This document shows positions 1 to 64,000 of a DNA stretch of 64,000 bases, piece by piece. A program made the translations under genes and the position numbers. The notes below the pieces were generated by a model, which was not told the DNA's origin, did no database searches, and was given only the letters and a program-made list of their open reading frames with translations. Each line of letters opens with the position of its first letter. Position 1 is the first letter of the stretch. Origin of the DNA: Humibacillus xanthopallidus (GTDB lineage: Bacteria; Actinomycetota; Actinomycetes; Actinomycetales; Dermatophilaceae); NCBI RefSeq assembly GCF_006716675.1, contig NZ_VFPM01000001.1:372001-436000 (forward strand), read 5' to 3'.

Positions 1-3981
<3,981 letters not shown>

Positions 3982-4251
3982 GTTCAAACACCCACCACCC
4001 AAAAGGCAGCGAGCAAACTTTGAACCCAAAAAGGGTCCGAAACCCAGCTGAAGCCGAACAACCAGCTCAAAAAGCTAGGTCATTCGTTCAACCAAAGGAT
4101 AAATCACCCCGAAACCAACCAACCACACCAAACGATGCGACCAGCCAGCCCCGAGACGAGGTAATTGGCATCGATTATCTGACACGCTGTTGAGTTCTCA
4201 AGAATCGGACACACACCGTTTCACCGCTTCGTGAGCGATGATCAGGGGCAA
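3982..4251 (-). other. rrn leader RNA region
   Basis: This stretch lies between the promoter at 4260-4288 and the 16S 5' end and should be transcribed as pre-rRNA leader. It is less GC-rich than the surroundings, contains runs that can pair with sequence downstream of 16S to form a processing stem, and carries the conserved TTGAGAACTCAACAG element. No protein gene is supported. Confidence 0.7.
4182..4203 (-). promoter_or_regulatory. Conserved pre-16S leader element
   Basis: The transcribed strand reads TCTTGAGAACTCAACAGCGT, matching the element before 23S at 2054-2093. It probably acts in rRNA processing or antitermination. A TTGAGA-N16-GATAAT arrangement (4196-4201 and 4174-4179) also overlaps it and could be a second promoter, but that is weaker than the one at 4260-4288. 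Confidence 0.5.
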
Positions 4252-4259
4252 GGCCATCT

Positions 4260-4288
4260 AAGTTACCCGCCGGTCTGATCGGAGTCAA
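4260..4288 (-). promoter_or_regulatory. rrn promoter (sigma-70/SigA type)
   Basis: On the minus strand there is TTGACT (4288-4283), a 17-base spacer, and TAACTT (4265-4260). This is a near-consensus housekeeping promoter about 280 bases before the 16S 5' end, pointing at the rRNA genes. It is the best -35/-10 pair I found in the window. Confidence 0.75.
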
Positions 4289-4563
4289 ACTCGCCGCGGC
4301 TCCAGGAGCCGCACCTCGCTTGACCCGCCAGAAGCGGGCCCCGCCACGAGACGACCGGGCGAACCGACCGTCCATCTGTCTTGGGGATCAGCCCCGGGAC
4401 CGGCCAACTTCGCTTGGTGATCTCTCACCGCCGCGGTGGCGTCCGTTCCTCCCTGTCGGGCTGACGAAGAGAACATTACACGGGGCCTGCGGCAAACGCC
4501 TAATCGGTCCTCCGGCCCTCCTCGCCGCCCACCCCGACAGGCCTCTGACCTGCGCGAACGACC
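4289..4563. other. Gene-free stretch upstream of rrn
   Basis: There is no credible gene between the deoA stop codon and the rrn promoter. A TAATGT hexamer (complement at 4474-4479) could be an additional rrn promoter -10, but it has no matching -35. The stretch should also hold the deoA transcript end; only weak hairpins are visible. Confidence 0.4.
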
Positions 4564-5853
4564 TCAGGAGACGCGTTCGATGACGATCGGCGGCAGATCG
4601 GGCCTCGACCCCTCCGGGGCGATGAGGAAGCCACCCTCGAGCGACTCCAGCGCACGGTCGAAGCGCTCCGGCTCGTCGGTGTGCAGCGTGAGGAGCGGTT
4701 CGCCGCCGCGCACGACGGCTCCGGGCTTGGCGTGGATCTCGACACCGGCGCCTGCCTGCACGGGGTCCTCCTTGCGCGCACGGCCCGCGCCGAGCCGCCA
4801 CGCGGCGACGCCGACGGCGAGTGCGTCGAGCTGGACCAGGACTCCGTCGGCCGGCGCGACCACGACGTGCGTCTCGCGGGCCGTCGGCAGCGGTGCGTCG
4901 GGGTCGCCGCCCTGGGCGCGGATCATCCGGCGCCACACATCCATCGCGCGACCGTCGGCGAGCACGTCTGCCGGGTCGACGTCGTCGCGACCCGCGCCGG
5001 CGACCATCTCGCGGGCGAGCGCCAGGGTCAGCTCGACGACATCGGGCGGTCCCCCGCCCTGGAGCACCTCGACGGACTCGCGCACCTCGAGCGCGTTGCC
5101 GGCAGTGAGCCCGAGAGGGGTCTCCATGTTGGTGAGCAGCGCGACCGTCTTGACCCCCGCGTCGGTGCCCAGACGCACCATCGTCTCGGCGAGCTCACGC
5201 GCCTGGCCCAGCTCCTTCATAAACGCGCCGGAGCCCACCTTGACGTCGAGCACCAGCGAGCCGGTGCCCTCCGCGATCTTCTTGCTCATGATCGACGTGG
5301 CGATGAGGGGCACGCAGGACACCGTGCCCGTGACGTCGCGCAACGCATACAGCTTCTTGTCGGCAGGGGCGAGCCCGGTGCCGGCGGCGCAGATCACCGC
5401 GCCGACGTCCTCGAGCTGGGCGAGCATCTCCTCGTTGCTCAGCGAGGCGCGCCACCCCGGGATGGACTCGAGCTTGTCGAGCGTGCCCCCGGTGTGGCCG
5501 AGCCCGCGCCCGGAGAGCTGCGGCACCGCCACGCCGCACGCGGCGACGAGCGGCGCGAGGGGCAGCGTGATCTTGTCGCCCACTCCCCCGGTCGAGTGCT
5601 TGTCGCTCGTCGGGCGCGAGAGCCCGGAGAAGTCGAGCCGCTCACCCGAGCGGATCATCGCGTCGGCCCAGCGCGCGATCTCGCGTGGGCTCATGCCGTT
5701 GAGATAGATCGCCATCGCGAGGGCCGACATCTGCTCCTCGGCCACCACCCCTCGGGTGTAGGCGTCGATCACCCAGTCGATCTGGGCGTCGGACAGCTCC
5801 GCCCGGTCGCGCTTGGCAGAGATGACGTCGACGGCATCGAAGGCTTCGCTCAC
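4564..5853 (-). CDS. deoA: Pyrimidine nucleoside (thymidine) phosphorylase
   Basis: Cleaves thymidine or uridine with phosphate to the free base and sugar 1-phosphate; cytosolic nucleoside salvage. The 429-residue product carries the family signature SGRGLGHTGGTLDKLE, followed by the phosphate-binding KKIAEGTGSLVLDVKVGSGA region and a C-terminal alpha/beta domain. I chose the GTG at 5853 because a GAGGA ribosome site lies 7 bases upstream and the protein then starts at the usual family position; an in-frame ATG at 5871 would add six residues. It follows cdd by about 65 bases on the same strand and is the last gene of the nucleoside uptake operon. Confidence 0.95.
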   Translation of the reverse strand: MSEAFDAVDVISAKRDRAELSDAQIDWVIDAYTRGVVAEEQMSALAMAIYLNGMSPREIARWADAMIRSGERLDFSGLSRPTSDKHSTGGVGDKITLPLAPLVAACGVAVPQLSGRGLGHTGGTLDKLESIPGWRASLSNEEMLAQLEDVGAVICAAGTGLAPADKKLYALRDVTGTVSCVPLIATSIMSKKIAEGTGSLVLDVKVGSGAFMKELGQARELAETMVRLGTDAGVKTVALLTNMETPLGLTAGNALEVRESVEVLQGGGPPDVVELTLALAREMVAGAGRDDVDPADVLADGRAMDVWRRMIRAQGGDPDAPLPTARETHVVVAPADGVLVQLDALAVGVAAWRLGAGRARKEDPVQAGAGVEIHAKPGAVVRGGEPLLTLHTDEPERFDRALESLEGGFLIAPEGSRPDLPPIVIERVS

Positions 5854-5919
5854 GTGCCCATCCTCACCCATCCACGCCTCTCGACGCAGGTTCTCGGTTG
5901 GGCACGTGGCGAACGAGGT

Positions 5920-6495
5920 TCACGGCCGTGCGTCCCCGCCCCCGAGGTTGGCGGGCCCGAAGGCCTGTGGCAGGACCTCGGACATCGGCAACACGCCTTC
6001 AGGTGTCATGACGAGGCAGCCCGGCCCGCCGTTCTCCCAGAGGAGCTGGCGGCAGCGCCCGCAGGCCATGAGAGGCGCACCGTCGCGCCCCACGCAGTAG
6101 ACCGCTGTCAGGCGCCCTCCGCCGGTCGCGTGCAGCTCCGAGACCATGCCGCACTCCGCGCAGAGCCCGACGCCGTAGGCAGCGTTCTCGACGTTGCACC
6201 CGGCGACGACGCGGCCGTCGTCGACGAGCCCGGCCACCCCCACGGGGAAGTGGGAGTAGGGCGCGTAGGCCCGCTCCATGAGCTCGACCGCACGAAGGCG
6301 CAGCGCCTCCCAGTCCACCGGGGCAGGCTCCGCGCTCCCGCTGGGGTCGGTGCCACCGGGGGGAGCCGAGGTATGCCGCGAGGCGCGCCCCGCGGCATAC
6401 CCGGGCTCGTCGGTTGGCTCGGTGGGCTCCGACGGCTCGGTGGGCTCCGTCGGCTCGGTGGGCTCCGTCGGCTCGGTGGGCGGCGAGGACGCCAC
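5920..6495 (-). CDS. cdd: Cytidine deaminase with repetitive N-terminal extension
   Basis: Zinc-dependent deamination of (deoxy)cytidine to (deoxy)uridine, feeding the neighbouring phosphorylase. The catalytic domain begins near residue 60 (VDWEALR) and shows NVENAAYG, the CAE site (zinc Cys and catalytic Glu) and the second zinc pair in ACGRCRQ, where most relatives have PCGxC. The GTG at 6495 overlaps the permease TAG stop by one base and has GAGGG 6 bases upstream. This start yields about 57 extra residues consisting largely of Thr-Glu-Pro repeats. An internal GTG at VDWEALR is the alternative and would give a normal-length enzyme. Enzyme identity is secure; the start is not. Confidence 0.9.
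   Translation of the reverse strand: MASSPPTEPTEPTEPTEPTEPSEPTEPTDEPGYAAGRASRHTSAPPGGTDPSGSAEPAPVDWEALRLRAVELMERAYAPYSHFPVGVAGLVDDGRVVAGCNVENAAYGVGLCAECGMVSELHATGGGRLTAVYCVGRDGAPLMACGRCRQLLWENGGPGCLVMTPEGVLPMSEVLPQAFGPANLGGGDARP
6416..6488. repeat. 18-bp tandem repeats coding (Thr-Glu-Pro)n
   Basis: Imperfect tandem copies of GGCTCGGTGGGCTCCGTC lie at the cdd 5' end and encode a TEP-rich tract on the minus strand. The unit length keeps the reading frame, so copy number could change without inactivating the gene. Confidence 0.85.
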
Positions 6496-7775
6496 TAGTG
6501 GCCCTCGCCCTTGCGGTAGACCTGCCCGTCGGCCGCCGGCATGCGCAGGCGTTGCGAGGCGAAGGCGAGCACGAGCAGGGTCGTGACGTAGGGCGTCGTG
6601 CCGGACAGCTCGGGAGGCACGATGTCGGTGAGGGCGTACCACGTGCCGACGAGCGCACCGACGACGATGGCGAGGATGCCCTGGACCTTGCGGCCCTTGC
6701 GCACGATCTGCCACACGCCGATGGCGATGAGCAGCACGGCGAGCAGGAGCAGGAAGGCGTGGACCGTCGTGCCACCCCCGCGCAGCTGGGCCGCGTCGGT
6801 GTAGCCGAAGAGCGCCGAACCTGCGAGCAGCCCGCCGGGGCGCCAGTTGCCGAAGATCATGGCGGCGAGGCCGATGTAGCCTCGGCCGCCGGTCTGGCCG
6901 TCACGGAAGACGTTGGCCGCGACGAGGGCGAGGAAGCCACCGCCGAGACCGGCGAGACCGCCGGAGATGAGCACGGCGACGAACTTGTAGCGCAGCACGT
7001 TGACGCCGAGCGACTCCGACGCCACTGGGGACTCGCCGACCGACCGCAGCCGCAGCCCGAAGGCCGTGCGCCACAGCAAGAAGTACGTGAGGACGAAGAG
7101 CAGCACCGCGAGGATCGTCACGACCGAGACGTTCGTGACGAACGCGCGCAGGATGCCCGCGAGGTCGGAGACGAAGAAGAGGCGCTGCCTCTCGAGCGTG
7201 CCGAGCGCGTCCGACAGCCCGGGGATCGTGACCGTCGGCAGCTCGGGCAGCGGCGGCGACTGGGTCGGGCCACCGCCGGGCAGCGGGCTGAAGAAGCGCA
7301 CCGAGAGGTACTTGGCGAAGCCGAGGGCGACGATGTTGAGCGCGACGCCGGAGACGATGTGGTCGACGCCGAAGGTCACCGTGGCCACCGCGTGCACGAG
7401 GCCGCCGACGACCCCGCCGATGACGGCGCCGACGAGGCCCCACCACGGACCCAGGTGGTAGCCGAGGAAGCCGGCGCCCCATGTGCCGAGGATCATCATG
7501 CCCTCGAGGCCGATGTTGACGACGCCCGCGCGCTCCGACCAGAGACCGCCGAGGCCGGCGAGGGCAATGGGCACGGCGAGACCGAAGGCCGCGATGAGCA
7601 GGCCGGAGGAGTCGATGTCGTTGGCGCCGGTGACGACGCGCAGGACCGACACGACGAACACTCCGGCCAGCAGGACCCCCACCCACTGGAGCCGGGTCAG
7701 GTTCAGCCCGCGCTTGCGCATCGGGGTGCTCTCGGGCACGACCTCGGTGCCCACCTGGAGATCGGAGGCGCTCAT
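6495..7775 (-). CDS. Nucleoside ABC transporter permease (second subunit)
   Basis: Inner-membrane permease of the BMP/NupPQ-type (YufP/YufQ-like) nucleoside ABC importer, 426 residues, about ten hydrophobic segments. The core GLGGLWSERAGVVNIGLEGM motif is the family hallmark. The ATG at 7775 overlaps the TGA of the preceding permease (ATGA), indicating translational coupling, and its own TAG overlaps the cdd start. A hydrophilic N-terminus of about 25 residues precedes the first helix. Confidence 0.93.
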   Translation of the reverse strand: MSASDLQVGTEVVPESTPMRKRGLNLTRLQWVGVLLAGVFVVSVLRVVTGANDIDSSGLLIAAFGLAVPIALAGLGGLWSERAGVVNIGLEGMMILGTWGAGFLGYHLGPWWGLVGAVIGGVVGGLVHAVATVTFGVDHIVSGVALNIVALGFAKYLSVRFFSPLPGGGPTQSPPLPELPTVTIPGLSDALGTLERQRLFFVSDLAGILRAFVTNVSVVTILAVLLFVLTYFLLWRTAFGLRLRSVGESPVASESLGVNVLRYKFVAVLISGGLAGLGGGFLALVAANVFRDGQTGGRGYIGLAAMIFGNWRPGGLLAGSALFGYTDAAQLRGGGTTVHAFLLLLAVLLIAIGVWQIVRKGRKVQGILAIVVGALVGTWYALTDIVPPELSGTTPYVTTLLVLAFASQRLRMPAADGQVYRKGEGH

Positions 7776-8890
7776 GCGGCCGCTCCTTCCACGCTCGGGG
7801 CATCGGATCTCGTGCCGGCCAGCTCCCTCGCGACGCGCTGCTGCTCGAGCCGCACGTCGGCCCGTCGGATGAGCTCGTAGGCGATGACGACGGCGAAGAG
7901 GATGACGCCCTGGATGATGAAGACGACCTCGGAGGCCACGCCGGCCTTGATCTGCAGGGCGTTGGACTGCACGTCGAGGAACGACCACAGCAGGGCCGCG
8001 ACGGCGATGCCGAGCGGGTGGTTGCGTCCGAGCAGCGCGATGCCGATGCCGGCGAAACCGAGGCCGGCCTGGAAGGTCGTGCCGTAGCTGTGGTCCTGGC
8101 CGAAGAGCAGCGGCATCCCGATGAGGCCCGCGAGCGCGCCGGAGATGACGAGGGTCGAGACGACCATGCGGGGCACCTTGACGCCGCTCGCCACGGCCGC
8201 CGTCTCGGACCGACCGGTGGCGCGCAGGTCGAAGCCGAAGCGGGTCTTGCCGATGAAGAACCAGTAGGCGACACCGACGACGATGGCGAGCAGGAGGAGC
8301 GTGTAGACCTTGTTGCTCGCCCCGGGGACGATGGCGAGCCCGTCCAGCTGCGACGACTCGGGGATCGGCGGCGTCGAGATCGTGTTGCTGCCCTGTTGCT
8401 TGACGGCCACCTTGAGCAGGAGCCACTGGACGACGCCGGTGGCGATCGCGTTGAGCATGATCGTGCTGATCACCTCGGAGACACCGCGCTTGACCTTGAG
8501 GTAGGCGGCGATGCCGGCCCACATGCCGCCCGTGGCCATCGCGACGACGAGGGTCAGCAGCACGTTGAGCGGTCCCGGGAACCACGCCTGGCCGGCGAAG
8601 AGGGCACCGGCGAAGGCGGCGACGCGGTACTGCCCGTCGACGCCGATGTTGAAGAGGTTCATCCGGAAGCCGACGGCGACCGCGATGGCTGAGAGGTAGT
8701 AGACGGTGGCGCCGTTGATGATCTGGACGAACTGGCGTGGACGCGGCCAGGACAGGATCGTCTGCCAGACCTCGACGACGGGGTCACCGAGGGCGAGCAG
8801 GATCGCGGAGGTCACGAGGAAGGCGACGAGCAGGGCGAGCAGCGGCGCAGCGAGGCCGAGCAGCGCCTTGCGGGCGTTGAAGGTGCTCAT
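7772..8890 (-). CDS. Nucleoside ABC transporter permease (first subunit)
   Basis: A 372-residue polytopic permease that pairs with the next gene to form the membrane channel of a BMP-type nucleoside importer. It has GFRMNLFNIGVDGQY, matching the paralogous NIGLEGM motif of its partner, and about nine membrane segments. Start and stop overlap neighbours by ATGA on both sides, so the ATPase, both permeases and cdd form one coupled block. The C-terminus is a charged cytosolic tail. Confidence 0.93.
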   Translation of the reverse strand: MSTFNARKALLGLAAPLLALLVAFLVTSAILLALGDPVVEVWQTILSWPRPRQFVQIINGATVYYLSAIAVAVGFRMNLFNIGVDGQYRVAAFAGALFAGQAWFPGPLNVLLTLVVAMATGGMWAGIAAYLKVKRGVSEVISTIMLNAIATGVVQWLLLKVAVKQQGSNTISTPPIPESSQLDGLAIVPGASNKVYTLLLLAIVVGVAYWFFIGKTRFGFDLRATGRSETAAVASGVKVPRMVVSTLVISGALAGLIGMPLLFGQDHSYGTTFQAGLGFAGIGIALLGRNHPLGIAVAALLWSFLDVQSNALQIKAGVASEVVFIIQGVILFAVVIAYELIRRADVRLEQQRVARELAGTRSDAPSVEGAAA

Positions 8891-10710
8891 CGGCTCTCCT
8901 CGGCGTCGCCGGTGTGGTCCGTCGGCGGGGCCACAGCGGGCGGGGCGGTGCTTCCGTCGCCGGCCGGCGCTTCGCTGGGCTGGACGTCGCTGGGCTGGGC
9001 TTCGCTGGGCTGGACGTCACTGGTCTGGACGTCACTGGTCTGGACGTCACTGGTCTGGGCATCACTGGTCGGAGCCCCAGCGTGGGCGGCCGGGGCCGCG
9101 GCGCCGGTCATGGCTGCACCGAGGTCCTCGGCCGTGACCGTGTCGGGGTCGAAGGTGCCCGTGAGGCGCCCGCGCAGGAGGACCTGGATGGTGTCCGAGA
9201 GGCCGATGAGCTCCTCGAGGTCGGCCGAGATGAGCAGGACGGCGAGGCCGTCGCGGCGGGCCTTGCGGATGATGTCCCAGATGCTGGCCTGCGCGCCGAC
9301 GTCGACACCGCGGGTCGGGTGCGAGGCGACAAGCACCTTGGGCTCGTGGCTCATCTCGCGACCGACGATGAGCTTCTGCTGGTTGCCACCCGAGAGGGAG
9401 CCCGCGGTGACGAAGATCGACGGGGTGCGGACGTCGTACTCCTTGACGATCCGCTCCGTGTCGGCCTTGGCACCGGCGGCGTTGATGAGGAAGCCCTTGG
9501 CGTTGGGCTCCTCGGTCTGGTGGCCGAGGATGCGGTTCTCCCAGAGGGGCGCCTCGAGCAGCAGGCCGTGACGCGTGCGGTCCTCGGGGATGTAGGCGAC
9601 GCCGGCCTCGCGGATCTCGCGGGTGCGCCAGTCGGAGATGTCGGTGTCACCGAGGAAGACGAGCCCTGAGGTGGGCTCGCGCATGCCCATGATGACCTCG
9701 ACGAGCTCGGCCTGGCCGTTGCCCTCGACGCCGGCGATGCCGAGCACCTCCCCGGCGTGGATCGTCAGCGAGATGCCGTCGAGCACGTTGCGGCCGTCGC
9801 CGACGCCGGCGAGGACGAGGTCCTCGGTGCGCAGCACGACCCGGTCGGTGACGGTTGACTCCTCCGTCTGCGGAGTCGGCAGCTCGGCTCCGACCATGAG
9901 CTCGGCGAGCTGGCGGGCATTGACCGACGCGGGGTCGACCGTGTCGACGGTCGTGCCCCGGCGGATCACGGTGATGGTGTCGGCGACCGACAGCACCTCG
10001 TCGAGCTTGTGCGAGATGAACAGGACGGTGAGCCCCTCCGACTTCAGCTCGCGGAGGTTGTCGAAGAGCTCGTCGACCTCCTGCGGCACGAGGACGGCCG
10101 TCGGCTCGTCGAGGATGATGACCTTGGCGCCGCGGTAGAGCACCTTGAGGATCTCGATGCGCTGGCGCGCGCCGACGCCGAGGTCCTCGACGAGCGCGTC
10201 GGGGTCGACGTCGAGGCCGTAGGCCTCGGAGATGCGCCGGATCTCGCGCCGGGCGCCGTCGCCGATGCCGTGCAGCTTCTCGGCGCCGAGGACGACGTTC
10301 TCGAGGACGGTGAAGTTGTCGGCCAGCTGGAAGTGCTGGAACACCATGCCGATGCCGGCATCGATGGCGTCGGACGGTGAGTTGAGGTGCACCTCGCGAC
10401 CGTCCACTCGGATCGTGCCCTCGTCGGGGCGCTGGACGCCGTAGAGGATCTTCATCAACGTCGACTTGCCGGCGCCGTTCTCGCCGACGATGGCGTGCAC
10501 GGTGCCGCGGCGGGCGGCGAAGCTGATGTCCTTGTTGGCCACGACGCCGGGGAAGCGTTTGGTGATCCCCTCGAGCTCTACGGCGTTATCGCTCGCAGCC
10601 GGATCGGCGGCTCGCTCGGGTGCTGCAGCAGTGATGGCGACAACTCCTCGTCCGGGCCCGGGCGCGGGGTCCGGGCTGAAGTGGCGGCTCCCTGAGCCGG
10701 GGACGGACAC
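8887..10710 (-). CDS. Nucleoside ABC transporter ATPase (two nucleotide-binding domains)
   Basis: Energises the nucleoside importer. The first domain has Walker A GENGAGKST (about residues 76-84) and Walker B VIILDEPTAV. The second has the degenerate Walker A GVEGNGQAE, a clear LSGGNQQK signature and VLVASHPTRGVDVG, as in the RbsA/NupO class where only one site is canonical. The last 60 residues are a low-complexity tail of SDVQ/SEAQ repeats. The only usual in-frame start before the domain is GTG at 10710, which lies in the arm of a hairpin; a GAGGAG box further in is followed by ATC rather than a standard start. The start therefore needs checking. Confidence 0.92.
   Translation of the reverse strand: MSVPGSGSRHFSPDPAPGPGRGVVAITAAAPERAADPAASDNAVELEGITKRFPGVVANKDISFAARRGTVHAIVGENGAGKSTLMKILYGVQRPDEGTIRVDGREVHLNSPSDAIDAGIGMVFQHFQLADNFTVLENVVLGAEKLHGIGDGARREIRRISEAYGLDVDPDALVEDLGVGARQRIEILKVLYRGAKVIILDEPTAVLVPQEVDELFDNLRELKSEGLTVLFISHKLDEVLSVADTITVIRRGTTVDTVDPASVNARQLAELMVGAELPTPQTEESTVTDRVVLRTEDLVLAGVGDGRNVLDGISLTIHAGEVLGIAGVEGNGQAELVEVIMGMREPTSGLVFLGDTDISDWRTREIREAGVAYIPEDRTRHGLLLEAPLWENRILGHQTEEPNAKGFLINAAGAKADTERIVKEYDVRTPSIFVTAGSLSGGNQQKLIVGREMSHEPKVLVASHPTRGVDVGAQASIWDIIRKARRDGLAVLLISADLEELIGLSDTIQVLLRGRLTGTFDPDTVTAEDLGAAMTGAAAPAAHAGAPTSDAQTSDVQTSDVQTSDVQPSEAQPSDVQPSEAPAGDGSTAPPAVAPPTDHTGDAEESR
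8975..9072. repeat. 15-bp tandem repeats coding (T/P)S(D/E)(V/A)Q
   Basis: About seven units based on CTGGTCTGGACGTCA encode the C-terminal tail of the ABC ATPase. Some adjacent units are identical at the DNA level, which suggests recent expansion. Confidence 0.85.
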
Positions 10711-10748
10711 GGCCCGCGATGACGCTACCGCGCCTCGCGGGCCGTGTC
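10706..10748 (-). terminator. Hairpin between binding-protein and ATPase genes
   Basis: Perfect 12-bp arms (GACACGGCCCGC at 10706-10717, GCGGGCCGTGTC at 10737-10748) enclose a 19-base loop. There is no T-run. It sits between the lipoprotein gene and the ATPase gene, where many importers carry an attenuating or mRNA-stabilising stem that raises binding-protein yield. It overlaps the annotated ATPase start codon. Confidence 0.5.
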
Positions 10749-10829
10749 GCCCTTCTCAGGAATCTGGCTGGTGAGCCTCTGTGCTCGGACCAGTCAGCCG
10801 TACGGGGTCAGACTCTGATCAGGCTGAGA

Positions 10830-11894
10830 TCAGGGGGCCGTCGGGACGGTGATCTCGCCCGAGATGATCTTGGCCTTGTACTCGTCGAGCTTGGTCTTGA
10901 TGTCGTCGACCTTGCCACCGGTCGTCGCGTAGTCGACACCGCCGGCCTTGAGGTCGAAGACCTTGTTGCCCGTGATGTCCTTGCCCTCGGAGCCGGCCTT
11001 GAGGAAGCCGTAGACCGCGACGTCGACCTTCTTGATCATCGAGGTGAGGATGACGTCACGCACGTCGGGCGTGGCGGTCAGGGCCTGGTCGGAGTCGACG
11101 CCGATCGCGAGCGCGCCCGCAGCCTTGGCGGCGGTGAAGACACCGGAGCCCGAGCCACCGGCCGCGTGGTAGACGACGTCGGCGCCGCCCTGGTAGAGGC
11201 CCTCGGCAGCCGTCTTGCCCTTGGCGGGGTCGTTGAAGCCCGAGAAGTCCGGCGGCTGCGAGAGGTACTGGCTCTTGACCGTGATCGACGGGTTGGCCGC
11301 CTTGGCGCCGGCGATGTAGCCCGCCTCGAACTTCTTGATGAGGTCGGTCGCGACACCACCGACGAAGCCGACCTGGTTGGTCTTGGACTTGAGGGCAGCC
11401 GCGGCGCCGACGAGGAAGGAGCCCTGCTCCTCGGCGAAGGTCAGCTGCGCGACGTTGGGGCCGGCGGAGTCGGCGGAGGCGTCGTCGATGATGGCGAACT
11501 TGACGTCGGGGTTGGCCTTGGCGACCGCACCGATGGCCTTGGCGTAGGCGAAGCCGACGCCGATGACGTGGGTCGCGCCCGCGTCGACGAACTGCTGCAG
11601 ACGCTCCTCGGTCGCGGCCTCGCTCTCGCCGTTGACCTGCGTGGCCTCCTTGTACTCGATACCAAGGTCGGCCTTGGCCTTGTCGAGGCCGGCCGCGGCC
11701 GAGGCGTTGAAGGACTGGTCACCGCGACCGCCGACGCCGTAGGCGATGCCGACGACGAGCTTCTTGCCCGCCGCAGCGCTCGTGCTTCCGGCGGCCGCGG
11801 TGCCCGCGGGGGTCTCCGGGGTGCTGCTTCCGCAGGCCGCGAGGCCGAGCGCGGCGGCGGCGACGACGGCCGCGACCTTGGTTGCGTGACGCAA
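10830..11894 (-). CDS. BMP-family nucleoside-binding lipoprotein
   Basis: Extracytoplasmic solute receptor of the nucleoside importer, anchored to the membrane as a lipoprotein. The signal peptide has a lipobox LAAC with the acylated Cys at about residue 21, followed by a Ser/Thr/Ala linker and the BMP domain (VVGIAYGVGGRGDQSFN start). I chose the TTG at 11894 because AAGGAG lies 6 bases upstream and the signal peptide then starts directly with MRHATK; an upstream GTG-type extension would put 16 polar residues before it. About 110 bases with a strong hairpin separate it from the ATPase gene. Confidence 0.93.
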   Translation of the reverse strand: MRHATKVAAVVAAAALGLAACGSSTPETPAGTAAAGSTSAAAGKKLVVGIAYGVGGRGDQSFNASAAAGLDKAKADLGIEYKEATQVNGESEAATEERLQQFVDAGATHVIGVGFAYAKAIGAVAKANPDVKFAIIDDASADSAGPNVAQLTFAEEQGSFLVGAAAALKSKTNQVGFVGGVATDLIKKFEAGYIAGAKAANPSITVKSQYLSQPPDFSGFNDPAKGKTAAEGLYQGGADVVYHAAGGSGSGVFTAAKAAGALAIGVDSDQALTATPDVRDVILTSMIKKVDVAVYGFLKAGSEGKDITGNKVFDLKAGGVDYATTGGKVDDIKTKLDEYKAKIISGEITVPTAP

Positions 11895-11937
11895 GGGGTG
11901 CTCCTTAAATTCCGCGGGGCCGACGACGACATCGGCC

Positions 11938-11965
11938 CACATAGCACGGAACCATAGACCCGCAA
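11938..11965 (-). promoter_or_regulatory. Possible promoter of the lipoprotein gene
   Basis: TTGCGG (11965-11960) and TATGTG (11943-11938) are separated by 16 bases, about 45 bases upstream of the ribosome site of the lipoprotein gene. The -10 is imperfect, so this is only a candidate. The rest of the 112-base gap shows nothing clear. Confidence 0.3.
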
Positions 11966-12006
11966 CCGCGAGGATCTGCGCCGACTGGGGGATCTACCGG
12001 GAAGTG

Positions 12007-13266
12007 TTATCGATCCGCGACCGCAGCAAGAGGAGCAATCCCGCCCAGGCCCGGCGAACCAGCTGCCGAGGACGCGGCGGTGAAGACGGCTCCGGCGAGG
12101 GTGCGGGCGCCGATGCCGATGGCCGCCTCGTCGACGACGAGGTCGCCGCGGTGCAGGTCGTAGGTCGGGCCGCCCGGTGTGCGGGTGCCGAGTCGCGCCA
12201 TGGCGCCGACGACGTGGGTGAGGTACCACGCGAAGTCCTCGCCACCGAGGGACTGCGGCGTCGGCGCGACGTGGGCGCCCGCCCCGGTCACGGCGGCGGT
12301 GAGCGCGTCGATGCACGCGGCGTCGTTGACGACGGGCGGCACGCCCTTGGTGATGAGGACCTCGGCCTGGACGGCATACGGCGCCACGACGGCGTGCACG
12401 ACCTCCTCGAGGAGGCGCTCGACGCCCTCCCACACGCTCGCGTCGAGCATGCGGAGCGTGCCCCCGACCTTGCCGATGCTGGGGATGACGTTGTGCGCGC
12501 CACCGGAGTGCACCGAGCCCCAGACGAGGGCGGCACCCGCGCGGGGGTCGAGCCGGCGTGAGAGCACGCCGGGGACGTCCGTGACGACCTTGGCGAGGGC
12601 GTACGTGAGGTCCTGCGTGAGGTGCGGGCGCGACGTGTGGCCGCCGCGACCCGAGAGGGTCACCTCCACCTGGTCGGCGGCGGCGGTGATCGCCCCGACC
12701 CGCAGGCCCACCTGGCCGGCGTCGAGGGACGGGTCGCAGTGGAGGGCGAAGATGCGGTCGACGCCGACGAGTCCGTCCTGCGCGACGACGTCCTCGGCGC
12801 CGCCGGGCATGACCTCCTCGGCAGGCTGGAAGATGAGGCGCGCGCCGATCCCGGCGGCGACGAGGCGCTCCTCGACGGAGCGCAGCGCGAGCGCGGCGCC
12901 GATGAGCGCGGTCGTGTGCACGTCGTGTCCGCACGCGTGGCTGACGCCGTCGGTGGCCGAGGCGAAGTCGAGGCCGGTCTGCTCACGGATCGGCAGCGCG
13001 TCGATGTCGGCGCGCAGGGCGATGCGCCGGGTCGGCTGCGTCGCGCCGAGGTCGGCCACGAGGCCCGTGCCCCGCAGGTGGCGCACCCCGATGCCGGCGC
13101 GCTCGAGCCGCTCGGAGACGACCGAGGTCGTGCGCACCTCGCCGCGGGCGAGCTCGGGGTGGGCGTGCAGGTCGCGCCGGATCGCGACGAGCTCCGCAGC
13201 GTGCTCGGAGACGGCACGGGCGATGGCCTCGAACGGGATCGCGAGAGCGGACTGGGTCACGAGCAC
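12007..13266 (-). CDS. M20-family amidohydrolase
   Basis: Zinc-dependent peptidase/amidohydrolase of the M20 AmiA/HipO/AbgB group, about 419 residues. Metal-site and catalytic motifs are visible: RADIDALPI, SHACGHDVHTT, FQPAEE with the catalytic Glu pair, the dimerisation insert GRGGHTSRPH, and the late LGGEDFAWYL. The substrate is unknown. It lies upstream of the nucleoside importer on the same strand, an arrangement I recall from other actinobacteria, so a role in nucleoside or base catabolism is plausible but inferred. The start may be GTG 13266 or GTG 13260; a TAGACT box at 13275-13270 is better spaced for the latter if the transcript is leaderless. Confidence 0.88.
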   Translation of the reverse strand: MLVTQSALAIPFEAIARAVSEHAAELVAIRRDLHAHPELARGEVRTTSVVSERLERAGIGVRHLRGTGLVADLGATQPTRRIALRADIDALPIREQTGLDFASATDGVSHACGHDVHTTALIGAALALRSVEERLVAAGIGARLIFQPAEEVMPGGAEDVVAQDGLVGVDRIFALHCDPSLDAGQVGLRVGAITAAADQVEVTLSGRGGHTSRPHLTQDLTYALAKVVTDVPGVLSRRLDPRAGAALVWGSVHSGGAHNVIPSIGKVGGTLRMLDASVWEGVERLLEEVVHAVVAPYAVQAEVLITKGVPPVVNDAACIDALTAAVTGAGAHVAPTPQSLGGEDFAWYLTHVVGAMARLGTRTPGGPTYDLHRGDLVVDEAAIGIGARTLAGAVFTAASSAAGSPGLGGIAPLAAVADR

Positions 13267-13380
13267 GGGAGTCTAGCGAGAGGATGGCCCTGCCACCGAC
13301 GCTCACCCCGAACGGCCGGTCCCGGCTCGACCCCGGTTGGCCGGCCTCCCCCGACGCCCACAGAGAGCAGGACCGACGCC

Positions 13381-14079
13381 GTGAGCGAGCCCGTGCCGCA
13401 GGCCGCAGGCCGTGCGCTGCTCATGCGGATCGACCGCGCCCTGCCCTTCACGACCGTCGTCACGGCGGGCTCGGACGCGACGGTGTGGTGCGCCGACGTC
13501 ACGTCGCGCGCGCGTGCCGGTGAGGACCCCCTGAGGCCCTGGCGCGACGCCCTCCAGGGGCAGCAGGAGCGGATGCACGGGGTTCCCGTGCCGCCGCACG
13601 TGCCCGCTGCCTTCGTGCTCCAGTGGTGGTGCGAGGTCGTCGCCACCCCGCTGGCGTATGCCGTCCGGCTCGGTGAGGGGGTCGTCGTGCCCGACGCGGG
13701 TGGGCTCGGTTTCGAGCTCGCGCCGGGCCTGCACCCGCACCGGATCGTCGTCGACCCGGACCGCCTCACGCGCCTGTCACCCCCCGAGGGGGACGCGGGT
13801 GCGACGGCTCACGGTGCGGGCGCCGAGGCGGCGCTGGAACTGGCCCGGACGGCATACCTCGGGCTCGTCGAGGACGTCGTGCGCGACTTCGCGCCGGACG
13901 TCGTCATGGGATCGCGGCAGCGGTGGGGCGTCGTCGACGACATGTGGCAGACGGCCGTGCGGCTGGCCGACGGCGCGGCCGGGGTGTCGGTCGGGCCGGC
14001 GCCGAGGCGGGTGTCGTGCTGCTTCATCTACGCGCTGCCGGGCATGCGCGAGTGCGCGTCGTGCCCGCGTGGGGGCTGA
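13381..14079 (+). CDS. FhuF-like (2Fe-2S) protein, putative siderophore-iron reductase
   Basis: A 232-residue protein ending in CC-x10-CxxC (CCFIYALPGMRECASCP), the unusual 2Fe-2S ligand pattern of FhuF-type ferric-siderophore reductases. The rest is a soluble alpha/beta protein without a membrane segment. The GTG at 13381 has an AGGA 8 bases upstream. It stands alone between divergent amidohydrolase and psuG; no siderophore transport gene is nearby, so the specific substrate is open. Family assignment rests mainly on the C-terminal cysteine pattern. Confidence 0.75.
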   Translation: MSEPVPQAAGRALLMRIDRALPFTTVVTAGSDATVWCADVTSRARAGEDPLRPWRDALQGQQERMHGVPVPPHVPAAFVLQWWCEVVATPLAYAVRLGEGVVVPDAGGLGFELAPGLHPHRIVVDPDRLTRLSPPEGDAGATAHGAGAEAALELARTAYLGLVEDVVRDFAPDVVMGSRQRWGVVDDMWQTAVRLADGAAGVSVGPAPRRVSCCFIYALPGMRECASCPRGG

Positions 14080-14101
14080 GGCCGGGCCGGCGCCCGGGCC
14101 C

Positions 14102-14107
14102 TAGGGT
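14102..14107 (+). promoter_or_regulatory. TAGGGT -10 box, psuG (leaderless type)
   Basis: TAGGGT ends 7 bases before the psuG ATG, with no Shine-Dalgarno between. Transcription would begin at or next to the start codon. Confidence 0.55.
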
Positions 14108-14114
14108 TGCTGTC

Positions 14115-15152
14115 ATGTCGAGCGTGACCGTGCCCCCGTCGCCCGTGTCGCCGCGGTCGACCCCGTCGACCCCGTCGACCCCGGTCGTCGTGCAGGAGGA
14201 GGTGCAGGCAGCGCTCGCGGACGGCCGCGGTGTCGTCGCGCTCGAGAGCACGATCCTTGCCCACGGTCTGCCGCACCCCGACAACATCGAGATCGCCGCC
14301 CAGATCGAGGACGCCGTGCGCGCCGGCGGCGGCGTGCCCGCGACGATCGCCGTGCTGGGCGGTGTCGTGCACGTGGGCCTCGGGCCCTCGGAGCTCGAGC
14401 GCATCTGCACCGCCCCCGACGTCGCCAAGCTGTCGATGCGCGACCTCGGCGTCGCCGTCGCGCTCGGGCTCGACGGCGCGACGACCGTCGCCTCGACCTC
14501 GGCGGTCGCCCACCTCGCCGGCATCCGCGTCTTCGCCACGGGCGGCCTCGGCGGGGTGCACCGGGGCGCCTCCGCGACCTTCGACGTGTCGGCCGACCTC
14601 GGCGTGATCGCCTCGACGCCGGTCCTCGTCGTGTGTGCGGGCGTCAAGTCGATCCTCGACGTGCCGGGCACCCTCGAGACCCTCGAGACGCTCTCGGTGC
14701 CGGTGCTCGGCTACCGCACCAACGCCTTCCCCGGCTTCTACCTGTCGGACTCCGGCCACGAGGTGCCGTGGCGGGTCGAGTCGGCGGCCGAGGCGGCTGC
14801 GGTGGTCGTCGCGCGAGACCGGCTGGGCACCGATGCCGCGGGCGTCGTGCTCGCCAACCCGCTGCCGGTGGACCGGCAGGTCGAGCGCGGACTGCACGAC
14901 CGGCTCGTCGCCGAGGGCCTCGCCGTGCTCGAGCGCGAGGGCGTGCACGGCAAGGACGTGACGCCGCGGCTGCTCGAGTACTTCCACGACAACTCCGGCG
15001 GCGAGTCGCTGCGGGCCAACGTCGAGCTCGTGCTGTCGAACGCGCGGCTCGCGGGTGAGGTGGCGGCGCAGATCGTCGCGCAGTCGGCGGCTGCGACCGA
15101 CGTGGCCGGCGTGGCCGGCACGGTCGCCGACGCGACCGGGCTCGGCTCGTGA
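14115..15152 (+). CDS. psuG: Pseudouridine-5'-phosphate glycosidase
   Basis: Splits the C-C glycosidic bond of pseudouridine 5'-phosphate to uracil and ribose 5-phosphate. Family motifs are strong: ALESTILAHGLPHP, PATIAVLGG, STSAVAHLAGI, FATGGLGGVHRG, AGVKSILDVPGTLE and the FPGFYL-DSG region. The 345-residue product is slightly longer than usual because of an N-terminal Pro-Ser-Thr stretch encoded by a 9-bp repeat. The ATG at 14115 has no ribosome site but a TAGGGT box 7 bases upstream. Its stop overlaps the psuK GTG by four bases. Confidence 0.95.
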   Translation: MSSVTVPPSPVSPRSTPSTPSTPVVVQEEVQAALADGRGVVALESTILAHGLPHPDNIEIAAQIEDAVRAGGGVPATIAVLGGVVHVGLGPSELERICTAPDVAKLSMRDLGVAVALGLDGATTVASTSAVAHLAGIRVFATGGLGGVHRGASATFDVSADLGVIASTPVLVVCAGVKSILDVPGTLETLETLSVPVLGYRTNAFPGFYLSDSGHEVPWRVESAAEAAAVVVARDRLGTDAAGVVLANPLPVDRQVERGLHDRLVAEGLAVLEREGVHGKDVTPRLLEYFHDNSGGESLRANVELVLSNARLAGEVAAQIVAQSAAATDVAGVAGTVADATGLGS

Positions 15153-16027
15153 GCGGTCGCCCGGTCGTCGTCGTCGGTGACGTCGGGCTCGACGTCATCA
15201 CGCGGCCACGGGGCGAGATCCACTGGCACTCCGACACTCCGTCGGCCGTCGCCCTCGTGCCCGGTGGCGCCGGGGGCAACTCGGCGTCGTGGCTCGCAGC
15301 GGCCGGTGCCGACGTCACCCTGCTGGCGCGCATCGGTCACGACGCCGCCGGGCTGGCCTGCCGCAGCGAGCTCGAGGCCGAGGGGGTGCACTGCGCCTTC
15401 AGCGTCGACGAGACGCTGCCGACGTGCATGGTCGTCATCCTGCTCGACGCGCACGGCGACCGGACGATGTTTCCCGACCGCGGCGCCAACAAGGCGTTCT
15501 CGGTGGCAGACGTCGACCTCGCGTCGCTCGGACTGCCCGACGACCCGCTCCCCCACCTGCACCTGTCGGGCTACGTCCTCTTCGACACCGGGTCCCGCGC
15601 GGCCGGGCTCGAGGCGTTGCGCCAGGCCCGCGCGCTCGGCTGGACGACGTCGGTCGACCCCCAGTCGCCTGCCCTCATCGCGCGCGAGGGCGTCGGCACC
15701 TTCCTGTCCTGGGTCGACGGTGTCGACCTGCTGCTGCCCAACGAGAACGAGGTCGCGACGCTCGGCGGCCTCGAGGCGATCCTGCGCCACACCCAGCAGG
15801 TCGTGGCGACCTTCGGAGCCGCCGGGGCCCGGTGGGTCGCTGACGGTCTCGACGTCTCGGCCGAGGCGCCGCACGTCGCCAACGTCGACGCCACCGGGTG
15901 CGGCGACGCCTTCAACGCCGGCCTGCTCGCGGCCTGGCTCGCGGGCGAGGCGCCGGCCGACGCCCTGGCCGCCGGGGTCGCGGCAGGCAGCGCGGCGGCA
16001 GCCCGCGTCGGCGCCCGACCCCGCTGA
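15149..16027 (+). CDS. psuK: PfkB-family sugar kinase, probable pseudouridine kinase
   Basis: Predicted to phosphorylate pseudouridine to the substrate of the preceding glycosidase. The 292-residue ribokinase-fold protein has the N-terminal VVGDVGLDV strand, the GGAGGNSA glycine region and the catalytic DATGCGDAFNAGLL, where the more common form is DTTGAGD; the Asp base is kept. It starts at a GTG overlapping the psuG stop (GTGA), so the two are translationally coupled. The pseudouridine specificity is inferred from this coupling. Confidence 0.85.
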   Translation: MSGRPVVVVGDVGLDVITRPRGEIHWHSDTPSAVALVPGGAGGNSASWLAAAGADVTLLARIGHDAAGLACRSELEAEGVHCAFSVDETLPTCMVVILLDAHGDRTMFPDRGANKAFSVADVDLASLGLPDDPLPHLHLSGYVLFDTGSRAAGLEALRQARALGWTTSVDPQSPALIAREGVGTFLSWVDGVDLLLPNENEVATLGGLEAILRHTQQVVATFGAAGARWVADGLDVSAEAPHVANVDATGCGDAFNAGLLAAWLAGEAPADALAAGVAAGSAAAARVGARPR

Positions 16028-16054
16028 GCGGCATACCCCCTCCTCGCTCGCGGG

Positions 16055-16138
16055 CACACGGACCTCCACGAACCGAGCGGAGCGCCGAGGCCACGCTCGC
16101 GTGCGCTCGACGGCGGTGCTCGTGGCGGTCCGCCTGCC
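16055..16138. repeat. Inverted-repeat element, left copy
   Basis: Arms CACACGGACCTCCACGA (16055-16071) and TCGTGGCGGTCCGCCTGCC (16120-16138) pair over 13 bases with one mismatch around a 48-base centre. A related 85-bp element with nearly the same arms but an unrelated centre lies at 17038-17122, on the other side of the DUF559 gene. The rest of this 160-base intergenic stretch holds a CGGCATAC copy at 16029-16036 directly after the psuK stop. Confidence 0.65.
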
Positions 16139-16186
16139 TGTGGAGGGCGACCGCGCCGGTGACCTCGGGCCGGGCACGCTTGCCCC

Positions 16187-17074
16187 ATGGACGTCCACGC
16201 ACTGCTCGCCCAGCGGGGTGGGACGTGCACGTGGCGCGACCTGCGACGGTGCGTCCCGCGTCACCGGATCAGGGTTGCCCTCGCATCGGGCGCGATCGTG
16301 CGGGTGGCCAGAGGCCGGTATGCCCTGCCCAGCCTGGCCGCCGCCCGCTGCCTCGCCGTGGGTGCCAGCGCGATGGCATCGCACACGACGGCGGCGCTGC
16401 ACTGGGGCTGGCAGGTGAAGCACGAGCCGGAGCTACCTCACCTCACCCTGCCGCGCGGCCGCAAGCTCCGCGCCGCCGCGCGCACCGGGGTGCGACGCCA
16501 CTGGCGCGACCTCGAAGCGACAGAGGTTGTCGACGGCTGGGTGACGAGTCGCGAGCGCACGGTCATCGACTGCTGCCTCGACCTGCCCTTCGACGAGGCT
16601 CTCGCCGTCGCCGACTCCGCTTGGCGCGACGGGCTGTCACCCATCGCCGCCATGACGGCCGCCGCTCGGCTGCCCCGACGACTGCGTCGGCGAGTCGCGA
16701 GGGTCCTCCAGCATGCCGACCGCGGGGCGGCCAACCCCTTCGAGTCGGTGCTGCGTGCCCTGTGCCTCCAGGTCGAGGGACTGAGCGTCGTGACGCAGCA
16801 CGTCATCGCTGATCGGACGTTCTACGCCAAGGTCGATCTGGCGGACGCGGCGCTGCGAATCGTCATCGAGGCAGAGGGTTTCGAGAACCACGGCACACGA
16901 GCGGCGCTCAAGCGCGACTGCCGGCGCTACACCGGGCTGGGCGCACGCGGGTGGGTGGTCATCCGGTTCACCTGGGACGAGGTCATGTTCGACCCGGACC
17001 ATGTCCTCACAGCCCTGCGCCAGGTCGTTGCCACGCGCACACGGACCGCCACGACCGCTCCGGTGACGGCGTAA
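16187..17074 (+). CDS. DUF559 / Vsr-like nuclease-fold protein with AbiEi-like N-terminus
   Basis: A 295-residue protein. The first 80 residues resemble the winged-helix antitoxin-type domain of AbiEi-like proteins. The C-terminal 110 residues fit the DUF559 fold related to very-short-patch repair endonucleases: ANPFES (Glu near 186), KVDLAD (Asp near 217), VIEAEG, then RDCRRYTGLGARGWVVIRFTWDEV. This PD-(D/E)XK-like pattern suggests DNA cleavage or nicking, but no substrate is known. It is an isolated gene flanked by related inverted repeats, which may mark a small mobile unit. The start is ATG with only a weak CACGCT box before it. Confidence 0.75.
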   Translation: MDVHALLAQRGGTCTWRDLRRCVPRHRIRVALASGAIVRVARGRYALPSLAAARCLAVGASAMASHTTAALHWGWQVKHEPELPHLTLPRGRKLRAAARTGVRRHWRDLEATEVVDGWVTSRERTVIDCCLDLPFDEALAVADSAWRDGLSPIAAMTAAARLPRRLRRRVARVLQHADRGAANPFESVLRALCLQVEGLSVVTQHVIADRTFYAKVDLADAALRIVIEAEGFENHGTRAALKRDCRRYTGLGARGWVVIRFTWDEVMFDPDHVLTALRQVVATRTRTATTAPVTA

Positions 17075-17122
17075 CCCCGTCTGAGACCGGGCCACAGCGT
17101 CAGTGGTGGCGGTCCGTCTGCC
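17038..17122. repeat. Inverted-repeat element, right copy
   Basis: Arms CACACGGACCGCCACGA (17038-17054) and TGGTGGCGGTCCGTCTGCC (17104-17122) pair perfectly over 12 bases. The left arm overlaps the last codons of the DUF559 gene. Arm sequences match the copy at 16055-16138 at 16 of 17 and 17 of 19 positions. Confidence 0.65.
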
Positions 17123-17131
17123 CGGGCTCAA

Positions 17132-17154
17132 CGGCATACCGCGGCGGTATGCCG
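17132..17154. terminator. 23-bp palindrome made of two CGGCATAC motifs
   Basis: CGGCATACCGC (17132-17142), one central G, then GCGGTATGCCG (17144-17154) form perfect 11-bp arms between the convergent DUF559 and mutase genes. It could act as a bidirectional terminator or be a protein-binding site. There is no T-run. Confidence 0.45.
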
Positions 17155-17160
17155 GGTGGC

Positions 17161-18753
<1,593 letters not shown>

Positions 18754-18760
18754 GGTGCCG

Positions 18761-18766
18761 AGCGTA
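18761..18766 (-). promoter_or_regulatory. TACGCT -10 box, acyl-CoA mutase
   Basis: TACGCT ends 7 bases before the mutase ATG on the minus strand; this is the leaderless arrangement seen repeatedly in this window. Confidence 0.5.
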
Positions 18767-18849
18767 ACGGCGGGGTGCTCGCCCGCACCCCGAGCGCGGC
18801 GGATCGTTGCCGATGTCACGTCGCCGCTGCCGTATGCCGTCCGGCGGGG

Positions 18850-19359
18850 TCAGTGGTCAGCAGGCCAGTCCCGGGTGATCTCGGCCTTGCGGACCTGCCA
18901 CTCCTGCTCGATGTCGCCCATCCGCTCGGCGAGGAAGGAGAGGAACTCGACGGAGAGCTGCAGCCTCCGGCCGGCGGCGGCCGAGGTGCCGCCGACGGCG
19001 GGCACCCCGGACCTCAGGCTCGACTCGATCTGCGCGAGCACCCGGTCACGGCTCAGCATCGCGCCGTGCCACGCGTCGCTCTGCACGACGTAGACGTCTC
19101 GGCGGGAGCCGCGCTCGCGCTCCTTACCGATGAGGTAGGTCTGGGTGAGGTAGCGCACCGCCCCCGAGATCGCGGCGGGGCTGACTTCGAGGGCCTCGGT
19201 CAGCTCTGCGGCCGTCATGCGGCCGTCGTCGTCCGAGAGCAGGCAGGCGAAGACGCGCGAGGCGAGGCGAGGCATGCCGGCGTCGGTGAGGGAGGCGCCG
19301 AACCTCTCGACGTAGGCGGCGACCGCGCGCTCGTCGCGGACGGGTGGTCGTGCGGCCAC
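18850..19359 (-). CDS. MarR/GbsR-type transcriptional regulator
   Basis: A 169-residue winged-helix regulator. Residues 30-90 carry the DNA-binding region (MTAAELTEALEVSPAAISGA, then RYLTQTYLIGKERERGSRRD forming the wing). The C-terminal helix bundle is the likely dimerisation part. It is transcribed divergently from the ABC exporter pair at 19443-21994 across an 83-base gap holding an inverted repeat, so it most likely represses that exporter and itself. The ligand is unknown but probably an exported compound. Start: GTG/ATG region at 19359, with CCTCC-complement spacing consistent with a ribosome site (AGGAGGTGCG). Confidence 0.85.
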   Translation of the reverse strand: MAARPPVRDERAVAAYVERFGASLTDAGMPRLASRVFACLLSDDDGRMTAAELTEALEVSPAAISGAVRYLTQTYLIGKERERGSRRDVYVVQSDAWHGAMLSRDRVLAQIESSLRSGVPAVGGTSAAAGRRLQLSVEFLSFLAERMGDIEQEWQVRKAEITRDWPADH

Positions 19360-19405
19360 CGCACCTCCTGGATCGTGATCGATGACATTTCGGATGACTC
19401 ACTAT

Positions 19406-19423
19406 ATTCAGTTAATCGTGAAT
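19406..19423. promoter_or_regulatory. Candidate operator between regulator and ABC exporter
   Basis: Perfect 5-bp arms ATTCA (19406-19410) and TGAAT (19419-19423) surround an 8-base centre in an unusually AT-rich patch. A TATATT hexamer (19403-19408) overlaps the left arm and may be the exporter -10. A repressor bound here would block both divergent promoters. Confidence 0.45.
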
Positions 19424-19442
19424 CCTGTGTATCGTCGAGACC

Positions 19443-20341
<899 letters not shown>

Positions 20342-20345
<4 letters not shown>

Positions 20346-21994
20346 CGAGCACCAGCGCACCCACCGCACCGAGCAGCCCCCGGGTGGGCAGCGCCAGGGG
20401 CAGCGGCCTGACGGGCACGACGCGGCTGCTGCGCCTCGCGGCCCGGCGCGACCGGGTCCTCATCCCGGTGAGCGCCGTGACGCTCATGGCCGTCGTGGCG
20501 GGCTCGGCCCAGGCGACCTTCGACCTCTACCCCGACCCGTCGCTCGCGTCGCCGGCGCTGCGCGAGACGCTCGACAACCCGGCCCTCGTCGCGATCTACG
20601 GGCCGGTCGCCAGCCTGACCGTCGATGCCCTCGCGACCTTCAAGACCGTCCTGCTCGGTGGCGTCTTCCTCTGCCTGCTCGCCTATGTCGTCGTGCGCCG
20701 GCACACCCGCACCGAGGAGGAGGAGGGGCGCCTCGAGCTGCTCGGCAGCGGGGTCGTCGGCCGACGCGCGCCGCTGGCTGCGGCGGTGCTCCTCGCCACC
20801 GCGGCGGTGATCGGCACGTCGGTGCTGACGATCCTCGGCGCCGTCGCCGTCGGGCTCGACAGCGCTGGCTCGGTTGCACTCGGGGTGTCCTGGGCTGTCA
20901 TGGGCCTGACATGGGTCGGGGTGACCGCGGTGTCTGCCCAGATGACCGAAACTGCCCGTGGCACAGCGGGATTCGCGCTGGGTGCGCTCGCGGCGGCATA
21001 CCTCCTGCGGGCGCTCGGCGACGCGGCGGGCAGCGACAGTCCGGCGCGCGTCCTCACGTGGATCTCCCCGCTGGGCTGGGCCGAGAAGGTCGAGCCCTAC
21101 GGCGCCAACCGCGTGTGGGTGCTCGTCGTCGGCGTCGTCGCGTATGCCGTCCTCGTCCTCGTCGCCTTCGCGCTCCTCGAGCGCCGCGACCTGGGCGCCG
21201 GCGTCCTGCCGAGCCGCCCGGGGCCGGCTCGCGGCTCGCTCCGCACGGTCGGTGGCCTCACCCGGCGTCTCGCGCGCGGAACCGTCATCGGGTGGACCAT
21301 CGGTTTCGTCGTGCTCGGCGCGGTCGTCGGGTCGCTCGGGGGCAGCGTGCAGTCCTTCGTCGACTCGCCCGAGATCGCCGAGATGCTGCGCAAGCTCGGC
21401 GGCGGGGCCGGCACGATCATCGACACTTTCTTCGCCACCGAGCTGCGCTTCGCGGCGATCGCCGCTGCGGCTCTCGGGATCGCCCTGACCACGCGGATGC
21501 GGACGGAGGAGACGTCGGAGCGGGCCGAGGCCGTGCTCGCCACGCCGGTCACCCGGCTGCGCTGGGGCGTCTCGCACATCGTCGTCGCCGTCGCCGCGAC
21601 CGCCCTCGTGCTCGCCGTGGCCGGCGTCGTCGCCGGTCTGCTCGACGGGCGTCGCACGGGCGACGTGGCCGGCTCAGTGGGCCGGCTCACCGGCGGGGCG
21701 CTCGCGGCGCTGCCCGCGGTGTGGGTCTGCATCGCCGTGGCCGTGCTGCTCGTCGGGCTCGTGCCGCGCCTGACGGGGCTCGTGTGGGCCGTGCTCATCG
21801 GCTTCCTCGTGCTCGGCGAGTTCGGCCCGATCATGAACCTCCCGTCGTGGATGACCGCCGTGTCCCCCTTCGACCACCTCTCCCACCTGCCCGGCGGCAC
21901 CCTCGACACCGCGGCGGTGCTGGGTCTCGTCGTCGTCGCGGTCGCGCTCACGGCAGTCGGGCTCGCCGGGCTCCGTCGCCGCGACATCGCCTGA
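20342..21994 (+). CDS. ABC exporter membrane subunit (tetronasin-exporter-like)
   Basis: A 550-residue polytopic protein with about twelve hydrophobic segments in two similar halves, each starting with a short cytosolic stretch. It looks like the fused permease of polyketide-antibiotic exporters. The motif [12 protein letters not shown] in the first cytosolic loop and [17 protein letters not shown] in the second half are repeated versions of the same element, supporting an internal duplication. It is coupled to the ATPase gene by ATGA. The exported substrate is unknown. Confidence 0.88.
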
Positions 21995-22013
21995 GCGTTT
22001 CGACCTCTTCCCC

Positions 22014-22044
22014 GATCGAAAGAGCAGTTCGTCGGCTTTCGGTC
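22014..22044 (+). terminator. Possible terminator after the ABC exporter
   Basis: GATCGAAAG (22014-22022) and CTTTCGGTC (22036-22044) pair over nine bases with one wobble around a 13-base loop, 20 bases after the exporter stop codon. No T-run follows, so the assignment is weak. The remaining bases to manC hold one CGGCATAC copy (22089-22096). Confidence 0.35.
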
Positions 22045-22137
22045 AGTCCCCGGTTCACCCCGGACCGCTCTCCGATTCGAGGTGCACACGGCATACCGCG
22101 GAATGTCGACCCGCGCGGCGACGACCGCGGTTGTCGC

Positions 22138-22143
22138 TACCCT
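22138..22143 (+). promoter_or_regulatory. TACCCT -10 box, manC
   Basis: TACCCT ends 6 bases before the manC ATG and there is no ribosome-binding site, consistent with a leaderless transcript. Confidence 0.5.
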
Positions 22144-22149
22144 CTGCCC

Positions 22150-23238
22150 ATGACGGGCATCGATGGGTTCTGGGCGGTCATCCCGGCCGGCGGGTCGGGC
22201 ACGCGCCTGTGGCCCCTCTCGCGCAGGGACTACCCGAAGTTCCTCCACGACCTCACGGGGTCGGGGCAGACGCTCCTGCGCGCGACCTACGACCGGCTCG
22301 AGCCCCTCGCCGGCGACCGCATCCTCGTCGTCACCGGAGCGGCCCACCTCGATGCCGTGCGCGGCCAGCTGCCGATGCTCGCGCGAGACGCCGTCGTGGC
22401 CGAGCCGAGCCCGCGCGACTCGATGCCGGCCATCGGCCTCGCGGCCGCGATCCTCGAGCGCCGCGACCCCGAGGCGGTGCTCGGCTCGTTCGCCGCCGAC
22501 CACGTCGTGACCGACACCGAGGCCTTCGACCGCGCCATCGCGGAGGCCGTCGTGCTGGCCCGCCGCGGTGACCTCGTGACCATCGGCATCGAGCCGACCC
22601 GTCCGGCGACGGGCTTCGGCTACATCCGCCTCGGCGAGGCGCTCTCGGTCGAGGGGGCGCCGTCCGCCCGCCGCGTCGCGGACTTCGTCGAGAAGCCCGA
22701 TGCGGACACGGCGAAGGACTACGTCGCCACCGGTGAATACCGCTGGAACGCAGGGATGTTCGTCGTCGGCGCCACCACCCTGCTCGAGATGCTCGCCGAG
22801 GAGCACCCCGAGATGACGAGCCACCTGCGCACGATCGCCGGTGACGAGTCCCGCATGCGCGACCTGTGGCCGGCACTGCGCAAGATCGCGATCGACCACG
22901 CCGTCGCGGAGCCCGCCGCCCGGGCCGGGCGCGTCTCCGTCGTTCCGGCCGCGATGGGGTGGGACGACATCGGCGACTTCACCTCACTCTCGGACCTCAT
23001 CGAGGTCTCGGAGACCGTGCCCGGGGTCAAGGTCATCGGGCCCGCCGACGACGTCATCAGCATCGACTCCACCGCCACGGTCGCGACGGGCGGCCGGCTG
23101 ATCGCGCTCATCGGCGTCGACGACCTCGTCGTCGTCGACACGCAGGACGCCCTGCTCATCACGCGCCCGGAGCGAGCGCAGGAGGTCAAGAAGATCGTCG
23201 AGACCCTGACCGCCCAAGGACGTCTCGAGCTGACATGA
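22150..23238 (+). CDS. manC: Mannose-1-phosphate guanylyltransferase
   Basis: Makes GDP-mannose from mannose 1-phosphate and GTP, for mannosylation of envelope glycans. The 362-residue product has the nucleotidyltransferase pyrophosphorylase motif AVIPAGGSGTRLWPLSRRDYPK at its N-terminus, the GSFAADHVV and VEKPD sites and the YRWNAGMF sugar-binding region. It lacks the C-terminal isomerase domain of bifunctional ManC proteins. It overlaps the following membrane gene by ATGA. It likely supplies donor sugar to the polysaccharide locus further right. Confidence 0.93.
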   Translation: MTGIDGFWAVIPAGGSGTRLWPLSRRDYPKFLHDLTGSGQTLLRATYDRLEPLAGDRILVVTGAAHLDAVRGQLPMLARDAVVAEPSPRDSMPAIGLAAAILERRDPEAVLGSFAADHVVTDTEAFDRAIAEAVVLARRGDLVTIGIEPTRPATGFGYIRLGEALSVEGAPSARRVADFVEKPDADTAKDYVATGEYRWNAGMFVVGATTLLEMLAEEHPEMTSHLRTIAGDESRMRDLWPALRKIAIDHAVAEPAARAGRVSVVPAAMGWDDIGDFTSLSDLIEVSETVPGVKVIGPADDVISIDSTATVATGGRLIALIGVDDLVVVDTQDALLITRPERAQEVKKIVETLTAQGRLELT

Positions 23239-24917
23239 CGGCACGACAGACCGAGAGCGCCGCCTCCTCGGGGCAGCCGACCGCCCCCGAGCAGCCGACC
23301 TCCGCGGGGCAGCCGACCTCCCCAGAGCAGCCGACCACCGCGCCCGAGGGCTCGGGGCACGGGCTGAGCGGTGGCTCCGTCGCCGCGATGACCGGCATCG
23401 TCCTCGTCTGGCTCGTCACCCTCCCGCGCATGGTGCCGAGCCTCTTCGGTGACCACGGCAGCTACGTCTCCATGGCCGAGCGGCTGCTCGCCGGAGACCG
23501 CCTCTACGTCGACGTCGTCGACAACAAGGGTCCGCTCTTCTACGCCGAGCTCGCGGCGGGCCGGCTGGTCAGCCCGTATGCCGACATCGCGATCGAGATC
23601 GCGTGGGTGATCATCGCCTGCCTCGCCGTCCGCTCGCTCGCCCGAGCCGCGGGCGTCGGCTGCGTCGTCGGTCTCGTCGTGGCCTTCGCCGGTGTGCCGG
23701 TCGTCGTCACGGGCAACGCCTACGGCCCCGGCATGACGCACCTGCCGGGCGTCGCCCTCTGCCTCGCCGTCGCCGCCCTGGCGGTGCGGCGGCGGTGGGT
23801 GGTCGCGGGTCTGCTCACCGGGGTGCTGCTGCTCAGCAAGGAGATCATGGTGCCGATCGCCGTCGCGGCGATCCTCACGGCGGCCTGGCACCGCCGCACC
23901 TGGCTCGGGGTCGCACGCGCCGCTGCCAGTTCCGTCCTCCTGGCCGCCGCGGTGCTCGTGGTCATGTGGGTGCGGGGCGAGCTGGGCGCCTTCGTCGACA
24001 TCCTCGTGTCCAACGTGCAGTATGCCGACGGCTCCCTCTCCCAGTCCCGCTACGGCAGCTTCGTCGGGCACCTGCTCAACGCCATCCCCGAGGACGGCCG
24101 GGGCGGCGGGCTCATCACGATCTCCGCCGTCCTCCTCGCGCTCCTGGCCGTGGGGCGTCGCCGCGACCAGCACGGGCCGGACGACGCCGAGGACGCCGGC
24201 GCCGCCCCGGTCGTCAGCAAGGAACTGGTCTGGGACCTCACGGCAGCGACCCTCGTCGCCGCAATCCTCGTCATCGGCGCGAGCGGCCAGTGGGCCCACC
24301 ACAGCCAGTCGCTCTACGTCGCGGGCTGCCTCGCCCTCGTCCTCGTCGCGTTCAGGCTCTCGCAGGCGGTCGCTGCCGGCGACCACGCAGACTCCCCCGC
24401 CCCGCCCGGGTCGCTCGCCTCGCGCCAGCCCTGGCGCGCGGTCGGGATCGTCGTCCTCGCCGCCTTCATCACCGGCGGCACCCTGCACCCCTATTACTAC
24501 CTCGAGTCCGCACGCGAGCTCCCGAGCAGGGTCGCGGCACTCGGGCGCACCTCCGTCGAGAGCGTCGTGCTCGACCAGCAGCCCAAGGTGCGCACCTACG
24601 CCCGGGCCGGCGCCAACGACGACGGTGCGCACGCAGTAGGACTCCGCTCCCTCGATCTGGTCTGCCCGCGCTTCCACCACTACTCGTTCGAGGGCAAGGC
24701 CGTCTTCGACAAGATCTACGCCTGCCTGCCCAGGGCCGATGCCCTCATCGTCGACCAGAACATCCGCGACGAGGTCGACCGCCCGGAGTGGAATGCCTAT
24801 GTGGCAGAGGTGCGCCGGCTCGTCAGCACGGGCTACACGTGCGTTCCGACGTCGCGGTCGCAGGTGTGCATCAAGAGGGACCTCTACGTCGCGCCCAGCC
24901 CGACGCCCGCGGGCTGA
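23235..24917 (+). CDS. Polytopic membrane protein, probable GT-C-type glycosyltransferase
   Basis: A 560-residue protein with about ten membrane segments. After a repetitive QPT/PEQ N-terminal tail the first helix is followed by GDHGSYVSMAERLLAGDRLY and VDNKGPLFYAE, the acidic first periplasmic loop typical of GT-C enzymes that use lipid-linked sugars. A soluble extracytoplasmic domain of about 130 residues follows the last helix (YYYLESARELP onward). It is coupled to manC, so a polyprenyl-phosphate-mannose-using transferase is plausible, but the acceptor is unknown. Confidence 0.75.
   Translation: MTARQTESAASSGQPTAPEQPTSAGQPTSPEQPTTAPEGSGHGLSGGSVAAMTGIVLVWLVTLPRMVPSLFGDHGSYVSMAERLLAGDRLYVDVVDNKGPLFYAELAAGRLVSPYADIAIEIAWVIIACLAVRSLARAAGVGCVVGLVVAFAGVPVVVTGNAYGPGMTHLPGVALCLAVAALAVRRRWVVAGLLTGVLLLSKEIMVPIAVAAILTAAWHRRTWLGVARAAASSVLLAAAVLVVMWVRGELGAFVDILVSNVQYADGSLSQSRYGSFVGHLLNAIPEDGRGGGLITISAVLLALLAVGRRRDQHGPDDAEDAGAAPVVSKELVWDLTAATLVAAILVIGASGQWAHHSQSLYVAGCLALVLVAFRLSQAVAAGDHADSPAPPGSLASRQPWRAVGIVVLAAFITGGTLHPYYYLESARELPSRVAALGRTSVESVVLDQQPKVRTYARAGANDDGAHAVGLRSLDLVCPRFHHYSFEGKAVFDKIYACLPRADALIVDQNIRDEVDRPEWNAYVAEVRRLVSTGYTCVPTSRSQVCIKRDLYVAPSPTPAG
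23269..23347 (+). repeat. In-frame repeats coding (G/E)QPT
   Basis: Units based on GGGCAGCCGACC and GAGCAGCCGACC alternate at the start of the membrane glycosyltransferase gene and encode a GQPT/PEQPT tract on the cytosolic N-terminus. Confidence 0.75.
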
Positions 24918-24975
24918 CCGCGCCGATCTCCCGAAATCCCGACCACACAACGCCGCCCGGCGCGACAGTGGAGCC

Positions 24976-25779
24976 ATGAGCTCGATGTTGCCCGAGGAGG
25001 GCGAGTACCTCACGACCGGCTGGGAGGACGACCTCGACCCCGGCGACTCGGTCGAGCGTCAGGCCGTCCTCGCCCACGTCTCCTGGGCCCGTGCGCTGAC
25101 GGGAGCCGCGCGCGGCGACTTCGCCGAGGGTCCGCACTGGTGCGCGGGCAGCGGCGGCGGGGCCTCGGCGCTGCTCAACTGGGCGATCGTCACCAGCCCA
25201 CCGCGCGACTGGGCCTCGACCGTGGAAGGCCTGTCGGCGGCATACCCCGCCGGGGTGTCGGCGATCGTCATCAGCCCCTTCCCGACGCCAGACCTCTCGG
25301 CCCACGGGCTCGCGCTCGTGGGGCACCCGCCGCTGATGTTCCGGCCCACCTCGACCGTGACGGCGACGCCGACCACGCCTCTCGAGGTGCGTGAGGCGAC
25401 GACGGCGCAGGAGCTGCAGGACGCGGAGCGCGTGCTCATCGAGGGCTACCCGATGCCCGACATGGCGGGCCTGCCGCCGGGCGACTTCTACCGCCCCGAC
25501 GTCGTCGTCGGCCCGACGCGGGTCTTCGTCGGCTACGACGACGGCGTGCCTGTCGCGACCGCTGCCGCCCACTCCGCCGCGGGCGTCACCGTGGTCGAGA
25601 ACGTCGCCGTCCTCTCCACCGCGCGCGGCAAGGGCGCGGGCGCGGCACTGACGTGGGCGGCGACGACCGCCTGGCCCGAGCAGGCGGCCGTGCTCATCGC
25701 GAGCGACGACGGCCAGCCGGTCTACGAGCGGCTCGGCTACCTGCGCATCGTCCGCTGGACCTGCTGGCTGCGCCCCTGA
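24976..25779 (+). CDS. GNAT-family N-acetyltransferase
   Basis: A 267-residue soluble protein. The C-terminal half (from about residue 140) has the GNAT layout: VREATTAQELQDAERV, GVTVVENVAVLSTARGKGAGAALTW with the R-G-x-G-x-G acetyl-CoA loop, and a final YERLGY strand. The N-terminal half is unassigned and may be a degenerate second GNAT domain. The substrate is unknown. The ATG at 24976 is preceded by GACAGT with 6 bases between. It is convergent with the SDR gene; the 36-base gap contains a GTATGCCG copy. Confidence 0.8.
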   Translation: MSSMLPEEGEYLTTGWEDDLDPGDSVERQAVLAHVSWARALTGAARGDFAEGPHWCAGSGGGASALLNWAIVTSPPRDWASTVEGLSAAYPAGVSAIVISPFPTPDLSAHGLALVGHPPLMFRPTSTVTATPTTPLEVREATTAQELQDAERVLIEGYPMPDMAGLPPGDFYRPDVVVGPTRVFVGYDDGVPVATAAAHSAAGVTVVENVAVLSTARGKGAGAALTWAATTAWPEQAAVLIASDDGQPVYERLGYLRIVRWTCWLRP

Positions 25780-25815
25780 CGCACCGCGCACCCCGGCGTA
25801 TGCCGTCCGGTCGGA

Positions 25816-26799
25816 TCAGCGCGCCGTCCCGGGCACTCCCGTGGTCTCGCAGACAAAGGCCCAGAACCGCTCGACCTCACCCGGCGTCTCGACGCGCACC
25901 GGCGCGTAGTGCATGGCGCGCTGGCGCCGGTCGTGCCAGAACCTGCCCGAGGGGATCGGCTCTCCGGTCGCGGCCAGCCACACCGCGGTGTCGGCGCCCT
26001 GCTCGGCATCGCGCAGCAGCGGCCCGGTGACCTTGGCGAAGCCCGGCAGCGACTCCGTCACACCCGGCGTGTCAGCCCATCCGGGGTGCATCGAGGAGAC
26101 GGTGACGCCGTCGACGGCGAGCTCTCGCGCCCACAGCGGCGCGAGCACCAGCTGCATCCGCTTCGTGCGGGCGTATGCCGCCGTGCCCGAGTAGGTGCCC
26201 CGCGTGAACTCGGGGTCGTCGACGTCCAGGCGCTGCGCGTAGGCGCCACCCGAGGTCACGATGACGACGCGCCCTCCGGCGGCGAGCGACTCGCGCAGGC
26301 CGAACGTCAGGACGTGCGGGCCGAGGACGTGCGTCGCGAGGGCGAGCTCTTTGCCCTCATCGGTCGTCGTGCGCTGCGGCGGCATCACCCCGGCGTTGTG
26401 CACGACGGCGTGGAGCCGGGGCACCCGGGCGGCGAGATCGCGAGCGAACTCCGCCGTGCCCGCGAGGTCGCTCACGTCTGAGACGTGCGTCTCGACGGTG
26501 GCACCGGGCTGGCCCCCGAGCAGCACGGCGCGGGCCCGGTCGAGCCGGCCGGCGTCCCGCCCGGTCACGTGGACGACGGCGCCGAGCCCGGCGAGTCCGC
26601 GAGCCGTGGCCAGTCCGAGGCCGCCCGTGGCGCCGGTGACGAGCACGTGCCGTCCGGTCAGTACCCCGGGCTCGGGGTCGGCGGGCCACCACCGGCGACG
26701 CAGCGCCGGACCGACCTTCGTGTAGCCGAGGACGAGGGACTTGTCCATGACCCAGTCGAGCGCTGCGGTGACGCCGGAGACCGGCTGGGAGGCGACCAT
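25816..26799 (-). CDS. Short-chain dehydrogenase/reductase
   Basis: A 327-residue NAD(P)-dependent oxidoreductase of the classical SDR type. The cofactor motif TGATGGLG lies near residue 55, NAG in VVHNAGVMPP, the catalytic Ser in IVTSGGAYA and YARTK supplies Tyr and Lys. The 45 residues before the Rossmann fold (WVMDKSLVLGYTKVGPALRR) resemble those of DHRS12-like proteins acting on lipophilic substrates. Substrate unknown. It starts at ATG 26799 with TAGGGT 6 bases upstream and no Shine-Dalgarno. Confidence 0.88.
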   Translation of the reverse strand: MVASQPVSGVTAALDWVMDKSLVLGYTKVGPALRRRWWPADPEPGVLTGRHVLVTGATGGLGLATARGLAGLGAVVHVTGRDAGRLDRARAVLLGGQPGATVETHVSDVSDLAGTAEFARDLAARVPRLHAVVHNAGVMPPQRTTTDEGKELALATHVLGPHVLTFGLRESLAAGGRVVIVTSGGAYAQRLDVDDPEFTRGTYSGTAAYARTKRMQLVLAPLWARELAVDGVTVSSMHPGWADTPGVTESLPGFAKVTGPLLRDAEQGADTAVWLAATGEPIPSGRFWHDRRQRAMHYAPVRVETPGEVERFWAFVCETTGVPGTAR

Positions 26800-26805
26800 G
26801 GGCCC

Positions 26806-26811
26806 ACCCTA
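26806..26811 (-). promoter_or_regulatory. TAGGGT -10 box, SDR gene
   Basis: TAGGGT ends 6 bases before the SDR ATG on the minus strand; leaderless arrangement. Confidence 0.5.
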
Positions 26812-26971
26812 CGGACCGCCCCACGGAGCGCGGCTGCCACCATGAGGCCACCGGACGGCATACCCGCGTGGCAGACGCACCCCGCGGGAGGTTGTCGAGG
26901 GTTCTTGTTGAGATTGTCACAGTGGGGGTGCTACCCGGGGGTACGAGATGGGGCTCGCGCAAACGCGGCGA

Positions 26972-26977
26972 TAGGGT
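26972..26977 (+). promoter_or_regulatory. TAGGGT -10 box, sdhCAB
   Basis: TAGGGT ends 6 bases before the sdhC GTG. The 184-base gap to the SDR gene also holds a CGGCATAC copy (26856-26863). A stronger promoter further upstream cannot be excluded; a TTGAGATTGTCAC stretch near 26908 may be a regulatory site. Confidence 0.5.
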
Positions 26978-26983
26978 GCGCCT

Positions 26984-27703
26984 GTGGCCACCAACACCCT
27001 CCCAGTGACGGGAAAACCCCGACCCGCGTCGGCGCGTCGCACCACCGTGTTCATGAAGCTGCTCATGGCACTGTCGGGCGCGCTCTTCGTCTTCTACGTG
27101 CTCGTGCACATGTACGGCAACCTCAAGATCTTCGGAGGCGTCGAGGCCTTCGACGAGTACGCCCTGCACCTGCGCACGATCCTCATGCCGATCCTGCCCT
27201 TCGGCGGATTCCTCTGGCTCTTCCGTGCGCTGCTCGTCGTGGCGCTCGTCGCCCACGCCTGGTCGGCGTTCTACCTGTGGAGCCGGGCGCGCGGCGCGCG
27301 CACGACGCGCTACGTCGCCAAGGAGGCGGCGAAGGCGACGCTGAAGTCGCGGATGATGCGCTGGGGCGGCGTGGCGCTGCTGCTCTTCCTCGTGTGGCAC
27401 CTGCTGCAGTTCACGATCCTCAAGTTCAACGTCGGCCCCGAGGCCGCCGGTGACAGCGCCGGCAAGCTCGTCATCTCGAGCTTCCAGGTGTGGTGGGTCG
27501 TGCTCATCTACCTCCTCGCGCTCGTCGCGCTCGGGATGCACCTGTGGCACGGCGTCTGGAGCGCCTCGCAGACGCTCGGCTGGACCTCGTCCGCGCGGTC
27601 GCGCCGCACGGCGAAGTCGGTGGCCACCGTCATCGCGCTCGTCACGGCCATCGGTTTCGCACTGCCGCCGCTCGCCATCCTCTTCGGAATCGTGAAGGGC
27701 TGA
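26984..27703 (+). CDS. sdhC: Succinate dehydrogenase cytochrome b subunit (single, diheme type)
   Basis: Membrane anchor of succinate:menaquinone oxidoreductase, 239 residues with five transmembrane helices, so one protein replaces the SdhC/SdhD pair. Histidines suited to ligate two b hemes lie in successive helices: about H42 (VLVHMYGN), H91 (VAHAW), H139 (VWHLLQF) and H186 (GMHLWHGVW). It starts with GTG and lacks a ribosome site. The sdhA ATG follows its stop by six bases. Confidence 0.93.
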
Positions 27704-27708
27704 ACCGC

Positions 27709-29754
27709 ATGACCGACCTGCACAGCGACACCATCGCCCCCGAGGCCCCCGAGGCTCCCGCCACGGACTCTCCGGAGGCCCCCGCACCCGACACCCTCGT
27801 GCACGGCCTCTACCGCGAGGGCGAGCCGATCGTCGACACGAAGGCTCCCCGCGGCCCGATCGCCGAGCGCTGGAACACCCGCAAGTTCGAGGCGGCCCTC
27901 GTCAACCCGGCCAACCGCCGCAAGCTGACCGTCATCATCGTCGGCACCGGCCTCGCCGGTGGCGCGGCGGCGGCCACCCTGGGCGAGGCCGGCTACAACG
28001 TGAAGTCCTTCTGCTACCAGGACTCCCCGCGCCGAGCCCACTCGATCGCCGCGCAGGGTGGCATCAACGCCGCCAAGAACTACAAGGAGGACGGCGACTC
28101 GACGTTCCGTCTCTTCTACGACACCGTCAAGGGCGGCGACTACCGCTCGCGCGAGTCGAACGTCTACCGCCTCGCCGAGGTCAGCGCCAACATCATCGAC
28201 CAGTGCGTCGCCCAGGGCGTGCCGTTCGCCCGCGAGTACGGCGGCCTGCTCGACAACCGCTCCTTCGGCGGCGTCCAGGTGTCGCGCACGTTCTATGCCC
28301 GCGGCCAGACGGGCCAGCAGCTGCTCATCGGCGCCTACCAGGCCCTCGAGCGGCAGGTCGCGGCCGGCACGGTCGAGATGTTCGCCCGCCACGAGATGCT
28401 CGAGGTCGTCATCGTCGACGGCAAGGCCCGCGGCATCATCGCCCGCGACCTCGTCACCGGCGAGATCGAGACGCACCTCGCCGACGCCGTCGTGCTCGCC
28501 TCCGGTGGCTACGGCAACGTCTTCTTCCTCTCGACCAACGCCATGGGCAGCAACGTCACGGCGACGTGGCGTGCGCACCGCAAGGGCGCGCACTTCGCGA
28601 ACCCCTGCTACACGCAGATCCACCCGACCTGCATCCCCGTCGCCGGCGAGCACCAGAGCAAGCTGACGCTCATGTCGGAGTCGCTGCGCAACGACGGTCG
28701 CATCTGGGTGCCGAAGAACGCCGCCGACTGCGAGAAGGACCCCCGGCAGATCCCCGAGGAGGACCGCGACTACTACCTCGAGCGGATCTACCCCTCCTTC
28801 GGCAACCTCGTTCCCCGCGACATCGCCTCGCGCCAGGCCAAGAACGTCTGCGACGAGGGTCGGGGTGTCGGCCCCAAGGTCGGCGACTTCCGCCGCGGTG
28901 TCTACCTCGACTTCACCGACGCCCTGAAGCGCATGAGCGCCGAGGCCGTCGCGGAGAAGTACGGCAACCTGCTCGACATGTACCAGCGGATCACGGGTGA
29001 GAACCCCTACGAGGTGCCGATGCGCATCTACCCCGCGGTGCACTACACGATGGGCGGCCTCTGGGTCGACTACGACCTCCAGTCGACCATCCCCGGCCTC
29101 TTCGTCACGGGCGAGGCGAACTTCTCCGACCACGGCGCCAACCGCCTCGGCGCAAGCGCCCTCATGCAGGGGCTCGCCGACGGCTACTTCGTCCTGCCGA
29201 ACACCATCCGCGACTACCTCGCCAAGGGCCCCTTCCCCAAGCTCGAGGAGTCGCACGAGGCCGTCGTCGAGGCGCGTGCCTCCGTGGACGCCCGCGTGCA
29301 GAAGCTGCTCTCCATCAACGGTGACCGCTCCGTCGACTCCTTCCACAAGGAGCTCGGCAACATCATGTGGGAGTACTGCGGCATGGAGCGCTCGGAGGAG
29401 GGCCTGCTCAAGGCCATCGACCTCATCCGGGGCCTGCGTGACGAGTTCTGGCGCAACGTCAAGGTGCTCGGCGCGGCCGACACCCTCAACCAGAGCCTCG
29501 AGAAGGCCGGCCGCGTCGCCGACTTCCTCGAGCTCGGCGAGCTCATGTGCATCGACGCGCTGCACCGCCGCGAGTCCTGCGGTGGCCACTTCCGCGCCGA
29601 GAGCCAGACCGAGGACGGCGAGGCGCTGCGCCACGACGACGAGTACGCCTACGTCGCGGCCTGGGAGTGGGGTGGCCAGGACGGCGCACCCACCCTGCAC
29701 AAGGAAGACCTGGTCTACGAATTCGTCGAGATGAAGCAGCGGAGCTACAAGTGA
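27709..29754 (+). CDS. sdhA: Succinate dehydrogenase flavoprotein subunit
   Basis: Oxidises succinate to fumarate in the TCA cycle and passes electrons to SdhB. The FAD-binding [17 protein letters not shown] starts near residue 79, and [11 protein letters not shown] contains the His (about 111) expected to bind FAD covalently. Catalytic-domain motifs ([36 protein letters not shown]) are all present. The 681-residue length and a 60-residue Pro/Glu/Ala-rich N-terminus are typical of the actinobacterial/Bacteroidetes enzyme. Its stop overlaps the sdhB GTG by four bases. Confidence 0.96.
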
Positions 29755-30494
29755 ACCTCACCCTCAAGATCTGGCGCCAGGCCGGCCCGAAGGCCACGGG
29801 CGAGATGGTCACCTACCCGGTGAGCGGCATCTCCGAGGACATGTCCTTCCTCGAGATGCTCGACGTGCTCAACGAGCAGCTCAACGCCCGCGGCGAGGAG
29901 CCGATCGCCTTCGACTCCGACTGCCGTGAGGGCATCTGCGGCATGTGCGGGCTCATGATCTCGGGCAAGGCCCACGGCCCCGAGGTCACGACGACGTGCC
30001 AGCTGCACATGCGCAGCTTCTCCGACGGTGACGAGATCACCATCGAGCCGTGGCGGGCCGACGCCTTCCCGGTCATCAAGGACCTCGTCGTCGACCGCAG
30101 CTCCTTCGACCGGATCATCCAGGCCGGCGGCTTCATCAGCGCCAACACCGGCTCTGCTCCCGAGGCGCACTCCGTGCCGGTGCCCAAGCCCAAGGCCGAC
30201 CGCTCCTTCATGGCGGCCGCCTGCATCGGCTGCGGCGCCTGCGTGGCGGCCTGCCCCAACGCCTCCGGCATGCTCTTCCTCGGCGCGAAGATCACCCATC
30301 TCGGTGAGCTGCCGCAGGGCCAGCCGGAGCGCGATGCTCGGGTCGTCAACATGCTCACCCAGCACGACGACGAGGGCTTCGGTGGCTGCACGAACATCGG
30401 CGAGTGCTCCTCGGCGTGCCCCAAGGAGATCCCGCTCGACGTCATCAACCAGCTCAACAAGGACCTGCGGCACGCCCTCGCGCACGGCGAGTGA
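29751..30494 (+). CDS. sdhB: Succinate dehydrogenase iron-sulfur subunit
   Basis: Carries electrons from FAD to the heme subunit through three clusters. The 2Fe-2S ligands are in [10 protein letters not shown] and TTCQLH (about C58, C63, C66, C83). The 4Fe-4S set is [14 protein letters not shown] (C158, C161, C164, C168), and the third cluster uses [16 protein letters not shown]. Length is 247 residues. The GTG start lies inside the sdhA stop (GTGA). It ends the sdhCAB operon and is followed after 20 bases by a perfect terminator hairpin. Confidence 0.96.
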
Positions 30495-30514
30495 GCGTGA
30501 CCGTCGGTCGCCCG

Positions 30515-30555
30515 TGACAACGGCCCACCCCGCGTGACGGGGTGGGCCGTTGTCA
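30515..30555 (+). terminator. Strong terminator hairpin after sdhCAB
   Basis: Perfect 18-bp arms, TGACAACGGCCCACCCCG (30515-30532) and its complement (30538-30555), enclose a 5-base loop. It is not followed by a T-run, as is common in high-GC actinobacteria. It also protects against read-through from the convergent methyltransferase gene. Confidence 0.85.
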
Positions 30556-30617
30556 TGCGCGGGGGTATGCCGTCCGGCCCGGGAGCCGTCGCGCGCACCC
30601 GTCGAGGGTGGCGGGTG

Positions 30618-31460
30618 TCAGACCGGACGGGCGACGGTGCGCAGGTAGCCGCCGAGACCGGCCCGGCCGAGTGCCCACTTCGCGGACTGCTCGCCGGCCT
30701 CCCGCAGCCGCCCCCGGCGGGCGGCATCCACGGCGAGCCGCCCGGCATGGGGGTAGGGCGTCGAGCTGTGCACCACCTCCCACCCGGCGAGACCCAGGGT
30801 CGTCGCGAGGCTGCGCCGCGAGAAGAAGTTGATGTGCTCCGGCGGACGGAACTGCGCCCAGGCCGAGCGCCGCACGATCCGTCCGGCGCTGTGCCACTGG
30901 GGCAGCTCGATGACGAGGTAGCCGTCCGGCGCGACGGCCCGGCGCGCCAGCCGCAGGACCGCGAGGGGGTCGATGAGGTGCTCGAGCACGTGGTACATGC
31001 TGATCACGCCGAAGGCTCCCGGTGCCTCGTCGATCGTCGCAACGGCGGTCAGGCCCTTGGCCCGTGCTGCCTCTCGAGCGGTGTCGCCGACCTCGCAGGC
31101 CACGGCCTCCCACCCGTCTGCCTGCGCCCGCAGCGCGAACTCGCCGGTGGCGGCTCCGACGTCGAGGAGTCGACGGCTCGACACGCCCTCGATCTCCGGC
31201 GCCCACTCGTGCAGCTCGTCCCAGGCCCGCACGGCCTGGACCCCCGCCCAGCTCGCCCCGTCGTAATCGCCGTAGCCGAAGCCCGTGTCGGCGGTGAAGT
31301 AGGCGGCACCGTAGAAGTCGGCGAGATCCTGCTCCGTCGGGCGCGGGAAGGCCCAGGCGGTGCCGCAGGCGGTGCACCGGTGGAGCCGGTACTCGCGGTC
31401 GGTGGTCCGCGACAGGCGGAGCTCTCGGGTGGGGCTCGCACACACTGGACACGGGTTCAC
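30618..31460 (-). CDS. Class I SAM-dependent methyltransferase with N-terminal zinc-ribbon
   Basis: A 280-residue protein. An N-terminal CPVC...CTAC pair suggests a zinc ribbon. The methyltransferase domain begins RRLLDVGAATGEFALRA (motif I), then VACEVGD, and SMYHVLEHLIDP (motif IV with the EHL variant common in sugar/lipid methyltransferases), followed by the WAQFRPPEHINFFSRRSL region. This architecture is frequent in polysaccharide and natural-product loci, but the substrate is unknown. I chose GTG 31460 because it starts just before the zinc ribbon and has TACACT 6 bases upstream. Confidence 0.85.
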   Translation of the reverse strand: MNPCPVCASPTRELRLSRTTDREYRLHRCTACGTAWAFPRPTEQDLADFYGAAYFTADTGFGYGDYDGASWAGVQAVRAWDELHEWAPEIEGVSSRRLLDVGAATGEFALRAQADGWEAVACEVGDTAREAARAKGLTAVATIDEAPGAFGVISMYHVLEHLIDPLAVLRLARRAVAPDGYLVIELPQWHSAGRIVRRSAWAQFRPPEHINFFSRRSLATTLGLAGWEVVHSSTPYPHAGRLAVDAARRGRLREAGEQSAKWALGRAGLGGYLRTVARPV

Positions 31461-31466
31461 GTGCGC

Positions 31467-31472
31467 AGTGTA
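31467..31472 (-). promoter_or_regulatory. TACACT -10 box, methyltransferase gene
   Basis: TACACT ends 6 bases before the GTG start on the minus strand; this supports the shorter start and a leaderless mRNA. Confidence 0.5.
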
Positions 31473-31511
31473 TGCAGCCCGCCGCGGGCCGGGGGCTAGT
31501 CTGGCCCGGCA

Positions 31512-33074
31512 ATGACGGTCGAGCCCCCTCACCGCCGCCGCAGCCTGCCGGTGCACGCCGCGGGGGTCGCGCTTGCACTCCTGCCGCTCCTCGCGGGCGT
31601 CACGACGGCGTATGCCGCCTCGCCCGTTCTCGAGTCAGCCCGGGTCGTCGGGGTGGCTGGCAACGCGCCCGCCGCGGCGCCGACGTGTCGGCCCTGGCAG
31701 ACCCCGACGACGGTGCCGCCGGGAGTGGTCCTGACGCCACGGGTCTTCCCTCCCCCGCCAGCTGCCCCGTCGACCTCGGCGAGCGCGCCCTCGACGGCGC
31801 GCGCCAATTCCCCCGCAGCGACGGCGTCGTCGACCGCGAAACCGGCGACGCCCACGAAGCCTGCCAAGCCCGCGAAGCCACGAGTCATCTGCCGCAACGC
31901 CCCGCCGATGCCCTTCGATCACCCGCAGTGGGCGCCCGGCTCCGTCGTCGGAGGCGAGCGGCTCGGCGAGAGCGGGGTCGTCGCAGAGCTGGGTGCCGGC
32001 GTGGCTCCTCCCCCGGAGGTCTATGACGTCTCCTACGTGATCGCCGACCTCGACTCCGGCGAGATCCTCGCTGCGAAGTCACCGCACGCCTGGCTCCGGC
32101 CGGCCAGCACCCTCAAGACGTTGACGGCACTGACCCTCATGCCCCGGCTCGACCCGCGCAGGGTCGTCGTCGCGAGCGAGGACGCGCAGGAGGCTGCCGG
32201 CTCGCGGGTGGGCATCCTCGCCGGCAATCGCTACACCGTCGGCAACCTCGTCGACGCGATGCTGATGTTCTCGGCCAACGACGCCGTCTACGCCCTCGCC
32301 GACGCAGCCGGCGGCTACGACAAGACGGTCGCCCTGATGAACGACACGGCCCGAGAGATCGGTGCCCACGACACGGTCGTCGTCGACCCCAGCGGGCTCG
32401 ACGAGGGCAACCAGCGATCGAGCGCCTACGACCTCGCCCTCATCGCCCGCGATGCGATGCGCCTGCCGGCCTTCCGCGCCGCGGTGGTGAAGCGTGACGC
32501 GGTCTTCCCGGGCGGCAAGGACAAGCAGGGCAAGGAGTGGAAGCCGTTTCACGTCTACAACATCAACGAGTTGCTCCGGCACTACCCCGGCGCCATCGGT
32601 ATCAAGCCCGGCCGCACCGACCGCGCCCAGCACACCTTCATCGGTGCCGCGACGCGCGGTGGCCGCACCCTCGTCGTCGCGCAGATGGGAAGCATCACGG
32701 GCTCGTGGAAGCCGACGGCAGCTCTGCTCGACTGGGGCTTCGCCAACGCCGACAGGGTGACCCCCGTGGGCACGCTCGTCGCCCCCGGCGAGGCCGGGCC
32801 GCCGACGCCGCAACCGTCGCTCACGAGCCTGCCCGACGGGTCGGCCGCCACGACGCCGGGGTCCGCACCCGAGACCGGCACGCCCGCACCGGCCCCTGCG
32901 ACCGCCGACGGGTCGATGTCAGCGACGGCCGCCGCCACCCCCACGGCGGCCGACCACCTCTCCCTCGTCACGGTCAGCGCCGCGGGAGCCCTCCTGACCG
33001 CGGCGGTCGCCGGCCTCGTGATCCGCCACCGGCGGCGTCGCGAGCACGCCGATCCTCCGGGCCCCACGCCGTAG
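31512..33074 (+). CDS. D-alanyl-D-alanine carboxypeptidase-like (S11) protein with C-terminal anchor
   Basis: Peptidoglycan-trimming penicillin-binding-protein family, 520 residues. A signal peptide (to about residue 36) is followed by a long Pro/Ala/Ser/Thr/Lys linker, then the serine-peptidase domain with STLK (S199-K202) and SAN (254-256). The third motif reads KPGRT (about 365-369) rather than KTG, an unusual change at a conserved active-site residue. A second disordered stretch and one membrane helix ending in RHRRRRE anchor the C-terminus. A TAGTCT box ends 9 bases before the ATG. Activity should be treated as probable, not certain. Confidence 0.85.
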   Translation: MTVEPPHRRRSLPVHAAGVALALLPLLAGVTTAYAASPVLESARVVGVAGNAPAAAPTCRPWQTPTTVPPGVVLTPRVFPPPPAAPSTSASAPSTARANSPAATASSTAKPATPTKPAKPAKPRVICRNAPPMPFDHPQWAPGSVVGGERLGESGVVAELGAGVAPPPEVYDVSYVIADLDSGEILAAKSPHAWLRPASTLKTLTALTLMPRLDPRRVVVASEDAQEAAGSRVGILAGNRYTVGNLVDAMLMFSANDAVYALADAAGGYDKTVALMNDTAREIGAHDTVVVDPSGLDEGNQRSSAYDLALIARDAMRLPAFRAAVVKRDAVFPGGKDKQGKEWKPFHVYNINELLRHYPGAIGIKPGRTDRAQHTFIGAATRGGRTLVVAQMGSITGSWKPTAALLDWGFANADRVTPVGTLVAPGEAGPPTPQPSLTSLPDGSAATTPGSAPETGTPAPAPATADGSMSATAAATPTAADHLSLVTVSAAGALLTAAVAGLVIRHRRRREHADPPGPTP

Positions 33075-33083
33075 ACCGGTGGG

Positions 33084-33105
33084 GCAGGGTCGAGCTCGGC
33101 CCTGC
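33084..33105. terminator. Hairpin between convergent genes
   Basis: GCAGGG (33084-33089) and CCCTGC (33100-33105) enclose a self-complementary CGAGCTCG. It lies between the convergent carboxypeptidase-like and YihY-family genes and may stop transcription in both directions. Confidence 0.4.
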
Positions 33106-33120
33106 TCGTGGTGCGCTCGG

Positions 33121-34275
33121 TCAGCGGCGCCGACGACGGAGGGTCGCAGCAGCCCCGGCGCCCACGGCCCCCACGACGGCACCTGCCGCGATGCTGACGC
33201 GGTCGACCCCCCTCGACGACCCGCGGTCGTTCGCCGCGTCCCCGGCGGGCCGCCCCGAACCGCCTGTGGAGGAGGCTTGCGACACGGTGAGCGTTCCCGC
33301 GACCGGGGGCGACGCGGCATACGGCAGCAACGACGTGTCGGCGGTGGCCGGCAGCGGGGCGAGGAAGCGGGGGCGGGCAGCGGTCGCCAGTGCCGTGCGG
33401 CGGGCCTCGTCGGACAGTGTCGCCAGGTCGACGTCACCGGCCGACCACGAGCTCGCCAGCAGCACGACTCGCGACATCAGGTTGAGCCAGAAGAGCAGGC
33501 CGACCGGGATCGCCACAGCGCTGAGCAGCGGGTTTGAGGTCGCATGGCTGATGAGGAAGCCGCCGAAGAGCTTCATCACCGTGATGATCGTGCCGCCGAG
33601 CAGGGCGCCCTGACGGACGTTGCGCCACGGCAGTGGGGCGCTCGTCAGCAGACGGAGCAGGACGACCATGATGAGCGTGTCGAAGACGATGCCGGCGAGC
33701 AGTCCGACCACGCCGACGAGCACGGCTCCCCCGGTCAGCCCGACCCAGTCGGCGATGGCGCCGGCGAGTCCACCGATCGCGCTCGAGAGGATCGCCGAGA
33801 CCGCGATGAGCACGCCGAGGACGCTGAGGACGCCGAGGTCGCGCAGCTTCGTCGTCACGGCGTTGCCGGTGGAGGCCTTGAGCCCGAAGACCGTGCGGAT
33901 GCCGGTGCGCAGGGCGCCGACCCAGCCGAGCCCGGCGAGCAGCAGGGTGACGAAGGCGATGATGCCGGTGATCGTCAGGGTGAGGCTCGCCGGGGCCGTG
34001 AGGCTGATGATGCCCTCGGGATTCTCGGCCGTCTTCACGCTGCCGGGCAGCGCCTGGTCGAGCGAGTCGGCGATGGTCGCGAGCAGCTCGGGGTGGCCCT
34101 GGAGCACGAAGCCGAAGATCGCGAAGGCGAGCGCGAGGGCGGGGAAGATCGAGAAGAAGGCGAAGTACGCGACACCAGCGGCCAGCAGGTCGCCGTTGAC
34201 GTTCCCGTAGCGCTGCCACGCCGACCACCCGCGCGTGGTCTTCAGCCAGTCAAGCGCCCGCTGGAACGCCCCCAC
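33121..34275 (-). CDS. YihY/BrkB-family inner membrane protein
   Basis: A 384-residue membrane protein of the YihY/YhjD/BrkB family (once misnamed ribonuclease BN). It has six hydrophobic segments within the first 280 residues, including the N-terminal NVNGDLLAAGVAYFAFFSIFPALAL family motif. A Ser/Ala-rich tail of 70 residues ends in a short hydrophobic stretch and six arginines. The molecular role of the family is not settled. It starts at GTG 34275, four bases after the 2H phosphoesterase stop, so the two are co-transcribed. Confidence 0.85.
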   Translation of the reverse strand: MGAFQRALDWLKTTRGWSAWQRYGNVNGDLLAAGVAYFAFFSIFPALALAFAIFGFVLQGHPELLATIADSLDQALPGSVKTAENPEGIISLTAPASLTLTITGIIAFVTLLLAGLGWVGALRTGIRTVFGLKASTGNAVTTKLRDLGVLSVLGVLIAVSAILSSAIGGLAGAIADWVGLTGGAVLVGVVGLLAGIVFDTLIMVVLLRLLTSAPLPWRNVRQGALLGGTIITVMKLFGGFLISHATSNPLLSAVAIPVGLLFWLNLMSRVVLLASSWSAGDVDLATLSDEARRTALATAARPRFLAPLPATADTSLLPYAASPPVAGTLTVSQASSTGGSGRPAGDAANDRGSSRGVDRVSIAAGAVVGAVGAGAAATLRRRRR

Positions 34276-34278
34276 CCA

Positions 34279-34809
34279 TCAACCCCCCGACAGCTCGAAC
34301 TCGTGGACGGGACGCCACACGTCATCCGTACCCAGTTCGTAGAGATGGAAGGCGGGCACACGGAAGGCCACCGAGTAGTCGGCGAGCTCGGCGAAGGCGC
34401 GATCGAGCGCGACCTCGCCGACGTTGTGCGCCACGGTGACGTGCGGGTGGTAGTAGAACTCGAGCTGGCGCTGCACCGGCCCGCGGCGCAGGTCGACCTC
34501 GAGAGCCTCGCACGCCGAGACCCCCTGGGCGACCTGGATGAACACGACGTCGGAGAGCGGGCGGAAGGTGCCGGTGCCTCGGAGGACGACGTCGAAGGCC
34601 GTGTGCGCGGACGCCACGCTGCCGCAGTGAGCGAGGAAGGCGGCATACACCGCCTCGTCGACCGGGGTCGGCGGCAGCAACGTGATGTGGGCCGGGATCT
34701 GCCACGCCGACGGGTCGCCGAACTCGGCACGGCGGGCCTGGAGGTAGTCGCCGTGCGGGTCGGGGATCGGGATGGACACGCCGATGGTCGTGGAGGGCGC
34801 AGACGTCAC
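34279..34809 (-). CDS. 2H phosphoesterase (2'-5' RNA ligase-like) protein
   Basis: A 176-residue protein with two HxT motifs, HITLL and HVTVA, about 80 residues apart, which form the catalytic pair of the 2H phosphoesterase superfamily (LigT/ThpR, cyclic phosphodiesterases). The natural substrate is unknown. I chose GTG 34809: a TACCGT box (34822-34817) ends 7 bases upstream and the protein then begins just before the first beta strand. It overlaps no gene upstream; the divergent glycosyltransferase begins 70 bases away. Confidence 0.8.
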   Translation of the reverse strand: MTSAPSTTIGVSIPIPDPHGDYLQARRAEFGDPSAWQIPAHITLLPPTPVDEAVYAAFLAHCGSVASAHTAFDVVLRGTGTFRPLSDVVFIQVAQGVSACEALEVDLRRGPVQRQLEFYYHPHVTVAHNVGEVALDRAFAELADYSVAFRVPAFHLYELGTDDVWRPVHEFELSGG

Positions 34810-34816
34810 GGAGCCG

Positions 34817-34822
34817 ACGGTA
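34817..34822 (-). promoter_or_regulatory. TACCGT -10 box, 2H phosphoesterase
   Basis: TACCGT ends 7 bases before the GTG start on the minus strand. The divergent gene has its own TACGCT box at 34865-34870, so the two promoters lie back to back within 54 bases. Confidence 0.45.
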
Positions 34823-34864
34823 TCGAACGTTGCCGCACCAAGCCGAGCCGAGGCCACCCGGCAC

Positions 34865-34870
34865 TACGCT
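34865..34870 (+). promoter_or_regulatory. TACGCT -10 box, glycosyltransferase
   Basis: TACGCT ends 8 bases before the ATG at 34879, with no clear Shine-Dalgarno between. Confidence 0.45.
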
Positions 34871-34878
34871 GGCGGGCG

Positions 34879-37909
<3,031 letters not shown>

Positions 37910-37995
37910 GCCGCAGATTGTCGCCGACCGGCCTGCGGTGGCGTGGGTGGGGTCCAAACCCTCGCGACTGCACCTGTGCACGGCGAGGGCCTGCC

Positions 37996-38001
37996 TAGAA
38001 T
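37996..38001 (+). promoter_or_regulatory. TAGAAT -10 box, MauE fusion gene
   Basis: TAGAAT ends 5 bases before the GTG at 38007, with no Shine-Dalgarno. Confidence 0.5.
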
Positions 38002-38006
38002 GCGCT

Positions 38007-39002
38007 GTGCCCACAGATGCCCTCGTCATCGCCCCTGCGATCCTCGCCGTCGTGCTCGTCGTCAGCGCGGTGGGCAAGCTCCGGTCGCCGGCCGCGTCGG
38101 CCCAGGCCTTCACCGCCCTGAAGGTGCCGCGCCCGCTCGCGTCACCGCTGGTCGTGAGAGCCCTGCCCTGGGTGGAGATCGTGCTGGGGCTGGTCCTCAT
38201 CGTCGTGGGCGGGTGGTTGGGCGTCGTCGTCTCGCTCGCCGTGCTCGCGCTCTTCGGCGCCTACTTCGCGCTCGTCGTGCGAGCCCGCGGCTTCGAGACC
38301 GACGTCGACTGCGCGTGCTTCGGCAGCCTGGGACCGGGACGGATCACGAGGGTCACGGTGTGGCGCAACACCTGGCTGCTCGCCCTGGCGGTCGTCTCGG
38401 TTCTCGTAGCAACGACGGGCGAGGCCCTGCTCGCTCGGATCATCGACGGGACGGCGCCCTGGCCGTGGCTCCTCGCGGCGGCTGCGGCCGCACTGACCGT
38501 CCTGCTGGTTCTCGGCACCGAATCCTCGCCCGCGTCGGATGCTCCGACCGCCGTCGTTGGCGACCTCGCCGTCGAGGAGGGTGACTACCTGCGTGTGCGC
38601 ACGCCAGCCCTGCCCGTCATGCTCGGTGACGGGACCACGACCCACCTCCGACGTCTGAGCGAGCAGCGCCCGCAGCTGCTGCTCTACGTCTCGCAGTCGT
38701 GCGGAAGCTGCGCCGAGGTGATCGACGCGGTGCCCGGGTGGCGTGGCGAGCTACCGATGCTCGACGTCCGCCTCGTCCTGCGCCAAGCACCAGAGTCGAC
38801 CACGTTGACATCGACAGCAGAGCCGCTGACGCTCCACGACACGGACGGCCTGCTCGCCGAGACCTTCGAGATGCGGGGGACCCCGAGCGCGCTGCTGCTT
38901 GGTGCCGACGGCCTGCTGGCGGGTGGGCCCACGGTGAGCACCCCGGCGGTCATGGAGTTCGTCGGAGACATCAAGGCAGAGCTGGCCAGCATCGAGGTCT
39001 GA
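38007..39002 (+). CDS. MauE-like membrane protein fused to thioredoxin-like domain
   Basis: A 331-residue fusion. Residues 1-170 form a four-helix DoxX/MauE-type membrane domain with the DCACFG motif (C102, C104) matching the CGCFG of methylamine-utilisation MauE. Residues 190-331 form a thioredoxin-like domain with an SQSCGSCAEV redox site (C232, C235), comparable to MauD. In methylamine users MauE and MauD help form disulfides in the Tat-exported, cysteine-rich MauA. Here the neighbouring convergent gene encodes a Tat-exported cysteine-rich protein, so a disulfide-making partner role is a reasonable inference. No methylamine dehydrogenase gene is present. Confidence 0.82.
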   Translation: MPTDALVIAPAILAVVLVVSAVGKLRSPAASAQAFTALKVPRPLASPLVVRALPWVEIVLGLVLIVVGGWLGVVVSLAVLALFGAYFALVVRARGFETDVDCACFGSLGPGRITRVTVWRNTWLLALAVVSVLVATTGEALLARIIDGTAPWPWLLAAAAAALTVLLVLGTESSPASDAPTAVVGDLAVEEGDYLRVRTPALPVMLGDGTTTHLRRLSEQRPQLLLYVSQSCGSCAEVIDAVPGWRGELPMLDVRLVLRQAPESTTLTSTAEPLTLHDTDGLLAETFEMRGTPSALLLGADGLLAGGPTVSTPAVMEFVGDIKAELASIEV

Positions 39003-39087
39003 TCCACTGGCGGGCGGTCGCCAGGACGTCGCCTGGACGCAGGACCTGCCGCCGCCCCCGTTGGACGGGAAAGGCCCCGGAGGAACG

Positions 39088-39126
39088 GAGAGGCCCCGGC
39101 CCCCCAGTGGGGGGCCGGGGCCTCTC
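39088..39126. terminator. Bidirectional terminator hairpin
   Basis: Perfect 18-bp arms, GAGAGGCCCCGGCCCCCC (39088-39105) and its complement (39109-39126), around the 3-base loop AGT. It lies between the MauE fusion (plus) and the Tat cysteine-rich protein gene (minus) and can work in both directions. It is the most stable hairpin I found in the window. Confidence 0.88.
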
Positions 39127-39154
39127 GCGTGGCCTTACTGCATGCGACCGACGA

Positions 39155-39775
39155 TCACGGGCCGGCGCAGGCTGCGCTGAGGGTGGGTGCAGGCACCGCG
39201 CCCTGGATGTTGCAGGAGCCGCCGCCGCCGGTCGCCGGCGGGGTGGAGAGGCTGCCGCTCGAGATCGACACCGGAGTCGGGTCGATGGCGGTGCAGGTGC
39301 TGCACTCGTAGCGCTGGTAGTCCAGGCTGAACGAGGTGTTCTGGCTGTTCTGCTGGCTGTTGGTGTAGACGAAGATGCGCTGCGTAGCCCCATCAGGCGT
39401 GCAGAAGGTGTTGCAGGTGGTCGACCCGGGAGGCGTGCAGGTGCCACAGGTGCAGGTGCTACCTGAGTACACGACGACCTGGTAGCCGGTGACCGGCACA
39501 TTGTTGATCCGGACGTTGGTGATGACCGTGACGCCGGTGACCGGGTTGGGGCCGGGTGCGTTGTAAGCCGAGAGCTCGAAGACGTAGCCCTTGAAGATGT
39601 CGTTGGCGTTTCCGGGGAGCTTGCAGGCACCTCCGGTGAACGTCAGCGGACCCTGCGAGGCGGCGACGGTCGGAGCAGCAGCGGCGACCGCGACGGCCGG
39701 CACGGCCCAGGCAGCGCCCTTCACGACCGAGCGACGGCTCGGAGACGTCGGAGTGACGCCGTGGTTGTGCGACAT
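39155..39775 (-). CDS. Tat-exported cysteine-rich protein of unknown function
   Basis: A 206-residue protein that I do not recognise. The N-terminus carries a twin-arginine signal (SRRSVVKG, Arg 14-15, then an Ala/Val-rich helix, likely cleaved near residue 40). The mature part has ten cysteines (51, 108, 110, 113, 121, 125, 158, 161, 188, 203), clustered as TCTCGTC and ECSTC, in an otherwise Ser/Thr/Asn/Gly-rich beta-type sequence. Tat export implies folding, or cofactor or disulfide formation, before secretion. The start ATG has GGGGGA 8 bases upstream. It faces the MauE-thioredoxin fusion and lies just past the PqqD/HprK-like operon end. Confidence 0.75.
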   Translation of the reverse strand: MSHNHGVTPTSPSRRSVVKGAAWAVPAVAVAAAAPTVAASQGPLTFTGGACKLPGNANDIFKGYVFELSAYNAPGPNPVTGVTVITNVRINNVPVTGYQVVVYSGSTCTCGTCTPPGSTTCNTFCTPDGATQRIFVYTNSQQNSQNTSFSLDYQRYECSTCTAIDPTPVSISSGSLSTPPATGGGGSCNIQGAVPAPTLSAACAGP

Positions 39776-39819
39776 GGATGAATCCCCCACTCGAAGACTG
39801 AACCCCCAAGAACGGAGAC

Positions 39820-39825
39820 AACATA
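39820..39825 (-). promoter_or_regulatory. Possible -10 (TATGTT) of the Tat cysteine-rich protein gene
   Basis: TATGTT lies about 45 bases before the start codon on the minus strand, leaving room for a normal leader with GGGGGA. No good -35 is visible. Confidence 0.3.
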
Positions 39826-39906
39826 CCGCACGGCCAAGGGGGCTCGGGACCTGAATCCACCCCTCGATCACGCCCGTTAATGTCACGATTGCGTCACATC
39901 AGGCGC

Positions 39907-40206
39907 TCAGGCGACGCTCAGGAGCCCTGCGTCGACCAGTCCCTTGACCGCTGCCTGCACCGCCCGCGAGAGGTCGCCGTCGGGCGGCGGACCGAGCCGC
40001 TCGAGCATCGCGGCCTCGAGTGCGCCGAGCGTCGTGCCCCCGTCGACGGCCGCGAGCACCTCCACCCCGAGGCCCGACAGGCGCACGATCCGGTGGGCAG
40101 CACCCGACTCCACCATGACGACGGTCCCGCCCTCTGTCTCGAGCCGGTCGACGACGGGCAGGACGGACAGGGCGGTCGTGGGCAGCCAGACGGCGTCGTC
40201 GCTCAT
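39907..40206 (-). CDS. PqqD-like peptide chaperone (first copy)
   Basis: A 99-residue protein with the PqqD layout: a short beta part (LETEGGTVVMVESGAAHRIVRLSGLGVEVL) then a winged-helix part ending in KGLVDAGLLSV. PqqD-family proteins bind and present precursor peptides to modifying enzymes. It is the last gene of a seven-gene operon; its ATG overlaps the stop of the HprK-like gene. The pairing matches, from memory, the HPr-rel-A system known from exosortase-carrying bacteria. The peptide partner is not obvious. Confidence 0.75.
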   Translation of the reverse strand: MSDDAVWLPTTALSVLPVVDRLETEGGTVVMVESGAAHRIVRLSGLGVEVLAAVDGGTTLGALEAAMLERLGPPPDGDLSRAVQAAVKGLVDAGLLSVA

Positions 40207-40985
40207 CGGACCGCCGCCAGCACGTCGCTCACGAGGGGGTCGAGATCGGCGGCGTCGTGGTAGCGCACGACCCGGAGACCGCCGATCGTGTGCAGCAGGT
40301 CGGACAGCGCGTGGAGCGGCCGGTCGAGCCGGGCCAAGGACGAGGTCTCGGGGCCAAGCATGACGAGGGCGTCGAGCGGGTCGACCTCCTCGACCTCGAC
40401 GGGCTCGCCGGGCTCGAGGTCACGCCGCAGAACCACGACCCCGGCGAGCCACGGCGTCACGCGCGGCAGCTCGAGACCGAGCGCGAGGGGCGACGTCTCG
40501 TCCTTGGGGCCCCCGCTCGGTCTGCGCACCGACAGCGGCTTGCTGTAGGTCTCGATGACGCGGTCGGCCCGCACCCCCACCGTCTCGTCGGTCACGTAGC
40601 CGCGACCGGGACCGAGGGTCCGCACGAGCGTCGTCTTGCCGGTGCCCCCCGGAGCGACGAAGGCGAGCGTGGCACCGGATGCCTGGTCGCTCAGCGCTCC
40701 GGCGTGGAACATGAACAGCTCCCCCGCGCGGGCCTGGATCGCCGCCCGCGTCACCTCCTGGGTGATGTGGCTCAAGGTGGACGCGAGCTCGTCGGTGGTG
40801 CGGTCGGCTCCCTCGCCGGACGGCCCCGGGGTGCGCACCCGCGGGCCGTCGTCGGCCGGCTCGCAGAGCACCGCCTCCCAGGCCCGCTCGAGCGGCGCGA
40901 CGAGGGCCTCGTCGGCCGCGTCGATGGCCACCGTGGTGCCGAGCGCCCGCACGTGCAGGACCGACCCGATGCTGTCGGCGCTCAT
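40203..40985 (-). CDS. HprK-like P-loop kinase
   Basis: A 260-residue protein related to the C-terminal domain of HPr kinase/phosphorylase. It has an FMFHAGAL strand, a P-loop APGGTGKTT (about 111-119) and YVTDETV with the acidic pair (D133, E134) that binds metal. There is no HPr-type substrate nearby, and the family tag of HprK-related kinases in polysaccharide/exosortase loci fits better than sugar regulation. ATGA overlaps join it to the glycosyltransferase before and the PqqD-like gene after it. Its phosphoryl acceptor is unknown. Confidence 0.75.
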   Translation of the reverse strand: MSADSIGSVLHVRALGTTVAIDAADEALVAPLERAWEAVLCEPADDGPRVRTPGPSGEGADRTTDELASTLSHITQEVTRAAIQARAGELFMFHAGALSDQASGATLAFVAPGGTGKTTLVRTLGPGRGYVTDETVGVRADRVIETYSKPLSVRRPSGGPKDETSPLALGLELPRVTPWLAGVVVLRRDLEPGEPVEVEEVDPLDALVMLGPETSSLARLDRPLHALSDLLHTIGGLRVVRYHDAADLDPLVSDVLAAVR

Positions 40986-42136
40986 GCCGAGCCCCGGGCG
41001 CCCAGCCCTGCGAGCACCGTCGCCATCTGGCCGACGCGTCGTGACCAGTCGATGGAGGCCAGTCGCTCGGGGTCGACGCGACGGGCTGCGAGAGCGCCCG
41101 ATGACCCTTCTGCGTCGAGGACGCGCGTCACGGCTGAGACGAAGCCGTCGGCATTTGCCACCGTCACGAGCTCGTCGTCCACGTCGCGGAAGCCCGCGAC
41201 CGGCGTCGAGACGACCGGCCGGCCCGCCGCCTGGTACTCGTAGAGCTTGATCGGGTCGAGGCTGTCGGTGAAGGGCGTGACGACGTGCGGCACGAGGAGC
41301 ACATCGGCGTGCTGGAGGTGGGCGGGCACCTCGCCGCTAGGTCGCGCCCCGAGGAGCACGACTCCGGCGTCCTCGAGCACGGATCGCTGGGCGGCCTCGA
41401 GTGCGTCGGGTCCGAGCAGCACGAGGTGCGCTCGGCCCTCCAGGGCGAGAGCGACCCGGGCGCACAGCGCAACGTCGAGGCGGTCGCCGTGGAGCGTGCC
41501 GGCATACAGCACGACGGGACCGCCGGGCAGGCCGGCGGGACGCTCGTGCGCCACCGCGTAGGCCGCCGCATCGACGCCGTTCGGGATGAGGTGGACGACA
41601 CGGCCCTCACCCTTGCTCGCAGCCAGAGCCGGGGAGCAGACGACCACCTCGTCACAGCGCGACAGCAGCACCGACTCCTGCGCCCGGATGCGAGCCGTCT
41701 CGGCGGGCGGGCGGTCGGCCAGGGTCCAGTCGTCGGTGATGTCGTAGAGCGAGCGCCACGTCGTCGCCTCGACCAGCAGCGCCCCGCGGGGGTCGTTGAC
41801 CCAGAGCGCCGGGTCGCCCATGCCGAGCCCCCGCGCGGCCCGCACGACCTGCCGCGCCCACCGCTCGTCGACCGACCGGTCGACGCGGCGCGGGAGCCAC
41901 TTCGTCGGCTCGAGGAGCCACAGCGACCCCGCGCGTATGCCGTCCGCCTCGTGGGCGCGTAGCCCGCGGCCGCGTCGTGGCCGGCCGCCGCCCAGTCCGG
42001 CATGGAGGGGATCGGTCGCCGGCTCGACGAAGAGCACCCGCAGGGCGGGGTCGCGTCGGAGCAGGCCGGCCACGAGGTGCTGGTTGCGTCGCCACACGGT
42101 GTCCCAGGCCTCGAGCGACGTCACGACGAGGTCCAC
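40982..42136 (-). CDS. Glycosyltransferase, GT-B fold
   Basis: A 384-residue transferase resembling the family-4/family-1 enzymes of capsule and teichuronic-type pathways. The N-terminal domain has SLEAWDTVWRRNQHLVAGL; the C-terminal has VLYAGTLHGDRLDVAL, HADVLLVPHVVTPFTDSLDPIKLYEYQAAGRPVV, typical for enzymes with a D-P-x-K-x-x-E donor-site motif. The GTG start is placed directly after the preceding stop (TGAGTG), with GAGG 8 bases upstream. The acceptor is unknown. Confidence 0.85.
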   Translation of the reverse strand: MDLVVTSLEAWDTVWRRNQHLVAGLLRRDPALRVLFVEPATDPLHAGLGGGRPRRGRGLRAHEADGIRAGSLWLLEPTKWLPRRVDRSVDERWARQVVRAARGLGMGDPALWVNDPRGALLVEATTWRSLYDITDDWTLADRPPAETARIRAQESVLLSRCDEVVVCSPALAASKGEGRVVHLIPNGVDAAAYAVAHERPAGLPGGPVVLYAGTLHGDRLDVALCARVALALEGRAHLVLLGPDALEAAQRSVLEDAGVVLLGARPSGEVPAHLQHADVLLVPHVVTPFTDSLDPIKLYEYQAAGRPVVSTPVAGFRDVDDELVTVANADGFVSAVTRVLDAEGSSGALAARRVDPERLASIDWSRRVGQMATVLAGLGARGSA

Positions 42137-43156
42137 TCAGATCACCTCGCGATAGACGGCCGCGGTCTCGAGCGCCTGGTGCTCCGGGGTGAACCGCTCG
42201 CGCTGTGCTCGCTGGAGCGCGGCGCCGTAGGCATCCCGTGCGGCGGGGTCGCGAGCGAGCTCGGCGAGCAGCGAACCGGCGGCGTCGGCGTCACCGGCGG
42301 GATGCAGCGCCGCGCCCGGCACGCTGCCGACGGTCTCGAGGTGGCCCCCCGCAGCCACGGCGACGACGGGCAGCGCCTCGGCCATCGCCTCCAGCACGGT
42401 GAGGCCGAGCCCCTCGACCCGGCACGGGGCCAGCAGGACCGAGGCGCGCCGCATCAGCTGCGTCACGTCGCCGCGGTGCCCGAGGAAGTCGGTGGAGGGT
42501 GCGATGCCGAGCCGGCCCGCCAGGGCCTCGAGGCGCTCCCGCTCGGCTCCGCCCCCCGCGAGCTCGAGGCGCCAGCCTCGCCCGGCCAGTCCCGACCGGG
42601 CGAAGGCCGTCATCGCGACCTCCGTCTCCTTCTCCGCCTCGAGGCGCTGGGCGACGAGGACGACCGGGCGCCGCTCCGACGCGGGGATCGTCGAGGCGGT
42701 CGACAGGACGCCGGGGTGGATGACCGTGCTGACTCCCCCGATGCTCCGCGCGACGTAGTCACTGATCGCCATCTGAGCCGAGACCCGGGTGGCGGCTGCA
42801 GTGGCTGCGAGAGTCGACGCCGGGTTGCTGCCGCGCACTCTCGCGAAGTGCCGGGTGACGACGAGCGGCGTCGATGAGCCGAGCAGCGCTGTGGCGCAAG
42901 CGATCTCGGCAGCAGTCATGTGGGCGTGGACGATGTCGGCGCCGCGCTGCCAGTGGCGCACCGCTCGCACCACCTCGGCGACGGTTCGGGCGGGCACGAG
43001 ACGGGCAGCGCCCTCGACGGCGGCGGCCATCCGGTCCGGGTCGCCGCCGATGACGACGACCTCGTCGCCGGCGGCCACCTGCGCGCACGCGAGCCGTGCC
43101 ACGTGGCTCTCGACTCCGGCGAAGGCGTCCGAGCGCACGGCGTGCAGGACCCTCAC
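42137..43156 (-). CDS. Family-4-type glycosyltransferase
   Basis: A 339-residue GT-B-fold enzyme. The N-terminus reads LHAVRSDAFAGVESHVARLA with the glycine loop for acceptor binding. The C-terminal half has VVLVAQRLEAEKETEVAM and APCRVEGLGLTVLEAMAEALPVV, which contains the E-x7-E donor motif. The GTG at 43156 overlaps the previous stop (GTGA). It is part of the seven-gene chain 47749-39907. Confidence 0.87.
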   Translation of the reverse strand: MRVLHAVRSDAFAGVESHVARLACAQVAAGDEVVVIGGDPDRMAAAVEGAARLVPARTVAEVVRAVRHWQRGADIVHAHMTAAEIACATALLGSSTPLVVTRHFARVRGSNPASTLAATAAATRVSAQMAISDYVARSIGGVSTVIHPGVLSTASTIPASERRPVVLVAQRLEAEKETEVAMTAFARSGLAGRGWRLELAGGGAERERLEALAGRLGIAPSTDFLGHRGDVTQLMRRASVLLAPCRVEGLGLTVLEAMAEALPVVAVAAGGHLETVGSVPGAALHPAGDADAAGSLLAELARDPAARDAYGAALQRAQRERFTPEHQALETAAVYREVI

Positions 43157-44373
43157 GGACGGCCCCCGTTCGACACCGGGCGGGTCGCAGCGATCGGGTC
43201 CGCGCCAGGCGGCTCGCCGAGCAGGTCGTCTCCGCGCGCGTCGGCGAGCGGGTCGATGCCGCGCACGGTGCGCAGCAGGTCGAGGTAGCGCCGGGCCACC
43301 CTCGACCACGAGTGCTGCTCGGCTGCGGCCCGGGCGTGACGCGAGAGCTCTGCGGCATCCCCGTCGAGCACCGCGGCGAGGCCCCGTGCGACGGCGTCGG
43401 GAGTGGCGTCGACGACCGCGCCGTTGACCCCGTCGACCACGAGGTCCGGCACGCAGCCTGTCGGAGTCGCGACCACGGGCACGCCCGTCGCGAGCGCCTC
43501 GAGGACGACGAGACCGAAGGACTCGTAGGCGCTCGGCATCACGAGCACGTCGGCAGCGCGCAACCACGGCCGCGGGTCGGCGTGCGGACCGTCGAAGTGC
43601 ACCCGCTCCCCGAGCCCGGCCGCGGCGGCCGAGGACGAGGCCTGCGCGACGAGGTCGGGGGTCCCGCCGACGACGTGGAGGTGGGTGCGGTCATCGAGTC
43701 TCGCCATCGCCTCGAGGAGCAACGGCAGGCCCTTGCGACCGAACTCGTTGCCGATGAAGAGCACGACGCGGTCGTCGGGCGTGCGACCGAGGGCGGCCCG
43801 CGCGTCCGCCCGCTCCGTGTCGCTCGGGGGGCGGAAGCGCTCGATGTCGACCCCGTTGCCGATGACGACCGTCGGGATCGCGAGCCGCGGGTAGCTCTGG
43901 CGCAGCAGAGCCTCCTCGGCGCTGACGAGGTTGACGACGACTCGGTGCGACCCGCGCCGGGAGTAGCGGAGACGGTCACGGGTCGTGGTGAAGAGGTGGA
44001 GCGGGTTGCGCAGCATCCGCAGCCGGTAGTGCCCCCGGGCGCGCATCGCAGCCTGGACGATGCCGTGGTTGACGTAGACGTCACCGGCCACCACGTCGTT
44101 GTGGCAGACCGAGAGCTCCTCGGGGTGGGCGCGCAGGTAGGCGCGGGCGCGACGCGTGCCGACGGTCGAGAACCAGACGACCCGGGTGATGAGCGCCAGC
44201 CGGCCTCGCACCCCGCCGCCGGGCTGGGGCAGCCAGTCGCCGCCGGCCTCGCTCAGGGAGAAGCGCCGGACGTCGATGCCGAGCCGGGTCCACTCCTGCT
44301 CGAGGTGGTGGGCGACGGCACCGACCCCCGTGCCGGGGCCGATCTCGGGGGTGATCTGCACGATCACGGTCAT
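43153..44373 (-). CDS. Family-4-type glycosyltransferase
   Basis: A 406-residue transferase. The N-terminal domain begins ITPEIGPGTGVGAVAHHLEQEW. The C-terminal half shows VLFIGNEFGRKGLPLLLEAMA, the donor motif PSAYESFGLVVLEALATGVPVV, and a 40-residue tail beyond the fold. ATGA joins it to the polymerase gene before it, and GTGA to the next transferase. Sugar specificity cannot be read from the sequence. Confidence 0.88.
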   Translation of the reverse strand: MTVIVQITPEIGPGTGVGAVAHHLEQEWTRLGIDVRRFSLSEAGGDWLPQPGGGVRGRLALITRVVWFSTVGTRRARAYLRAHPEELSVCHNDVVAGDVYVNHGIVQAAMRARGHYRLRMLRNPLHLFTTTRDRLRYSRRGSHRVVVNLVSAEEALLRQSYPRLAIPTVVIGNGVDIERFRPPSDTERADARAALGRTPDDRVVLFIGNEFGRKGLPLLLEAMARLDDRTHLHVVGGTPDLVAQASSSAAAAGLGERVHFDGPHADPRPWLRAADVLVMPSAYESFGLVVLEALATGVPVVATPTGCVPDLVVDGVNGAVVDATPDAVARGLAAVLDGDAAELSRHARAAAEQHSWSRVARRYLDLLRTVRGIDPLADARGDDLLGEPPGADPIAATRPVSNGGRP

Positions 44374-45719
44374 CGGGCGACCAACGGCTTGGCGGCTCCG
44401 GTGGCCTCGGCCGCGGCGTGGGAGTCAGCGCTCTGCTCGGCATGACGTTGCGCGCCCAGGCAGAGACCGAGCACGACGAAGGGCAGCGAGGACTGCACCG
44501 CCGCCCAGTAGAGGTCGAACTGGCCCTGGACGAGCCGCGAGACGAGGACGGCCACCGCGAGGGAGCCGTAGACCGGGTCGAGGCGCCACGACACCCGCAG
44601 CGCCACGACCATGAGCACGACGAAGCCCAGCAGCCCCAGCACACCAGCCGACGTCAGCACCTCGATCTCGGCGTTGGGGGGCTGGAACTGGAAGGGGAAG
44701 CGGTCGGTGTACCACCACCGCAGGCCCACGCCGAACCACGGGTCCGTGCTCCACACCGTGAGCGAGTCCTGGAACCACGAGAGCCGCTGGAGTGCGGAGT
44801 TGAACTGGTTGTCGGACTGGAGCTGGTCCTGCACGAGGTTGGTGACACCGACGAGGATCGGCGCGAGGAGCAGCAGGAGGAGCTTGGAGCGTTTGCGGTC
44901 GGTGTTGGACCGGAGCACGAGCACGAAGACAGCACCGATGAGGCCGATGAGGGCCTGACGCGACTGGGTGAAGAGGACCGCCGCCACCATGAGGGTCATG
45001 AGGACGATCGACAGGGGCTTCGAGAGGCCCGCCCACCGCGGGCGGGCGTAGACCATCGCCGCCCCCAGACCGCAGAGGGTGCCGGCGAAGTTCTTGTGCA
45101 TGGGGAACGGGATGCTGGGATAGACGGGTGAGAAGTCGCCCTGCGCGAAGTGCATCAGTCCCTCGAAGACCGTGACGACCGCGAGAGCGGCGATCGTGAA
45201 GACGAGCAGGCGCACCCCCAGCCGTCCGTAGCCGTTCGCGCCGACCGCCCACCCGACGAGCAGTCCCCCGGCCACCATCATCCACGCGTGGGCCCACTCG
45301 ACGGCGTTGGCGGCATACGGGTTGTTGACGACGGCCATGAGGGTCGTGAACTGGTAGAAGGCGGAGGCCCAGAGGACGGCGCGCAGCCCGGGTGCGAAGG
45401 GTCGCCGTGCCATGAAGAGCGCCGGGATGGTCGCCGCGGCGAGCACGAAGTCCGAGAGGGACAGGTCGACCCCGCCGCCGCCGACGCGGAGCACGACGAG
45501 CAGCAGGGGCAGGCACACGAGGGGGATCAACCCCGGCTGCAGGGCCGTGACGCCCATGGCCAGCACGGCCGCGGAGATGACGACCGCAGCCTCCGGCGTC
45601 GTCACCGCGAGGCGCGCCACGACAAGCGCGAGCACCACGCCGCCTGCGACGAAGAGGGCCTGCAGGGCGCGCTCTCGCGTCATTGCGCTCTGGAGGCGCT
45701 CGCGCACCCGCACACTCAT
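44370..45719 (-). CDS. O-antigen polymerase/ligase-like (Wzy) membrane protein
   Basis: A 449-residue protein with about eleven hydrophobic segments. A large extracytoplasmic loop near residues 300-355 includes SWFQDSLTVWSTDPWFGVGLRWW and QPPNAEIEVLTSAGVLGLLGF, matching the Wzy_C/O-antigen-ligase signature (a G-x-G loop then an H/N-x-x-x-x-E-x-G helix). It probably polymerises lipid-linked repeat units outside the membrane. It lies between two glycosyltransferase genes with ATGA overlaps on both sides. Confidence 0.88.
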   Translation of the reverse strand: MSVRVRERLQSAMTRERALQALFVAGGVVLALVVARLAVTTPEAAVVISAAVLAMGVTALQPGLIPLVCLPLLLVVLRVGGGGVDLSLSDFVLAAATIPALFMARRPFAPGLRAVLWASAFYQFTTLMAVVNNPYAANAVEWAHAWMMVAGGLLVGWAVGANGYGRLGVRLLVFTIAALAVVTVFEGLMHFAQGDFSPVYPSIPFPMHKNFAGTLCGLGAAMVYARPRWAGLSKPLSIVLMTLMVAAVLFTQSRQALIGLIGAVFVLVLRSNTDRKRSKLLLLLLAPILVGVTNLVQDQLQSDNQFNSALQRLSWFQDSLTVWSTDPWFGVGLRWWYTDRFPFQFQPPNAEIEVLTSAGVLGLLGFVVLMVVALRVSWRLDPVYGSLAVAVLVSRLVQGQFDLYWAAVQSSLPFVVLGLCLGAQRHAEQSADSHAAAEATGAAKPLVAR

Positions 45720-47749
45720 GACGCCTCCGTCGGGGCCGGCACGGTCCGGGCGTCTGCGGGGCGGCTCTCGTGCCGCGCCGGGCCCCGCAGGTAGAGCAGC
45801 GCGCGCTCGCGCGCGGCCCGCCGTCCGTCGCCGCGGAGCAGCGCCGCGCGCACGACCGAGCCGGCGACGTTGCCCGCGCGGCTCACCTGCCACCCGAGCG
45901 CGCCGTAGTGCTTGCGGAGGTAGATCTCGTGGGCGGCGAGGAAGTGCCCCTCGCGCCGGGACTCGTCGGTGCTCGTCGCGGCGCCCTCGTGCTCGACGTT
46001 GACCTCGTCGACGACCCGGTGCCGCCACCCGAGGCGCGTCGCCCGGTAGGCCCAGTCGGTCTCCTCCGAGTAGAGGAAGAAGCGCTCGTCGTCGAAGGGC
46101 CCGACCTGCTCGAGCGCCTCCTGCCGGAGCAGCAGCACCGACCCGATGACGTAGGAGCTGCGCCGCAGCCTGCCGAGCCCGGCGGCGTCGACCCACGTGC
46201 CAAGCGGCGTCGGGAAGGGCCACGCGACCCGGGAGGGCCGCCCGGTGGCGTCGAACTGTGCGGGACCCACGGTTGCCAGCGTGCCGTCGGCGGCGAGCGC
46301 GGCGCGAAGCGTCTCGATGGCTGGCCGGTCGATGACCGCGTCGGGGTTGACGAGCAGCACATCGGCGCGCGGGTCGGCGCGGCGAAGCCCCTCGTTGACT
46401 CCAGCGGCGAATCCGCCATTGCGCCCCGGGTCGACGTAGCGGGCCCGCGTCCGCTCCACGACGGCGCGCACCTCGGGCGAGGAGGAGTTGTCGACGACCG
46501 TGACGGAGAGCCCGTCGAGCGGTGCGAGGGCGCGGGCGAGCAGCGCCGGCTGGCCGTATGCGACGACGACCACGTCGAGGGGACGCTCCGCGATCGACGC
46601 GCTGCCGCCTGTGGTCTCGGTGATGCGATCGTGCGCCGCGAGCCGGTAGAGCCGTTCGTATGCCGTCGCGACCTCGTCCCACGAGCTCGCCTGGGCTCGG
46701 CGCAGCCCGTCCGCCACGAGCCGCGAGCGCACGACCGCATCGCTCGTGACCTGCTGGAGCGCCTTGGCCAGTGCCGCCGGGTCGCCCTCCGGCACCACGA
46801 GGGCGGCACCGTCGACGGCGCCCGGGAGCGCACCGCTGTCGCTGACGACGACCGGAGTGCCGCAGGCCATCGCCTCGAGGGCCACACGGCCGAACTGCTC
46901 GACCCAGCTCGCCGTCGTCAGGGACGGCACGGCCAGGGCGTCCAGGGACCGGTAGAAGTCGGGGAGCGCCTCGGCCGCGAGCGGGCCCACGAACTCGACC
47001 CGGTCGGCGATCCCCAGCTGGTCGGCGAGCGCCTCGAGCGACTCCCGCTCCGGACCGTCGCCCGCGACCCGGACGCGAACGGTCGCCTCGAGGGCGGCAG
47101 CCCGCACCAGGACGTCCACGCCCTTCGCCGGGTCGAGCCGGCCGGCATACCCCACCAGCGGTGCATCGGCCTGCCCGGAGCGTTCGGCCGCCCCGCCGGC
47201 GCGGCGGTCGGCCGCACCGGCGGGGGTGAAGACGGAGAGGTCGGTGCCGAGGTCGATCGTGCGTGCCCGGCCCGGGAAGCCCTTGCGCTCGGCGATGCGC
47301 GCTGCCGCGGCGTTGCAGGCGCTGACGCCGCGTGCCCCCCGCAGGGCGGCCCGCTCGACCCAGCGGAAGGGCACCGGGTAGCGCTTGTCGAGGTTCTGCG
47401 CCGTGTAGAGCACGTAGGGAGCACGCTGCCGGCGTAGCCAGCGCAGCAGGAGGACCTCGGCTGTCGCGAGCGCGAAGGGCTCCTCGTGGACGTCGATGAC
47501 GTCGAGGGGCTCGCCCAGCGCCGCCCACAGCGGCCTCGGGTCGTAGACGAAGAGCGCCGGGTGGTGACCGAGGGTCGGGGCCGCGACGACGGCCTCCCCG
47601 GGGCGTGGCACGAGGGGCACCTCGCGGCCGCCCTCCTGCCACCGGGCGGCGGAGACGACGGTGACGTCGTGGCCCCGGCGGCGCAGCGCACGCTCGCGCT
47701 CGCGCCACGAGTCGACGACGGCGCTGTGGGACACGCGAAGCACCCGCAT
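45716..47749 (-). CDS. Fused glycosyltransferase: GT4 plus GT2 domains
   Basis: A 677-residue bifunctional protein. Residues 1-390 are a GT-B family-4 domain (LVGYAGRLDPAKGVDVLV; SWVEQFGRVALEAMACGTPVV). Residues 400-677 are a GT-A family-2 domain: LDVVVVAYGQPALLARAL, VDNSSSPEV, the rhamnosyl-type GGFAAGVNEGL, LLVNPDA as DxD equivalent, then FFLYSEETDWAYRATRLGW. Two successive linkages may therefore be made by one chain. The ATG at 47749 begins directly before the first strand. It opens the operon running to 39907 and is divergent from the chain-length regulator. Confidence 0.9.
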   Translation of the reverse strand: MRVLRVSHSAVVDSWRERERALRRRGHDVTVVSAARWQEGGREVPLVPRPGEAVVAAPTLGHHPALFVYDPRPLWAALGEPLDVIDVHEEPFALATAEVLLLRWLRRQRAPYVLYTAQNLDKRYPVPFRWVERAALRGARGVSACNAAAARIAERKGFPGRARTIDLGTDLSVFTPAGAADRRAGGAAERSGQADAPLVGYAGRLDPAKGVDVLVRAAALEATVRVRVAGDGPERESLEALADQLGIADRVEFVGPLAAEALPDFYRSLDALAVPSLTTASWVEQFGRVALEAMACGTPVVVSDSGALPGAVDGAALVVPEGDPAALAKALQQVTSDAVVRSRLVADGLRRAQASSWDEVATAYERLYRLAAHDRITETTGGSASIAERPLDVVVVAYGQPALLARALAPLDGLSVTVVDNSSSPEVRAVVERTRARYVDPGRNGGFAAGVNEGLRRADPRADVLLVNPDAVIDRPAIETLRAALAADGTLATVGPAQFDATGRPSRVAWPFPTPLGTWVDAAGLGRLRRSSYVIGSVLLLRQEALEQVGPFDDERFFLYSEETDWAYRATRLGWRHRVVDEVNVEHEGAATSTDESRREGHFLAAHEIYLRKHYGALGWQVSRAGNVAGSVVRAALLRGDGRRAARERALLYLRGPARHESRPADARTVPAPTEAS

Positions 47750-47891
47750 GCGCCACCCACCCCGCTCTCGTTCGATCCCGGCCCGGTCCGTCCGTGTGGC
47801 CCCGCTGCCCACGATGTCTCGGACCCGGCACAACCCCCTCGATCCTATGGGAGGATGCTCGCACGTACTGTCGAGTTGGGCCGGGGGCAAG

Positions 47892-49313
47892 GTGACGTTC
47901 CGGGAGTTCCTCAACGTTCTGGTGGCGCGTTGGCGGATCATCGCACTGACACTTCTCACGGTGATCGCGGCAACGGCTGTCCAGACGATGCTGACGCCTG
48001 CCCTCTACACGGCGAGCGCGAAGATCTACCTCTCCGCCACCCAGCCGGCCAACGCCAACGGCCAGAAGGTCGGCGCCTACGCGATCGGCGCCAACGACCT
48101 CGCGACCTACGTCGACGTCCTCAACGCACCCTCCGTCCTCGGGCCGCTGCGCCAGACGTTGGGCCTGGCTCCCAACGCGCCGGTCTCGGTGACGGCAGAC
48201 GTCTCGCAGACCTCCAACATGATGACGATCACCGCGACCGACGGTGATCCGGAGACGGCCGCGCGCATCGCCAACGCGGCCGGGCCCATCCTCGCCGGGG
48301 TCGCGACGGAGAAGTTCGCGCCGCTGCTGGCCGCCAACGGCCAGGCCGTCCAGTCCCAGACCGTCGCGGAGGCCGGGGTGCCCGGCGCACCGTCGTCGCC
48401 CAACGCCAAGCGCAACCTCATGCTCGGTGCCCTGCTCGGCCTCGCCCTCGGCATCGGGCTCGCGCTGCTCGCGCACTCGCTCGACACCAAGGTCCGCAAC
48501 GAGGACGACATCAAGGCCCTCTCGAAGCGGCCCATCCTCGGCGACATCCCCATCGTCAAGTCCGCCCGCGACGGCCTGCTCAGCATCGAGAGCGACCCCC
48601 ACGGGCGCCATGCCGAGGCGATCCGGCGCCTGCGCACCAACATGCTCTTCGTCGACGTGACGACCGGCGGGCACTCCTTCGTTGTCACCTCGTCGGTGCC
48701 CGGTGAGGGTAAGACGACGACGACGATCAACCTCGCCATGGCCATGGCCGACGCCGGCTCCAAGGTGCTGCTCATCGACGGCGACCTGCGCAACCCGTCC
48801 GTCGCCTCGACGATGGGCCTCGACGGCTCCTTCGGGCTGACGACCCTCCTCCTCGGGCAGGCCGACCCCGGCGACGTCATCCAGCGCTGGCGCGAGAGCA
48901 CCCTGCACGTGCTGCCGGCCGGGCCGGTGCCGCCGAACCCCTCCGAGCTGCTCGGGTCCGAGCCCATGGAGACGCTCTTCGGCAAGCTCTCGCACGACTT
49001 CGACTTCATCCTCGTCGACAGCCCCCCGGTGGTGCCCGTCATCGACGCGGTGCTCATCAACAAGCTGACGCACGGGCTCATCATGGTCGTGGCCGCCGAC
49101 CGCACCCGCAAGCGCGACCTGGCGAGCGCCGTCCACTCGCTCGAGACGGTCGACGCGCCGGTCGCCGGCTTCGCCCTCAACATGGCGCCCGCCACCTCGA
49201 CCGCACACCGCTACGGCTACTACGGCCAGAACCGCGCGGTGGGCATGAAGCTCTCCCGGAGCGAGCGCAGGTCGCGCGAGCAGCGCGCCCGCAGGGCTCA
49301 CAGCCAGGCCTGA
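47892..49313 (+). CDS. Polysaccharide chain-length regulator fused to bacterial tyrosine kinase (Wzz/BY-kinase)
   Basis: A 473-residue membrane protein controlling polymer length and export. The Wzz domain has two helices (about 14-34 and 176-194) around an extracytoplasmic part. The cytosolic kinase has SSVPGEGKTTTT (Walker A, K274), VLLIDGDLRNPS (Walker A'), FILVDSPP (Walker B), and a C-terminal tyrosine cluster YGYYG (441-445) for autophosphorylation. The GTG start has GGGGGC directly upstream. The gene is divergent from the seven-gene glycosyltransferase operon and thus likely co-controlled with it. Confidence 0.93.
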   Translation: MTFREFLNVLVARWRIIALTLLTVIAATAVQTMLTPALYTASAKIYLSATQPANANGQKVGAYAIGANDLATYVDVLNAPSVLGPLRQTLGLAPNAPVSVTADVSQTSNMMTITATDGDPETAARIANAAGPILAGVATEKFAPLLAANGQAVQSQTVAEAGVPGAPSSPNAKRNLMLGALLGLALGIGLALLAHSLDTKVRNEDDIKALSKRPILGDIPIVKSARDGLLSIESDPHGRHAEAIRRLRTNMLFVDVTTGGHSFVVTSSVPGEGKTTTTINLAMAMADAGSKVLLIDGDLRNPSVASTMGLDGSFGLTTLLLGQADPGDVIQRWRESTLHVLPAGPVPPNPSELLGSEPMETLFGKLSHDFDFILVDSPPVVPVIDAVLINKLTHGLIMVVAADRTRKRDLASAVHSLETVDAPVAGFALNMAPATSTAHRYGYYGQNRAVGMKLSRSERRSREQRARRAHSQA

Positions 49314-49322
49314 CGACCAGCG

Positions 49323-49346
49323 GCCCGCGTCGCTCCGCGTGCGGGC
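49323..49346. terminator. Weak hairpin between convergent genes
   Basis: GCCCGC (49323-49328) and GCGGGC (49341-49346) around 12 bases lie between the Wzz/kinase stop and the second PqqD-like stop. This is the only candidate terminator in the 48-base gap. Confidence 0.3.
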
Positions 49347-49361
49347 GCTCGGCCCCTCGTG

Positions 49362-49649
49362 TCAGGTCGCTCGGACCGCGTCGGCCTCGTCGAGCAGTCC
49401 GTCGCCGCACAGCGAGTGCACGAAGGCGAGAGCGTCGGCGGCGATGCCCGACGCGGGCACGTCGAAGGCATCTGCCACCCGGTCGATCCACCCGTCGGCG
49501 GGGCCCTCGGTCGCCTCGGCCCAGATGACGGCTCCCGCTCCGTCGAGCACGAGGATCGGTCCCGCCGGAAGTCGTGCCACATAGACGGTCGCGCCGTCGC
49601 GGCTCACCGTCACCCCGACGTCGGCCGCGGGACGGAAGGCCGGCGTCAC
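49362..49649 (-). CDS. PqqD-like peptide chaperone (second copy)
   Basis: A 95-residue protein with the same layout as the copy at 39907-40206: a beta part containing YVARLPAGPILVLDGAGAVIW and a helical part ending FVHSLCGDGLLDEADAV. Sequence similarity between the two copies is limited to the fold pattern, so they probably serve different partners. The GTG overlaps the nucleotidyltransferase stop (GTGA), a direct translational link. It is convergent with the Wzz/kinase gene. Confidence 0.72.
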   Translation of the reverse strand: MTPAFRPAADVGVTVSRDGATVYVARLPAGPILVLDGAGAVIWAEATEGPADGWIDRVADAFDVPASGIAADALAFVHSLCGDGLLDEADAVRAT

Positions 49650-50548
49650 CGGTTCCTCCCCTGCCGCGCCGACCGCAGCCGTGCGAGCTGCTCGCGCGCA
49701 CCGCGCAGCGGGCGGTCGAAGAACTCGGCGATCACCTCGCGTCGCGAGACCGGCCGTCCCCGCACGATGGTGAGGTGCTCGACGTTGACGAGGACCGAGC
49801 GTCCGGCGACGTGCGCTTTGGCGCGCAGGCCCCGCGCGGCCCGCACCCGAGCCCGCCACTCCTCCATCCGCGTGCCCCCGCGGGCCGCGACGCGCCACAG
49901 GTCGTATGCCGGGTCGTCGCGGTGCTCGTCGAGCTCGCCGAGGATGACAGAGAAGCCCAGACGGGCGTCGAGCCGGTCGACCCAGTCGAGCACCTGCTGA
50001 CGCTCGTCGTCGGTGGCCCGGTGCCAGAGGTAGTCGACGTCACGGGCCGCCTTGGGGTCCGCGCCCCCGCGCGCCGCGTGGAGCAGGAGCAGGGCCGCCT
50101 GGGCCCCCCGGGCGGGCACGGCACAGCTGCGTCCCCCGAGCGTCGTCGTGCGCCGCTCGGACCAGAGCGTCGCGAAGGCCGCCTCGGGCGTCGGACCCGC
50201 TCCGGGATAGAGGCGGTGCAGGTCGAGCAGCCCGAAGTCGTGGTGTCGCAGCGTCGCCGAGTGCTCGAACGAGGAGCCGTAGGCGAAGGAGTTGATCAGC
50301 TCCCACCCGTGCTGGCGCAGCTCGGCAAGCACCCGGGCCACATGAGCCGGCCGCACGAGCACGTCGGCGTCGGAGAACCCCCGGTCCGGCACGAGCGTGG
50401 GGTCGAGGGCGGCACCCTTGACGTGGAGGAGGTCGGCGCCGCACCGGTCGGCGATCCACTGCACGGAGGCGTGAGCGAAGCCGATCCGCACCTCCAGAGG
50501 CACCGTCGCCCCCGCCGCGGGGACCTCGGCGACCTCACGGGCTGCCAT
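49646..50548 (-). CDS. Nucleotidyltransferase-fold protein (uncharacterised NTP_transf_5 type)
   Basis: A 300-residue protein with a nucleotidyltransferase core: LLHVKGAALDPTL followed by DRGFSDADVLV, which supplies the metal-binding acidic pair, then SATLRHHDFGLLDLHRLY. The C-terminal 130 residues are helical and basic. Such proteins accompany PqqD and HprK-related proteins in polysaccharide loci in my memory of exosortase systems; the reaction is unknown. I chose ATG 50548, with GGGGG 8 bases upstream, over earlier in-frame starts. It is divergent from the PAP2 gene. Confidence 0.7.
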   Translation of the reverse strand: MAAREVAEVPAAGATVPLEVRIGFAHASVQWIADRCGADLLHVKGAALDPTLVPDRGFSDADVLVRPAHVARVLAELRQHGWELINSFAYGSSFEHSATLRHHDFGLLDLHRLYPGAGPTPEAAFATLWSERRTTTLGGRSCAVPARGAQAALLLLHAARGGADPKAARDVDYLWHRATDDERQQVLDWVDRLDARLGFSVILGELDEHRDDPAYDLWRVAARGGTRMEEWRARVRAARGLRAKAHVAGRSVLVNVEHLTIVRGRPVSRREVIAEFFDRPLRGAREQLARLRSARQGRNR

Positions 50549-50616
50549 CGAGCGAACCCCCATAGACTGCAAACGGACTGGTTGACCGCACCTTAACAGC
50601 ACCTCGGGAGGCGCAC

Positions 50617-51243
50617 GTGTCGCTGCGCACTCGCCTGCAGTGGGCCCTCGCAGGGGTGGCGCTCGGTCTGCTCTTCCTCGCCGCCGCGTGGCTGACCCTG
50701 CGCACCGGCACCGGGGCTCGTCTCGACGCCGACGTCCGCGACACGGTGCTCAACTCCATCGACGAGCGCATCCGCCAGGACCTCTCGACCGTCGCGCGGC
50801 CGCTCGTCATCGTCGTGCTCGGACCGCTCGTGTGCGTGCTCGCGCTCCTCGCCCTCGTGCGGGGCTCCTGGCGCCGGGCGATCGCGGGCGTCCTCATCCC
50901 GACCGTGTCGACCGCCCTCGCCCTGTGGATGCGCGAGGCAGATCCCTTCCACACCGGGCAGACGGCCTTCCCGTCCAACCACGCCGCGGTCGGCCTCAGC
51001 CTCGTCGTGGCCGTGATGATCGTGTGGCCGACCCGCGTCAACCGGTGGGGGGTCTTCTCGGGCGCGATCGCGGCCGTCGCCGTCGGGCTGGGCAACGTCT
51101 CCTGGTATGCGCACCAGCCGCGCGACGTCGTGGGCAGCGCCCTGCTCGTCGGGTGCGTGACCGCCCTCGTCGTGGCGCTTCTCGGGGGTGACACGCCCAA
51201 CCTCACGGACGACGTCGGGCGGCGAAGGCCCTCAGACGACTGA
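50617..51243 (+). CDS. PAP2-family membrane phosphatase
   Basis: A 208-residue protein with about five membrane helices and the C-terminal two of the three acid-phosphatase motifs: FPSNHAAVGL (S120-H122) and WYAHQPRDVVGS (H166, D170). The first KxxxxxxRP motif is only weakly seen. It may dephosphorylate undecaprenyl diphosphate released by polymerisation, recycling the lipid carrier for the polysaccharide pathway; that role is inferred from context. The GTG start has GGGAGG 6 bases upstream. Its 3' end overlaps the convergent glycosyltransferase by 12 bases. Confidence 0.85.
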   Translation: MSLRTRLQWALAGVALGLLFLAAAWLTLRTGTGARLDADVRDTVLNSIDERIRQDLSTVARPLVIVVLGPLVCVLALLALVRGSWRRAIAGVLIPTVSTALALWMREADPFHTGQTAFPSNHAAVGLSLVVAVMIVWPTRVNRWGVFSGAIAAVAVGLGNVSWYAHQPRDVVGSALLVGCVTALVVALLGGDTPNLTDDVGRRRPSDD

Positions 51244-52320
51244 CTGCCACACCCGCGCGTGGCCCTCGGCGCTCGCCTCCCACGTGAAGCGCCGCGAGCG
51301 TTGCCGACCGCGCGCCACCATCGCGGCGACGTCGCTCCCCCCGGAGAGCACGTCGAGGACCCCCTCGGCGAGGGCGGCGCCGTCCGGCTCGACGAGCAGC
51401 CCGCCGTCGCCGACGACCTCCGGCAGCGAGGACCGGTTGGCAGCGACCACCGGCACCCCCGCGGCCATGCCCTCGAGCGCCGGCAGCCCGAACCCCTCGA
51501 CGAGCGAGGGCACGACGACGACGGCGGCGGCGGCATACAGCCCCGGCAGCACGGCGTCGGGAAGCCGGCCGACGAGCCGCACGCCCGGCAGCGATGCGAA
51601 GAGCGCGGTGCGCCGCGGGTGCGGCGGGCCGGCGAGCACGAGGGTCGTGTCGGGCCGCGCGGCCTGCACGCGTGGCCAGGCGTCCGCCAGCGCCGCGAGA
51701 TTCTTGCGTTCCGAGGCACCGCCGGCGGCGAGCACGAAGGGCGTCGTCACGCCGAGATCGGCGAGCTCGTCCACGCCGAGCGGCGCGGCGTCGAAGAAGC
51801 GCTGCTCGACGCCGTTGGGCACGACGACCGGCGCGTCGAGACCGAGCAGGTCGACGGCCTCCGAGGCCGTGAACTCGGAGACGCAGATGACCGCCGCCGC
51901 ACGGCGCAGCTCGGCGGCGGCCGCGGCCACGGGCGGTGACTCGTCGGGGTAGCGCCACGCGACGACGTCGTGCAGGGTGACGACCTCGTGGGGCGCCGGC
52001 GGCAGCTCGAGGGTCATCCGGTGCACGAGGTCGGCCCGCCCGTACGCCACCCGTCCGGCCGCACCGCGCACGCGCTCGGAGGCTGCGGTGAGCCGGCCCA
52101 TCGGCAGCCGGCGGGTGCCGGGCAGGGTCGAGCGGAGCGACCTGACCACGATGTTGCGCACGCGCCAGTCCTCCCCCGGGGCAACGGCCGCCAGGGCCGC
52201 CGGGGCCCGCGAGATGACGTGCTGCTCGTAGGCCTGGGCGCCCATCGGCACGGCCGTGGCGGTGGAGACGATGCTGAGCCGGGGCACGCTGTTCCTGACT
52301 GTCGTGGGGTGCACCCGCAT
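51232..52320 (-). CDS. Family-4-type glycosyltransferase
   Basis: A 362-residue GT-B enzyme. After the N-terminal acceptor domain the typical VVTLHDVVAWRYPDESPP and VICVSEFTASEAVDLLG appear, followed by VLAAGGASERKNLAALADAW and the donor-site VPSLVEGFGLPALEGMAAGVPVV. This set resembles mannosyl- or rhamnosyl-transferases of the WbaZ type. The start is uncertain (ATG 52320, GTG 52314 or a later GTG); a TACGAT box overlaps the ATG, which favours a later start. Confidence 0.87.
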   Translation of the reverse strand: MRVHPTTVRNSVPRLSIVSTATAVPMGAQAYEQHVISRAPAALAAVAPGEDWRVRNIVVRSLRSTLPGTRRLPMGRLTAASERVRGAAGRVAYGRADLVHRMTLELPPAPHEVVTLHDVVAWRYPDESPPVAAAAAELRRAAAVICVSEFTASEAVDLLGLDAPVVVPNGVEQRFFDAAPLGVDELADLGVTTPFVLAAGGASERKNLAALADAWPRVQAARPDTTLVLAGPPHPRRTALFASLPGVRLVGRLPDAVLPGLYAAAAVVVVPSLVEGFGLPALEGMAAGVPVVAANRSSLPEVVGDGGLLVEPDGAALAEGVLDVLSGGSDVAAMVARGRQRSRRFTWEASAEGHARVWQSVV

Positions 52321-52374
52321 CGTAGGCGGGACGGGACGGCGCCACGGCGCCTGCCGGTGGGGAAGGATGAGCCG

Positions 52375-53574
52375 GTGCCCACTCGCGTCGCGCTCGTCGC
52401 CTCGTCCTACCACCCCCACCTCGGCGGGGTGGAGTCCCACGTGCGTCACGTCGCGAGCGAGCTGCGCGCGGCCGGCACCGACGTCGAGGTGTGGACCGTC
52501 GACCGGGGCGAGCACCTCGGCACGACGGAGCTCGACGACATCCGGGTGCGGCACCTGCCGACCCCGATGCCCGCCCGCAGTGTGGGCGCGATGGCCCGCT
52601 TCGCGCTGGCGGCCCCCGGGGCTTGGCGCGCGTGGCGCTCCGCCCAGCGCTCCTTCCGCCCCGACGTCCTGCACGTGCAGTGCTTCGGCCCCAACGGGCT
52701 GTATGCCGCCGCGCTGGCGAGGCGCGCCCGGCTCCCCCTCGTGCTCTCGTCGCACGGCGAGACCTTCATGGACGACCACGACGCCTTCGGCACCTCTGCC
52801 CTCCTGCGCCGCGGCTTACGCGAGGCGATCTCGGCGGCGACCGTGACGACGGGCTGCTCGCAGGAGGTGCTCGACGACCTGCGCGACCGCTTCGGCCTCG
52901 TCGGTGGTGTCGTCGTGCCCAACGGCGTCGGGCCGGCACCGGAGCAACCGTCCGGACCGCCGCGACGCGGCCTGCTCGGTCTCGGCGCCGGTGACCGCGT
53001 CGTCTTCGCCGTCGGCCGCCTCGAGCGGATGAAGGGCTTCGACCTGCTCGTCGACGCGGTTGCCGCCCTCGACGACCCGTCGGTGACGCTCGTCGTCGCA
53101 GGCTCCGGCTCGCAGGCGGACCCGCTCGCTGCCCTGGCCCAGAGCCGTGGCCTCGGCGACCGCTTCCGGCTCGTCGGTCCGCTCGACGAGGCCGGTGTCG
53201 ATGCGTGGATGCGCGACGCCCAGGTCGTCGCGATGCCGAGCCGCCGTGAGGCCTTCGGCATCGTCGCGCTCGAGGCGTGGCGGGCCGGATCGCCTTTGGT
53301 GGCAACGAGTCTCGGCGGCCCGTCGACGTTCGTGCAATCCGGGGTCGACGGTCTCGTCGTCGATCCCCGCGACACCGCCACCCTCGCAGCGGCCCTGCGG
53401 CGGGTGCTCGACGACCGCGCCTTCGCGGCGTCGCTCGCCGCTGCGGGCCGGCGCTCGGTCGAGGCCTTCACATGGACCCGCGTGGCGCGGGACTACACCG
53501 CGATCTATGCGTCGGCCGTCGTGCCGCCGTCGGGGCCGTCGGGGCCGTCGGGCACGCTGCCGAGCAGGTCCTGA
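52375..53574 (+). CDS. Family-4-type glycosyltransferase
   Basis: A 399-residue GT-B enzyme with SSYHPHLGGVESHVRHVASEL at the N-terminus, VFAVGRLERMKGFDLLVDAV and MPSRREAFGIVALEAWRAGSPLV with the E-x7-E motif in the C-terminal domain. The GTG has GGAAGGA 7 bases upstream. The C-terminus ends in GPSG repeats from a 9-bp tandem repeat, and the last 70 bases overlap the convergent family-2 transferase gene. Confidence 0.88.
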   Translation: MPTRVALVASSYHPHLGGVESHVRHVASELRAAGTDVEVWTVDRGEHLGTTELDDIRVRHLPTPMPARSVGAMARFALAAPGAWRAWRSAQRSFRPDVLHVQCFGPNGLYAAALARRARLPLVLSSHGETFMDDHDAFGTSALLRRGLREAISAATVTTGCSQEVLDDLRDRFGLVGGVVVPNGVGPAPEQPSGPPRRGLLGLGAGDRVVFAVGRLERMKGFDLLVDAVAALDDPSVTLVVAGSGSQADPLAALAQSRGLGDRFRLVGPLDEAGVDAWMRDAQVVAMPSRREAFGIVALEAWRAGSPLVATSLGGPSTFVQSGVDGLVVDPRDTATLAAALRRVLDDRAFAASLAAAGRRSVEAFTWTRVARDYTAIYASAVVPPSGPSGPSGTLPSRS

Positions 53575-54593
53575 ATCGAGGGGGCCGGCCGGCGTTCTCG
53601 TCGCCGGTGCACGAGGCGCCACACGACCGGCTCGGGCACGAGAAGCAGGGCGCGGTCGGAGACGTGCGGCAGCAGCGACCACGCGGCGCGGTAGGTGCGG
53701 GCGAACTCGCCGAGGTGGCGGTCGCGCAGCAGGGGCCAGAGCAGCCGCCGGAGCTCGCGCCGGTAGACCGGCCCGTAGGCCGTCAGCGGCAGGGGCGCCC
53801 GGTCGCCGGCACGCTGCCACGCGAGCTGGCGAGAGCGGATGATCGACCGCGCCGCAGCGGGGTCCGGTCGGCGGGTGTCCTGCCCCGGATGGAGGCGGTA
53901 GTAGAGCAGGCGCTCAGGGATCAGGAGCCACTCGGCGTGGCGTGCCACGAGGGTGAGGAGCAGGTGGTCCTCACCGGGTCGCACACCCTCGGGCACGGGC
54001 GCCAGCGACTGCAGCAGCGAGCGCCGCACGACGCTCGAGCCGATGACACCCCGGTTGCGCTCGAGCATGAGGGCGAGGCTGTGGCCCTCGATGTCGAGGT
54101 ATCGCATGTCGTTGAGCTGCGCCGCGTGCTCTGCTGCGGACTCGAGCTCGGCAACGGTCGCACCGACGAGCTCGGCCCGCAGCTCGCTGACCCGCTCGAG
54201 CCCCGACCCGGGCGTCGTGAAGGTCCAGAAGGCCGTGCGCACCGCGGCGCACCCCGGGTGGGCCGCGATGTGCTCGGCGGTCACCTGCTGCTTGCGCGGG
54301 GCCCACAGGTCGTCGTCGTCGACGAAGGCCACCCACTCGGCCCGGGCCCGCTCGATGCCCCGCTGTCGGGCGACCCCGGCGCCGACCGGCCGCTCGGTGA
54401 CGAGGACGTCGAGGTCGGGCTCGGTCCGCCGCAGGTGCTCGGCCGCCGCCGGGTTGCCGTCGACGACGACGATGACCGACCGCGCCGGCAGGCTCTGGCC
54501 CCGGACGCTGTCGAGCGTCGAACGGAGCATGCCGAGGTCGCGCCCGTGGGTGGGGATGACGACGTCGTAGTCGAGCCGTGCGGCCGACGTCAT
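53505..54593 (-). CDS. Family-2 glycosyltransferase
   Basis: A 362-residue GT-A enzyme: YDVVIPTHGRDLGMLRSTLDSV, VVDGNPAAAEHL, GAGVARQRGIERARAEWVAFVDDDDLW with the DDD metal site near residue 100, and PGEDHLLL as the later catalytic acidic motif. The C-terminal 110 residues are helical and basic and may hold it at the membrane. ATGA joins it to the flippase gene before it. The end overlaps the convergent glycosyltransferase. Confidence 0.87.
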   Translation of the reverse strand: MTSAARLDYDVVIPTHGRDLGMLRSTLDSVRGQSLPARSVIVVVDGNPAAAEHLRRTEPDLDVLVTERPVGAGVARQRGIERARAEWVAFVDDDDLWAPRKQQVTAEHIAAHPGCAAVRTAFWTFTTPGSGLERVSELRAELVGATVAELESAAEHAAQLNDMRYLDIEGHSLALMLERNRGVIGSSVVRRSLLQSLAPVPEGVRPGEDHLLLTLVARHAEWLLIPERLLYYRLHPGQDTRRPDPAAARSIIRSRQLAWQRAGDRAPLPLTAYGPVYRRELRRLLWPLLRDRHLGEFARTYRAAWSLLPHVSDRALLLVPEPVVWRLVHRRRERRPAPSIQDLLGSVPDGPDGPDGGTTADA

Positions 54594-56203
54594 GCGGCGA
54601 CCCGGCCGGTGATGAGCCGGACCACGATGCCGCCGACGGGCCGGACGGGTGCCGGCAGTCCGCGCGACAGCACCTCGGCGTCCGTCGGGGTGAGGCCGCT
54701 GCGCAGGAGGCGCACGCCACCGAGGTAGGCCGCGGTGCCCAGCAGCCCGAGGGCGATCGCGCGCACGAGGGGTGGCACCCCCACACCTTCGCTGGCGAAG
54801 AAGGCGACGGCCGCCACGACGCTGCCGTGCAGCACCGGCACCGTGTCGGTGAGCAGGTCCACCACCCGGAGCCCGAGCTGGCGCAGCTCGAGGCGCAGGA
54901 GGATGGACAGCGTCGTCAGGGCGCCTGCCGCGTTGGCGATCACCGCGCCCCACACGCCGATCGACGGGATGAGCGCGAAGGCCAGACCGAGGTCGAGGGC
55001 GAGCGCGACGAGGTTCGCCTTGAGGATGGAGCCTCCGGACAGGCGCGAGGTGACGAAGGCATAGACGGGGTTGAAGCAGGTGACGAGGCCCGCCGAGATG
55101 CTGAGGGCCACGACGACGGGCGCGGCCTGCGCGAACTCTGCCCCGTAGAGGCTCGGCACGAGCGCGGCGAGCGGGGCGATCACGCCGGCGCACAGGAGCC
55201 CGACGACCGTGCTCCCGACTCGCATGACCCGGCGAAAGGCCGGCTGCACCGCAGCGCTGTCGACCTCGCGCAGCCCCGAGATCGCCGGGATGAGCGGGCC
55301 GAGGAAGGCCTGCGCCGGCGCGAAGACGTGGCTCGACAGGCCGAAGGCGAGCGCGAAGATGCCGACTGCCGCCGGTGTCGCGATCGCGTTCATCACGAAG
55401 ATCTCGCTGCGCGAGGTGACGAGGCCCCCCACGACGCCCGAGGCGCCCATGAGCACGGCGAAGCGCAGGAAGCCCGGCGGCAGCTGCCGGGGCAGCGTCG
55501 GCCGCAGCACGGCGCGGCGGTACGCCTTGGAGATCGGGATGAGGCACATCGCGATCGCGACGCCCGAGACGATGAGCCTCGTGAACCACACCGCCTCGGG
55601 GGTGCCCACGAGCAGGAGCACCGCGACGACGGCGGCCTGGGTGACGAGCGAGGTGATGAGGGTGATCTTGGCGCCCGCGGCGGTCTTGTTCTCGATGCCG
55701 AGGCAGGCGGCCGCACCGTCGAGCGTCGAGGGCAGCACGACGCCGAAGACGACGGCGACGGCGATGGCCGCCGGGGAGACGTCGGTGGCGAAGACGACGA
55801 CGAGCGAGAGGATCGGCATCGCGAAGAGCACGCGGAAGCCCTGCCACTTCGACAGGAGCGCGGCCACCTCCTGGGTGCGCCCGGCCGCGTGGGCCTTGGA
55901 CCCGAACTGCATGACGGCAGCCCCGAAGCCCGACGCGAGCAGGCCCGAGACGAACTCCATGAGCGCCGTGAGGAAGGCGAGACGCCCGTAGTCGGCCGCA
56001 CCGAGCACCCGGGCGATGAGCAGGTTGACGACGAAGGCGACCGGGATGGCGATGACGGTGTGGATCATCGTCCACGTCACCCCGCGCACGGCCCGCTCCT
56101 GCAGCGCGCCGCGGTTGAGGGCCTCCTCCGTGGGCTGGCCGAGCACGGCCGCCGGGCCGAGCTCGTCGGGGTCTTGGGGCGGCATACCGTCGGGGGTGGT
56201 CAC
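54590..56203 (-). CDS. Wzx-like polysaccharide flippase
   Basis: Moves lipid-linked repeat units across the membrane. The 537-residue protein has about fourteen hydrophobic segments in the MATE/MOP arrangement: the first helix region RGVTWTMIHTVIAIPVAFVVNLLIARVLGAADYG is characteristic of polysaccharide flippases, and a second-half repeat begins around IFALAFGLSS. It starts with a GTG inside the preceding stop (GTGA), with ATG seven codons later as an alternative. It and Wzy/Wzz complete the Wzy-dependent pathway. Confidence 0.9.
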   Translation of the reverse strand: MTTPDGMPPQDPDELGPAAVLGQPTEEALNRGALQERAVRGVTWTMIHTVIAIPVAFVVNLLIARVLGAADYGRLAFLTALMEFVSGLLASGFGAAVMQFGSKAHAAGRTQEVAALLSKWQGFRVLFAMPILSLVVVFATDVSPAAIAVAVVFGVVLPSTLDGAAACLGIENKTAAGAKITLITSLVTQAAVVAVLLLVGTPEAVWFTRLIVSGVAIAMCLIPISKAYRRAVLRPTLPRQLPPGFLRFAVLMGASGVVGGLVTSRSEIFVMNAIATPAAVGIFALAFGLSSHVFAPAQAFLGPLIPAISGLREVDSAAVQPAFRRVMRVGSTVVGLLCAGVIAPLAALVPSLYGAEFAQAAPVVVALSISAGLVTCFNPVYAFVTSRLSGGSILKANLVALALDLGLAFALIPSIGVWGAVIANAAGALTTLSILLRLELRQLGLRVVDLLTDTVPVLHGSVVAAVAFFASEGVGVPPLVRAIALGLLGTAAYLGGVRLLRSGLTPTDAEVLSRGLPAPVRPVGGIVVRLITGRVAA

Positions 56204-57147
56204 GCCGCCCCGCTCAGCTGGTCGAGCCGCTCGAGCACGGCGGGGTCGGCGAAGTCCTCGACCTTGCGGCCGAACGGCGAGCCGGAGGCCTCGATGTCGT
56301 GCAGCTGCTCCTGCCACGACAGCACCCGGTCCTCGGGCAGCCGGTGGCTCACGGTGCGGGCGGAGACCGGTGCGCGGTGCCGGGCGAGGACGGTCTGCAG
56401 GGCGCTCTCGTCGGGGATGATCGTGTGGCGGTAGACCCGCTCGAGCGGGGCACCGGGTGCCAGCTCGGTGAGCACCTGGTCGAGGCCGGTGCGGTCGAGG
56501 GCCACCCACTGCGACCCGAGCTGGCACGGCGTGCCAGTGGTGAAGGGGTTGCGCACCCGACGCACCCCGACGTGGGCGCCGGGCCCCCGCTCGACGAGCC
56601 GCACCGAGACGAGTGGCTCGGTGCGGTGAGCGACCGCCCAGACCAGCCGGGCGAGCCGACCCTTGCGACGGAGGGTGGCATCGAGCAGCGGCGCGCGCCA
56701 CCAGCGGTAGGCGTAGCGCGTCATCGTCTGGTCGCCGGTGCCGTCGGCCCCGCCCCAGCGCGGGCGGTAGGTGACGGGGCGCACCTGCCCCTGCCATCCG
56801 CCGGCGGCGACGAGCTCGCGCTCCCACGCGGCGAGGTCGACGGCCGGGTGGCACTGCCCCGACACGAGCACGACGAGGTCGGGGTCGACCGCCTCGCGGG
56901 CGCGGCGGAAGCCCCCGAGCGTCGCCTCGACGAGCTCCCAGGAGCCCCAGTCGGTCGCCAGCCCGTGGGTCCACACCTGCACCCGCTCGTCGTCGAACCG
57001 CGGCGCCGGCGTGGCCCGCGCGTCGTGGGCGACGAGCACGAAGCTGTGCGGGCTCGACCTGCGGATCGCGCCGACGAGGTGCGCCAGCCGGTCGGCCGAC
57101 GCGTGCGAGAGCACGACGTATGCCGCGGTGACCGGCGGCGCGGTCAC
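56200..57147 (-). CDS. Core-2/I-branching-type (GT14-like) glycosyltransferase
   Basis: A 315-residue protein resembling bacterial relatives of beta-1,6-N-acetylglucosaminyltransferases: AAYVVLSHASADRLAHLVGAI at the start, VLVSGQCHPAVDL in place of the L-S-G-x-D-Y motif, GSQWVALDRTGLDQVL and HTIIPDESALQTVL near the end. These are the landmarks of the Branch domain, which does not need a DxD motif. The specific linkage is unknown. GTGA overlaps join it to the family-2 gene before and the flippase gene after. Confidence 0.78.
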   Translation of the reverse strand: MTAPPVTAAYVVLSHASADRLAHLVGAIRRSSPHSFVLVAHDARATPAPRFDDERVQVWTHGLATDWGSWELVEATLGGFRRAREAVDPDLVVLVSGQCHPAVDLAAWERELVAAGGWQGQVRPVTYRPRWGGADGTGDQTMTRYAYRWWRAPLLDATLRRKGRLARLVWAVAHRTEPLVSVRLVERGPGAHVGVRRVRNPFTTGTPCQLGSQWVALDRTGLDQVLTELAPGAPLERVYRHTIIPDESALQTVLARHRAPVSARTVSHRLPEDRVLSWQEQLHDIEASGSPFGRKVEDFADPAVLERLDQLSGAA

Positions 57148-58133
57148 CCGCCCGTCACCCGCCCGTCACCGGTGCGGCGCGCAGCGAGACGGGTGCGCGC
57201 GGCGACCGTCGTGCCGGCCGCGAGCCCGCCCAGGGTCGCGGAGGCGTGCAGCGCCTTGCCGCCGAGCGAGCGCACCCGCTGGCGGGGGCTGCGGTCGCCG
57301 TCGACGAGCGCCTTGGCCCCCTCGGCGACGGTGCCGCCGACGCCACGCAGCGTGGTGCCGACGTAGCGCCGCAGGATCGGGGCACCCATGCCGAAGGTGT
57401 GCGAGAGCAGCACGATGTGGTTGCGGTGGCCGTAGTAGGTGTAGCGCACGTCGAAGCGGCGGCCCCGCGTGTAGGGCGCGGCGACGTGCTCGACGAGGGC
57501 CGACGGCGTGTAGACGATGCGCCAGCCGGCCCGCCCGATGCGCAGCATGATGTCGCTTTCCTCGCGCAGGCACGTGCCCGGGAAGAGGTCGACGATGCCG
57601 CCGATGCCGTCGACCGCCGTCCGGCGCACCGACATGTTGGCTCCGAGCACGTGGTCGACCTCGATGTCGTGGCCGGTGTCGGCGGCGAAGTTGCCCGTCA
57701 GCGTGCCGTCGGGCAGCAGGCGCCCCACCTCGTCGAGGCCCTCGAGCTCCTCACCCGGTCGCCCGTTGCTCGCGCGACCGCCCACGGCGCCCACCGCCGG
57801 GTCGGCGTAGCGGGCCACGATGTTCTCGAGCCAGTCGGGCTCGGCGTACGCGTCGTCGTCGATGAAGGCGATGATGTCGGAGCGCGTCTCGGCGACCCCG
57901 ATCGCGCGCGAGGTGGCAAGGGTGCCCGGCCCGGCGTCGTTGCGGATGTAGCGCACCCCCGGGAAGTCGGCGACGACGTCGGCGGTCAGCCGGTGCGGCG
58001 AGGAGTCGACGACGACGATCTCGTCGGGGGTGAGGGTCTGCTTCTCGAGGTGCTCGAGGCAGATCCGCACGTTGTCGGGGCGGTTGAACGTCGCGACGAC
58101 GACGTCGACCGACGGGGACGTGGCGTCAGACAT
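57144..58133 (-). CDS. Family-2 glycosyltransferase
   Basis: A 329-residue GT-A enzyme: VDVVVATFNRPDNVRICLEHLEKQ, VVDSSPHRLT, GTLATSRAIGVAETRSDIIAFIDDDAYAE with the metal-binding DDD, and FPGTCLREESDIMLRIGRAGWRI as the later catalytic motif. The C-terminal part has a hydrophobic segment. The ATG at 58133 has GATACT 6 bases upstream, so a promoter may lie in the 81-base gap to the gene before it. It leads the chain 58133-53505. Confidence 0.87.
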   Translation of the reverse strand: MSDATSPSVDVVVATFNRPDNVRICLEHLEKQTLTPDEIVVVDSSPHRLTADVVADFPGVRYIRNDAGPGTLATSRAIGVAETRSDIIAFIDDDAYAEPDWLENIVARYADPAVGAVGGRASNGRPGEELEGLDEVGRLLPDGTLTGNFAADTGHDIEVDHVLGANMSVRRTAVDGIGGIVDLFPGTCLREESDIMLRIGRAGWRIVYTPSALVEHVAAPYTRGRRFDVRYTYYGHRNHIVLLSHTFGMGAPILRRYVGTTLRGVGGTVAEGAKALVDGDRSPRQRVRSLGGKALHASATLGGLAAGTTVAARTRLAARRTGDGRVTGG

Positions 58134-58214
58134 GGCAGGAGTATCGCACTGGCCGAGGGCCGCGGTGACCGCCCCGGGTGCCCCGTGGGCGCCCGCTCGC
58201 CCGCGGCGGTCGCG

Positions 58215-59288
58215 TCACCACGACCACCCGGCCCGGGTGAGTGCGTCCTCCAGCCGGTCGGCGGAGGCGTCCCAGCGGAAGCGCTCGGCGTTGCGGCGCC
58301 CGGCCTCGACCGTCGCCGCGCGCAGGTCCGGCTCCTCGACGAGTCGGCGCACGGCCTCCACGACCTGTTCGGGGTGCCCGGGGTCGCAGAGCATCACCGC
58401 GTCACCGCCCACCTCACGCATGGGGCCGGTGTCGAGCGCGACGACGGGGCAGCCGAGTCGCTGCGCCTCGACGACGGGGATGCCGAACCCCTCGTAGAGA
58501 GAAGGGAAGACGAGCGCGGTCGCGTGGCCGTAGAGCCAGGTCAGCTCCTCGTCCGAGAGACGTCCCGCGAAGTGGGCGCGGCTCCACCGCTGCGCGCCGG
58601 CCTCGGCGAAGACCGCCGCGCTGCCGCGAGCGCCGACGACGACCGACGCGATGCCCGCGGACTCGAGGGCGTCGAGCGCGGGCCCGAGGTTCTTGTGGCG
58701 CGCGAACGTGCCGACACACAGCACCCACGGCTCCCCCGCGGCCAGGCCGGGGTATGCCGTGAGGTCGGGTTGCGTCGCCACGACCCGGTCGACGTGGTCG
58801 GCGCCGTTCGGCACGATGCTGACCCGCGAGGGCGGCGCGTGCAGCACTCGCTCCAGCTCGTCGGCACTGAACTGCGAGACGGTGAGCACCCGCACGGCCC
58901 GGCGCGACAGCACGCGGTACATCGCGCGGTACCACGTGCGGAAGGCCCGGCTGTAGGTCTGCGGGTGGCGGAAGACGGAGACGTCGTGGATCGTCGCGAC
59001 CTGCCGGCGTGCCGCGACCGGCGCCGGCCCACCGAGGCTGAGCAGCAGGTCGCGTCGCGTCGCCCACGGCAGGGCAACCTGCTCGAAGACCTGTCCGCGG
59101 GCGCGGGACTCCCGCACCTCCGCCGCACCGGCGACGCCTGCCGGCACCTCGGTGCCGCGGGGCACGTGGAGCACGACGGTGCCCGGGTGACGCTCGACGA
59201 GACGGGTGACGAGCTCGAGGGCGTAGCGCTGCGTGCCGGTCGTCGCCTGCGAGAGGAACCTGCCGTTGACGGCGAGGCGAGCGCTCAC
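58215..59288 (-). CDS. Family-4-type glycosyltransferase
   Basis: A 357-residue GT-B enzyme: GRFLSQATTGTQRYALELVTRL at the start, VATIHDVSVFRHPQTY, VLTVSQFSADELERVL, VLCVGTFARHKNLGPALDAL and FPSLYEGFGIPVVEAQRLGCPVV. It has the same subgroup features as the protein at 51232-52320 (WbaZ/mannosyltransferase-like). The GTG overlaps the stop of the family-2 gene before it. Confidence 0.88.
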   Translation of the reverse strand: MSARLAVNGRFLSQATTGTQRYALELVTRLVERHPGTVVLHVPRGTEVPAGVAGAAEVRESRARGQVFEQVALPWATRRDLLLSLGGPAPVAARRQVATIHDVSVFRHPQTYSRAFRTWYRAMYRVLSRRAVRVLTVSQFSADELERVLHAPPSRVSIVPNGADHVDRVVATQPDLTAYPGLAAGEPWVLCVGTFARHKNLGPALDALESAGIASVVVGARGSAAVFAEAGAQRWSRAHFAGRLSDEELTWLYGHATALVFPSLYEGFGIPVVEAQRLGCPVVALDTGPMREVGGDAVMLCDPGHPEQVVEAVRRLVEEPDLRAATVEAGRRNAERFRWDASADRLEDALTRAGWSW

Positions 59289-60196
59289 GCGCGTTCCCCC
59301 GACCCTCGGCCGCGGCCGTGCACCCGGGCCGCGACGGCCTGCCCCACCGCGGTCGCGACGACGGCGGGGCTGAGCCGCCCGGCCCGCGTCCCGTGCTCGA
59401 ACACACCCCGACCGTCGTGGCTGCGGCCGGCCTCACGGGCGGCGTCGACCGCCTGGTGGGCGAAGAGCTCGCGCGTGCGGCTCCGGCCGCGGTCGACGGC
59501 CGCGAGGGTCATGCCGTCGCCGAGGCGCCGCGCCCGCGCCTCGTGGCGGTCGAGGATCGAGAGCCGCTCGCGCATCGCCGTGGCGTAGTCGCGAGACGCG
59601 TTCTCGCCGTGGAGGTGGTAGCGGACGAGCCGGTCCGGCACCATCACCGGGTCGCGGCCGCCCATCGTGAGGCGCAGGAAGAGGTCCCAGTCCTGCATCT
59701 GCACGAGCAGCGGGTCGTGACCCCCGACCGCCTCGTAGTCCTCGCGGGCGACGAGCATCGAGCTGAGCAGGGCCGACTGGGTGCTGAGCAGCCCGCGGTA
59801 GGTCAGCCGTGCAGGGTCGCCGTGCACCGCACCCTCCGGCCGCACCCAGTCGAATCCCGTGCAGCAGAAGGCCGCTCGCGGGTTCGCGGCCACGAGGTCG
59901 AGCTGCAGGGCGAGCTTCTCGGGCAGCCACTCGTCGTCCTGGTCGAGGAAGGCGATCCAGTCGGAGCGTGCCGCAGCGACGCCGACGTTGCGCGCGCTGG
60001 AGACACCGCGGTTCTCCTGGCGCACGTAGGTGACCCGGGGGTCGAGGCCGGTCACCCACTCCTGCGGCTCGCGCGACCCGTCGTCGACGACGACCACCTC
60101 GAGGTCCGCCATGCTCTGGGTGAGCACAGAGGACAGCGATCGGGTGAGAAGATCCCCGGGGTTGTAGGCCGGCACGACCACACTGACTCTGGGCAC
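59285..60196 (-). CDS. Family-2 glycosyltransferase
   Basis: A 303-residue GT-A enzyme: VSVVVPAYNPGDLLTRSLSSV, VVDDGSREPQ, SSARNVGVAAARSDWIAFLDQDDEW with the DQD metal site, and LVQMQDWDLFLRLTMGG. I chose GTG 60196, which starts right before the first strand and has TAGATT 7 bases upstream. It is divergent from the family-4 gene at 60240 across 43 bases. Confidence 0.88.
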   Translation of the reverse strand: MPRVSVVVPAYNPGDLLTRSLSSVLTQSMADLEVVVVDDGSREPQEWVTGLDPRVTYVRQENRGVSSARNVGVAAARSDWIAFLDQDDEWLPEKLALQLDLVAANPRAAFCCTGFDWVRPEGAVHGDPARLTYRGLLSTQSALLSSMLVAREDYEAVGGHDPLLVQMQDWDLFLRLTMGGRDPVMVPDRLVRYHLHGENASRDYATAMRERLSILDRHEARARRLGDGMTLAAVDRGRSRTRELFAHQAVDAAREAGRSHDGRGVFEHGTRAGRLSPAVVATAVGQAVAARVHGRGRGSGERA

Positions 60197-60203
60197 CTGC
60201 CCG

Positions 60204-60209
60204 AATCTA
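60204..60209 (-). promoter_or_regulatory. TAGATT -10 box, family-2 glycosyltransferase
   Basis: TAGATT ends 7 bases before the GTG on the minus strand, in a 43-base divergent gap; leaderless arrangement. Confidence 0.5.
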
Positions 60210-60239
60210 GCGTCCCCACCCGTCGACTGATCGGACACC

Positions 60240-61346
60240 ATGACGGAACGACCGCGCGTCGCCATCGCGCACGACTACCTCACGCAGCGCGGCGGCGCCG
60301 AGCGCGTCGTTCTCGCGCTCCACCGAGCCTTCCCCGACGCGACGATCCACACGACGCTCTACGACCCCGAGGGCACCTACCCGGAGTTCCGCGACGCCCG
60401 CATCGTCACGTCGCCGATCAACCGCATCGGCCTCCTGCGTCGGGAGCACCGCGCCGCGCTCCCCCTGCTGCCGTATGCCGTCTCGCGCCTTCGCGTCGAC
60501 GCCGACGTCGTCGTGGCGTCGAGCTCCGGGTGGGCGCACGGCGTGCCGACGACCGGGCGCAAGATCGTCTACTGCCACGCCCCGGCGCGGTGGCTCTACC
60601 AGGCGGACGCCTACCTCGGCGACGAGGCCGGTCGCGGGGCGAAGGCCCGAGCCCTCGACGTCCTCGGCGGCTGGCTCCGGCGCTGGGACCGCCGGGCCGC
60701 GGCGTCCGCCGACGTCTACCTCGCGAACTCCACGGTGGTCCGCGAACGCATCGCGGCGGCATACGGCATCGACGCGGCGGTGGTGCCGCCGCCCTACGGC
60801 GTCGACGCCTCCGGCGAGCTGAGCCCGGTCGCCGCGCTGGCCGACTGGGAGGACGGCTACCTGCTCGTCGTCTCGCGCCTGCTCCCCTACAAGAACGTCG
60901 ACGTCGCGATCGACGCGGTGCGGGGCCTGCCCGAGCGCCTCGTCGTCGTCGGTCACGGCCCCCAGGCCGAGCAGCTGCGCGCTGCGGCGCCGGAGAACGT
61001 GCGCCTCCTCAGCGGCCTCACCGACGCCGAGCTGCGGTGGACCTACGCCCACGCGCGGGCGCTCGTCGGGCCGAGCCTCGAGGACTTCGGCCTGACGCCG
61101 CTCGAGGCGGCCACCTTCGGGGTGCCCACGCTCGCCCTGCACGGTGGCGGCTACCTCGACACGATCGACGAGCAGGTCAACGGCCTCTTCTTCGACGAGC
61201 CGACCGTGGCGGCCGTCCGCGCGGCCATCGTAAGCGCACGCGACCGGGCGTGGAGCGCGGAGGCCATCCGCGCGCACGCCGAGGCGTTCTCCGAGGAGCG
61301 ATTCCACGAACGCATCCGCACCGAGGTCTCCCGCTTCCTAGACTGA
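60240..61346 (+). CDS. Family-4-type glycosyltransferase
   Basis: A 368-residue GT-B enzyme with AIAHDYLTQRGGAERVVLALHRAFPDA, YCHAPARWLYQADAYL, VYLANSTVVRERIAAAYG, LLVVSRLLPYKNVDVAIDAV and VGPSLEDFGLTPLEAATFGVPTL. The HAP-x-R-x-L/W region is usual in enzymes transferring mannose in polysaccharide loci. It is followed after 53 bases by the acyltransferase gene on the same strand. Confidence 0.88.
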   Translation: MTERPRVAIAHDYLTQRGGAERVVLALHRAFPDATIHTTLYDPEGTYPEFRDARIVTSPINRIGLLRREHRAALPLLPYAVSRLRVDADVVVASSSGWAHGVPTTGRKIVYCHAPARWLYQADAYLGDEAGRGAKARALDVLGGWLRRWDRRAAASADVYLANSTVVRERIAAAYGIDAAVVPPPYGVDASGELSPVAALADWEDGYLLVVSRLLPYKNVDVAIDAVRGLPERLVVVGHGPQAEQLRAAAPENVRLLSGLTDAELRWTYAHARALVGPSLEDFGLTPLEAATFGVPTLALHGGGYLDTIDEQVNGLFFDEPTVAAVRAAIVSARDRAWSAEAIRAHAEAFSEERFHERIRTEVSRFLD

Positions 61347-61399
61347 CCCCCTGTGCACGCCCCGAGGGCAGGACGGGCGACGGTGACGGAGGAGGGGCC

Positions 61400-62782
61400 A
61401 TGGCCGCGACCAACGACGCGCCCGAGCGCTCCACGGCGACGCGGCGCCTCGCCTACGTCGACACCCTGCGCGGGTTCGCCGCCCTCTGGGTCTTCCTCCT
61501 GCACATCCACGGCTACTGGCTCGACAACGTGCGGCCCCCGACCCTCACTGCGGACGGGCTCCTCGTGCGGGTCATGGGCTTCGGCGGGGCGGGTGTCGAC
61601 ATCTTCATCGTGCTGTCGGGCTTCTGCCTCACCCTGCCGCTGCTGCGGGGCGGCACGATGCGCTCGCTCGACGCGCGGCGCTTCTTCCGCCGGCGCGCCT
61701 ACCGCCTGCTCCCGGCCTACTACGCCGCCGTCGCGCTCGTCATGGTGCTCGAGCTCGTGCCGGCACTGCAGGAGCGGCTCGTGTCGCGGCCGCTCAACGG
61801 CTTCGACGTCGTCACCCACCTCACCCTGACGTTCCCCTTCTTCCGCGCGACCCTCGGCTCGGTCAACGGCTCCCTCTGGTCGATCTCGCTCGAGGCGACG
61901 CTCTATCTCGGTTTCCCGCTGCTGCTGCTCATCCACCGCCGCTGGCGCATGCGCGGCGCCCTGCTGACGACGCTGGCCGTCGCCCTCGTGTGGGCGGTCT
62001 TCACGGTCTGGTGGGTGGCTCAGCCGCACCCGCTGGGCTTCCTGCCCGACCCGGGCAAGCTCTTCCCGGCCCGGTGGTTCCAGTTCGCCCTCGGCATGTG
62101 GGCGGCGACCCTCGTCGTGTCGGCCGCCCCGGCGCCCGGCTCGCTCGTGCGCGACCGCACGAGCCGTGCCGCCTGGCTGGTGCTGCCGCTCTCCGCCGCC
62201 CTCGGCGCGCTGGGGTATGCCGCGGGCTGGGGTCCCGTCAGCGCGCTCGGTTTCGGCGTGACGGCCCTCTGCCTCCTCGTGCTGCTCGCCCACGTGCCGT
62301 CGCGGGTCTTCGAGCGGGGGCCCCTGCGGTGGCTGACCGCCCTCGGGGTCATCTCCTACAGCTTCTACCTCCTGCACCAGCCCGTGCTCCTGCTCACGTC
62401 GGGCCTCGCCGACCCGGAGACGTGGGGCATCGGTCTCACGACGCTCGTCGCTCTGGCCGTGGGCGGCACGGTGACGGTGCTGCTCGCGTCGGTCTTCTAC
62501 CACTTCATCGAGAAGCCGTTCCTCGTGCGCGGCAGCATGCGCAGCGTCGTGCGCGACGCGCCGGTCGACGACCGGCACGCCGCCGCGCCGGGTCCGTCAG
62601 AGCGTGCGCATGACGAGGAACCACGCCACGACCGGGGCACCGACGGCGAGGATGATGCCGATGACGCGGTAGGCAGCCGCGTGGCCGTAGACCTTGACGA
62701 TGACCGCCGCACCGACGCCGACGGCAAAGACCCCGAGCGAGTAGGTAGCGAACTGCGCGCTCAGCTCGACGATCTCCGGTGA
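61400..62782 (+). CDS. Membrane acyltransferase (acyltransferase-3 family)
   Basis: O-acylates sugars of surface glycans. The 460-residue protein begins RRLAYVDTLRGFAALWVFLLHIHGYW with the catalytic-type His, then VDIFIVLSGFCLTLPLL, FFRRRAYRLLPAYYAAV and about ten membrane helices in all, ending YHFIEKPF. The ATG has GGAGGGG 3 bases upstream. The last 61 residues are a charged Asp/Arg/Glu-rich tail encoded entirely opposite the neighbouring minus-strand gene. This tail may be dispensable; the domain itself ends before the overlap. Confidence 0.9.
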   Translation: MAATNDAPERSTATRRLAYVDTLRGFAALWVFLLHIHGYWLDNVRPPTLTADGLLVRVMGFGGAGVDIFIVLSGFCLTLPLLRGGTMRSLDARRFFRRRAYRLLPAYYAAVALVMVLELVPALQERLVSRPLNGFDVVTHLTLTFPFFRATLGSVNGSLWSISLEATLYLGFPLLLLIHRRWRMRGALLTTLAVALVWAVFTVWWVAQPHPLGFLPDPGKLFPARWFQFALGMWAATLVVSAAPAPGSLVRDRTSRAAWLVLPLSAALGALGYAAGWGPVSALGFGVTALCLLVLLAHVPSRVFERGPLRWLTALGVISYSFYLLHQPVLLLTSGLADPETWGIGLTTLVALAVGGTVTVLLASVFYHFIEKPFLVRGSMRSVVRDAPVDDRHAAAPGPSERAHDEEPRHDRGTDGEDDADDAVGSRVAVDLDDDRRTDADGKDPERVGSELRAQLDDLR

Positions 62783-63181
62783 CTTCGTGATGTTCGCGAT
62801 GGTCGCGGCCTTGCCGGCAGGCCCCCAGGGCGCCGGCAGCGGCACCTGGGCGAGCAGCAGGAACGCCAGGCCGAGCACGTCCGTGCGCAGGAACGACCGG
62901 TTCCGTTCGCGCAGCTGCCGGCGGCTGCGCACCGACGGCACGACGGCAGGAGGCGGGGCGCGGAACGCTCTCGGGAGGGTCCACAGCAGCCCGGGGAGGC
63001 CGACGAGCAGGGCGAGGAAGGCGGCATACAGCTCCGGCTTGTTGTCGGAGGCGAAGGAGAACGCCGTGACGACGACCGGCGTCGCCTTGGTGAGCACCCA
63101 GACATAGGCGACGAAGACGACCAGCGCGCCGAGCCCCACGAGGACGTCGGCGCCGCGCGATCGCCGGGGTCCGCTGGGCAT
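62597..63181 (-). CDS. Membrane protein of unknown function
   Basis: I do not recognise this 194-residue protein. It has about five hydrophobic segments: two in the first 70 residues, one near 103-118, two in the last 60. A basic cytosolic loop (RSRRQLRERNRSFLRTD) lies in the middle. The ATG at 63181 has TACACT 7 bases upstream and no Shine-Dalgarno. Its last 186 bases lie opposite the end of the acyltransferase gene. It is divergent from the LCP gene across 66 bases. Confidence 0.7.
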   Translation of the reverse strand: MPSGPRRSRGADVLVGLGALVVFVAYVWVLTKATPVVVTAFSFASDNKPELYAAFLALLVGLPGLLWTLPRAFRAPPPAVVPSVRSRRQLRERNRSFLRTDVLGLAFLLLAQVPLPAPWGPAGKAATIANITKSPEIVELSAQFATYSLGVFAVGVGAAVIVKVYGHAAAYRVIGIILAVGAPVVAWFLVMRTL

Positions 63182-63188
63182 GGCGGAC

Positions 63189-63194
63189 AGTGTA
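63189..63194 (-). promoter_or_regulatory. TACACT -10 box, membrane protein gene
   Basis: TACACT ends 7 bases before the ATG at 63181 on the minus strand. The divergent LCP gene has the identical hexamer at 63236-63241. Confidence 0.5.
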
Positions 63195-63235
63195 GGCATC
63201 CGTGGAAGGGCGCCATGAACGGCCGCCGCGGCACT

Positions 63236-63241
63236 TACACT
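63236..63241 (+). promoter_or_regulatory. TACACT -10 box, LCP gene
   Basis: TACACT ends 6 bases before the GTG at 63248; leaderless arrangement. Confidence 0.5.
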
Positions 63242-63247
63242 GACCGC

Positions 63248-64000
63248 GTGGAAGACACAAGAGCGGCCCTGGTCGGCGATCCGGACGCAGATCCGGAGGA
63301 GCGCCCCACGCTCGACGTGGGGGCAGACGACGACGACCCGATCGAGCGGTCGCGGCGCAAGCGTCGCAACCGCAAGGTGCTCATCGTCGCGCTCGTGCTG
63401 CTCCTGGTCCCCGTCCTCGCGGTCGGGGGCTATCTCGTCTGGCTCAACCAGATCGTCAGCAACAACGTCAAGCAGGAGATGCTCCTGCCTGACACGGGTC
63501 CGCCCGTCGACGCGAACGGCCAGGCCGTGCCCCAGGTGACCGGCAGCGGCACCAACTACCTCATCATCGGCAACGACGCGGGCCCCGACCGTCAGGGCGC
63601 CCGCTCCGACGTCATGGTGCTCGTCCACGTGCCGGCCGACCACCGCGACGTCACGCTCATCCACTTCCCGCGTGACCTCTGGGTGCCGATCCCCGGCAAG
63701 GGCGAGGCCAAGCTCAACGCGTCGTATGCGTGGGGCGGGGCGCCGCTGCTCGTCAAGACGATGCAGAACATGCTCGGGGTCAAGATCGACCACGTCGCGA
63801 TGCTCGGCTTCGAGGGTTTCAAGAACATGACCGACGCCGTCGGCGGTGTCGACGTCAACGTCGAGGAGGCCTCGACGGGCGACGGGAAGGTCTTCAAGGA
63901 GGGCATCCAGCACATGGACGGCGAGACGGCCCTCGTCTTCGTCCGCCAGCGCTACATGCTGAGCCAAGGTGACATCAGCCGTGGGCAGCGCCAGCTCGCC
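63248..64000 (+). CDS. LytR-CpsA-Psr (LCP) family protein, partial
   Basis: Attaches undecaprenyl-linked glycans to peptidoglycan outside the membrane. The visible 251 residues comprise a charged cytosolic N-terminus (RRKRRNRK), one membrane helix (about 44-66) and the first part of the LCP domain: NYLIIGNDAG, RSDVMVLVHV, IHFPRDLWVPIPG with the conserved Arg, KLNASYAWGG and ETALVFVRQRY. The reading frame stays open to the right edge, so the C-terminus is missing. Its place beside a Wzy-type locus suggests it transfers that polymer to the wall. Confidence 0.92.
   Translation, partial: MEDTRAALVGDPDADPEERPTLDVGADDDDPIERSRRKRRNRKVLIVALVLLLVPVLAVGGYLVWLNQIVSNNVKQEMLLPDTGPPVDANGQAVPQVTGSGTNYLIIGNDAGPDRQGARSDVMVLVHVPADHRDVTLIHFPRDLWVPIPGKGEAKLNASYAWGGAPLLVKTMQNMLGVKIDHVAMLGFEGFKNMTDAVGGVDVNVEEASTGDGKVFKEGIQHMDGETALVFVRQRYMLSQGDISRGQRQLA

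Follow-up and report, generated by a model that had tools for sequence, protein, structure and literature searches.

A candidate Tat-linked system for protein modification and folding in polysaccharide clusters of Humibacillus xanthopallidus and its relatives

In the lpp cluster of Paenibacillus alginolyticus the LPP precursors carry the consensus leader YxxPxVLxHQxIxFETxxS, and the kinase LppK phosphorylates a serine at the third position of the core (PMC13381572). LPP precursors can reach about 200 residues, and the leader motif published for the RREs of lasso and LPP peptides is [Y/W]xxPx[L/V/I/F/A] (PMC13381572). Lasso peptides of the paeninodin and pseudomycoidin type likewise depend on a PqqD-like RRE, an HprK-like kinase that acts on a serine and a nucleotidyltransferase that adds a hexose to the phosphate (PMC8498205). 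A different combination is found among the Streptomyces candidate RiPPs of decRiPPter, where a MauE homologue is encoded beside a product with at least eight cysteines; the part of the account that deals with it reports no other mau genes, and it cites MauE, in methylamine utilisation, as a presumed aid to the formation of disulfides in a cysteine-rich protein that is exported (PMC7794033). The idea followed here has precedents in both the MauE homologues with cysteine-rich precursors of decRiPPter and the RRE, HprK-like kinase and NTP transferase of LPP clusters.

We analysed a window of 64,000 nucleotides (the whole stretch of DNA under study, to which all coordinates refer unless stated otherwise) from the 5.27-Mb genome of H. 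xanthopallidus. The original prediction had proposed that a MauE-thioredoxin fusion (MauE-Trx), a Tat-exported ten-cysteine protein, a PqqD-like protein and an HprK-like protein form one maturation and export system. All of the genes that it named were found again where it had placed them. A second PqqD-like protein (RRE-2), an NTP_transf_5 protein, an inverted repeat and a WxxP motif in the Tat signal were absent from it. The locus is laid out as follows.

38007 to 39002, plus strand: MauE-thioredoxin fusion (w28), a redox membrane protein with CxC and CxxC (PF07291, E=1.1e-19, Pfam search; predicted thioredoxin fold)
39089 to 39125: perfect inverted repeat between convergent genes, terminator-like on both strands (fold -53.3 kcal/mol, z -6.7)
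39155 to 39775, minus strand: Tat-exported ten-cysteine cargo protein (w29), predicted Ig-like beta sandwich
39656 to 39709, minus strand: proposed leader tag within the Tat signal, W23-A-V-P26-A-V28-...-S40 (spacing in 28/28 signals; published RRE motif)
39907 to 40206, minus strand: PqqD-like RRE-1 (w30), overlapping the kinase gene (PF05402 above cut-off)
40203 to 40985, minus strand: HprK-like kinase (w31; P-loop; homologue in locus L108 compared with TIGR04352)
40982 to 47749, minus strand: glycosyltransferases and O-antigen ligase (w32-w36), contiguous with the kinase gene (Pfam GT1/GT4/GT2, Wzy_C)
47892 to 49313, plus strand: Wzz / AAA_31 chain-length and tyrosine-kinase-like protein (w37; Pfam; a recurrent HprK neighbour)
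49362 to 49649, minus strand: second PqqD-like protein, RRE-2 (w38; PF05402, E=1.4e-6)
49646 to 50548, minus strand: NTP_transf_5 nucleotidyltransferase (w39), overlapping RRE-2 (assigned by its match to PF14907, E=2.3e-12)

The genes for the cargo, the PqqD-like and the HprK-like protein are co-directional and lie downstream of five glycosyltransferase and ligase genes. Between 47749 and 39907, neighbouring genes overlap, touch or leave gaps of no more than about 15 bp. The inverted repeat, with arms of 17 bp, separates the MauE-Trx gene from the convergent cargo gene. RRE-2 and the NTP_transf_5 protein belong to the same polysaccharide cluster as the four genes of the original prediction. 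As had been stated, there are no methylamine dehydrogenase subunits nearby, the neighbours being TrpS, exonuclease III and polysaccharide genes. Further along the window (56200-57147), a Core-2/I-branching glycosyltransferase (Branch, PF02485) is encoded in an actinobacterial polysaccharide cluster.

The fusion has 331 residues, with a MauE domain that contains DCACFG followed by a domain with CGSC, and its only four cysteines are those of the CxC and CxxC. A thioredoxin fold is predicted for the C-terminal domain (AlphaFold pLDDT 84), which gives VIA Z values of 13-15 against peroxiredoxins, ResA and DsbF of M. tuberculosis. In methylamine utilisation MauD is the thioredoxin-like partner of MauE; the H. 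xanthopallidus protein likewise joins a MauE membrane domain to a thioredoxin-like part, but here both are fused in one chain and the exported protein beside them is not MauA.

The PqqD-like RRE-1 scores 25.4 bits against PF05402 (cut-off 23.4). A PDB profile search gave no significant match of RRE-1 to solved RREs, the best being PbaB1 (9x90) at a non-significant E=0.15. The best PDB matches of the RRE-2 family profile are TbiB1 (5v1u, E=5e-6) and LppB (9x8z, E=7e-4), and when RRE-2 is aligned by eye to LppB, the Asp and one Phe described as leader contacts of LppB are kept. The HprK-like protein contains the P-loop that had been reported for it, with the sequence GGTGKTT, and this loop is conserved. 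It reached no family at cut-off (TIGR04352, E=0.11), and its L108 homologue matches TIGR04352 with E=3.6e-7, also under the cut-off of that family. For the two members of the HPr-rel-A system (TIGR04352/TIGR04353) the values in the window, E=0.11 and 0.074, are far below the curated cut-offs. Kinase and PqqD domain form one chain beside a Tat cargo in five loci (L107, L108, L116, L117 and L118). That the PqqD-like protein may serve the kinase as a chaperone, as originally suggested, fits published RRE/HprK pathways by analogy, and the WxxPx[VIL] of the Tat signal provides a proposed docking motif for this role. H. xanthopallidus also has a second HprK-PqqD-NTase locus (L132, G039:C1:2183001-2203000), in another polysaccharide cluster and with no Tat gene nearby. 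Elsewhere (L105:8398-12619 and L106), MauE-Trx, HprK and PqqD genes directly adjoin that of an MMPL-family transporter, again with no Tat gene nearby.

The locus resembles LPP clusters in having a discrete RRE, together with a putative HprK-like kinase and a candidate counterpart of their uncharacterised NTP transferase, within a capsule or glycosyltransferase locus, precursors of up to about 200 residues, a leader motif of the form [Y/W]xxPx[V/L] and a serine near the end of the leader, at 18 residues from Y to S in LPP and 17 from W to S here (PMC13381572). RRE-2 is, by profile, of the LPP/lasso type (LppB, TbiB1). However, of the full LPP consensus YxxPxVLxHQxIxFETxxS only the [Y/W]xxPx[V/I/L] part and a similarly spaced serine are found; the proposed leader is a Tat signal, the cargos are folded proteins, several of them unlinked in one genome, MauE-Trx is an added partner, and the hosts are Actinobacteria. 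A PqqD-like RRE, an HprK-like kinase and a nucleotidyltransferase are also the kinds of protein used in the paeninodin/pseudomycoidin pathways, where the kinase targets the C-terminal serine, in contrast to the site proposed here (PMC8498205). Among the Pfam-scanned genes of 37-63 kb we found no archaeal-type SipW-like signal peptidase, no MsbA-like exporter, no macrolactam synthetase (C) and no B2 protease. Because the peptidase, exporter, cyclase and B2 protease are missing from the locus, we do not file it as a member of either pathway. From the decRiPPter candidates it differs in its RRE/HprK pair and Tat signal motif, features that the family descriptions, as far as that account covers them, do not include (PMC7794033). 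A literature search of limited coverage found no link of Tat with an RRE, and only incidental matches for PqqD with twin-arginine.

Since LPP and paeninodin-like clusters are built around an RRE, an HprK-like kinase and an NTP transferase, the three proteins could act on a separate, unannotated small RiPP precursor of LPP or lasso type, leaving the Tat cargo to use MauE-Trx only. In the gaps of 37.9-53.5 kb, however, a single short frame carries the leader motif, and it resembles a frame that is open by chance in GC-rich DNA; the search for a hidden precursor gave no convincing candidate. Lasso cyclase, B2 protease, SipW-like peptidase and ABC exporter are all wanting among the scanned genes, and in many genera Tat genes, eight of them for cysteine-free proteins, directly adjoin the RRE/HprK genes. 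We regard a separate small precursor as distinctly improbable.

The Tat signals of the cargos conform to the consensus RR[ST]..KGAAW..P.[VIL]...[S/T]. In a set chosen by RR, W, P and an uncharged hydrophobic stretch, the W, the P at +3 and a V, I or L at +5 are invariant in 28/28 non-redundant signals; because the selection had demanded RR, W and P, only [VIL], the Ser/Thr and the spacing count as independent findings. At +17 from the W all 28 have a hydroxyl residue (Ser in 26, Thr in 2), with zero insertions or deletions. Conservation ends beyond this residue, and the cargos have little else in common. Two signals depart from the pattern: one beside an HprK gene (L241) has Glu at the position of the serine, and the WxxP Tat signal of genome G621, which has no HprK match, has Gln. 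As for how often Ser falls at +1 in ordinary signals, the control set was too small and included membrane helices. Conservation of the motif alone is no proof of RRE binding, and the WxxP signals may share common ancestry as a module.

To place the genes in context, we retrieved loci from across the family and annotated them by gene calling and profile searches. Homologues of MauE-Trx with at least 47% identity have a Tat gene within 1.5 kb at 12/12 intact loci, 88-201 bp away. The order MauE-Trx, convergent Tat cargo, PqqD, HprK and glycosyltransferases is kept in Humibacillus, Terrabacter, Terracoccus, Intrasporangium, Ornithinibacter and Tetrasphaera. In G015 (L103), a single cluster carries the Tat/MauE-Trx pair at one end and the HprK/PqqD/NTase set at the other. 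The set is not always complete: genus g18 has Tat, HprK, PqqD, RRE-2 and NTase genes with MauE-Trx not nearby, genera g33 and g42 combine HprK and PqqD with cysteine-free Tat cargos in genomes without MauE-Trx, genus g47 has MauE-Trx, HprK and PqqD with the Tat gene not nearby, and the Tat gene is not nearby at some other HprK loci as well. More distant MauE-Trx proteins (26-34% identity) have unrelated Tat cargos 35-225 bp away at seven loci (L119-L122, L148, L182 and L183), one of which, L121, also has HprK and PqqD. At L229, which comes from another family of the order, about 8 kb hold Wzz, PqqD, HprK, a Tat cargo, MauE-Trx and NTase.

When 150 genomes of the family were searched with the cargo, MauE-Trx, HprK and RRE-2, a signal of the cargo type was found in 68, two of which hold remnants. 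With related genomes taken as partly independent, HprK is present in 66/66 genomes with the intact signal type versus 22/84 without it, and RRE-2 in 56/66 versus 9/84. Counted by genus, HprK accompanies the signal in 30/30 and occurs in 4/23 without it. Shuffling within genera left all tested pairs significant (permutation p at the floor of 5e-5), and when only the signal was searched for, as a pattern in the DNA, 19/60 genomes were positive, HprK being present in 19/19. In the control, generic Tat signals (TIGR01409) were found in 57/88 genomes with HprK and 35/62 without (p=0.31). Genomes of genus g12 have HprK with no Tat cargo detected. At the level of the class genuine signals were scarce, and HprK was present in 4/5 genomes that had one; the exception, G621, is also without MauE-Trx.

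The link between the signal and MauE-Trx is also strong (60/68 genomes with the signal versus 16/82 without), as would be expected if WxxP were a mere structural trait that goes with one subtype of Tat signal, and disulfide maturation by MauE-Trx alone lay behind the association. HprK is nevertheless the better predictor (66/66), and in g33 and g42, whose genomes do not have MauE-Trx, the cysteine-free cargos are encoded next to HprK. We consider this explanation very improbable.

HprK and MauE-Trx are both missing from 2/8 genomes of the Terrabacter group. G148 has no block between flanks that are preserved as far as exonuclease III, and its orphan cargo, which is unlinked, has become a pseudogene in which one Arg and the Trp are missing; G094 retains just a cargo remnant, its signal gone. 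If unlinked cargos depended on the locus in trans, orphans should decay once it is lost, as is seen in these two genomes. According to the original prediction, cargo homologues that occur regularly without the partners would make the proximity accidental. Locally such homologues exist, as orphans far from the locus, but genome-wide the partners are present elsewhere.

The joint loss in G148, and the position of all the genes among glycosyltransferases, Wzz and O-antigen ligase, would also suit accessory genes of one exopolysaccharide cluster that do not act on each other: HprK, PqqD and NTase would serve to regulate the polysaccharide or to decorate it, the Tat protein would be a matrix protein, and MauE-Trx a general redox protein kept nearby. 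Yet the Tat signal type tracks HprK genome-wide even with unlinked, unrelated cargos, ordinary Tat signals do not, unlinked orphans decay after loss of the locus, and the adjacency appears again in another family with a different cargo. A set of independent accessory genes seems to us unlikely, if still worth weighing.

The protein at 39155-39775 (minus strand) has, as predicted, 206 residues, the Tat signal SRRSVVKG and exactly ten cysteines. Its designation as the cargo holds in that it is one cargo; it proved too narrow, as the cargos are diverse, several lack cysteine, and the signal peptide is what they share. The number of cysteines was also discarded as a defining feature, HprK-linked cargos with 0, 2, 4 or 6 having the identical signal type. 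A mature-domain profile run over the order matched few genera (13 candidates scored per genome, with limited sensitivity), consistent with the sequence of the signal, rather than the mature domain, being the common part. The model of the cargo is a generic Ig-like beta sandwich (pLDDT 76) with a best VIA Z of 7.6, to a PCuAC domain; as this is in the range expected with no true relative, we read no function from the fold. A profile of the cargo matched OspA in the PDB at chance level only. Another CKxPG Tat protein (L100:6923-7528) is encoded beyond MauE-Trx, by a gene inserted between trpS and that for exonuclease III, and a 16-cysteine Tat cargo unrelated in sequence to that of the window lies 35 bp from a MauE-Trx gene (L122:9579-10523).

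Tat genes immediately adjoining MauE-Trx, in about ten genera, all encode at least two cysteines, and eight HprK-linked Tat cargos with no MauE-Trx nearby have zero. This distribution fits disulfide handling by MauE-Trx. Given the cysteine-free cargos and the genomes without MauE-Trx, the disulfide part would be optional. Disulfide formation by MauE-Trx is a putative assignment, as is the position of its thioredoxin domain relative to the membrane, and the charge pattern of the protein is compatible with more than one topology. In genus g18, relatives of MauE-Trx (L114:12394-13494 and L124:7425-8480) have kept the CxC of MauE, but their thioredoxin domain no longer has its CxxC.

We conclude that the fusion, the PqqD-like and HprK-like proteins and the tagged Tat cargos function together. 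The support for this is good: the adjacency is conserved, the genes have come together independently in distant genera, and the presence/absence profiles agree with it. The proposal of one system is supported to that extent. In these soil actinobacteria, exported proteins are probably recognised via the common signal-peptide tag and modified. The best reading is a Tat-linked relative of LPP pathways, with the signal peptide as leader and an added disulfide module; for a Tat-linked modification and folding system with all proposed steps together we estimate a probability of roughly 0.55. We infer RRE binding and every enzymatic step, serine phosphorylation included, from sequence and genomic context. 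A PqqD-like RRE would bind the W-x-x-P-x-[V/I/L] of the Tat signal as it would a RiPP leader and deliver the cargo to the HprK-like kinase, which would phosphorylate the Ser/Thr that is conserved at the border of the signal peptide (Ser40 here). Possibly, the NTP_transf_5 enzyme then attaches a sugar-phosphate. The cargo would be exported by Tat, with the signal cleaved beside the serine, and MauE-Trx would form or isomerise disulfides outside in cargos that bear cysteines. A more specific version is offered only tentatively: the Tat signal would be a RiPP-type leader with WxxPx[VIL] in its hydrophobic part, the phosphorylated serine would become the N-terminus, the NTase would link it to a sugar or exopolysaccharide via the phosphate, and several unlinked cargos per genome would be served in trans.

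If this system exists, modification guided by an RRE, which is known from small peptides among the natural products, would reach folded Tat-exported proteins as well, with the export signal as the tag that is recognised. Should it be confirmed, one signal peptide would at the same time serve a pathway of protein modification as its docking leader. Orphan PqqD, HprK-like and NTP_transf_5 genes of actinobacterial polysaccharide clusters would gain a role, the recurring GAAWxxP class of Tat signals an explanation, and MauE-thioredoxin fusions a substrate class. The cargo list of a genome would then be predictable from sequence by the tag.
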